A stretch of DNA of 37,035 bases from Pantanalinema sp. (GTDB lineage Bacteria; Cyanobacteriota; Sericytochromatia; S15B-MN24; UBA4093), in contig DATNQI010000053.1 of NCBI GenBank assembly GCA_036704125.1, positions 1 through 37,035 of the forward strand, read 5' to 3'. A program made the position numbers and the translations under genes. Of the stretch, positions 1 to 37,035 are shown piece by piece. A model generated the notes under the pieces. The model worked only from the letters and a program-made list of their open reading frames with translations, did not search any database and was not told the DNA's origin. The first letter of the stretch is position 1, and each line of letters opens with the position of its first letter.

Positions 1-297
1 GAAGCCCATGAGGGCGCTGGCCTCCTTGTCGATCTTGTCGGGGCTCCAGTGGGGCTCCCAGACCAGGGAAACGCTGGTCTTTCCCACGCCTTCCAGGCGC
101 GAGAGCACATGCTCGACTCCGCTCATGATCACGGCCTCCATCGGGCAGCCCTGGGTGGTGAGGGTCATCTCGATCGCCACGTCACCCTCGTCGCTCACGG
201 TGATGCCGTACACCAGGCCCAGGGTGACGATGTCGAGCCCGATCTCGGGATCGACCACCTCGCGCAGCGCCTCGCGAACCATTCCTTCATTGATCAT
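1..297 (-). CDS. DUF59/MIP18-family metal-sulfur cluster protein (3' end outside window)
   Basis: Ninety-nine codons are visible and the frame is open to base 1, so the C-terminus lies outside the window. The ATG at 297 has a GAGGAGA ribosome site at 304-310. The sequence has the MIP18/DUF59 pattern: DPEIG near residue 17, LGLVY near 26, the conserved Cys of QGCP at 51, and a late VWEPHWSPDKI stretch. Family members (SufT, PaaD-like) are about 100 residues and help mature or insert Fe-S clusters, so little is likely missing. It is the most downstream visible gene of the minus-strand NO-reductase group, 90 bp after the NnrS-like gene. A role in building or repairing Fe-S centres damaged by NO is inferred from this position only. 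The family call is firm; the exact client is unknown. Confidence 0.85.
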   Translation of the reverse strand, partial: MINEGMVREALREVVDPEIGLDIVTLGLVYGITVSDEGDVAIEMTLTTQGCPMEAVIMSGVEHVLSRLEGVGKTSVSLVWEPHWSPDKIDKEASALMGF

Positions 298-387
298 GGT
301 TATTCTCCTCGTAGCCTTTCCGTCGATTGCTGTTCATTATGTAGCGATGATCCGAGCGTAGCCTCGCGGCCGGGACGCCCCCGGCGC

Positions 388-1695
388 TCAGCGCCTCAAG
401 GTCTGAAGGACCATCGTGCCCGTTGCGATCGCCCCCAGCGCGAGCATGAGCCCGGCCAGGCGCACGCCGAGGCCGAGCCCCGCCAGGACGCTCACGACGC
501 CGAGCAAGAGCCCCGCCTGGGAGGACCAGAAGCCGCCCCATCCAAGCCGCATGTCGTAGATGTCGCGGATCAGGGGCACCTTGACCTTGCCGACCAGCGC
601 TGAGTAGCGGTGATACCAGGCGAGAAACGGCATGATCTTGTAGAACTGGCCGAGGATGCTGAAGCCGATGAAGCCGATCAGGCCACAAAGGGCGTAGGCG
701 ATCGCAAGGCGATCCGCGCCGATCCAGGCCGGGACGGCCCCCCAGGCGAGGGCAAGGCCCAGCACCGTGGCGAGGCCCAGCCAGCCGACAGTGGTCACCA
801 CGTAGGCGAGCCCCACGTCGAGCTGCTTGCGGATGCGCGCGCCGAACATCCCGCGAACGTCCAGCATCCAGACGCAGCAGCCGGCCGCAATGACGAGTGC
901 CCCGGCGCGCACCAGCGCCTCGGCGGCCCCGAGAAGGCCGAGGGTCAGGCTGAGCATCCCGGCGACGCCGAGGCCGAGGACCCAGGCGCCACGCCGGTCG
1001 CCCTCGCTCGACACCGCGAACATGGGGATGAGCCGGTACGAGACGCCGAACACCAGCATGGCCGCGCCACCGAAGGCCGCCAGGTGCGCGTGGATCGCCA
1101 CCGGGTTGCGGATCGCAAGGGCCAGGGCGGGATGGGCGTAGCCGAGGGCGCGGCTCATCCCGAGGGTGACCGCCGCGCCCAGGAAGGCCAACGAGGCGAG
1201 CACGAAGGCGCCGACCAGGCCCAACCGGGCGCCGCGCGAGAGCGAGACGACGACGTTGACCAGGAACGACGCGATGGAGGTCCCCGCAAGGGCCGCCCCG
1301 ATCCCGAGCCAGGCCGGGGTCATGCCCCAGAATCCCGCGACCATGGCGATGACTCCGGCCAGGAAGACCCAGAAGGTGGCCTTGCCGAGCCGGGGGCTCC
1401 AGAGGGGAACCAGCAGGACCACGGGAATCAGCTGGTAGCTGGCTCCCATGATCATGCCCACGATGGTCCCGAGGGTGAGGACGTGGGTCAAGCCGAGGAC
1501 GCGAGGATGCCAGACGGACCCCGTCAGGTCGCTCCCGAAGGCCAGCATCCCGGCGGTGGCCGCGACGTAGGCCCCGATGGCGAGGAGGAAGTAGCGAAGG
1601 GGCAAGGAGAACTCCGGGGAGCGGTCGGTGGCCACTCCGCCCGAGCGAACCGGCGCTGCGGCTGCTCGCGAGGCCTCGCGATCCGGCGCCGGCAT
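388..1695 (-). CDS. NnrS-like haem-copper oxidase subunit I-related membrane protein
   Basis: A 435-residue protein with about 12 hydrophobic segments after a polar 30-residue N-terminus. Two similar halves are visible: a His-containing helix ending in YQLIPV (H71 near the start of the helix, residues 70-92) and a second (H202, H204, ending YRLIPMF at 226). A third His-bearing helix follows, with GQFYKIMPFLAWYH around 349-361. This layout fits proteins annotated as NnrS or as cbb3-type subunit I-like, which bind haem and are linked to NO stress. It lacks the full His set of a catalytic oxidase as far as I can align by eye. The start lies 2 bp after the stop of the DUF1858-DUF2249 gene, so the two are surely co-transcribed with the NO reductase upstream. 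A paralogue lies at 10050-11336. Haem binding is inferred. Confidence 0.75.
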   Translation of the reverse strand: MPAPDREASRAAAAPVRSGGVATDRSPEFSLPLRYFLLAIGAYVAATAGMLAFGSDLTGSVWHPRVLGLTHVLTLGTIVGMIMGASYQLIPVVLLVPLWSPRLGKATFWVFLAGVIAMVAGFWGMTPAWLGIGAALAGTSIASFLVNVVVSLSRGARLGLVGAFVLASLAFLGAAVTLGMSRALGYAHPALALAIRNPVAIHAHLAAFGGAAMLVFGVSYRLIPMFAVSSEGDRRGAWVLGLGVAGMLSLTLGLLGAAEALVRAGALVIAAGCCVWMLDVRGMFGARIRKQLDVGLAYVVTTVGWLGLATVLGLALAWGAVPAWIGADRLAIAYALCGLIGFIGFSILGQFYKIMPFLAWYHRYSALVGKVKVPLIRDIYDMRLGWGGFWSSQAGLLLGVVSVLAGLGLGVRLAGLMLALGAIATGTMVLQTLRR

Positions 1696-1697
1696 GG

Positions 1698-2228
1698 CTA
1701 CCTCCTGACCGTGAGCAAGATCCCGCCCTCCGGCAGATCCACCGTCTCGTGCGAGAAGCCCAGCTCCTCGAGCTTGGGATAGAGCAGCATGGGCCGCCGC
1801 TCGTTGTGGGCCTCGAGGCGCTGGCCCTGGGCGAGCTGCTGAACGACGGCGAGGATCCGGACCATGGGCTCGGGGGGCTCCAGGCCGCGGTTGTCCAGCC
1901 GGATCACCTCCGCCGAGACGTCGATGCCCTGGCCCTTGAGGGCCTCGAGGTCGCTCAGGTCGTACAGCGTGACCTCCTCAGGCGCGACGGGGACGGGATC
2001 CAGGACCAGAGCCCGCGCGTTAAGCGCGCTGAGGAAGGCCTCGAGGCGATCGTCTTCCCAGTGGTGCATGCGCGCGGCGCCCTTGATGCTCACCAGGTGG
2101 GCGAAGGTCCGCCGCATCAGGGGGTTCGCGAGCGGCTTGAAGCCGTTCTGCACGAAGACCTCGAGCGTCTGCGGGTAACGCGTCAGGACCTCGTTGACCT
2201 TCATGTCGGCGGTGATGCAGGTCGCCAC
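1698..2228 (-). CDS. DUF1858-DUF2249 two-domain protein of the NO reductase operon
   Basis: A 176-residue soluble protein. Residues 1-65 fit DUF1858 (ITADMKVNEVL at 5, then a Phe-rich helix and GFKPLANP at 29-36). Residues 108-176 fit DUF2249 (LDNRGLEPPEPM at 111-122, RRPMLLYPKLEELGF at 144-158). The GTG start at 2228 is chosen because AAGGAGGA sits just upstream; a longer frame runs through from the norB side but is only antisense-type noise. DUF2249 and DUF1858 proteins are frequent neighbours of NO reductase and haem-copper genes, but their biochemical role is not established. It lies 86 bp downstream of norB and 2 bp upstream of the NnrS-like gene, so it is part of the same operon. I would not assign a reaction. 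Confidence 0.85.
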   Translation of the reverse strand: MATCITADMKVNEVLTRYPQTLEVFVQNGFKPLANPLMRRTFAHLVSIKGAARMHHWEDDRLEAFLSALNARALVLDPVPVAPEEVTLYDLSDLEALKGQGIDVSAEVIRLDNRGLEPPEPMVRILAVVQQLAQGQRLEAHNERRPMLLYPKLEELGFSHETVDLPEGGILLTVRR

Positions 2229-2306
2229 GGCTTCCTCCTTCTTTTGAGAGCACCCACGATCATGGCAAGCTCCCGCCCGTGACGCAATGAGGGACCTCAT
2301 ACTCTC

Positions 2307-2326
2307 GAGGGGGGCTAGCCCCCCTC
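2307..2326. repeat. Perfect 20-bp palindrome over the norB stop codon
   Basis: GAGGGGGG, CTAG, CCCCCCTC form a perfect palindrome. The norB stop (TAG, minus strand, 2315-2317) lies inside its centre, so the last norB codons are encoded by the palindrome. No T-run follows on either strand, so it is a weak candidate as an intrinsic terminator; it may act as a 3'-end stabiliser. A near copy with one extra base occurs at 31355-31375, where a T-run does follow. Confidence 0.6.
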
Positions 2327-4603
2327 GGGCCCGCCCTCGGCCCCGAAAGGCTCGGTCTGCCGGCTGATGGACCAGCCCGTCCTGAGCCCCAGGACGAACC
2401 AGCCGAGCACGAGCACCCCGAGGGCGAAGACGGTGTCGCCCACGACCCGCAGCCAGCGCAGCGTGTTCATGAGGCCGGTCTGGGTGAACTCCGCCGAGCG
2501 GGCGTACCAGAACCCATGCTCCACGCTCGCCCAGGTCTGGAGCAGCCCGATCGGCAACAGGCTCAGGAGCACCATCAGCCCGAGGCCCACGTTGATGGCC
2601 CAGAATGCGAAGCGCAGGGCCTCGGGGCGCCAGGCGCGGTGGGTCGCGAGGCCCTTGAGGCAGAACAGCATCAGCCCGATGCCCAGCATGCCGTAGACGC
2701 CGAACAGGGCGGTGTGGCCGTGGACGGGGGTGGTGTTGAGGCCCTGCATGTAGTAAAGGGAAATCGGCGGGTTGATGAAGAAGCCGAAGAGCCCCGCCCC
2801 CACCAGGTTCCAGAAGGCGACCGCGACGAAGAAGTAGATGGGCCACTTGTAGGCCGCCACCCACGGCCGCACCTGGCACTTGCCGTAGTTCTCGTAGGCC
2901 TCGAAGCCGATCAGCACCAGGGGGACCACCTCCAGGGCGCTGAAGGTCGCCCCCCAGGCGAGCACCGGGGTGGTCGTGCCGCTGAAGTAAAGGTGGTGGA
3001 AGGTCCCCACGATCCCGCCCGAGAGGAAGATGACGGTCGAGAAGAGGACCGCCGAGGTCGCCGTGGCCGTCTTGATGAGGCCCATCCGGGTGAAGAGGAA
3101 GGCGATCACCGTGGTGGCGAAGACCTCGAAGAAGCCCTCCACCCAGAGGTGGACCACCCACCAGCGCCAGTACTCGGCGACGGCGAGGTTGGTCTGACGG
3201 CCCCACATCAGGCCGGCGCCCCAGAACAGGGCGATCGCCCCGGACGAGAGCAGGAACATCCCGAGCAGGCTCCTGTCCTCGGGCGAGCCCTTCAGGGCCG
3301 GGGCCATGGCCCGGACCATCAGGCCCAGCCAGAGGAAGAGCCCCACCCACAGGAAGATCTGCCAGAACCGCCCGAGGTCCACGTACTCGTAGCCCTGGTG
3401 GCCGAACCAGAAGTTGGCGTCGAAGCCCAGGCGCTGCTGGACCCCCAGCCACTGCCCGAGAAGCGAGCCCACGACGATGACCACCAGGCAGACGAAGAGG
3501 AGGTCGACCCCCTGGCGCTGGAGCCTCGGCTCGTGGCCCGAGACGGCGGGCGCCATGAAGAGGCCGGTCGCGAGCCAGGCCGTGGCGATCCAGAAGATGC
3601 CCAGCTGGGTGTGCCAGGTGCGGGCGACCGAGTAGGGCAGGACCCGATCGAGCGGGATCCCGTAGAGCCCCGAGCCCTCGACCCCGTAGTGGGCCGCGAC
3701 GACCCCCATCCCCACCTGCAAGAGCAGCAGGGCGGCCGCCGTCCAGAAGTACTTGAGCGTCGCGCGCATGGAGGGGGTGGGGTTGAGCGCGAGCAGGGGA
3801 TCCCGCTCGGGATAGACGTGACACTCCTCCTCCTGGGCCTTGTGCTGGTAGGCGAAGTACCAGGCCAGCGCGCCGACCCCGGCGAGCAGCAGCACGAAGC
3901 TGATGACCGACCACAGCACCATGGCGCCGGTCGGGGTGTTGTCGATCAGGCTCTCGGCGGGCCAGTTGTTGGTGTAGGTGACCTGGGCGCCGGGGCGGTT
4001 GGTCGCGCAGGCCCAGGCCGTCCAGAAGTAGAAGGCCACGAGCAGGCGACGGCGCTCGGGATCCTTGAGCGTCTCGGCCGGGATGGCGTAGGCGCTGCGC
4101 AGGCGCGACAGGGCGGGGTCGTCGCCGAACAGGGCCGCGTAGTGCGCGCCGACGGCCTCGATCGCCCGGGCGCGGTCCTTCGAGACCGTCAGGATCCCGG
4201 TCGCGGGGTCGTAGGTGTTGGTCCTCAGCTCGCGCTTGAGCCGGACCTTCAGGATCGCCTTGCCCTCCTCGTCGAGGCGGGAGTAAGGCTTCGCTTCGCG
4301 CGCGGTGGCCCAGTCATCGAGCAGCCAAGAGGCCTCCCGGTGGAGCCAGTCCGCCGACCAGTCCGGCGCCACGTAGGCGCCGTGCCCCCAGACGCTGCCG
4401 ACCTCCTGGCCGCCGAGGGACTGCCAGACGTTCTGGCCGTCCCTGATGTCCTGGCCGGTGAACAGCACGCGATCGCCGGCGACGACCCGCTCGGGCACCG
4501 GGGGAGCCGTCCGGTAGATGTCCCAGCCGAAGTAGCCGAGCACCACGAACGACGCCGCCATGACGCCGAACAGCCAGATCCACAGTTTGCCGTACCGCCT
4601 CAT
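2315..4603 (-). CDS. norB: Quinol-dependent nitric oxide reductase (qNor)
   Basis: A 762-residue inner-membrane enzyme that reduces 2 NO to N2O with electrons from quinol. Residues 1-230 are one membrane anchor and the NorC-like soluble domain fused to NorB in qNor (GQDIRDGQNVWQSLGG at 50-65), with no CXXCH haem-c motif. The catalytic part follows: H331 and H630 as likely low-spin haem ligands, H485, H536 and H537 as the FeB ligands, E489 and E493 in WVEGFFEVF, and H628 as the haem b3 ligand. Full length for the family. The ATG at 4603 is chosen over an upstream in-frame ATG because AAGGGGG sits 5-6 bases before it. It leads a minus-strand operon with DUF1858-DUF2249, NnrS-like and DUF59 genes. 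With no other denitrification genes in view, NO detoxification is as likely as respiration. The symbol norZ is also used. Confidence 0.96.
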   Translation of the reverse strand: MRRYGKLWIWLFGVMAASFVVLGYFGWDIYRTAPPVPERVVAGDRVLFTGQDIRDGQNVWQSLGGQEVGSVWGHGAYVAPDWSADWLHREASWLLDDWATAREAKPYSRLDEEGKAILKVRLKRELRTNTYDPATGILTVSKDRARAIEAVGAHYAALFGDDPALSRLRSAYAIPAETLKDPERRRLLVAFYFWTAWACATNRPGAQVTYTNNWPAESLIDNTPTGAMVLWSVISFVLLLAGVGALAWYFAYQHKAQEEECHVYPERDPLLALNPTPSMRATLKYFWTAAALLLLQVGMGVVAAHYGVEGSGLYGIPLDRVLPYSVARTWHTQLGIFWIATAWLATGLFMAPAVSGHEPRLQRQGVDLLFVCLVVIVVGSLLGQWLGVQQRLGFDANFWFGHQGYEYVDLGRFWQIFLWVGLFLWLGLMVRAMAPALKGSPEDRSLLGMFLLSSGAIALFWGAGLMWGRQTNLAVAEYWRWWVVHLWVEGFFEVFATTVIAFLFTRMGLIKTATATSAVLFSTVIFLSGGIVGTFHHLYFSGTTTPVLAWGATFSALEVVPLVLIGFEAYENYGKCQVRPWVAAYKWPIYFFVAVAFWNLVGAGLFGFFINPPISLYYMQGLNTTPVHGHTALFGVYGMLGIGLMLFCLKGLATHRAWRPEALRFAFWAINVGLGLMVLLSLLPIGLLQTWASVEHGFWYARSAEFTQTGLMNTLRWLRVVGDTVFALGVLVLGWFVLGLRTGWSISRQTEPFGAEGGPEGG

Positions 4604-4608
4604 CTTGC

Positions 4609-4651
4609 CCCCTTCATTCACGGGGATCGCCCCTCGATTCATGGGGGATCC
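4609..4651. repeat. Tandem imperfect 21/22-bp repeat over the norB ribosome site
   Basis: Copy A (4609-4629) and copy B (4630-4651) share CCCC, ATTCA and GGGATC blocks at the same spacing. On the norB strand each copy reads CCCC, nine bases, GGGG, so each can form a small hairpin. The hairpin of copy A pairs the norB Shine-Dalgarno G-run with the CCCC before it. This might regulate norB translation. The repeat is seen; the function is inferred. Confidence 0.5.
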
Positions 4652-4785
4652 CGCGGCAGGGCCGCAAGAGGAATTGCGCCGGAGGTTCGGCAAGAGTTTT
4701 GAGCATTTCGCGCGCGACAACGGCGGGAAATAATCCTACTCGATCGATAAATATGCCATAGTCTCCCCTCGGCGTTTTGAGCTAT

Positions 4786-4802
4786 GTTCACCGAGGGTGA
4801 AC
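4786..4802. promoter_or_regulatory. Inverted repeat GTTCACC-N3-GGTGAAC, candidate operator
   Basis: Perfect 7-bp arms around a 3-bp centre (GAG), in the intergenic region between norB and the divergent MCP-like gene. Size and symmetry suit a dimeric regulator. No T-run follows. It does not match FNR/DNR consensus; the binding protein is unknown. Confidence 0.45.
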
Positions 4803-4853
4803 CTTCTCGTGGCGGCCCGGCGACACGCGGCCCACGAGCCCCTTCACGGCACC

Positions 4854-4867
4854 CTCACGATCGTGAG
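4854..4867. promoter_or_regulatory. Perfect 14-bp palindrome CTCACGATCGTGAG, candidate operator
   Basis: A gapless palindrome 51 bp beyond the first inverted repeat in the norB/MCP-like intergenic region. The length is typical of a TetR or other dimeric repressor half-site pair. The TetR gene at 5741-6325 is a possible partner, by proximity only. Confidence 0.4.
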
Positions 4868-5052
4868 CGCGATCGAGCCCGGAAGAGGGGAAAGTTCAGT
4901 AGATAATGCGGAATGGACCGCGAAAAAATCCGTGTCACCATAGCAACGTGAGAATGCAATACTGAGCAATCTCATTGCGAACCAACATGGTATCCCGCAG
5001 ACTCGCGCCGGGGCGATCCCGTCCTCGCCTCGTCAACAAGGAGAACCCGAGC

Positions 5053-5751
5053 GTGACACCTGTAAAAGCGCCTCCCGGCTCGCCCGCCTTCGAAGAGATG
5101 ATGACCATCTACCGCGTCTGCGTCCAGCTCCAGCAGGGAGCCAAGGGCCTGCTCGAGCACGCCGAGGAGATGGCGGCGATCGCGATCAACGCGGGCATCG
5201 CAGCCGCCAGGTCCAAGGGCAACCAGCGGGCGCTCAGCGTGCTCGCGAGCGAGGCCGCCCGGATCAGCCAGCGGATCAGCACGCTAGTCTCGCACATCCA
5301 GGGCGCCGCGTCCACACTCGCCAGGCTAGGCCTCTTCGGGGTCCTGAAGTGCCGCGAGGCGCTCACCATGACCGATGCCCGGCGACGGATCAGCGACCAG
5401 GAAAACACGGAGTTCGTCACGGCCGCGATCACGCGCAACGAGGCCGAGGTTTCGCGGGTGCTGCGCGAGGTGGACACCATGCGGCACGACATCATCGAGG
5501 AATGGCGCGCGATCGGTCGCCAGAACTCCCGCATCACCCAGATCGCCTCGGCCTTCCGGATCGAGGCCACCCGGGACGACGCGCTGGGCGATTACTTCAC
5601 GCACATCGCGACGCTGCTCGCCGCGCTCAGCGCCCAGATCAAGGAGAGCAGCGGCAACCTTCACCACATGCTCGACCAGTTCGCCATGCCCGCGAGCCGA
5701 CGCGGCTCCGCTCGGCCGGTGGCTCGCCCTCAGCTGGCCGCTACGCGCTGA
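5053..5751 (+). CDS. Small soluble protein with degenerate chemoreceptor (MCP) signalling core
   Basis: A 232-residue protein without membrane segments, predicted mostly helical. Residues 40-75 resemble the MCP hairpin tip: IAINAGIAAAR aligns with the canonical [11 protein letters not shown], and VLASEAARIS with [10 protein letters not shown], but the conserved Glu of IEAAR is Ala and the GxGFAVVA stretch is lost. No known sensor domain is recognised in the remaining 150 residues. GTG at 5053 is chosen because AAGGAG lies 9 bases upstream; in-frame TTG 4975 and ATG 4987 would add up to 26 residues of basic, Pro-rich sequence. It is divergent from norB and ends convergently, overlapping the TetR gene by 11 bp. 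It may feed a redox or NO signal to CheA/CheW or act as a decoy; this is inference. It could also be an unrelated coiled-coil protein. Confidence 0.65.
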   Translation: MTPVKAPPGSPAFEEMMTIYRVCVQLQQGAKGLLEHAEEMAAIAINAGIAAARSKGNQRALSVLASEAARISQRISTLVSHIQGAASTLARLGLFGVLKCREALTMTDARRRISDQENTEFVTAAITRNEAEVSRVLREVDTMRHDIIEEWRAIGRQNSRITQIASAFRIEATRDDALGDYFTHIATLLAALSAQIKESSGNLHHMLDQFAMPASRRGSARPVARPQLAATR

Positions 5752-6325
5752 CGCTCGGGCGCAGGGCCGCGAGGAGGGTATCGAGCATCGCCTCGAAGCT
5801 CTCGTCGACCGATTGCGGCAGCCCGAACTGGCCCGCGAGCTCCAGCAGGACGAAGCCGTGGAGTGCCGCCCGGACGGTACGCAGCGCGTGGATCTCCTGC
5901 TCCGGCTTGATGCCCAAGGGCCCGATCATCACGCGAAAGCCCCCCATGATCCGCTGGACGATGGGGCCGAAGTCGGGTGCGGTCGGCGAGAAGACCAGCG
6001 TGGACATCAGGGTGTAGAGGGCGGGATTGGCGAGGCCGAAGGCGCGGTAGGCGCCGAATGCCAGCCTGAGCTTGGCGGCGGGCTCGCCGCCCCCCTCCAC
6101 GACCTCCGCCAGGCGCTCGTCGAGCTGCCGCCAGCCCGCCAGGGCGACGGCGCGGTGCAGGTCGTCGTTGTTGGTGACGTGGTGGTAGAGCGAGGGCGGC
6201 TTGATGCCAAGCTCCCGCGCCACGCGGTTGATCCCCAGCGCGTCGGGCCCCTCGTTGCGCAGCAGGGTGATCGCCGTGACGATCACGTCCTCTCGAGTCA
6301 GGGCAATCCCTCTTCTGCGCGCCAT
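5741..6325 (-). CDS. TetR/AcrR-family transcriptional regulator
   Basis: A 194-residue protein. Residues 8-60 form the TetR DNA-binding domain (helix-turn-helix with VARELGIKPPSLYHHV near 36-51), and the C-terminal part with RAALHGFVLLELAG resembles the WHG-type ligand domain (TetR_C_13). ATG 6325 is preferred over the in-frame codon at 6340 because GGAG lies 8 bases before it. The gene is divergent from hemN with 173 bp between starts, and an ATTGG-N8-CCAAT inverted repeat covers its own start, suggesting autoregulation. Its stop overlaps the convergent MCP-like gene. Targets may include hemN or the norB region; no ligand can be named. Confidence 0.88.
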   Translation of the reverse strand: MARRRGIALTREDVIVTAITLLRNEGPDALGINRVARELGIKPPSLYHHVTNNDDLHRAVALAGWRQLDERLAEVVEGGGEPAAKLRLAFGAYRAFGLANPALYTLMSTLVFSPTAPDFGPIVQRIMGGFRVMIGPLGIKPEQEIHALRTVRAALHGFVLLELAGQFGLPQSVDESFEAMLDTLLAALRPSVSA

Positions 6326-6357
6326 TGGGCTGATCTCCAATTCCGTGTAAAATAATA
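6324..6357 (-). promoter_or_regulatory. Candidate tetR promoter and operator
   Basis: ATTGG (6324-6328) and CCAAT (6337-6341) form an inverted repeat over the start and ribosome site of the TetR gene. On the minus strand a TATTAT hexamer (6352-6357) is a good -10 candidate; no clear -35 is seen. A protein bound to the repeat would block transcription or translation of tetR. Confidence 0.35.
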
Positions 6358-6498
6358 GGTAACATCATATTGGCTGGTCATTCTTACCCCGGGGGGAATT
6401 ATTCTATCGCTTGCGGAGCAACGCGTAGTTTTCCCGGTTGCCGTCTAAATCGTCGGCGAGGAGAATACGGAAGCCACCTGCTGAGCGAGGATTTCTCC

Positions 6499-7887
6499 AT
6501 GCCCCAACACCCCTTCGTCGTGCCGCGCGAGCTCATGGCGCGCTACAACACCTCCGGCCCGCGCTACACCAGCTACCCCACCGCGCCGGAGTGGTCGGAG
6601 GCCTTCGGCCGGGACGACGCCCTGAGGGCCATCGCCGACAACCAGGCCGCCCGCCCCCGGACGCCGCTCTCGCTCTACGTCCACCTTCCCTTCTGCCACA
6701 AGCTCTGCTACTACTGCGGCTGCAACATGCTCGTCACCAAGCAGCAGGACCTGGTCGAGCGCTATCTTTCGGCCGTCATCCGCGAGATCGACCTGACGGC
6801 CAAGCTCATCGGGGATCGCGAGGTGGTGCAGATCCACTGGGGCGGCGGCACCCCGACCTTCCTGTCGAGCGAGCAGCTCACGCGGGTCTACCGGGCGATC
6901 AGCGATCGCTTCGCGATCGATCCCCAGGCCGAGGTCTCGATCGAGGTCCACCCCCCCGTCACCACCTTCGAACAGCTCGAGACGCTCGCGGGCCTGGGCT
7001 TCAACCGCGTCAGCATGGGGATCCAGGACTTCGACCCCGAGGTCCAGAAGGCCGTCAACCGCATCCAGCCCTTCGAGCAGACGCGAGACCTCATCGAGAA
7101 GGCCCGCGAGCTGGGGTTCATCTCGGTCAACACCGACCTGATGTACGGCCTTCCCTTCCAGAACACCGCAGGCTTCGCCGCGACCCTCGACAAGATCAAG
7201 CAGCTGCGGCCCGACCGTCTCGCCCTCTTCAACTTCGCCCACATGCCCTGGCTCAAGCCCCACCAGAGCCTCATCAAGGAGGAGACCCTCCCCACCCCCG
7301 ACGAGAAGCTTGCCCTCTTCGAGCTGGCGATCGACTCCTTGATCGCGCAGGGCTACCGCTACATCGGCATGGATCACTTCGCCCTCTGCGACGACGAGCT
7401 CTCGACGGCGCAGGCCGACCGCACGCTGCGCCGCAACTTCATGGGCTACACGACCCGGGCGGACAGCGACCTCTACTCGTTCGGGGTCTCGAGCATCAGC
7501 GACCTCGACGCGGTCTACTACCAGAACCCGCGCAAGCTCCCGGACTACCTGGCGGCGATGGAAGCCGACGCGCTTCCGGCCACCCGGGGCATGCGGCTGT
7601 CGGCGGACGACCGGCTGCGCCGCGACGTCATCAACCGCCTGATCGGCCACTGCTACCTCGACAAGGCGGAGATCGAGCAGCTTCACGGCATCTCGTTCGA
7701 CGCGTACTTCGCCAACGAGCTGCCCAAGCTCGCTCCGCTCGCCGACGACGGCCTGATCGAGCTTTCCCCCGGCGCCCTGAAGGTGACGCCGCGCGGCCAG
7801 CTGCTCCTCCGCAACATCTGCATGGTCTTCGACGCCTACCTCGACAAGCTCGCGCCCGGGACCCGCCGGTTCTCGCGCACCCTCTAG
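6499..7887 (+). CDS. hemN: Oxygen-independent coproporphyrinogen III oxidase
   Basis: A 462-residue radical SAM enzyme that converts coproporphyrinogen III to protoporphyrinogen IX without O2. The N-terminus carries GPRYTSYPTAPEW (20-32), typical of true HemN. The cluster motif is C66-x3-C70-x2-C73 with the extra C75, followed by WGGGTPTFL and NRVSMGIQDFDPEVQ. The C-terminal HemN domain is present, and the length matches the family (about 457). ATG 6499 is chosen because the HemN N-terminus begins there and a GAGG sits 8 bases upstream; the longer frame from 6370 has no family similarity. It stands between tetR (divergent) and a haem-c chemoreceptor, and the NO reductase nearby needs haem. 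HemW is excluded by the N-terminal motif and by C75. Confidence 0.96.
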   Translation: MPQHPFVVPRELMARYNTSGPRYTSYPTAPEWSEAFGRDDALRAIADNQAARPRTPLSLYVHLPFCHKLCYYCGCNMLVTKQQDLVERYLSAVIREIDLTAKLIGDREVVQIHWGGGTPTFLSSEQLTRVYRAISDRFAIDPQAEVSIEVHPPVTTFEQLETLAGLGFNRVSMGIQDFDPEVQKAVNRIQPFEQTRDLIEKARELGFISVNTDLMYGLPFQNTAGFAATLDKIKQLRPDRLALFNFAHMPWLKPHQSLIKEETLPTPDEKLALFELAIDSLIAQGYRYIGMDHFALCDDELSTAQADRTLRRNFMGYTTRADSDLYSFGVSSISDLDAVYYQNPRKLPDYLAAMEADALPATRGMRLSADDRLRRDVINRLIGHCYLDKAEIEQLHGISFDAYFANELPKLAPLADDGLIELSPGALKVTPRGQLLLRNICMVFDAYLDKLAPGTRRFSRTL

Positions 7888-7958
7888 CGCGCCGGGGGCC
7901 CGCACGCCTCGCACCTTTCATCGTCCGACCACCATCGTCAATTTGAGGTCCATTCGAC

Positions 7959-9971
7959 ATGCTCACTCGCTTCCAGCGGTCGATCCAGGCAAAGACCCTG
8001 GGCTTCCTCGGCATCGCCCTCGTGTTCACGATGGGCCTCTTGATGTGGTTCAGCAACGCGATGCTCCAGCGCTCGCTCGACCAGCAGACCACCTACAACG
8101 CCACCCACATCATCGGGCCGAGTCAGGCCACCTTGATCCAGAACCTGATGCCGACCGGCAACACGCCGCTCATCCAGAACACGCTCAACGGCATGATCAA
8201 CGACACCGTCAAGGAGCTGACGGTCTACCGGACCGACGGGCATGCCACCTTCACCTCGAAGGCCGACAAGCTCCGCACGACGGTCACCGACCCGCAGCTT
8301 CAAGAGATCCTGCGCCAGACCGAGCCGCAGGCCCGCTGGAAGAACGAGAAAGGGGAGAGGTTTTTCCTCGCCTACTACCCCGTCAAGGCCAACGAGACCT
8401 GCGTGACCTGCCATCCCGGCGTGAAGGCCGGCGACATCCGCGGCTTCATCGAGATGAAGACGTCGCTCAAGCACATCGACGTCCTGCTCGCTCGCCAGAA
8501 CCTGGTCACCGGGCTGTTCACCGTCGTCATGCTGGGTGGCCTTCTCCTGGCCATGACCGTGATCCTCTCGCGCCAGATCATCCGGCCGCTGCGCCAGCTG
8601 ACGGCCGTCACCCGGGCGATCGCCGACGGGGATCTCGACCAGCAGGTCGCCCTTCGCAACGCGGACGAGATGGGGCAGCTCGCCGAGAGCCTGCGCCGCA
8701 TGATCGGCAGCCTGCAGGGCGTCGTGACCCGGGTCCGCACCGCGGCACGGGTGGTCGAGGAAGGCGTCGAGCAGATCAGCGCGGGAAGCGAGCAGATGGC
8801 GAAGGGATCCCGCACGCAGGCGACGGTGATCCAGACGACCACCGACCTGATGGAGCAGATGGCCGAGCGTAGCGACCAGGTGGCGGGCAACGCCTCGATC
8901 CTGTCCACCAACGTCGCCACCACCAGCAGCTCGATCGAGGAGATGGCCGCGAGCGCCAAGGGGATGGCCGGCAACGCCGAGCTCCTCGCGTCGGCCGTCG
9001 GGCAGACGTCCTCCTCCATCCAGGACATGACCGCGACGATCCAGGAGGTCGCCGGCCACGTCTCGGAGGCCCGGGGGATCACCGAGAAGGCGGCTGACGT
9101 CGCTCGCCAGGGGCACCTGGCCGTCGGGCTCAGCATCGAGGGGATGGGCCGGATCCAGGAGACCATGCGCGAGGTGGCCCAGGTCATCGAGGGACTGGGC
9201 AAGCGCTCGGACGAGATCGGCGTGATCGTCGAGGCGATCGAGGACATCGCCGACCAGACCAACCTGCTGGCCCTGAACGCCGCCATCGAGGCGGCCCGGG
9301 CCGGCGACGCGGGCAAGGGCTTCGCGGTGGTCGCCGACGAGGTCCGCAGGCTCGCGGAGCATTCGGCCAAGGCCACCGGCGAGATCGCCCGGATCATCCG
9401 CAGCATCCAGCATGAGACCTCGCAGGCGATCGACTCGACCCACCAGGGCACCAAGGCCACCCAGGAGGGCGGCGAGCTCGCCCGGAAGGCCGGCGAGACC
9501 CTCGAGGGAATCGTCGCCTCGGTCAGCCAGGCGAGCGTCAGCATGGCCCGGATCGCTCAGGCGAGCGAGGCCCAGGCGCGCGGGGCCGACCAGATCACCG
9601 ACGCGGTCGCGCGAATGAGCGCCATGACCCAGGAGGTGACCCTCGCGCTCCAGGAGCAGGCCCAGGCCTCGGACCTCATCATCCGCTCGGCCGAGACCAT
9701 GAACCAGCGCACCCAGGACGTCACCCTGCAGGCCGCCGAGCAGCGGCAGGGGGGCGAGCAGGTCGTCAGGTCCCTCGAGCGCATCAATCAGTCGGCCGCC
9801 GAGGCCGTGAGCAGCACCGGCCTCATCGCGAGCTCGGCAGCCGACCTGCAGCGCCAGGCCAGCGAGTTGCTCGCCGCGATCGCCTTCTTCAAGCTGAGCG
9901 AGGAATTGGCGCTGAGGGTTCCCCCCTCGTCGGGGCCGGGACTCGGCCTGCTGGGCGAGGCCACCCGTTGA
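7959..9971 (+). CDS. Methyl-accepting chemotaxis protein with periplasmic haem-c sensor domain
   Basis: A 670-residue transmembrane receptor. TM1 is about residues 13-33, the periplasmic domain 34-181, TM2 182-204, HAMP 205-257. The cytoplasmic signalling domain has the canonical tip [20 protein letters not shown] at 430-449. The periplasmic domain contains CVTCH (148-152), a CXXCH c-type haem attachment site, just before TM2. Related haem-c receptors (Desulfovibrio DcrA, Geobacter GSU0582/GSU0935) sense redox state or O2, so this is likely a redox- or NO-responsive taxis receptor that needs cytochrome c maturation. No C-terminal CheR-binding pentapeptide is seen (end GEATR). It lies 71 bp after hemN, probably co-transcribed, and before a NnrS-like gene. 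The start is ATG 7959, with GAGG about 10 bases upstream. Confidence 0.92.
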
Positions 9972-10049
9972 GCTGAGGTGGCTCATAGCGATCCTCTGCG
10001 GACGGTGCTAGGCTGGGCCCGGCCCCGTCCTTAGAGGAGGTTATCCCTC

Positions 10050-11336
10050 ATGTCCGCTCCCGCGTCCCGCCCCTGGATCCCCCCTGCCGCCCTCATCACG
10101 GGCCAGCTCGCGCACGGCGCATCCTGGCTGCTGCTGATGGCGTTCGCCTGGCCTTCGACCCCAGGCCTGTCGATGCCCGGCCTCGCCTGGATTCACGCGG
10201 TCGCGCTCGGGTGGCTCACCCTGACCGCGCTCGGCGTCATGGTCCACGTGATTCCCGGCTTCCTCGACATCGAGTGGATCGCCGAGGGCGTGGCGCGCTG
10301 GTCGCTCTTGCCCTTCGCGCTGGGGGTCCTCCTGCTGGTGGCGGGCTTCGCCCTGACGGCACCCATCGCCCTCTCGGGGGGGGCGGTCCTCATCCTGCTG
10401 GGGCTGCTGGGCTTCGCCGGCCCCGCGCTGGCCACCGTCCTCTCCTTCAAGCCGCCGGCCGGCACCAAGGCCCCCTTCCGCTTCTCCTTCACCCTGGTCC
10501 TCGGTGCCCTGGGGGTCGCAGCGGCCCTCGGCGCCACCATGGCCTGGGCGCTGGCGGGCGCCCCCTGGGGCCAGGTCCTCGGATGGCTGCCCCCCATCCA
10601 TGCCGTGCTCGCCGGAGGCGGCTGGCTCACCCTGCTCATCATCGGGGTCTCGACCCGCACCCTCTTCCCGGTGACCGGCCGGCGGCGCGCCGATCACAAG
10701 CTACGCTTCCACGTCTGGGTCTCATCGGGCCTGACCCTCGGCTTCGTGCTGCTCTTGGTGGGGCTGCTGCCGGGCGTTGCCCATCCGGCCTGGCGCTGGG
10801 CGGGCCTTGCCGCCCTCGCAATCGCCGCTGTCCTCTACGCCATCGACGGCGCGGAGCTCGTGATCGGCGCGCCGAACGATCACAAGCCCCCCATCGCCTT
10901 CGTCTCGATGACCCTGATCTACCTGGTCGCCACGGTGCTCATCGGGCTCGGGGTGAATGCGGGTCACCCGGAGTGGCAAGCGGCACTCGCCTTCGTGGGC
11001 CTGATCGGCTGGATGGGACAGTCGGTCAACGGCTACCTGATGCACATCGGGATCCGGCTGCTCACCACCGTGGTGCGCGGCGACGATGACGAGACGCGCC
11101 CGGGCCAGCTGCTCGTGCCCTGGCTCTCGTGGACGGCGTTCGTGGCGACTCAGGCCGCGGTCGTCGGCGGGACCGCCCTCTTGCTTCTGGGCCTCGGGCA
11201 CTACCTGCCGTGGGTGGGGGCGTGCGGGCTCGTGGGTTGGGTCGCGCTGATGGTCAACGTGCGCATGGCGTACCTCAAGGCCCGCAAGTGGCCTCAGGAC
11301 CCCGAGATCCCCCTGATGGTCCTGCCCCTCAGTTAG
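10050..11336 (+). CDS. Second NnrS-like haem-copper oxidase subunit I-related membrane protein
   Basis: A 428-residue, roughly 12-helix membrane protein. It shares the pseudo-repeat plan of the protein at 388-1695: a helix starting IHAVALGWLTL and ending VHVIPGF (H49, H66), a second with IHAVLAGGGWLTL ending RTLFPVTG (H184), and a later GQSVNGYLMHIGIRLL (H332). Overall identity between the two looks low, so they are distant paralogues. The ATG has AGGAGG nine bases upstream. It follows the haem-c chemoreceptor by 78 bp and overlaps the convergent kinase gene by 8 bp. A role in haem/copper-linked NO tolerance is inferred from family and context; no enzymatic activity can be claimed. Confidence 0.75.
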   Translation: MSAPASRPWIPPAALITGQLAHGASWLLLMAFAWPSTPGLSMPGLAWIHAVALGWLTLTALGVMVHVIPGFLDIEWIAEGVARWSLLPFALGVLLLVAGFALTAPIALSGGAVLILLGLLGFAGPALATVLSFKPPAGTKAPFRFSFTLVLGALGVAAALGATMAWALAGAPWGQVLGWLPPIHAVLAGGGWLTLLIIGVSTRTLFPVTGRRRADHKLRFHVWVSSGLTLGFVLLLVGLLPGVAHPAWRWAGLAALAIAAVLYAIDGAELVIGAPNDHKPPIAFVSMTLIYLVATVLIGLGVNAGHPEWQAALAFVGLIGWMGQSVNGYLMHIGIRLLTTVVRGDDDETRPGQLLVPWLSWTAFVATQAAVVGGTALLLLGLGHYLPWVGACGLVGWVALMVNVRMAYLKARKWPQDPEIPLMVLPLS

Positions 11337-12402
11337 TGAGCGGGATCTCGACGGTGAACACCGAGCCCTTGCCAATCTCGCTCTCGGCGCGGATCACCCC
11401 CCGGTGCTCCTCGACGGCGAGCTTGCAGAACGCGAGCCCCAGCCCGAAGCCGTGCTCGGGGCGATCCTTGCGCCGCTGGATGTGGAAGTACTTGTCGAAG
11501 ATCCGCGCCAGCTCCTGGATCGGGATGCCCGGGCCGGTGTCGCGGACCTCGAAGCGCAGCGCACCGCTCGCGCGCGAGAGCCTGATGGAGACGCGCCCCT
11601 CCTGGGTGAACTTGAGCGCGTTGCCCACGATGTTGGTGAGGACCCGCTTGAGGATGCGTCGATCGCCGAGCAGCGTCGGCAGATCCTCGGGGGCCTCCCA
11701 ATCGAGAAAAAGCCCCTTGCTCTGGGCCAGCAGCTCGCACTCGGCCACCACGTCCGCCACCAGGTGCCGCGGGTTCACGCTCTCGAAGGCGAGGATCAGG
11801 CCCGCTTCCGCCCGGTGAAGCTCCATCAGGTCCTCGATCATCCGGGAGAGATCGAGCACCTGGTCGCGCGCCAGCTGCACCAGCTGCTTCGCGTCGCGCT
11901 CGGGCAGCTGCCCCGCGAGGAGCAGGTTCAGGGCGATCCCGATGCCCTCGAGCGGCGAGCGCAGGTCGTGGACCAGCATGGACGAGAAGTCCTTGCGAAG
12001 CTGGCGCAGCTCGCGCTCCGCCTCGCGCACCCGGATCGCCGAGCGGATCCGGACCATCAGCTCGTCCGGGTTGATGGGCTTGGTGAGGTACTCGTCGGCG
12101 CCGAGGCCGAGGCCCCGCTCGACGCTCAGCGGCTCGAGGTAGGTGGCCGTCAGGATGATGACCGGGATCGCCCGCGTCACCGAGTTGGCCTTGAGCGTCG
12201 TCAGGACCTCGAAGCCGTCCATCCCGGGCATCTGCAGATCCAGGATGATCAGGTCGGGCCGCTCCCGCTGGGCGATCGACAGGCCCTCGGGGCCGCTCGA
12301 GGCCCCGAGAAAGCCGAGCCCCCGGGCCTGGAGGATCAGCTTGAGCAGGACCCGGTTGTCCTCGTGATCGTCGATGACCAGGACACGCGTATCAGCCGCC
12401 AC
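11329..12402 (-). CDS. Hybrid protein: N-terminal receiver plus histidine kinase
   Basis: A 357-residue cytoplasmic protein. The receiver domain spans 1-125 with acidic DD at 11-12, phospho-acceptor D55 (LIILDLQMPG), T85 and K108. A short coiled linker (125-138) leads to a HisKA domain with H145 in HDLRSPL, then an ATPase domain with N261 (N box), DTGPGI (288-293) and GFGLGL (318-323). The order REC-HisKA-HATPase suggests kinase activity controlled by phosphorylation of its own receiver, as in phosphorelay intermediates. It is the third gene of an operon, its start overlapping the preceding receiver gene by 11 bp, and it overlaps the convergent NnrS-like gene by 8 bp. No DNA-binding output is present. 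Target unknown. Confidence 0.9.
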   Translation of the reverse strand: MAADTRVLVIDDHEDNRVLLKLILQARGLGFLGASSGPEGLSIAQRERPDLIILDLQMPGMDGFEVLTTLKANSVTRAIPVIILTATYLEPLSVERGLGLGADEYLTKPINPDELMVRIRSAIRVREAERELRQLRKDFSSMLVHDLRSPLEGIGIALNLLLAGQLPERDAKQLVQLARDQVLDLSRMIEDLMELHRAEAGLILAFESVNPRHLVADVVAECELLAQSKGLFLDWEAPEDLPTLLGDRRILKRVLTNIVGNALKFTQEGRVSIRLSRASGALRFEVRDTGPGIPIQELARIFDKYFHIQRRKDRPEHGFGLGLAFCKLAVEEHRGVIRAESEIGKGSVFTVEIPLTN

Positions 12403-12757
12403 GAGAGACGACCTCCTCGATTCGCGCCAAAAAGCTGCCCACGTCGATGGGCTTGGTGATGTAGCCGTCGAACCCCGCCGCCATCGCGCGGTCGGCGTCT
12501 CCGGCCATGGCGTGAGCGGTGAGGGCCACCACCAACGCGGGACGCACCTGCTTGATTTGCACGGCGGCCCCCATGCCGTCGATGGTGCCGGGCAAGGACA
12601 GATCCATGAGGATGAGGGCGAAGTCCTCTCGGCACCCCAGGGCGATCGCCTCCTCGCCCGAGACCGCCTCGACGACCTCCCAGCCGCCGAAGCGCAGCAG
12701 GTCGCCTGCGAGCTTTCGGTTGTCCTCCACGTCCTCGACCAAGAGCACCCGGCGCAT
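12392..12757 (-). CDS. Stand-alone response regulator receiver (CheY-like)
   Basis: A 121-residue single receiver domain: acidic pair E8/D9, phospho-acceptor D52 in LILMDLSLPG, T80 and K102, with no output domain. The ATG at 12757 overlaps the stop of the upstream GAF kinase as TGATG, a sign of translational coupling; a GTG one codon earlier is possible. Lying between two kinases, it probably passes phosphate from the GAF kinase to the hybrid protein or to a distant partner. The sequence after D52 (PGTIDGMGAA) resembles hybrid-kinase receivers such as those of Cyanobacteria more than motor-binding CheY; that is an impression only. Confidence 0.9.
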   Translation of the reverse strand: MRRVLLVEDVEDNRKLAGDLLRFGGWEVVEAVSGEEAIALGCREDFALILMDLSLPGTIDGMGAAVQIKQVRPALVVALTAHAMAGDADRAMAAGFDGYITKPIDVGSFLARIEEVVSRGG

Positions 12758-14106
12758 CACACCGCCTCGAGAGGGGCGGTGCGCACGGGCAGCGAGACGG
12801 TGAAGGTGCTGCCCACCCCCGGCGCGCTCTCGACCGAGACGGTCCCCCCCAGGAGCCTCGCGGTCTTGAAGCAGATGGGAAGCCCCAGCCCGGTGCCCCC
12901 GACCTTGCGCGTGGTCGAGCTGTCCACCTGGTAGAATTCCTCGAAGACCTTGGGGATCTCGTGCGCCGCGAGCCCAATGCCGGTGTCCCGGACCGTGACG
13001 CTCCAGTGGTCGCCCGTCGAGCGGGCCGTCAGGTGCACCTCCCCGCTTTCCGAGAACTTGATGGCGTTGGTGAGCAGGTTGAGCACGATCTGGCGCACCT
13101 TGGTCACGTCGCTCAGTGCCTCGGCGGGGGCCCCGTCCAGCTCGGCATGCAGCCGCAGGCCCTTCTTGCGCGCGAGCGGCTCAACCGCGGTCACGGCGTG
13201 CATCAGCACCTCGCGTGGGGTGAAGGGCTCCAAGCGCACCGGCATCCGCGCCGACTCGATCTTGGCGATGTCGAGCACGTCGTTGATGAGGTCCAGGAGG
13301 TGCTTGCCGTTGCGCAGGACCCGCTCCAGGCCGTCGCGCTGCTGGTCGTTGACCCCCCCGTAGAACTGCTTGAGCAGCATGTCCGAGAAGCCGATGATCG
13401 AGTTGAGGGGCGTGCGCAGCTCGTGGCTCATCTTGGCGAGGAACTCGCTCTTGAGGCGGTTGGCCTCCGCGAGCTCGACGTTCTTCTGGGCGAGCTCGGC
13501 GGTGCGGGCCTCGACCAGCGCCTCGAGGTTCTCGTTGGTCTCGCGCAGCGCCCGGTACAAGCGCGCGTTCTCCACCGCGATCCCGCCCTGGCGCGCCAGC
13601 GAGACGAAGATCTCCTCGTCCTCGGCCGCGAACGGGGTCCCGTCCAGCTTGTCGCTCGCCATCAAGAGGCCGATGCTCTTGCCGTCCTTGTCGGCCAGAG
13701 GGACCCCGATCAGTCGGCGGATGTGGAGGTGGTCCGCGGGAAAGCCGCGGCGGCCGGGGTAGCTCGCGACATCGTCGAGACGCACGGGTTTGCCGCCGAA
13801 GAAGACATCCGAGATGAGGCCCTTGCCGAGCGGGATCATGAACGAGCCGTGGCCGGGATCGCGGCGATCCCCCTCGTGGTGGTAGGAGAAGGCCGCCGAC
13901 ACCAGGCCGGTGAACTGGTCGTTGACCTGGTAGATGATGGCCGCATGGGAGTTGACCAGCAAGCGCGCCGCGTCCACGATGACCTGGAAGATCTTGTCCA
14001 GCTCGGACTCGGCGGTGATCGCAACGGCGATCGCGTTCAAAGCCTCGTTTAGCAAGCGATGGCGCTGGTCCATGGTGGCTGGAAGGGTGGCCTCAAACTC
14101 GTTCAT
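12757..14106 (-). CDS. GAF-domain sensor histidine kinase
   Basis: About 449 residues, cytoplasmic. A GAF domain spans residues 30-185, then a coiled coil (EARTAELAQKNVELAEANRL), HisKA with H228 in SHELRTPL, and HATPase with NAIKFSESG, DTGIGL and GGTGLGLPI. No membrane segment, so a soluble or intracellular signal is sensed by the GAF domain; whether it binds haem or a nucleotide cannot be told. The start is uncertain. ATG 14106 has no ribosome site but lies 7 bases after a perfect TATAAT, suggesting a leaderless mRNA. ATG 14115 overlaps that hexamer, and TTG 14157 has AGGGAGG about 10 bases upstream. It is first in the kinase-receiver-hybrid operon and divergent from another GAF kinase. Confidence 0.9.
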   Translation of the reverse strand: MNEFEATLPATMDQRHRLLNEALNAIAVAITAESELDKIFQVIVDAARLLVNSHAAIIYQVNDQFTGLVSAAFSYHHEGDRRDPGHGSFMIPLGKGLISDVFFGGKPVRLDDVASYPGRRGFPADHLHIRRLIGVPLADKDGKSIGLLMASDKLDGTPFAAEDEEIFVSLARQGGIAVENARLYRALRETNENLEALVEARTAELAQKNVELAEANRLKSEFLAKMSHELRTPLNSIIGFSDMLLKQFYGGVNDQQRDGLERVLRNGKHLLDLINDVLDIAKIESARMPVRLEPFTPREVLMHAVTAVEPLARKKGLRLHAELDGAPAEALSDVTKVRQIVLNLLTNAIKFSESGEVHLTARSTGDHWSVTVRDTGIGLAAHEIPKVFEEFYQVDSSTTRKVGGTGLGLPICFKTARLLGGTVSVESAPGVGSTFTVSLPVRTAPLEAV

Positions 14107-14113
14107 ACGGGAC

Positions 14114-14119
14114 ATTATA
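14114..14119 (-). promoter_or_regulatory. Consensus -10 TATAAT for the GAF kinase operon
   Basis: The minus strand reads GGGTATAAT ending 7 bases before the ATG at 14106, so transcription would begin at or next to that ATG. No good -35 is seen. If used, the mRNA is leaderless. Confidence 0.4.
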
Positions 14120-14341
14120 CCCGTATACCAGTCGGCATGCGATTGTTCTGTTATCAAAATACATAGCCCTCCCTGAGAAAGCCTAGATCGGATTCCGAGC
14201 GAGGATCATCGGTAGTAGTTACGGATGGACGCGACGAGATCGCGCCGCGCACGAGGTCGGGCGCCCGGGTGTTTCCTCCGCGCCCGGCTTGGCCTACATT
14301 GGGGCGAGGGGGGGCTTTTTCGAGCGCGAGGGCCGCAAGCG

Positions 14342-15625
14342 ATGGGCGTCAGCTACTACTACCTGAACCCCCTCGAAAGCGCCCCCGGCGAGGCGGGCAG
14401 CCAGGAGGCCGAGGTCCTCCGCCTGGCGATCGCCCTCGACGAAGGCCGCACCGCCGAGCAACTGGTCGACATCCTCTTCGAATCCCTCGGCGGGCTGGTC
14501 CCGTTCGATCGGATCGGCATGGCGGTGCTCGACGCCGGGGGGGTGCTGCACGCACGGCACGTGCGATCCAGGCAGCCCATCCTTTGGGGACCGGGCGAGC
14601 GCGGGGTGGTCGAGGGCTCGAGCCTCGCCCCTATCCTGAAAGAGGGCAAGCTCCGCATCATCGACGACCTGGAAGCCTATTCCCGCGAGCATCCCGCCTC
14701 CTCCTCGAGCGCCGCGCTGGTCCAGGAGGGCATGCGCGCAAGCCTCACCTTGCCGCTATCGAGCCGCCAGCGCCCGGTGGGGGTCGTCTTCTTCACCAGC
14801 GCCCGGCCCCACGTCTACTCCGCCGAGCAGGTGCCGTTCCTCAGCGCCCTGGCCATCATCCTGGGGCTCGCGCTGGAGCGCAGCGAGTTCCTCGGCGAGC
14901 TGCAGGCGGCGAACGCGCGCCTGAAGAGCCTCGACGAGCTCAAGAACAACTTCCTGAGCAACCTCAGCCACGAGCTGCGAACGCCGCTCAGCCAGGTGCT
15001 CGGCTTCACCTACTGCCTCGAGGAGGAGATCGCAGGAGCCTTGAGCCCCGATCAGCGCGCGGCCCTCGCCCAGGTCCGCACCGGCGCCGAGCGACTCTCG
15101 AGCCTGCTCCACGACCTCTTCGACTTCACGGCGCTGCAATCGGGCTTGCTCTCGCTCGAAAAGGTGCCCGTCGATCTCGACGAGCTGCTGCGCGAGATCG
15201 CCAATGAGAGCCGGCCGGCGCTCCAGGAGGCGGGACTCAGCCTCTCGATCAACCTCTCACGCGACGACCTGGCGCTCGAAGGGGACCCGCCCCGGCTGGC
15301 CCATGCGATCCGCGCCCTGCTGGACAACGCGCGCAAGTTCACGCCCGGCCCCGGGCTGATCGAGATGAATGCAGGACAGGAGGGGGGCGAGGTCTGGTTC
15401 GAGGTGCGCGACACGGGCATCGGCATCTCCCCGGCGGATCAAGGGCGGATCTTCGAGAGCTTCTCACAGCTGGAGAGCGGGCCTGCCCGGCGCTACCCGG
15501 GCACCGGCCTGGGGCTGCCCCTCGCGCGCGCCATCGTCGAGGCCCACGGCGGTCGCATCACCCTGATCAGCGAGCTCGGCAAGGGGACGACCTTTCGCGT
15601 CACCTTGCCGAGCTCGGATGGGTAG
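14342..15625 (+). CDS. GAF-domain sensor histidine kinase
   Basis: A 427-residue soluble kinase. A divergent GAF domain covers about residues 35-185 (PFDRIGMAVLD at 54-64, LPLSSRQRPVGVVFF at 137-151). A short coiled linker precedes HisKA with H210 in SHELRTPLSQVLGF, then HATPase with NARKFTPG, DTGIGI and GTGLGLPLARAI. ATG 14342 is chosen because similarity begins just after it; an upstream frame to 14225 is Arg-rich and unlike any domain. The ribosome site is weak (GAGGG 10 bases upstream). It is divergent from the three-gene kinase operon and has no adjacent response regulator, so it may share the receivers of that operon. Its stop lies 8 bp from the convergent peptidase gene. Confidence 0.9.
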   Translation: MGVSYYYLNPLESAPGEAGSQEAEVLRLAIALDEGRTAEQLVDILFESLGGLVPFDRIGMAVLDAGGVLHARHVRSRQPILWGPGERGVVEGSSLAPILKEGKLRIIDDLEAYSREHPASSSSAALVQEGMRASLTLPLSSRQRPVGVVFFTSARPHVYSAEQVPFLSALAIILGLALERSEFLGELQAANARLKSLDELKNNFLSNLSHELRTPLSQVLGFTYCLEEEIAGALSPDQRAALAQVRTGAERLSSLLHDLFDFTALQSGLLSLEKVPVDLDELLREIANESRPALQEAGLSLSINLSRDDLALEGDPPRLAHAIRALLDNARKFTPGPGLIEMNAGQEGGEVWFEVRDTGIGISPADQGRIFESFSQLESGPARRYPGTGLGLPLARAIVEAHGGRITLISELGKGTTFRVTLPSSDG

Positions 15626-15633
15626 TCGCCGCG

Positions 15634-17520
15634 TTACTTGCGGTTCTTGACGTACTTGTCCAGGAAGTTGGCCGTGGCCGTGAAGCTCTTGATGCGGTTG
15701 GTCAGCTTCACCACCCCGTGGCCCTCGTCGCCGAAGAGCAGGTACTCGACCGGGTGCTCCTTCTCGCGCAGGGTGGCCACGATCTGGTCGGCCTCGGTCT
15801 TGGGCACGCGCGGGTCGTTGGCCCCCTGGACGACCATCAGGGGCGCCTTGATCTTGTCCACATGGTTGATGGGCGAGACCTCCTCCAGGAACTCCCGGTC
15901 GGTCTCGAGGCTGCCGTACTCGGCCTCGCGCAGCGGGCGGCGCCAGGGGCCGGTGTTCTCCAGGAAGGTGACCAGGTTGGACATGCCCACCGTGTCGACG
16001 CCCGCCGCCCAGAGATCCGGCAGCATGGTCAGGGCCGCGAGGGTCATGTAGCCGCCGTAGCTGCCGCCCATGATGGCGATCTTCTTGGGGTTGGCGTAGC
16101 CAGAGGCGTTGAGGTAACGCACGGCGTACTCGACGTCCTTGATGGCGTCCTTGCGCTTGGTGGTGTCGTCCAGGTGGGTGTAGGTCTTGCCGTAGCCTAC
16201 GCTACCCCGGATGTTGAGGGCCATCAGGCCGTAGCCGCGGCTGAGGTAGTACTGGAAGGAACTCGCGAAGTCGGGGCGCTCCTGGCTCTCGGGTCCCCCG
16301 TGGACGTAGACGATCACGGGAAGGGACTTGTTCTTGATCGCTCCCTGGGGCAGGTACATGAAGGCCGGGATCGAACGGCCATCGAACGACGGGTACTTGA
16401 CCAGCGAGGGCATCACGAAGGTGCTGCGCGGGATTCCCGCCAGCGAGCTTTTGGTCACCTGGCTCGCGACCTTCCTGGCCAGGTCGTAGGTCCACACGTC
16501 GGTGTTGTGCTGGGGGCCGCTGAAGGTAAAGACCAGGCTCTTGCCGTCGGGTGAAAAGCTCAGGCGGTCGATGACGCCCTGGGGCAGGCCCGTGACCCGC
16601 TCGGACTTGGGCGAGCCGATGCCGCGCAGGTAGAGATCCGAGTAGCCGTCTCGGTTGGCGAGGTAGGCGATGCGATCGCGCTGGTCGCTCAGCTCGATGC
16701 CCTCGACCTCGATGGCGTCACGGGTCATGAACATGACCTTGGCGGCCGGGTCGCGCGGATCGAGACTCGCCAGGCACGTGAACTCGCGGCCCTCGTCCGA
16801 GGCGAAGTACAGCTTGCCGTCCTTGCCGAACGAAACCGACTCGTAGTTGGCGTTGCCCGTATGGGGCGTGAGCAGGCGCTCGGTGCCCGTCTGCAGATCC
16901 AGCAGGTAGAGGTTCGCGTTGGAGGGGGTGTCCACCCGGCTGAAGACGACGCTCTTGCCGTCGGGGGAGAAGGCGAGGGCGTAGTTGGTGCCGTCCTGGG
17001 TCAGCACCCGCTTGGCCTTGCGGGTCGAGAGGTCCATCACGTAAAGGTCGAAGAAGGCGACGTTACGGCTGTTGGCCGCATAGACGATCTGCTTGCCGTC
17101 AGGGGAGAAGGCGCCGAAGGTGTGGATGGCCTTGGGGTTGCTGGTGAGGGCGACCGTATGCGAACCGTCGGAGGAGATCAGGTTGAGCTGGGTGCGCTCG
17201 TCGCCGCCCGTGTCCTTGGCAAACAGGAACCAGTCACCCTTCGGCGAGCGGACAGCCCCCTTCACCGCATCGGGGTAGAAGGTCAACTGCTCGGGCCAGC
17301 CCCCCTCGCGCGGCACGCGCCAGAGCTGCGGCACGCCGGTGATGTTGGTCGAGAACACGACCTGCTTGCCGTCGGGGGTGAAGACGCCGGCGCTCGCGGT
17401 GCGCATCTGGAGGTACTGCTGGATCGGATAGGCCGCCAGGGCGCTCTGCTGCACCGAGGCGAGCATGGCGCCCGTGACCAGGGCGGCGCCCAGGGCCCGG
17501 GCGATGGGATTCATGGGCAT
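15634..17520 (-). CDS. Exported S9-family prolyl oligopeptidase/acylaminoacyl-peptidase
   Basis: A 628-residue secreted serine peptidase. Residues 1-30 are a signal peptide ending QQSALAA. Residues 35-360 form a beta-propeller with repeated PDGK motifs (49-52, 140-143, 186-189, 324-327), which gates access to the active site. The alpha/beta-hydrolase domain (370-628) has HGGP near 407-410, nucleophile S487 in GGSYGGY, D569 in GANDPRVP and H601 in GDEGHG. It would cleave short peptides in the periplasm or outside the cell. ATG 17520 follows AAGGAG by 5 bases. It is a single gene, downstream of two inverted-repeat elements that fill the gap to the DMT transporter gene. Dipeptidyl peptidase versus acylaminoacyl-peptidase activity cannot be separated from sequence alone. 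Confidence 0.94.
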   Translation of the reverse strand: MPMNPIARALGAALVTGAMLASVQQSALAAYPIQQYLQMRTASAGVFTPDGKQVVFSTNITGVPQLWRVPREGGWPEQLTFYPDAVKGAVRSPKGDWFLFAKDTGGDERTQLNLISSDGSHTVALTSNPKAIHTFGAFSPDGKQIVYAANSRNVAFFDLYVMDLSTRKAKRVLTQDGTNYALAFSPDGKSVVFSRVDTPSNANLYLLDLQTGTERLLTPHTGNANYESVSFGKDGKLYFASDEGREFTCLASLDPRDPAAKVMFMTRDAIEVEGIELSDQRDRIAYLANRDGYSDLYLRGIGSPKSERVTGLPQGVIDRLSFSPDGKSLVFTFSGPQHNTDVWTYDLARKVASQVTKSSLAGIPRSTFVMPSLVKYPSFDGRSIPAFMYLPQGAIKNKSLPVIVYVHGGPESQERPDFASSFQYYLSRGYGLMALNIRGSVGYGKTYTHLDDTTKRKDAIKDVEYAVRYLNASGYANPKKIAIMGGSYGGYMTLAALTMLPDLWAAGVDTVGMSNLVTFLENTGPWRRPLREAEYGSLETDREFLEEVSPINHVDKIKAPLMVVQGANDPRVPKTEADQIVATLREKEHPVEYLLFGDEGHGVVKLTNRIKSFTATANFLDKYVKNRK

Positions 17521-17553
17521 GGATTCTCCTTGCACGAGGGGGGACCGAAACTA

Positions 17554-17630
17554 GAGCGTCTACAAAACTGTTCATTCAAGCCGCCCATGGCGGCCAAAGT
17601 CCGTAACATGCCTGGTTTTGTTAGATGCTC
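17554..17630. repeat. 77-bp inverted-repeat element, copy 1 (attC-like or REP/MITE-like)
   Basis: Outer arms begin GAGCGTCTACAAAAC and end GTTTTGTTAGATGCTC and pair over 15 bp with one bulge and one G.T pair. An inner hairpin GCCGCC/GGCGGC lies at about 17580-17593. About 82% identical to copy 2. The right arm contains GTTAGAT, which fits the integron attC R' consensus GTTRRRY; the left arm (GTCTAC) is one base short of the matching R''. Confidence 0.75.
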
Positions 17631-17670
17631 TCAGTCTAGAAAGAGGGCCCGCAAATGGCAAGCTTAGTCG

Positions 17671-17748
17671 GAGCGCCTGACGAAACTGTTCCTCCTAGCC
17701 GCCCACGGCGGCCAACGATCGTAACATGCCAGGTTTCGTCAGGTGCTC
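17671..17748. repeat. 78-bp inverted-repeat element, copy 2, overlapping the DMT gene stop
   Basis: Arms GAGCGCCTGACGAAAC and GTTTCGTCAGGTGCTC pair over 16 positions, including one G.T. Relative to copy 1, two stem positions change on both sides (T-A to C-G, A-T to G-C), keeping pairing. The right end supplies the last codons and TGA stop of the DMT gene (17739-17741). Confidence 0.75.
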
Positions 17749-18620
17749 TTTTCGCGGGTGAGGAGCACCCCTGCCGCCAGGATCAAGCCCCCGCCGAGCC
17801 ACGTGGCCCAGGTGGGCAGGTCGTGGAAGAAGAAGATGCCGAGCACGGCGGCGATGAACGGGGTGAAGAGCGAGACGATGCTCGCCGTCGTCGCGCGGGC
17901 GTGCTGGTAGCCCAGGGTCATGAAGACCTGGGCCACCGTGGCCGAGACGGCCACCCCCGACAGCAGGCCCCACTCGAGCGGGCTAGGGTGGCGGTAGCCC
18001 GGCACCATCAAGGGCAGGGTCAGAAGCGAGGCGACCGCCGAGAAGTACAGCACGATCACCCAGGGGCTGTTGCGGGCGGTGGCTCGCTTGACGGCCACGT
18101 AGGCGAAGGCCGCGAACAGGCCCGAGCTTAGCGCGACCAGGGCCTCCCAGTGCAGAAAGCCGCCCTTGGGCCCCACCACGAAAGCCACCCCCGCGCTCGC
18201 GAGCAGAAGGGCGAGGACGCTCGGGCGGCTCAGCCGCTCGCCGAGCACGAAGGTCGCGACGATCGCGGTGAAGAACGGCGAGGTGTAGTTCAAGAGGACC
18301 GCATCGGCCAGGTAGAGCGTCGAGATGCCGAAGAAGAAGGCGGTGAGCGCCGCCCAGCCGAGCACCCCGCGCCAGACGAGGATCCCCTTGTCCCGGGCCG
18401 CGAAGGGCTGTCCCGTGAGGGCCATCCAGGCGGCGATCATCAAGAGCCCCCCGAAGGCGCGGAAGAAGGAGACCTCGAGGAAGGGCAGGGTGGCGCTCGC
18501 CTGTTTGACGAAGGCCCCCATGACGGCGAAGCACACGCTCGAGCCGAGCATGAAAGCGTACCCCTTGCGCTCGGAATGGGCGGAAGGAAGCATCGGCAGG
18601 GCGTTTGACGTGTCGGGCAT
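17739..18620 (-). CDS. DMT-superfamily (EamA) transporter
   Basis: A 293-residue protein with ten predicted membrane helices in two EamA repeats (about 20-150 and 160-288), each with the usual Gly-rich final helix. Family members export amino acids, nucleosides or other metabolites; no substrate can be assigned. The ATG at 18620 has no ribosome site, but an extended -10 (TGCTAGAAT) ends 6 bases upstream, implying a leaderless mRNA. The last codons and stop lie inside an inverted-repeat element, so the natural C-terminus may have been reshaped by its insertion; the end (LLTREKST) is nevertheless of normal family length. It is divergent from the thioredoxin-reductase-like gene. Confidence 0.9.
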   Translation of the reverse strand: MPDTSNALPMLPSAHSERKGYAFMLGSSVCFAVMGAFVKQASATLPFLEVSFFRAFGGLLMIAAWMALTGQPFAARDKGILVWRGVLGWAALTAFFFGISTLYLADAVLLNYTSPFFTAIVATFVLGERLSRPSVLALLLASAGVAFVVGPKGGFLHWEALVALSSGLFAAFAYVAVKRATARNSPWVIVLYFSAVASLLTLPLMVPGYRHPSPLEWGLLSGVAVSATVAQVFMTLGYQHARATTASIVSLFTPFIAAVLGIFFFHDLPTWATWLGGGLILAAGVLLTREKST

Positions 18621-18626
18621 GCGGCG

Positions 18627-18635
18627 ATTCTAGCA
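18627..18635 (-). promoter_or_regulatory. Extended -10 (TGCTAGAAT) of the DMT gene
   Basis: TGnTAGAAT on the minus strand ends 6 bases before the DMT gene ATG, which lacks a ribosome site. It predicts transcription starting at the start codon. No -35 is visible, as is usual for extended -10 promoters. Confidence 0.4.
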
Positions 18636-18725
18636 TGCCGGGGCGCTTTGCCGGGATAGCAAAAAAACGTTCGGGCTGCTTGCTGTAAACTGGGAGGGTA
18701 CATCCCGCCAGCACGAGGAGGGGCC

Positions 18726-19181
18726 ATGGCCACCGAGAAGAAACCCTACACCCCCGAGGAGTTCGACGCCGAGCGCGAACGCACCCGGAATTTCGTGGGC
18801 GGGGTGCTTTCGCGGCTCAAGTGGGAGCTCTACCACGACAAGGACGTGGTGGAGGCCGTCGAGCTCGGCCTGACCCGCAACCAGCTCGAGTACGGCACGC
18901 GCTTCTGCCCCTGCTACGGCCCGCTCTCGTACGTCAAGGCCGACGGCAAGAAGAACCTGGCTGCCATCTGCCCGTGCCCGGCGGCCGTGCGCATGGACGC
19001 CACCGAGTCCGGAGCCTACGGCCCCTTCTCCACCCGCGAGGAGCTGATGGAGAAGACCAAGGACTGGCCCGCCCCCGGCGACATCGAACAGCGCGAGGAC
19101 GGCTGGTACATGACCAGCCACCACCCCGGCATCGACCACTGCATGATCTTCGTCAAGGCCGGAACGGGCTGGAACGCGTAA
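18726..19181 (+). CDS. Ferredoxin:thioredoxin reductase catalytic subunit-like protein
   Basis: A 151-residue protein. FTR beta subunits have CPC-X16-CPC-X8-CHC, with four Cys binding a 4Fe-4S cluster and two forming the redox disulfide. Here CPC (C61, C63) is followed after 18 residues by CPC (C82, C84) and, after a 52-residue insert, by D137-H138-C139-MIF. By alignment C61, C82 and C84 are cluster ligands and C63 with C139 the disulfide, while the fourth ligand is Asp rather than Cys. The flanking RNQLEYGTRFCPC and HCMIFV also match FTR. The N-terminal helix (EEFDAERERTRNFV) is acidic. A strong GAGGAGG ribosome site precedes the ATG. It is followed after 26 bp by engB. The variable (alpha) subunit is not in the window. 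Likely a ferredoxin-linked disulfide reductase; the electron donor is unknown. Confidence 0.8.
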   Translation: MATEKKPYTPEEFDAERERTRNFVGGVLSRLKWELYHDKDVVEAVELGLTRNQLEYGTRFCPCYGPLSYVKADGKKNLAAICPCPAAVRMDATESGAYGPFSTREELMEKTKDWPAPGDIEQREDGWYMTSHHPGIDHCMIFVKAGTGWNA

Positions 19182-19191
19182 ACTCCCGGCG

Positions 19192-19200
19192 TGCTAAACT
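19192..19200 (+). promoter_or_regulatory. Extended -10 (TGCTAAACT) of engB
   Basis: TGnTAAACT ends 7 bases before the engB ATG at 19208, and no ribosome site is present. A leaderless engB transcript is suggested, in addition to possible read-through from the upstream gene. Confidence 0.35.
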
Positions 19201-19207
19201 GGTGCTC

Positions 19208-19849
19208 ATGAAGATTACGAGCGCCGAATTCGCCGCCTGCGCGGTGAACCCCAGTCAATACCCCAAGCCCGCGTTGCCGGCGATCGCCATGGTCGGCCGC
19301 TCCAACGTGGGCAAGTCCTCCTTGATCAATCGCCTTCTCCAGCGCAAGAGCCTGGCGCGCACCAGCTCGTCGCCCGGCAAGACCGCGACCCTCAACTTCT
19401 ACCGGGTCAACCGCGCCTTCGACCTGGTCGATCTGCCCGGCTACGGCTACGCCGAGGTCTCCAAGGTGAAGAAGGCCCAGTGGGCCCAGATGATCGAGAC
19501 CTACCTCAAGGAGTGTCCCACCCTTCACGGCGTGCTCCAGATCGTCGATCTGCGCCACCCGCCCTCGGACCTGGACGTGCAGATGTTCGAGTGGCTCCAG
19601 GCCGAGGGGATCCCCACCACGGTGATCGCGACCAAGGCCGACAAGCTCGGGCGCTCCAAGTGGGAGGCCCACCGCAAGGTCTGCGCCGAGACGCTGCTGC
19701 TGGAAGACGCCCCGCGCGAGGCCCTGATCGTCGCCTCGTCCGAGACGGGCGAGGCCAAGGACCGCATCTGGGGCGTCGTCTCGAACTACCTGGCCCTGCC
19801 TCCGCTGCGCAACGTCGAACCGGACGAGGCGCAGGCCGAGGAGGTCTAG
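19208..19849 (+). CDS. engB: Ribosome biogenesis GTPase EngB (YihA/YsxC)
   Basis: A 213-residue GTPase needed for large-subunit ribosome assembly. G1 is GRSNVGKSS (30-38), the G2 region has SPGKTATLNFY (55-65), G3 is DLPGYGYA (75-82), and G4 is ATKADK; these match EngB closely. Length is typical (about 200). The ATG at 19208 is chosen because EngB proteins begin just before SAEF; the frame is open further upstream but only as antisense-like noise over the previous gene. There is no Shine-Dalgarno sequence. It may be co-transcribed with the FTR-like gene 26 bp upstream. The stop shares the bases CTAG with the stop of the convergent zinc-ribbon gene. Confidence 0.96.
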   Translation: MKITSAEFAACAVNPSQYPKPALPAIAMVGRSNVGKSSLINRLLQRKSLARTSSSPGKTATLNFYRVNRAFDLVDLPGYGYAEVSKVKKAQWAQMIETYLKECPTLHGVLQIVDLRHPPSDLDVQMFEWLQAEGIPTTVIATKADKLGRSKWEAHRKVCAETLLLEDAPREALIVASSETGEAKDRIWGVVSNYLALPPLRNVEPDEAQAEEV

Positions 19850-20037
19850 GCCGTCGCGCTCAAGGCCGAGATCGGGAGGATCTGGGGGTCGTCGCCCGCC
19901 ATCGGGGTGATGCGCGCCTTCTCCTTGTCGATGAAGGTCACGACGAGCCGGCAGGATTCGCAGCAGTACCCCAGCCACTTGGAGACGCGCGTCAGGCGAT
20001 GGCGGCAGCGGGGGCAGCGATAGTCGTTCAGCACCAT
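19846..20037 (-). CDS. Small zinc-ribbon protein of unknown function
   Basis: A 63-residue protein with two CXXC knuckles, C8-x2-C11 and C26-x2-C29 (C25 also Cys), spaced like a zinc ribbon. The C-terminal half (DDPQILPISALSATA) is non-basic and probably unstructured. ATG 20037 has AAGGAAGG five bases upstream, a strong reason to call this a gene despite its size. Its stop and that of engB are both contained in the palindrome CTAG at 19846-19849. I do not recognise the family. Nucleic-acid or protein binding are both possible. Confidence 0.65.
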   Translation of the reverse strand: MVLNDYRCPRCRHRLTRVSKWLGYCCESCRLVVTFIDKEKARITPMAGDDPQILPISALSATA

Positions 20038-20151
20038 GCGAGCCTTCCTTTCCTGTCCTGGCCGCCATCCTAGCACGTAAATGTTTCGTGAAGATTGCGT
20101 GACGCATTCCTGTCCGTTTTCTTTCGGCTAACTCTCTGGAGAGGAGCCCTC

Positions 20152-20604
20152 TTGCGCCACCAGCAATGGATGCAGCAGGCCATGACGGCCGCGGATCATG
20201 CGCGCGCGCTGGGCGAGGTCCCCGTCGGGGCGGTGCTGGTCCACGAGGGCAGGGTCGTCGCCACGGGCTGGAACACCCGCGAGACCCAGTGCGATCCGAC
20301 GGGCCACGCGGAGCTGATGGCCATGCGCCTCGGCGGCGAGGCCCTGGGGCGGTGGCGCCTGACGGGCTGCACCCTGTACGTCACGCTCGAGCCCTGCCCC
20401 ATGTGCGCGCCGGCCCTGGTGCAGGCCCGGCTGGACCGTGTGGTATTCGGGGCCTACGATCCCAAGCTCGGGGGGGCCGGATCGGTCTTCAGCCTGATCG
20501 AGCGGCCCGAGTACCCTCACCGGGTCGAGGTGATCGGGGGGATCATGGAGGCCGAATGCCAGGCGCAACTCATGGCCTTCTTCGAGGCGAAGCGAGAAAG
20601 GTGA
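20152..20604 (+). CDS. tadA: tRNA-specific adenosine deaminase TadA
   Basis: A 150-residue enzyme that deaminates A34 to inosine in tRNA-Arg(ACG). The zinc site is H52-A-E54 (TGHAELMAM), with E54 the proton shuttle, and P81-C82-P83-M84-C85. The C-terminal region with GSVFSLIERPEYPHRVEV resembles TadA rather than cytidine or guanine deaminases. The TTG start at 20152 is chosen because GAGGAG lies 5 bases before it and TadA proteins begin near the WMQQAM helix; no ATG is well placed. The tRNA-Ser gene lies 90 bp downstream with its own promoter. Confidence 0.93.
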   Translation: MRHQQWMQQAMTAADHARALGEVPVGAVLVHEGRVVATGWNTRETQCDPTGHAELMAMRLGGEALGRWRLTGCTLYVTLEPCPMCAPALVQARLDRVVFGAYDPKLGGAGSVFSLIERPEYPHRVEVIGGIMEAECQAQLMAFFEAKRER

Positions 20605-20625
20605 GGGAAAGTCGGGGCGCGAGGG

Positions 20626-20655
20626 TTGACGATTAAAGCGAGCTTTTGATAAAGT
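20626..20655 (+). promoter_or_regulatory. Promoter of the tRNA-Ser gene
   Basis: TTGACG (20626-20631), an 18-bp spacer and TAAAGT (20650-20655), preceded by TGA to give an extended -10. Transcription would start near 20662, about 33 bases before the tRNA. Confidence 0.65.
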
Positions 20656-20694
20656 AATCCTTGTCGGCGGCGCGAGTCGCCCGACACCGAGCCT

Positions 20695-20776
20695 GGAGGG
20701 TAACCGAATGGTGAGGAGGCTGACTCGAAATCAGTTACCCCGCAAGGGGCTGTGGGTTCGAATCCCATGCCCTCCG
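20695..20776 (+). tRNA. tRNA-Ser (anticodon CGA)
   Basis: A class II tRNA of 82 nt. The acceptor stem GGAGGG pairs with CCCTCC plus a T.G pair, with discriminator G at 20776. The anticodon arm is CTGA-CTCGAAA-TCAG, reading CGA. The variable arm is CCCC-GCAA-GGGG, and the T arm contains GGGTTCGAATCCC. It decodes UCG. The CCA end is not encoded. Confidence 0.95.
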
Positions 20777-20784
20777 CTCTAAAA

Positions 20785-20817
20785 GCCGCCCCGCGTCATG
20801 CGGGGCGGCCTTTTTTT
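20785..20817 (+). terminator. Intrinsic terminator of the tRNA-Ser gene
   Basis: A 10-bp perfect stem (GCCGCCCCGC / GCGGGGCGGC) with a 5-base loop and seven T. Four A precede the hairpin, so it could also work weakly on the minus strand for the HD-GYP gene. Confidence 0.92.
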
Positions 20818-20823
20818 GGTTCT

Positions 20824-20860
20824 CCCCGCCCCCTGGTGGGGCGGGGCTGGGGGTGGGGGG
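20824..20860. repeat. GC hairpin overlapping a four-tract G-quadruplex motif
   Basis: CCCCGCCCC (20824-20832) can pair with GGGGCGGGG (20838-20846). The plus strand 20838-20860 also has four G-runs (4, 4, 5 and 6 G) with loops of one, two and one base. It lies just past the stop of the HD-GYP gene. Hairpin and quadruplex would compete. Confidence 0.55.
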
Positions 20861-20879
20861 ATCTCGATCGTTCCGAGCC

Positions 20880-22526
<1,647 letters not shown>

Positions 22527-22537
22527 GGTTGCTCCCG

Positions 22538-22569
22538 AAAAAGGCTCCCTTCCGGTACGGAAGGGAGCC
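22538..22569 (-). terminator. Intrinsic terminator after the lipoprotein gene
   Basis: A perfect 12-bp stem, GGCTCCCTTCCG / CGGAAGGGAGCC, with a 3-base loop, followed on the minus strand by TTTTT. It lies between the lipoprotein stop (22585) and the HD-GYP start (22526). Confidence 0.9.
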
Positions 22570-22584
22570 GATGCCATTGGATGG

Positions 22585-23514
22585 TTAGTTGGGAATCGTG
22601 AAGCTGTTGGTGGCCACGTAGCCGTCAAGCAGCTTGACGTTCCAGCTGCCCGGGGTGGAGCCCTTGTCACAGTTCATGACGCGATCCAAGACGCCATCCG
22701 AGTTCCGCTTTGCCACCCAGCCCGTGCCAGACTTGGTGTTGAGGTACATCTTGAACTGGCTTCCGCCACTGATGTACAGTCGCTCGACCGCCCAGCCCTG
22801 GGGCACGGCCTTTCCATTGCTGAAACCGACGAAGTAATTGAACTTGAGCGATTCAGAGGCGCCTGCGGGATCGGTGAAGGTGAGGTTGGCGCTACCAAGG
22901 CCGACGGAGGCGAGGTTGAGGTCAGCCTGGAAGATGCCCTGGATCTTCGAGCCCTGCAGCCCCGCGACGCCAGCCGAGGCGGTCGCGATCGTCAGATCGA
23001 GGGTGGTCGAGTCCATCATGTCGACCTTTTCGTTGCTGGTGCCGGGCACCGTGATGGACTTGGTCGCCACCAGCGCGCTGCCGGTGGCCACCAGGTTGCC
23101 GTTCATGGCCTCGAAGCTGCCCTGGTAGCGCCTGCCGCCCGTCACATCTTCCCAGGAATTGCCGGGGAGATCTTGCCAGGCAGGGACGCTCTGGATCAGG
23201 CGGGTGAGACTCGCCATCCGGTAGGGACTCGCAAGGCCTGCCGCCTGCTGGAGGCCGGCGGCCTGCTGCAAGGCCGAGACGGGGCCATTGATCACCGTGG
23301 CGAAGCCGGCCGCTTGCTGCAGCGTGGCGGACTGGGCGGTGGTGAGCGCCTGCTTCTCGGCAAGGGTCAGGCCCGTGGCGGGGTTGTCGGTGCCGCCGGT
23401 CTGCTTGGTGTCACCCGTCTTCTTGTTGTTGGCCAGGAACTGCTGCATGTCGCAGCCGGCCGAGAGAACGGCGAGGGCGGTGCAGGCAAGCAGGGCGGGG
23501 CGGAAAGCCTTCAT
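22585..23514 (-). CDS. Lipoprotein of unknown function with QQAAG repeats
   Basis: A 309-residue protein. The lipobox LSAGC puts the lipid-bearing Cys at residue 21, so it is anchored in the outer or inner membrane. A Gly/Thr/Lys-rich linker (26-48) is followed by LQQAAG three times within residues 64-93, then a likely beta-rich domain to the C-terminus. That domain has alternating hydrophobic strands such as STTLDLTIATASAG and ends NSFTIPN. ATG 23514 has AAGGAG six bases upstream and is preferred to the TTG two codons earlier. It is bounded by its own strong terminator. I do not recognise the family. Confidence 0.85.
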   Translation of the reverse strand: MKAFRPALLACTALAVLSAGCDMQQFLANNKKTGDTKQTGGTDNPATGLTLAEKQALTTAQSATLQQAAGFATVINGPVSALQQAAGLQQAAGLASPYRMASLTRLIQSVPAWQDLPGNSWEDVTGGRRYQGSFEAMNGNLVATGSALVATKSITVPGTSNEKVDMMDSTTLDLTIATASAGVAGLQGSKIQGIFQADLNLASVGLGSANLTFTDPAGASESLKFNYFVGFSNGKAVPQGWAVERLYISGGSQFKMYLNTKSGTGWVAKRNSDGVLDRVMNCDKGSTPGSWNVKLLDGYVATNSFTIPN

Positions 23515-23581
23515 CTTCAACTCCTTATCGATCAGAACACTTGCTTAGTTGTTTCCCGGACGAAGGCTCGGTTAAACCTTC

Positions 23582-23597
23582 CCTTAATAGATTAAGG
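23582..23597. repeat. Inverted repeat CCTTAAT-AG-ATTAAGG
   Basis: Perfect 7-bp arms with a 2-bp centre, overlapping the stop of the cyclase gene and about 70 bp upstream of the lipoprotein start. AT-rich for this genome. Candidate operator for the lipoprotein gene. Confidence 0.4.
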
Positions 23598-26500
23598 TGC
23601 GGAACTTACCGCTTCTCCGAGCTGGGACAGCTCGAAGGCGGCCCCCAGCTGAACGAACATGGCCCGGGCCTCCTCGGCGCTCTTCCTCGCGCCGACGGCA
23701 TCCCCGCGCGCGGAAAGCACCCGCGAGAGCTGCGCGTGGGCCCGCGCCAGATCGAGCGGCGACTCGAGCGGCGCGATCCGCGCGATCGCCTCTTGCGCCT
23801 TGAGCTGCGCCAGGTCCAGCGCGCCGTCCACCACGTGGATCTGGCTCTCGATCCGCGGCAGCACCGCGAGGGTCCCGTCGTCGCCGAGCTCCAGCGCGAA
23901 TTGCCGGGCCTCGTTCACGAACCGCCAGGCCTCGTTCGCCGCCCCGAGCTCCGCCCATACCCGACCGATGGTCATGAAGACCTCGGGATAGACCTCCTTG
24001 GACTCCAGCTCCTGGAAGATCGAGAGGGCCTCTTGCATGGCGCTCACCGCGCCTTGGCCGTCTGCGCGGCGCGAGGCGATCTCGCCCAGGTTGAACAGGA
24101 CGATCCCCTCGCCCTGGCGATCGCCGACCTTCCGCTTGAGGACGAGGGCCTTGCCCAGGTGATCCTCGGCCTCCTCGAGGGCCCCGCGGTTGAGCAGCAG
24201 CGTCCCGTGGTTGTTGTGGACCAGGCTGATGTACCAGGGATCGCCGATCCGCTCGTAGGCCTGCAGCGCGCGCCGGTAGAAGTCGTCGGCCTCCCGCCAC
24301 TCCCCAAGGTTCGAGTGGATGTTGGCCAGGCTGTTGTAGCAGGTCGCCTGGCCGGTGATGTCCTTGCAGGCCTCCCGGAACTCGAGGGAAAGGCGGGTGT
24401 GCATGATGGCCCGCACCGAGTCCCCGCGGCGGTTGTAGCAGATGCCCAGGTACGAGTGGGCCTGGCCGATCTCGCGATCGAGCGCGGTCCCTTCCATCAG
24501 CTCCAGGGCCTTCTCGCAGAGCTGGATGCACTCCTCGATCTGGCCCAGGCGATACTTGGCGTAGCCCATCTTCGAGAGCAGCGGGGCCCGCTCCAGCTTC
24601 GCCTCCTGAGGCAGCGCGTCGTGGCCCTGCTGGAAGCTGTCGAGCGCTGCCTGGTACTCGCCCTTTCGCTCCAGGGCGTCGCCCTGGCTGCGCAGCACGT
24701 TCGCCCGCGCGCTCGGGGTCGGGGCGATGGAAAGGGCCGACTCCAGCGCGGCGAAGGCCTGGTCGTACTGGCTCAGCGAGGTGAGGACCTGACCGAGTAA
24801 CCAGTGAACCTCCCACTTCGCGGGGGTCGCCAGGTCCGCCACCTGCTGCATGACCTGGGTGGCACGCTCCAGGTCGGCCCGCGAGCGCGAAAGGTCGAAG
24901 AAGGCGAAGGAGCGCTTGGCCGAGAGGTACAGGTACTTGAGGCCCGGGGCGTGCTGGTCGGCCAGCAGGAAGTGGTGCGCCAGGAGGTGGGCGTTCTCCT
25001 CGAGGTGGCCCGCGTAGAGGGCCTCCAGGGCGCGTCCGGTGCGACCGTGAAGATCCTTCCTGCTGCTGAGCAGCAGGCTGTGATAGGCCACCTCCTGGAT
25101 CAGCGGCTGGGTGAAGGCGAAGTCGCCCTGCGAGTTCTGGTACAGGAAGCCCATGCGGCACAGGTCCTGCAGCGAGTGCAGGTTGTCGGTGGCGCGCTGG
25201 CCCACCTCCTCGACGATGCCCAGCGAGAAGGTCCGACCCAGGAGGGCGCCGACCTGCAAGAGCCCCTTGTGGGATCGCCCGAGGCGATCGAGGCGCGAGG
25301 CGACCGCCCCGTGAATGGTGCTCGGCAGGCGGATGTCGGCCTCGGCCATCATCAGGACCCAGGCCCCGTCAGGCCCCTGGGCGATCGCCTTGCCGTCGAT
25401 CAGCGAGGTGATCAGCTCGTGGAGGTAGAACGGGTTGCCCGCGGCGCGCTCCAGGACCTGCCGGATCAAGGGTGCGAGCGCGGCCTCGCCGCTGATGGCC
25501 TCGGGGGTCACGTGGAGGATCGCCGCGGCGATCGCGAGGCTCTCCTCGGCCGCGAAGGGGCTGAGCTGGATGGCGAGCAGGTCCTTCTTCCAGGAGTCCA
25601 AGGGCAGCTTGGTCGCCTCGGCGCGCTGCTGGCAGAGGATCATGACCTTGGCCGGGGCCGAGTGCAGGGCAAGGGCCTGAAGGAAGGCGCGGAACCACTC
25701 GAGCGAGGCCTCGTCCGCCCACTGCAAGTCCTCGAGGGAGAGCAGGAGGGGGCCCGTTTCGGCGATGCGCAGGAGGACGCCGTTGAGGGCCGAAAGGGCG
25801 GCGTTGCGGCGCTGCTCCTGCGAGAGCGAGGCGAGCTCGGCATCGGCCGGTTCCAGGCCCAGGAAGGCCCCCAGTCGATCGGCGAGGCGAGCCCCCTCGC
25901 CCGGATCGAGGCGCAGGCACCACTCGCCCAGGCGCCGGCGAAGCTCGGCGGTCGAGGCGGTGGGGGGGGCATCCAGCCAGTAATGCAACAAATTCGTGAC
26001 CAGGCCGAACGACGCCGTGCTGGTGTAGGACTGGCAGCGCGCCCGGATGGTGACGGGGGCGGGCACGCAACGCTGCTGCACGAACTGCGAGACCAGGCGC
26101 GACTTGCCCATCCCCGCCTCGCCGTTGACCACCGCCAGCTGTGGCGCGCCCTCGCACGCCAAGAGCCAGGCCTGGGCCAGCTGCTCGATCTCGTGCCTGC
26201 GCCCGACGAAGGCGCCGCGCTCGCGGCCGATGTCGGTCTTGTGGCGCGGGGCCACCACCTCGTAGGTCTCGACCGGGACTGAGCGGCCCTTGACCGTCAC
26301 GGCGGGCATGGGCAGGAAGTCGAAGGCTTCGGAGGCCAGCCGGTAGGTCTCGTGGCTGACCAGGGCCTTGCCGGGACGGGCGGCGGCCTCCATGCTCTGG
26401 GCGAGGTTGACCGTCTCTCCCATGACCGTGTAGTCCCGCTTCTGCTCGCCGCCGACGGCGCCCGCGACCACCAGGCCCGTGTGGATGCCGATCCGGACCC

Positions 26501-26987
26501 TGAGGCTGATGCCGGTGCGCTCCTCGAGCTTGGCCGCGAAGGCCCGGGCGGCCTCCTGCATCTCGAAGGCGGCGTGCACCGCGCGCTCCGGATCGTCCTC
26601 GTGGGCGATGGGCGCCCCGAACAGGGCCATGATCGCGTCGCCGATGTACTTGTCGACCACCCCGCCGAAGCGGTAGATGGGCTCGGTGAGGACCTCGAAG
26701 AACTGGTTGACGATCTCGGTGACCTGCTGCGGGTCGAGCTTCTCGCTCATGGCGGTGAAGCCCGAGACGTCCGTGAAGAGCACCGTGACCACCCGACGAT
26801 CGCCCGCGTTCGAGGTGGAGGCCTGCGCGCGCGCGCCGCTCAGCTGGACGCCGCACTGGGTGCAGAAGGTGCTGTCAGGGCGGCACAGGGCCTGGCAGGC
26901 GCCGCAGGGGATGCCGAGCTTCTTCCCGCACTGGGTGCAGAACTTGGCGTCGGACCTGACAGACGCCTCACAATGCGTACAGTTCAA
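23592..26987 (-). CDS. Zinc-ribbon, class III nucleotide cyclase, AAA ATPase and TPR multidomain protein
   Basis: An 1131-residue cytoplasmic protein. Two zinc ribbons lie at 3-20 (C3, C6, C17, C20) and 28-45 (C28, C31, C42, C45). A class III adenylate/guanylate cyclase domain (65-245) has metal-binding D73 (LFTDVSGFT) and D117 (DKYIGDAIMALFGAP). An AAA/AfsR-like ATPase starts at about 255, with Walker A GEAGMGKS (289-296) and SLEDLQWADEASLEWF as Walker B region. The last 500 residues are TPR repeats. The TTG start at 26987 begins with the first zinc knuckle and has GGAGAGG about 9 bases upstream. This layout is known in Myxobacteria, Actinobacteria and Rhizobia. The cyclase probably makes cAMP, with the ATPase/TPR part as regulator; product specificity is not provable by eye. 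Confidence 0.92.
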   Translation of the reverse strand: MNCTHCEASVRSDAKFCTQCGKKLGIPCGACQALCRPDSTFCTQCGVQLSGARAQASTSNAGDRRVVTVLFTDVSGFTAMSEKLDPQQVTEIVNQFFEVLTEPIYRFGGVVDKYIGDAIMALFGAPIAHEDDPERAVHAAFEMQEAARAFAAKLEERTGISLRVRIGIHTGLVVAGAVGGEQKRDYTVMGETVNLAQSMEAAARPGKALVSHETYRLASEAFDFLPMPAVTVKGRSVPVETYEVVAPRHKTDIGRERGAFVGRRHEIEQLAQAWLLACEGAPQLAVVNGEAGMGKSRLVSQFVQQRCVPAPVTIRARCQSYTSTASFGLVTNLLHYWLDAPPTASTAELRRRLGEWCLRLDPGEGARLADRLGAFLGLEPADAELASLSQEQRRNAALSALNGVLLRIAETGPLLLSLEDLQWADEASLEWFRAFLQALALHSAPAKVMILCQQRAEATKLPLDSWKKDLLAIQLSPFAAEESLAIAAAILHVTPEAISGEAALAPLIRQVLERAAGNPFYLHELITSLIDGKAIAQGPDGAWVLMMAEADIRLPSTIHGAVASRLDRLGRSHKGLLQVGALLGRTFSLGIVEEVGQRATDNLHSLQDLCRMGFLYQNSQGDFAFTQPLIQEVAYHSLLLSSRKDLHGRTGRALEALYAGHLEENAHLLAHHFLLADQHAPGLKYLYLSAKRSFAFFDLSRSRADLERATQVMQQVADLATPAKWEVHWLLGQVLTSLSQYDQAFAALESALSIAPTPSARANVLRSQGDALERKGEYQAALDSFQQGHDALPQEAKLERAPLLSKMGYAKYRLGQIEECIQLCEKALELMEGTALDREIGQAHSYLGICYNRRGDSVRAIMHTRLSLEFREACKDITGQATCYNSLANIHSNLGEWREADDFYRRALQAYERIGDPWYISLVHNNHGTLLLNRGALEEAEDHLGKALVLKRKVGDRQGEGIVLFNLGEIASRRADGQGAVSAMQEALSIFQELESKEVYPEVFMTIGRVWAELGAANEAWRFVNEARQFALELGDDGTLAVLPRIESQIHVVDGALDLAQLKAQEAIARIAPLESPLDLARAHAQLSRVLSARGDAVGARKSAEEARAMFVQLGAAFELSQLGEAVSSAP

Positions 26988-27058
26988 GGTTTCGTGCCTC
27001 TCCGATAGGGCGCAGGCCCCGCGCTCGCAACGACCGACAGGCAGCTTCCGCCCGTGTC

Positions 27059-27067
27059 AGTATACCA
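27059..27067 (-). promoter_or_regulatory. Extended -10 (TGGTATACT) upstream of the cyclase gene
   Basis: TGnTATACT on the minus strand, 72 bp before the TTG start. Transcription would start near 27052. No clear -35. Confidence 0.45.
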
Positions 27068-27082
27068 CGGGGCCCAAGCGCC

Positions 27083-28134
27083 CTAGGGGTGGAAGAAGAA
27101 GGCGATGGCCAGGATGGCGTAGGCGGCGAGCAGCTGAGCGCCCTCGAACCAGTTGGACTCCCCGTCCTGGGCGATCATGTTCGCGATGGCGACCGCGATG
27201 CCGATGGCGACCACCTCGAACAGGTTGAAGTGCAGAGTCAAGGGCTGGCCGATGGCCCAGCCGACCAGCACCAGGATGGGGGCGACCAGCAGGGCGATCT
27301 GGAGGCTCGAGCCCACGGCGATGCCCAGCGAGAGATCCATCTTGTTCTTCATGGCGACGGTGACGGCCGTCAGGTGCTCGGCGGCGTTGCCGATCAGCGG
27401 AATCAAGATGACGCCGATGAACAGCTCCGAGAGGCCCCACTTGTGGGTGACCGCCTCGATCGAGCCGACCAGGAACTCGCTCTCGATCGCCACCAGGGCG
27501 GTGGCCCCAAGCAGCAGGGCGATCGCCTTGGGCTGCGAGAGCGTCGGCTCCTCGACGCCCTCGCCATGGCTGCTGCCGTCGTACAGGTGGGAATGGGTCT
27601 TGAGCGAGAAGACCAGGCTCAGGCCATAGACGACCAGGAGCAGGATCGCCACCCAGTGCGACAGGTTCTGGACGCCCGGCGTCGCGAGGGTCACCGGCGA
27701 GGTGTAGACGAAGGCGGCCGGGATCAAGAGCGAGCTCACCGCGAGCATCAGCATGGCGCCGTTGGCGCCCGCGATCGTGCGGTTGAAGCGCTGCTCCTTG
27801 TGCTTGAGGCCGCCCAGCAGGACCGAGAGGCCGAGGACCAGGAGGAGGTTGCCCAGGATCGAGCCCGTGATCGAGGCCTGGACCACCATGAGCAGGCCCT
27901 TCTGCAGGGCGATCACCGCGATGATCAGCTCGACCGCGTTGCCGAAGGTCGCGTTGAGCAGGCCGCCGATGCCGGGGCCCGCCTTGATGGCGATCTCCTC
28001 GGTCGCGTAGCCCATCAGCTTGGCGAGCGGCACGATGGCCAGGCAACTGGTGACGAAGACGACGGTCGGATCCCAGTGCAGGAGCTCGGCGAGGACGCTG
28101 ACGGGGATGAAGACCAGCAGGAGGTAGAGGTATT

Positions 28135-28138
<4 letters not shown>
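27083..28138 (-). CDS. cax: Ca2+/H+ antiporter, CAX family
   Basis: A 351-residue protein with about 11 membrane helices. The two alpha repeats are recognised by [11 protein letters not shown] (66-75, E70) and [11 protein letters not shown] (249-259, E254), whose acidic residues bind Ca2+. An acidic, His-containing loop (about 181-198, [16 protein letters not shown]) separates the halves. It exports Ca2+, or another divalent cation, in exchange for protons. The ATG at 28138 overlaps the gatB stop as ATGA, so translation is coupled to gatB. No functional link between GatB and CAX is known. Confidence 0.93.
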
Positions 28139-29583
<1,445 letters not shown>

Positions 29584-29593
29584 GGGGCTTCTC

Positions 29594-31063
29594 CTACTTG
29601 GCCGAGAGCGGCTCGGGGCGCCGGGTATGGAACGAGGTGGCCTGCTCGAAGGCGTAGGCCGCCCGGTACAGCATCCCTTCCGAGAGCGCGGGGCCCTGCA
29701 GCTGCAGGCCGATGGGCAGCCCCTTATCGTCGAAGCCGCAGGGGATCGAGAGGGCGGGGATGCCGGCCAGGTTGGCGAGCACGGTGGCGATGTCGCTGAG
29801 GTACATCTCGAGCGGATCGCTGGTCTTCTCGCCGAGCCTGAAGGCCGTCGAGGGGGTGGTCGGGCTAAGAATCAGGTCGTACCGGGAGAAGGCCCGGTCG
29901 TAATCCTCGCGGATCCGGGTGCGGACCTGCTGGGCCTTCTTGTAGTAGGCGTCGTAGTAGCCGCTCGACAGGGCGTAGGTCCCCAGCATGATGCGGCGCT
30001 TCACCTCGGCCCCGAAGCCCTCGGCGCGGGTCCTGAGGTACATCCCCAAAAGGTCCTCGGCCTCCTCGCGCAGGGTGTACTTGACCCCGTCGTAGCGCGC
30101 CAGATTCGAGCTGGCCTCGGCGGTCGCCACCAGGTAGTAGGCGGCGATGCCGTGCTTGCTGGTCGGAAGGCTCACCTCCTCGACGACCGCCCCCAGGTGC
30201 GCGAACACCTTGGTGGCCGCCTCGACGGCGGCGCGGACCTCGAGGGAGACCCCGTCACCCGTAAGCTCGGAGATGACGCCGATGCGCAGGCCCTTGACCT
30301 CGCCGGTCAGGTAGTTGACGTAGGTCTCTTCAGGCTGGTCGATCGAGGTGGAGTCCAGGGGGTCGTGACCCGCGAGCACGTTGAGCATCAGGGCGTTGTC
30401 CCGCACGTCGCGGGTCATGGGCCCGACCTGGTCGAGGCTCGAGGCGAAGGCGACCAGGCCGTAGCGCGACACCAGGCCGTAGGTCGGCTTCATTCCCACG
30501 ATGCCGCAGAAGGCGGCCGGCTGGCGGATGGATCCGCCGGTGTCGCTGCCGGTCGAAAGCGGCACCATGCCGGCGGCGACGGCCGCGGCCGAGCCCCCCG
30601 ACGATCCGCCCGGCACCGTGGCGACGTCCCACGGGTTCCGGGTCTTCTTGAAGGCCGAGTTCTCGGTGGAGGAGCCCATGGCGAACTCGTCCATGTTTGC
30701 CTTGCCGAGGGAGATGAGGCCCGCTTCGCGCATCCTCGAAACGACGGTGGCGTCGTAGGGCGGCACGAATTTCTCGAGCATGCGGCTGGCGCAGGTGGTC
30801 GCGACCCCTCGGGTGTTCAGGTTGTCCTTGGTGGCCATGGGCACGCCGGCCAAGGGGTGCAGGGCATCACCAGCAAGGCGGGCCTTGTCGACGGCCGCGG
30901 CCTGGGCGAGGGCGCCCTCGCGCGTCAGGGTGATGAAGGCGCCGATCTGGGGCTCGACTCGGTCGATGCGCGCGAAGGCGCTTTCGACGACGTCGACGGC
31001 CGAGACCTCGCGCGCCCTGAGGCGCTCCGAGAGCTGGGCCGCGGTGAGATCGTTGAGCTGCAC
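29594..31063 (-). CDS. gatA: Asp-tRNA(Asn)/Glu-tRNA(Gln) amidotransferase subunit A
   Basis: A 489-residue amidase that releases ammonia from glutamine for GatB. With the GTG start at 31063 the Ser-cisSer-Lys triad falls at K79, S154/S155 region and S178 (TGGSIRQP), the same numbering as Staphylococcus GatA. That and AGGAG six bases upstream favour GTG over a TTG six codons earlier. The amidase signature [14 protein letters not shown] is intact, and the length is usual. It heads the visible gatA-gatB-cax operon. No gatC lies upstream; it must be elsewhere. Confidence 0.98.
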
Positions 31064-31103
31064 GGGAATCTCCTGGGACAAAAAGGGTCGTTCAGGCCCT
31101 CAT

Positions 31104-31132
31104 GCTACCGGATCTCGTGTGGAAACGGTAGC
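31104..31132. repeat. Inverted repeat in the gatA leader
   Basis: GCTACCG (31104-31110) and CGGTAGC (31126-31132) are perfect 7-bp arms 15 bp apart, 41 bp upstream of the gatA start. A TTTTT (minus strand, about 31080-31084) lies between the repeat and gatA. It may be a leader hairpin or a weak terminator for the small gene upstream. Confidence 0.35.
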
Positions 31133-31188
31133 ACGGACGCTTCTCTGGCCAGGGAGGCCATGACGCCGGGAGGATGAGGCAGGATCGC

Positions 31189-31329
31189 TCAGTGGCGCAC
31201 CACGCGGCGGCGAACGGGCGTCCGGCGCAGGGCCTTGACGCGCCCGGTTCGGCGCGGGCGGTAGGGCTCGAGATCCGACGTCCCGAGCCAGATGAGAAAC
31301 AGACACACGAAAGCGAAGGCGAGCTTCAA
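31189..31329 (-). CDS. Possible 46-residue membrane peptide with Arg-rich tail
   Basis: TTG start with GGGAGG six bases upstream. Residues 3-17 (LAFAFVCLFLIWLGT) are a hydrophobic segment, and residues 24-46 are strongly basic, with 11 Arg. This is a plausible small inner-membrane protein with a cytoplasmic basic tail, or a signal-like start. Against it: it begins only some 15 bp after a strong terminator T-run, leaving no room for a separate promoter outside the tRNA-Pro gene, so expression would need read-through. I recognise no family. Confidence 0.4.
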   Translation of the reverse strand: MKLAFAFVCLFLIWLGTSDLEPYRPRRTGRVKALRRTPVRRRVVRH

Positions 31330-31344
31330 GCGGTGCCTCCCGGC

Positions 31345-31375
31345 AAAAAAAAGAGAGGGGGGACTAGCCCCCCTC
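31345..31375 (-). terminator. Intrinsic terminator of the tRNA-Pro gene
   Basis: Stem GAGGGGGG / CCCCCCTC (8 bp) with a 5-base loop, followed on the minus strand by TC and eight T. The stem is a near copy of the palindrome at the norB stop (2307-2326). Confidence 0.9.
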
Positions 31376-31386
31376 GCATTCTGTAG

Positions 31387-31460
31387 TCGGGACGACAGGA
31401 TTCGAACCTGCGACCCCCTCGTCCCGAACGAGGTGCGCTACCAAGCTGCGCTACGTCCCG
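31387..31460 (-). tRNA. tRNA-Pro (anticodon CGG)
   Basis: 74 nt. The acceptor stem CGGGACG pairs with CGTCCCG; discriminator A. The anticodon arm is CCTCG-TTCGGGA-CGAGG, reading CGG, so it decodes CCG. The T arm contains GGTTCGAATCC. The CCA end is not encoded. Confidence 0.96.
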
Positions 31461-31470
31461 ATTTGATGTT

Positions 31471-31499
31471 AAGATACCACGATTCATTGCTTAAGACAA
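31471..31499 (-). promoter_or_regulatory. Promoter of the tRNA-Pro gene
   Basis: On the minus strand TTGTCT, a 17-bp spacer and TATCTT preceded by TGG. The -10 ends 11 bases before the tRNA. It overlaps the upstream region of the divergent ZIP gene. Confidence 0.7.
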
Positions 31500-31528
31500 C
31501 CAGCCTACAGAAAGAAAATCCACCGGCC

Positions 31529-32263
31529 ATGACCTCTTCACTCGGCAACACCCTGGTTTACAGCACGCTCGCGGGCCTCGGCAGCATGATCGGCGTCGGC
31601 CTCGTCGTCAGGGGCGAAGCCTGGCTTCGACAGTTCCTCCCCCTGGTCATCAGCTTCGCGGCGGGCACCCTTCTGGGGGTGGCCTTCTTCGACCTCCTGC
31701 CCGAGGCCCAGGAGCTGACCCGGCACAACATCTTCCCCTGGGTGCTCGGCAGCTTCATCGGCTTCTACTTCCTCGAGAACATGCTCCACTACCACAGCCA
31801 CCACCACGTGGGACACCACCATCCCATGGGCCTGGTGGCCTTCCTGGGCATGGCCTTCCACTCCTTGATCGACGGGATCATCATCGGGGTGGGCTTCGAG
31901 GTCAGTCCCGCCCTCGGCTTCGTCACCACCATGGGCCTCTTGGCCCACGAGCTGCCGCAGGGGATCGCCGTGACCTCGATTCTGTTGCATGCGGGCTACA
32001 CCAAGTCTCGCGCAATCCTCTTCGCCGGCCTGGTGGCCCTGGCCACGCCCGTCGGCGCGGTGGGCACCTCGCTGGTGACCCGCGGCCTTCAGCAGGACAC
32101 CGTCGGCATCCTGCTTGCGATCGCCTCGGGCAGCTTCCTCTACGTGGCAGCCTCGGACCTCATCCCCGAGAGCCACGCCGCCAAGCACGCGCTCACCGGC
32201 GTCCTTCTGCTGGCGGGGGTCGCCTTCGTCTACGCCATCGTCCACCTGTTCCACGCGCACTAG
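31529..32263 (+). CDS. ZIP-family divalent metal transporter
   Basis: A 244-residue protein with about eight membrane helices, importing Zn2+, Fe2+ or similar. The metal path motifs are H111-S-L-I-D115-G in TM4 and H140-E141-L-P-Q-G in TM5. A His-rich loop (88-98, HYHSHHHVGHHH) lies between TM3 and TM4, as in many ZIP proteins. ATG 31529 is chosen because the first helix follows directly; the frame upstream crosses the tRNA-Pro gene and is not coding. The ribosome site is poor. It stands alone, divergent from tRNA-Pro and convergent with the TPR gene across a long hairpin. Confidence 0.94.
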   Translation: MTSSLGNTLVYSTLAGLGSMIGVGLVVRGEAWLRQFLPLVISFAAGTLLGVAFFDLLPEAQELTRHNIFPWVLGSFIGFYFLENMLHYHSHHHVGHHHPMGLVAFLGMAFHSLIDGIIIGVGFEVSPALGFVTTMGLLAHELPQGIAVTSILLHAGYTKSRAILFAGLVALATPVGAVGTSLVTRGLQQDTVGILLAIASGSFLYVAASDLIPESHAAKHALTGVLLLAGVAFVYAIVHLFHAH

Positions 32264-32265
32264 CC

Positions 32266-32315
32266 GCTTCACGCGACGAGGGGCGCCGATAGCGGCGCCC
32301 CTCGTCGCGTGAAGC
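32266..32315. repeat. 22-bp perfect hairpin between convergent genes
   Basis: Arms 32266-32287 and 32294-32315 are exact complements with a 6-base loop. It lies 3 bp after the ZIP stop and 7 bp before the TPR gene stop, so it can end both transcripts, though no T-run follows on either strand. The loop with its closing base (CGATAGC, 32287-32293) is complementary to GCTATCG at 32314-32320. Confidence 0.8.
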
Positions 32316-32321
32316 TATCGC

Positions 32322-32963
32322 CTACGGGTTGAGGCCGCGCATGCGCATGGCCGTGGCAGTCTCCATCACGCCCTCGGCCATCTTGCCTTGACGCATGTAG
32401 GCCTGGCCGATGAGGAAGTGGGCCACGGCGTTGTCCTCGACTGAGATGGCCTGGCGCCAGAGGCCGACGGCCTTCTCGAGATCGCCGCTCTCGGCGATCA
32501 GGTAGCCCAGGTAGTTGTAGCCCCAGACGTACTTGGGGTCGTTGGCGATGATCGCCTCGAAGGCGGTACGGGCGAGCTGCTTGCTCTGGGCCCCCTCCGC
32601 CGAGGCGGGATCCGCCTGCTGGAGGCTCCAGCCCTTGAAGTAGTAGCCGAACGCCAGCCGGAAGAAGGCCTCCACGTTCTGCTTGTTCTGATCCACCAGG
32701 GGCTTGTACGTCGCGATGACCTTGTCCGCGTAGGTCGGATCCAGCTCGATGACCTTCTTGAGCGACGCGTAGCCGCTTTCGAGCTTGACGGTCCGCGCCA
32801 GGCCCATGGCCAGGTCGAAGTGGACATCGGGGCTCTTGGGATCCAGGTCGACGCGGCGCTGGAGCTCCTCGAGCTCGGCGCGGGAGGTGTCCACGGCCCA
32901 AGCGGCGGGTGCTGCGAAGGTCAGGGCCGCCAGGGCGACCGCCGTGATGAGTGGCTTGAGCAT
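32322..32963 (-). CDS. Exported TPR-repeat protein
   Basis: A 213-residue protein. A signal peptide of about 23 residues ends APAAWA. The rest holds several tetratricopeptide-like repeats: DPKSPDVHFDLAMGLARTVKLESGYASLKKVIELDP (41-76), then NVEAFFRLAFGYYFKGW, WGYNYLGYLIAESGDLEKAVGLWRQAI and AVAHFLIGQAYMRQGKMAEGV. It is probably periplasmic and scaffolds protein contacts. ATG 32963 begins the signal peptide and has AAAGGA about 9 bases upstream. It is downstream of the ABC transporter genes on the same strand, but 180 bp separate them. No specific partner is evident. Confidence 0.85.
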   Translation of the reverse strand: MLKPLITAVALAALTFAAPAAWAVDTSRAELEELQRRVDLDPKSPDVHFDLAMGLARTVKLESGYASLKKVIELDPTYADKVIATYKPLVDQNKQNVEAFFRLAFGYYFKGWSLQQADPASAEGAQSKQLARTAFEAIIANDPKYVWGYNYLGYLIAESGDLEKAVGLWRQAISVEDNAVAHFLIGQAYMRQGKMAEGVMETATAMRMRGLNP

Positions 32964-33143
32964 CGGGCGAGGTCCTTTCTCACGCGGGATTGCGCGGTGA
33001 CGACCCATGGACGAAACGACTCCTCGGGTGGTTCCCCTCCAGGATAAGGGATAGGCGCGCAAGCGCCAAGCAAGCCTCAGGGGTGGTGAAGGCCTCCCGC
33101 TCACGGAATATTCCCGGAAGGCCGTCCAATGGTACGGGCCAGG

Positions 33144-33929
33144 CTACGCTTCGCCGAGCCGCGGCAGGATGTAGGGCGCGAGCGTTTCGGGGTGGCGCTG
33201 GACCAGGACCGGCACCCCGAAGGCTGCCTGGATCGTCGCCGGGGTCAGGGTCTCGTGCGGGGTGCCGTCCACGGCGAGGCGCCCGTGGTGCAAGAGCAGC
33301 AGGCGCGAGCAGAACTGGGCGGCGTGGTTCAGGTCGTGCAGCACCGCGACCACCGCGATTCGGCGCGCGCGCGCAATTTCCGACACCCGCTTGAGCAGAT
33401 CGAGCTGGAAGCGCAGGTCGGCCCAGGCGGTCGGCTCGTCCAGCAAGAGGACCGCGGGCTCCTGCGCGAGGGCCTGGGCGAGCCTCACCCGCTGCTGCTC
33501 GCCGCCCGAGAGCGCCCCCATGCGCCGCTCGGCCCAGTCGCCGACCGCGACCGCCTCCATGGCCTCCTGCACGACCTCTCGATCGCGCGCCTCGTCCCCC
33601 CAGCCCCAGGCCCCCTGGTGCGGGTGGCGGCCGAAGGCGACGACCTCGCGCACGGTGAACGCCCGATCGTCGCTCGGGTGCTGGGGCAGGTGCGCGAGCT
33701 TGCGGCCGAGCTCGTGCGCGCGGTAGCGCGCCATGGCGCGCCCCTCGAGCTCCACCAGGCCCGAGAGGGGCGAGACCGCCCCCGCGAGGACCTTGAGCAG
33801 GGTGGACTTGCCCGCGCCGTTGGGGCCCAGGAGGCCGACGAACTCGCCCGGCTCGACCCGGAAACAGACGCCCGAAAAGACGGGCTGGCCGTAGCCGGCG
33901 CTCAGGTCCGTGACGGCGATCGCGCTCAT
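33144..33929 (-). CDS. ABC transporter ATP-binding protein, FecE/BtuD type
   Basis: A 261-residue ATPase. Walker A is GPNGAGKST (35-43), the Q-loop is at Q83, the signature LSGGEQQRV (140-148), Walker B AVLLLDEPTA (159-168), and the H-loop VLHDLNHA follows. The C-terminal part with GTPHETLTPATIQAAFGVPV is typical of ATPases serving siderophore, haem or cobalamin importers. The ATG overlaps the permease stop as ATGA, so the two are coupled. No binding protein is adjacent on this strand; the substrate (Fe-siderophore, haem or B12) is open. Confidence 0.94.
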   Translation of the reverse strand: MSAIAVTDLSAGYGQPVFSGVCFRVEPGEFVGLLGPNGAGKSTLLKVLAGAVSPLSGLVELEGRAMARYRAHELGRKLAHLPQHPSDDRAFTVREVVAFGRHPHQGAWGWGDEARDREVVQEAMEAVAVGDWAERRMGALSGGEQQRVRLAQALAQEPAVLLLDEPTAWADLRFQLDLLKRVSEIARARRIAVVAVLHDLNHAAQFCSRLLLLHHGRLAVDGTPHETLTPATIQAAFGVPVLVQRHPETLAPYILPRLGEA

Positions 33930-34966
33930 GCCCGGCGCTCCTTGACGATCAGGTACAGGAAGAACGGCGCGCCGAGCATGGCCGTCAGCACGCCGACCGG
34001 GACCTCGGTCGGCGCCCAGGCCGTGCGGGCCACCAGGTCCGAGCAGACCAGGAGGATCGCCCCCATCAGGCACGCCACGGGCAGCGCCCGGCGCAGGTCG
34101 GGCCCGACCAGAAGCCTGGCCAGGTGAGGCACCACGAGCCCCACGAAGCCGATCATCCCCGAGGCCGAGACCACCGCGGCCGTGGTCAGCGACGCGCCCG
34201 CCAAGAGCAGCCGCTGGCAGCGGACCACGTCCACGCCGAGGCTGCGCGCCCGATCGGGGCCGAGCTGCATGACGTTGAGGTGGCGCAGTTGCAGGGCGAT
34301 CAGCGCAAGGCCCGCCACCAGGTAGGGCAGCATCTGGGTCAGCTCCTCCCACCCGCGCCCGGAGAAGCCCCCGAGCATCCAGAAGTAGAGGGTGGAAATC
34401 GAGTCGGCGTGCCAGAAGGTCAGCATGCTCAGGCACGCCGTGAGGAAGGCCCCCATGGCCACCCCCACGAGCAGGACCCGCTCGATGGAGGCCGCGCCCT
34501 GGCCCGCGAGGGCGTAGACCAGGCCCACCGCCGCCAGGGAGCCGACGAAGGCGAAGAGGGGCACCGCGTTCGCCCCGAAGGGCAGGTGCGCCCCGAAGAT
34601 GATGGCGACCCCGGCCCCGAGCGCCCCGCCCGCCGAGACCCCGATCAAGTAGGGGTCCGCGAGCGGGTTGCGCAGAAGCGCCTGCCAGGTCGTGCCCGAG
34701 GCGGCGAGCCCGAAGCCCGCCGCGATCGCGAGCAGCACCCTCGGCAGGCGAACGTCGTAGAGGATCGCGCCTTGGGTCGAATCCTTGGCCCGCAGGGTGA
34801 TAAAATCGATCCAGGACACCGTCGACAAATCAACCGCCCCCCAGCGGAGGCCGAGGGCGGCCGCGACCAGAAGCAGCGCGAGAAGGCCCGGGAGCGCGAG
34901 CGGCCGGATGAAGGCAGCGACCGAACGGGCCTTTTCGGCGACGTGGGGCAGAGGAGAGTTCGACAT
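33926..34966 (-). CDS. FecCD/BtuC-family ABC transporter permease
   Basis: A 346-residue protein with about ten membrane helices. Characteristic stretches are RLPRVLLAIAAGFGLAASGTTWQALLRNPLADPYLIGVSAGGALGA at about 72-117 (read here in parts), LGVDVVRCQRLLL, and GMIGFVGLVVPHLARLLVGPDLRRALP, the ATPase contact loop. The ATG at 34966 is the last possible start before TM1 and has no ribosome site; a TTG at 35008 is possible. The start codon shares CATG with the yraN start on the other strand, so its promoter must lie inside yraN. It forms an importer with the overlapping ATPase gene. Confidence 0.93.
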   Translation of the reverse strand: MSNSPLPHVAEKARSVAAFIRPLALPGLLALLLVAAALGLRWGAVDLSTVSWIDFITLRAKDSTQGAILYDVRLPRVLLAIAAGFGLAASGTTWQALLRNPLADPYLIGVSAGGALGAGVAIIFGAHLPFGANAVPLFAFVGSLAAVGLVYALAGQGAASIERVLLVGVAMGAFLTACLSMLTFWHADSISTLYFWMLGGFSGRGWEELTQMLPYLVAGLALIALQLRHLNVMQLGPDRARSLGVDVVRCQRLLLAGASLTTAAVVSASGMIGFVGLVVPHLARLLVGPDLRRALPVACLMGAILLVCSDLVARTAWAPTEVPVGVLTAMLGAPFFLYLIVKERRA

Positions 34967-35342
34967 GGCGAAAAGCACCGAAAGCGCCCGCCTGGCGCTG
35001 GGCCGCAAGGGCGAAGCCCTCGCAGCGAGCCATCTCGAGCGCGCGGGCTACGCGATTGTAGCACGCAACGCCCGCACCCGATGGGGCGAGCTGGACCTGG
35101 TGGCGCGCGACGGCGCCCTTTGGGTCTTCGTCGAGGTCAAGACCCGCCGCGGCGATCGCTTCGGGCAGGGGGCCGAGGCCGTCACCTACGCCAAGCAGCA
35201 GAAGATCATCCGCATGGCCCAGATCTACCTGGCGCGCCAGGCCCTCTGGGACGTCGCGATCCGCTTCGACGTCGTCGAGGTCAGCTTCGACGACGGGGCC
35301 TCGCCGCGAATCCGACACCTGGTCGGCGCCTTCGGCGCCTGA
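34965..35342 (+). CDS. yraN: YraN/UPF0102 family nuclease-fold protein
   Basis: A 125-residue protein with the PD-(D/E)XK-like core of UPF0102: GRKGEALAASHLERAGY (13-29), GELDLVARD and VFVEVKTRRG (about 41-62), with the conserved Glu, Asp and Glu-x-Lys residues. Family members are usually 110-130 residues and are suspected of acting on DNA or branched nucleic acids; the function is unproven. GAGGAG lies 8-9 bases before the ATG. The ATG overlaps the start codon of the divergent permease gene. 60 bp separate it from the PhnD-type gene. Confidence 0.93.
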   Translation: MAKSTESARLALGRKGEALAASHLERAGYAIVARNARTRWGELDLVARDGALWVFVEVKTRRGDRFGQGAEAVTYAKQQKIIRMAQIYLARQALWDVAIRFDVVEVSFDDGASPRIRHLVGAFGA

Positions 35343-35402
35343 GCAGGCGAGTTTTTCGGCGGGGTGGGTAGAATACGTCCGGACGCTCGCTAAGAAGGAA
35401 CC

Positions 35403-36290
35403 ATGATGAACAAGCTCATAGCCGGCGCGCTCGGCGCGCTCTGCCTCGCCGCCACCGCCCTGCCGTCGCATGCCTACACCCCCCAGGTGCTGAGGGTGGG
35501 CTTCACCCCCTGGGAGAACCCCCAGGACATGGCGAAGTCCGCCGGCCCCATCGTCGAGATCCTCTCCAAGGCGACCGGCATGAAGGTCCAGCCCTTCCTC
35601 TCGTCGGACTACGCCGGGGTCATCAACGCCATGCAGGTGGGCAAGGTCGATCTCGCCTTCTTCCCGCCCGGCGCCTACGTCATGGCCGAGAAGAAGGCGG
35701 GCGCCGAGGTGATCCTCAAGTCCCAGTTCAACGGCCGCGCCCTCTACTACGCCGCGATCTTCACCGAGAAGGACTCCGGGATCAAGTCGCTCAAGGACCT
35801 CAAGGGCAAGACCATGGCCTTCGTGGACCCCACCAGCACCTCCGGGGGGATCTACCCCAAGGTGATGCTCATGAACGCGGGAATCAACCCGGATCGCGAC
35901 CTGAAGCGCGTCATCTACGCCGGCGGCCACGACGCGGCGGTGCTCGCCGTCGCGCGGGGCAAGGTCCAGGCAGGCGCCGCCTACGCCAACGACCCCAAGG
36001 GCATCCAGAGCGCCTGGAACCTCCTGCTCAAGGACCCCAGGGACCGCGAGAAGATCCGCCTGCTCGCCGTCTCCAAGCCCATCCCGGCCGACAACATCTC
36101 GGTGCGCAAGGGGCTCTCGCCCAAGATCGTCGGCGCCATCAAGAAGGCGTTCCTCGACCTGTCGGCCACGCCCGAGGGCCGCGCCCGGATCAAGGAGATC
36201 TACCACGTGGACGGCTTCGTCCCGGCAGCTCCTGCGGACTACGCCTCGGTGCGCGAGGCCTTCGGCAAGGTCGGCCTGAGCATCAAGTAA
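35403..36290 (+). CDS. PhnD/PtxB-type phosphate/phosphonate ABC transporter binding protein
   Basis: A 295-residue periplasmic protein. A signal peptide of about 24 residues ends LPSHA. The mature part has the PhnD pattern: LRVGFTPWENPQDMAKSAGPI at 30-50 (given in parts), GKVDLAFFPPGAYVMA, FVDPTSTSGGIYPKVML with the ligand-binding TSTSG loop at about 144-148, and GGHDAAVLAVARGKVQAGAAY. It would bind phosphite, phosphonate or a similar oxyanion. The second ATG (35406) is better placed from AAGGA; both fit. A TAGAAT hexamer at 35369-35374 is a weak -10 candidate. No permease or ATPase of this type is adjacent; a strong terminator follows, so it is expressed alone. Confidence 0.9.
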   Translation: MMNKLIAGALGALCLAATALPSHAYTPQVLRVGFTPWENPQDMAKSAGPIVEILSKATGMKVQPFLSSDYAGVINAMQVGKVDLAFFPPGAYVMAEKKAGAEVILKSQFNGRALYYAAIFTEKDSGIKSLKDLKGKTMAFVDPTSTSGGIYPKVMLMNAGINPDRDLKRVIYAGGHDAAVLAVARGKVQAGAAYANDPKGIQSAWNLLLKDPRDREKIRLLAVSKPIPADNISVRKGLSPKIVGAIKKAFLDLSATPEGRARIKEIYHVDGFVPAAPADYASVREAFGKVGLSIK

Positions 36291-36304
36291 GCGACCATCC
36301 AGCC

Positions 36305-36338
36305 GCCGCCCCGCCGCAAGCCGGCGGGGCGGCTTTTT
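36305..36338 (+). terminator. Intrinsic terminator of the PhnD-type gene
   Basis: A perfect 12-bp stem, GCCGCCCCGCCG / CGGCGGGGCGGC, a 5-base loop and five T, 14 bp after the stop codon. Confidence 0.92.
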
Positions 36339-36438
36339 GCGGACCCGAGGTCCAATCTGAATCGAAACTTAAAACGCTCTTTACCAAGTCCCGCTGGCCG
36401 CGCCCGATAACCCTCTTGGCTCACCCAAGGAGGTTCCC

Positions 36439-36930
36439 ATGCGGATGTCACGGATTTGCTCGCTGCTGATGGTCGCCTCGGCGCTCGCCTTCGCCGTCAA
36501 CGGCTGCGGCGGCAGCGCCACCCTGATCGACCCCACCTCGGCGGGCGACAGCAGCAAGCTCCGCACCACGGGCACCCCGGCCCCGGTGGTCGTCGCGGCC
36601 ACCCCCGCCCCGAGCCCGACCCCGGTCGCCGACGCCTTTTTGGTCGCCAGCGTCACCAACGTCAAGAAGGCCACCCTGGGTCTCGGCAAGCTGGTCGCCA
36701 CCGTCGAGGTCTCGAATCCCTCGACCGTCGCGCTGACCGGCACCGTCAAGGTGAGCTTCATCAACAACGAGAAGCCCTCGGGCGAGCCCCAGACCCGCAC
36801 CGTCACGATCCAGCCCAAGGGTCGCGAGGTCCTCACCTTCACCGGCACCAGCTGGTTCCTCGACAACGCCCAGGCCGAGGTCACCACCCTCAACACCACC
36901 GCCGCGGGCTCCTACGCCGGCACATACTAG
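36439..36930 (+). CDS. Lipoprotein of unknown function
   Basis: A 163-residue protein with a lipobox (VNGC, Cys at 23), a Pro/Thr/Ala-rich linker (about 45-63, with TPAPSPTP) and a beta-rich domain from about 66 to the end. That domain (ASVTNVKKATLGLGKLVATVEVSN) resembles the FxLYD/Ig-like folds found in many surface lipoproteins. AAGGAGG lies five bases before the ATG. It sits after a strong terminator, so it has its own promoter; none is clear in the 100 bp between. Function unknown. Confidence 0.85.
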   Translation: MRMSRICSLLMVASALAFAVNGCGGSATLIDPTSAGDSSKLRTTGTPAPVVVAATPAPSPTPVADAFLVASVTNVKKATLGLGKLVATVEVSNPSTVALTGTVKVSFINNEKPSGEPQTRTVTIQPKGREVLTFTGTSWFLDNAQAEVTTLNTTAAGSYAGTY

Positions 36931-36968
36931 GGCCTTCAACCCGCTCGCCTTTCGTGCGTCCCTTCGGC

Positions 36969-36974
36969 TACAAT
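36969..36974 (+). promoter_or_regulatory. Candidate -10 (TACAAT) for the gene starting at 37023
   Basis: TACAAT 48 bp upstream of the last start codon in the window, in the 92-bp gap after the lipoprotein gene. No good -35 is seen. Confidence 0.3.
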
Positions 36975-37022
36975 GGAGCCAGCGGGGCGCATCGTCGCGC
37001 CATGCCCAATAACGGAGGATTC

Positions 37023-37035
37023 ATGAAGTTCTTTC
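37023..37035 (+). CDS. Start of an unidentified gene (only first codons in window)
   Basis: ATG at 37023 with CGGAGGA five bases upstream, reading Met-Lys-Phe-Phe before the window ends. The strong ribosome site supports a real start, and the hydrophobic residues after Lys suggest a signal peptide. Nothing more can be said. Confidence 0.6.

Follow-up and report, generated by a model that had tools for sequence, protein, structure and literature searches.

The described systems closest to the elements reported here are insertion sequences (ISs) of the IS5 family, bacterial MITEs, integron attC sites and REP-type extragenic palindromes. ISs of the IS1031 group prefer TNA targets and carry a 3-bp repeat (PMC12016507). 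The attC sites contain an unpaired central spacer beside their R boxes (PMC8946536), and REPs are given a length of 20-40 bp in PMC3733652. We analyzed two inverted-repeat elements in a window of 37,035 nucleotides from Pantanalinema sp. (contig DATNQI010000053.1, the whole stretch of DNA under study). Sequence comparisons make it highly probable (roughly 0.92) that both are copies of a MITE of IS5 lineage, 77-78 bp long with 16-bp terminal inverted repeats, which would have been moved in trans.

Copy 1 (17554-17630, minus strand, 77 bp) extends from GAGC to GCTC, with boundaries placed by HMM, and copy 2 (17671-17748, minus strand) measures 78 bp. With the covariance model of the family they score 97.1 bits (match 17552-17632) and 93.5 bits (match 17669-17750), respectively. 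The first-pass annotation had described two elements of these sizes separated by 41 bp. The elements are real, being 82% identical by BLAST, in the same orientation and with arms that pair across 15-16 bp, and only the spacing needs correction, to 40 bp. The compensatory changes by which the two copies were said to differ (T-A to C-G, A-T to G-C) are indeed present on both sides of the arms. So is the indel at a third stem pair, which is ambiguous because copy 1 lacks one base of the left arm.

The left terminal inverted repeat of copy 1, read directly from the sequence, is GAGCGTCTACAAAAC (17554-17568, plus strand, one base deleted), and the right one, an exact match to the search pattern, is GAGCATCTAACAAAAC on the minus strand (17615-17630). 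The latter includes the heptamer GTTAGAT; its counterpart in copy 2 is GTCAGGT, both as previously annotated. The terminal repeats of copy 2, GAGCGCCTGACGAAAC (17671-17686, plus strand) and GAGCACCTGACGAAAC on the minus strand (17733-17748), match the pattern with two mismatches each. In the window, this arm pattern is found three times, versus 0.22 matches expected by chance. Between the arms, folding identifies an inner hairpin, GCCGCC-CAT-GGCGGC in copy 1 (17580-17594, plus strand; the stem is 97% paired over 34 copies) and GCCGCC-CAC-GGCGGC in copy 2 (17698-17712, plus strand, also supported by the 34-copy alignment). A one-sided bulge, CAGGCA on the minus strand (17609-17614 in copy 1), is near-invariant, with 1.0% non-majority cells in 34 copies. 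For either strand, the folding energy of both copies beats 200 of 200 shuffles (z -3.6 to -5.8).

The element ends point to the origin. A plasmid search for distant matches to the family consensus gave a single hit, 23 exact bases of one end (E-value 0.05), in a Microvirga lotononidis plasmid (NZ_CP141050.1). With these 23 nucleotides ends an intact IS of the IS5 family, 845 bp long, which reads TTA-GAGCGTCTAACAAAAC ... GTTTTGTTAGACGCTC-TTA and has GAGCGTCTAACAAAAC at both ends. The MITE ends, GAGCRYCTAACAAAAC, share 16 of 16 positions with both ends of this IS. Its transposase contains PF13340 and PF01609 and belongs to NF033580 (IS5 transposase). Eight homologous ISs with ends of the same type were found, among them annotated family elements of ISAzba7, ISMch9 and ISMra6. 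Hosts of the homologous ISs are Microvirga, Paracoccus, Roseomonas, Azospirillum, Methylorubrum, Methylobacterium and Deinococcus. The end match is specific, since no such ends are present at the IS5_3 transposase loci of nearer relatives. It counts against the assignment that the IS with identical ends belongs to a different phylum from the MITE host, while the loci of those nearer relatives are without such ends.

An exact 3-bp duplication, TTA or TAA, flanks all nine ISs with these ends that were examined (9/9). This fits the TNA rule of the IS1031 group. Flanks of the MITE agree. Among 36 non-composite copies, an A precedes GAGC in 33 and a T follows GCTC in 32, giving a family consensus of TNA-GAGC...GCTC-TNA. 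The middle bases of the 3-bp repeat match in 23 of 36 copies versus 14.3 expected (z 3.7, by permutation for each direct-repeat register, and one of about 150 comparisons). By itself, the middle-base match would be moderate evidence for target duplication; MITE flanks and IS duplications together support it in a way that we consider convincing. The duplication in the MITE is an eroded, TNA-like 3-bp flank that is significant at the middle base, and few copies retain it exactly. Both window copies are eroded, with CTA (17551-17553, plus strand) and TCA (17631-17633) around copy 1 and TCG and TTT around copy 2. The 3-bp TWA/TNA duplication and the GAG-type ends are those of an IS5 source of the IS1031 type.

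As is typical of a MITE, the element is shorter than about 500 bp (76-99 bp across the family), contains no transposase gene, occurs in many dispersed copies and has terminal repeats in common with an autonomous element, the IS of NZ_CP141050.1; an autonomous element is lacking in its own genome. Searches of the host assembly (96% complete) with PF13340, PF01609 and NF033580 detected no IS5_3/PF13340 transposase. The sole DDE_Tnp_1 match in the genome was considered as an autonomous partner and rejected, as it is a remnant and ends of this type are absent. The degenerate DDE transposase fragment at L091 (G000:C60:31557-34748) has an open frame of 196 aa and lacks MITE-type ends. The mobilizing enzyme can therefore only be inferred.

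BLAST, covariance model, terminal-repeat pattern and profile searches together identify about 60 copies, scattered through the genome of 3.5 Mb, which answers positively the proposal to look for further copies by BLASTN. Counted in this total are incomplete copies and a longer variant of 97-99 bp that has an additional hairpin. BLAST alone gave 49 places, a few of which are the opposite arm of the same palindrome, and the covariance model accepted 47 copies, a number equal to that of the candidates scored. The family was absent from 38 relatives searched with BLAST and from 97 relatives searched with the covariance model. No relative turned up when genome and viral collections, from which records of the host genome itself were possibly left out, were scanned for exact pattern matches, and a distant search of phages was likewise negative. 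The closest non-composite pair is only 95% identical (median pair 79%) and the assembly contains no matching transposase, which suggests that the family is probably old, immobile and stranded in its host genome.

Several repeat structures accompany the family. The 97-99 bp form (L042:8058-8155, L048:2884-2981, L059:2113-2209 and L060:2078-2176) has an extra segment with CCTGCGGCT, which may be a second hairpin and may be ancestral. About 11 MITE copies (in L024, L025, L026, L029, L041-L044 and L058) are embedded in a G-rich repeat, as palindromes nested in palindromes. Most of them sit at a single fixed site in that repeat, and MITE and G-rich repeat therefore appear to have multiplied together as a composite. 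Five identical GAACGTCTAACGAAAC ends, which at first resembled IS ends, turned out to be element copies nested in the G-rich repeat. A second dispersed hairpin family, CCCCGCCCCCCGGTGGGGCGGGG, is represented in the window at 20824-20846, just past a terminator-like hairpin behind a tRNA-Ser gene, and at about 76-87 sites in the genome. Many of its hairpins precede a GGGGTGGGGGGAT stretch, and inverted pairs are frequent; among 20 genomes searched (19 of them relatives), this family is confined to the present one.

The two MITE copies in the window are flanked by an EamA transporter gene (17739-18620, minus strand, Pfam EamA) and an S9 peptidase gene (minus strand, 15634 to 17520 or 17535). Copy 1 is just upstream of the peptidase gene. 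The EamA gene ends in copy 2, with its stop codon TGA (17739-17741, minus strand) inside the terminal repeat of the element. The second Pfam domain encoded by this gene is complete. When gene prediction used a codon model derived from the window genes, no copies were found inside predicted genes. A first gene model had placed copies within long reading frames, which were antisense shadow ORFs and disappeared with the window-trained model.

In 17 of the 34 non-composite copies that face the 3' end of a gene, the stop codon falls precisely at the edge of the element, as TAA or TGA directly before GAGC or as TA completed by the first G of the element. Spacers without an element offer a median of 2 TWA sites per 95 bp. 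Such placement can be attributed to the rarity of TWA targets in a GC-rich genome and to the purging of coding insertions, and it is tolerated since an in-frame stop is preserved, by a duplicated TAA or by TA with the first G of the element. The enrichment at stop codons was therefore discarded as a sign of function. The observations suggest why a TWA-targeting MITE would gather at stops in a GC-rich genome, namely by target scarcity combined with stop regeneration.

In the scenario that we favor, mobilization by an IS5-family transposase, the enzyme would have been ISAzba7/ISMch9/ISMra6-like, with IS1031-type target choice, and would once have been encoded elsewhere in the genome or lineage. 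It would have bound two matching MITE ends and moved the short element in trans, with insertion at a TWA trinucleotide and duplication of those 3 bp. Insertions inside genes were presumably purged, and those at stops would have been kept where an in-frame stop was preserved. Covariation of the arms would follow from the match of both ends to the same transposase and would have been carried along by subfamilies. What was directly observed comprises the end sequence that the MITE has in common with complete ISs, the 3-bp duplications flanking those ISs, the dispersed copies, their intergenic placement and the present absence of the transposase.

The covariation calls for closer scrutiny, as it had originally been interpreted as selection for structure. 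Family-wide, it is real: changes on both sides of a pair were counted in 26 cells versus 9.4 in shuffles (34 copies). The interpretation was too strong, because paired ends that have to fit a single transposase, with variants passed on within subfamilies, can account for it without a functional RNA. Singleton changes per column amount to 0.64 in the hairpin stem, 0.69 in the terminal repeats and 0.67 in the linkers, in a test that undercounts in highly variable columns. These near-equal values give no sign of extra constraint on resident copies. Variation common to several copies spares the stem of the hairpin and the CAGGCA bulge, and the constraint on the core appears to have been exerted on the lineage as it spread. 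Since the bulge and the GC hairpin are near-invariant in copies that otherwise differ by about 20%, the hairpin could be an active part of the element, either as a single-stranded or cruciform feature needed by the transposase or as a 3'-UTR RNA module adopted by genes that end in the element; we consider this unlikely.

A structured RNA module under selection at mRNA 3' ends, acting as stabilizer or attenuator whatever its transposon origin, is the alternative that survives best, and even so it appears quite improbable. The near-invariant core, the many copies that start exactly at stop codons and the excess of arm covariation over shuffles are all in its favor, as is a preponderance of A.C mismatches, which read G.U on the other strand, over G.T mismatches in the arms (about 31 versus 14 by hand count, with the outermost pair and the fixed 7/78 pair excluded). 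Yet no Rfam match was obtained at the gathering threshold or up to an E-value of 10, and copies occur in both orientations relative to genes (19 opposite, 13 same). The similarity of singleton changes in stem, terminal repeats and linkers also speaks against it, and the placement at stop codons is explained by the scarcity of TWA targets. Alignment columns 7 and 78 hold the same A.C mismatch in 29 of 34 copies (on the opposite strand, G.T). This fixed mismatch sets the two ends of the element apart; the commoner A.C mismatches elsewhere in the arms likewise point to a weak strand bias in tolerated mismatches.

Of the readings initially offered, the MITE-type hairpin has stood, structured RNA and REP/RAYT are improbable, and that of attC remnants of a chromosomal integron, single-stranded hairpins recombined by an integron integrase, was refuted and has become very improbable. 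It had been prompted by RYYYAAC and GTTRRRY motifs in the arms of an imperfectly paired hairpin. The MITE does resemble attC sites in being palindromic with R-box-like heptamers in its arms, but there is neither an integrase nor an integron arrangement. The window had been described as free of an integrase, and in the whole genome, too, no integron integrase exceeds the cut-off, the best partial match to TIGR02249 scoring 95 bits versus 265. Copies are single and dispersed instead of forming cassette arrays, and GTTRRRY is found 22 times in the window versus 27 expected by chance. Unlike in attC sites, pairing and conservation extend past the R boxes to GAGC and GCTC, next to TNA-like flanks; AAAAC and GTTTT beside the boxes are paired, and the sole conserved bulge, CAGGCA, lies further in. 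Identical ends bound complete ISs, and the attC-like boxes are no more than the CTAAC/GTTAG stretch of an IS5-type terminal inverted repeat. The present case disposes of a false lead towards an integron. Since terminal repeats of the IS5 type mimic the R boxes of attC sites, it is advisable to look for target duplications and IS ends around dispersed palindromes with such boxes before calling an integron.

REP-type extragenic palindromes mobilized by a RAYT (Y1) transposase, which like the MITE copies are short, palindromic, intergenic and dispersed in many copies, are hardly credible here, because the search for a RAYT transposase that had been proposed found no Y1_Tnp (PF01797) in the genome, the TNA flanks and the length and match of the terminal inverted repeats suit a DDE transposase, and an element of 77-99 bp exceeds the REP length given in PMC3733652.

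With the ISAzba7/ISMch9/ISMra6 lineage of IS5 (NF033580, PF13340 and PF01609), the MITE shares the terminal repeat GAGCGYCTAACAAAACC and the 3-bp TWA target. The ISs of that lineage are about 845 bp long and carry a transposase gene, whereas the MITE has 76-99 bp and none, and its core, with a GC hairpin, is unrelated. Compared to known bacterial MITEs (Nezha of cyanobacteria, Correia of Neisseria and MITEAba12), the present family differs in sequence and source family, and the assembly contains no autonomous partner. Like them, it consists of short, non-coding, hairpin-forming elements with inverted ends, present in tens of intergenic copies and, by the reading preferred here, mobilized in trans. 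The family is new, and of an ordinary kind that is already known.
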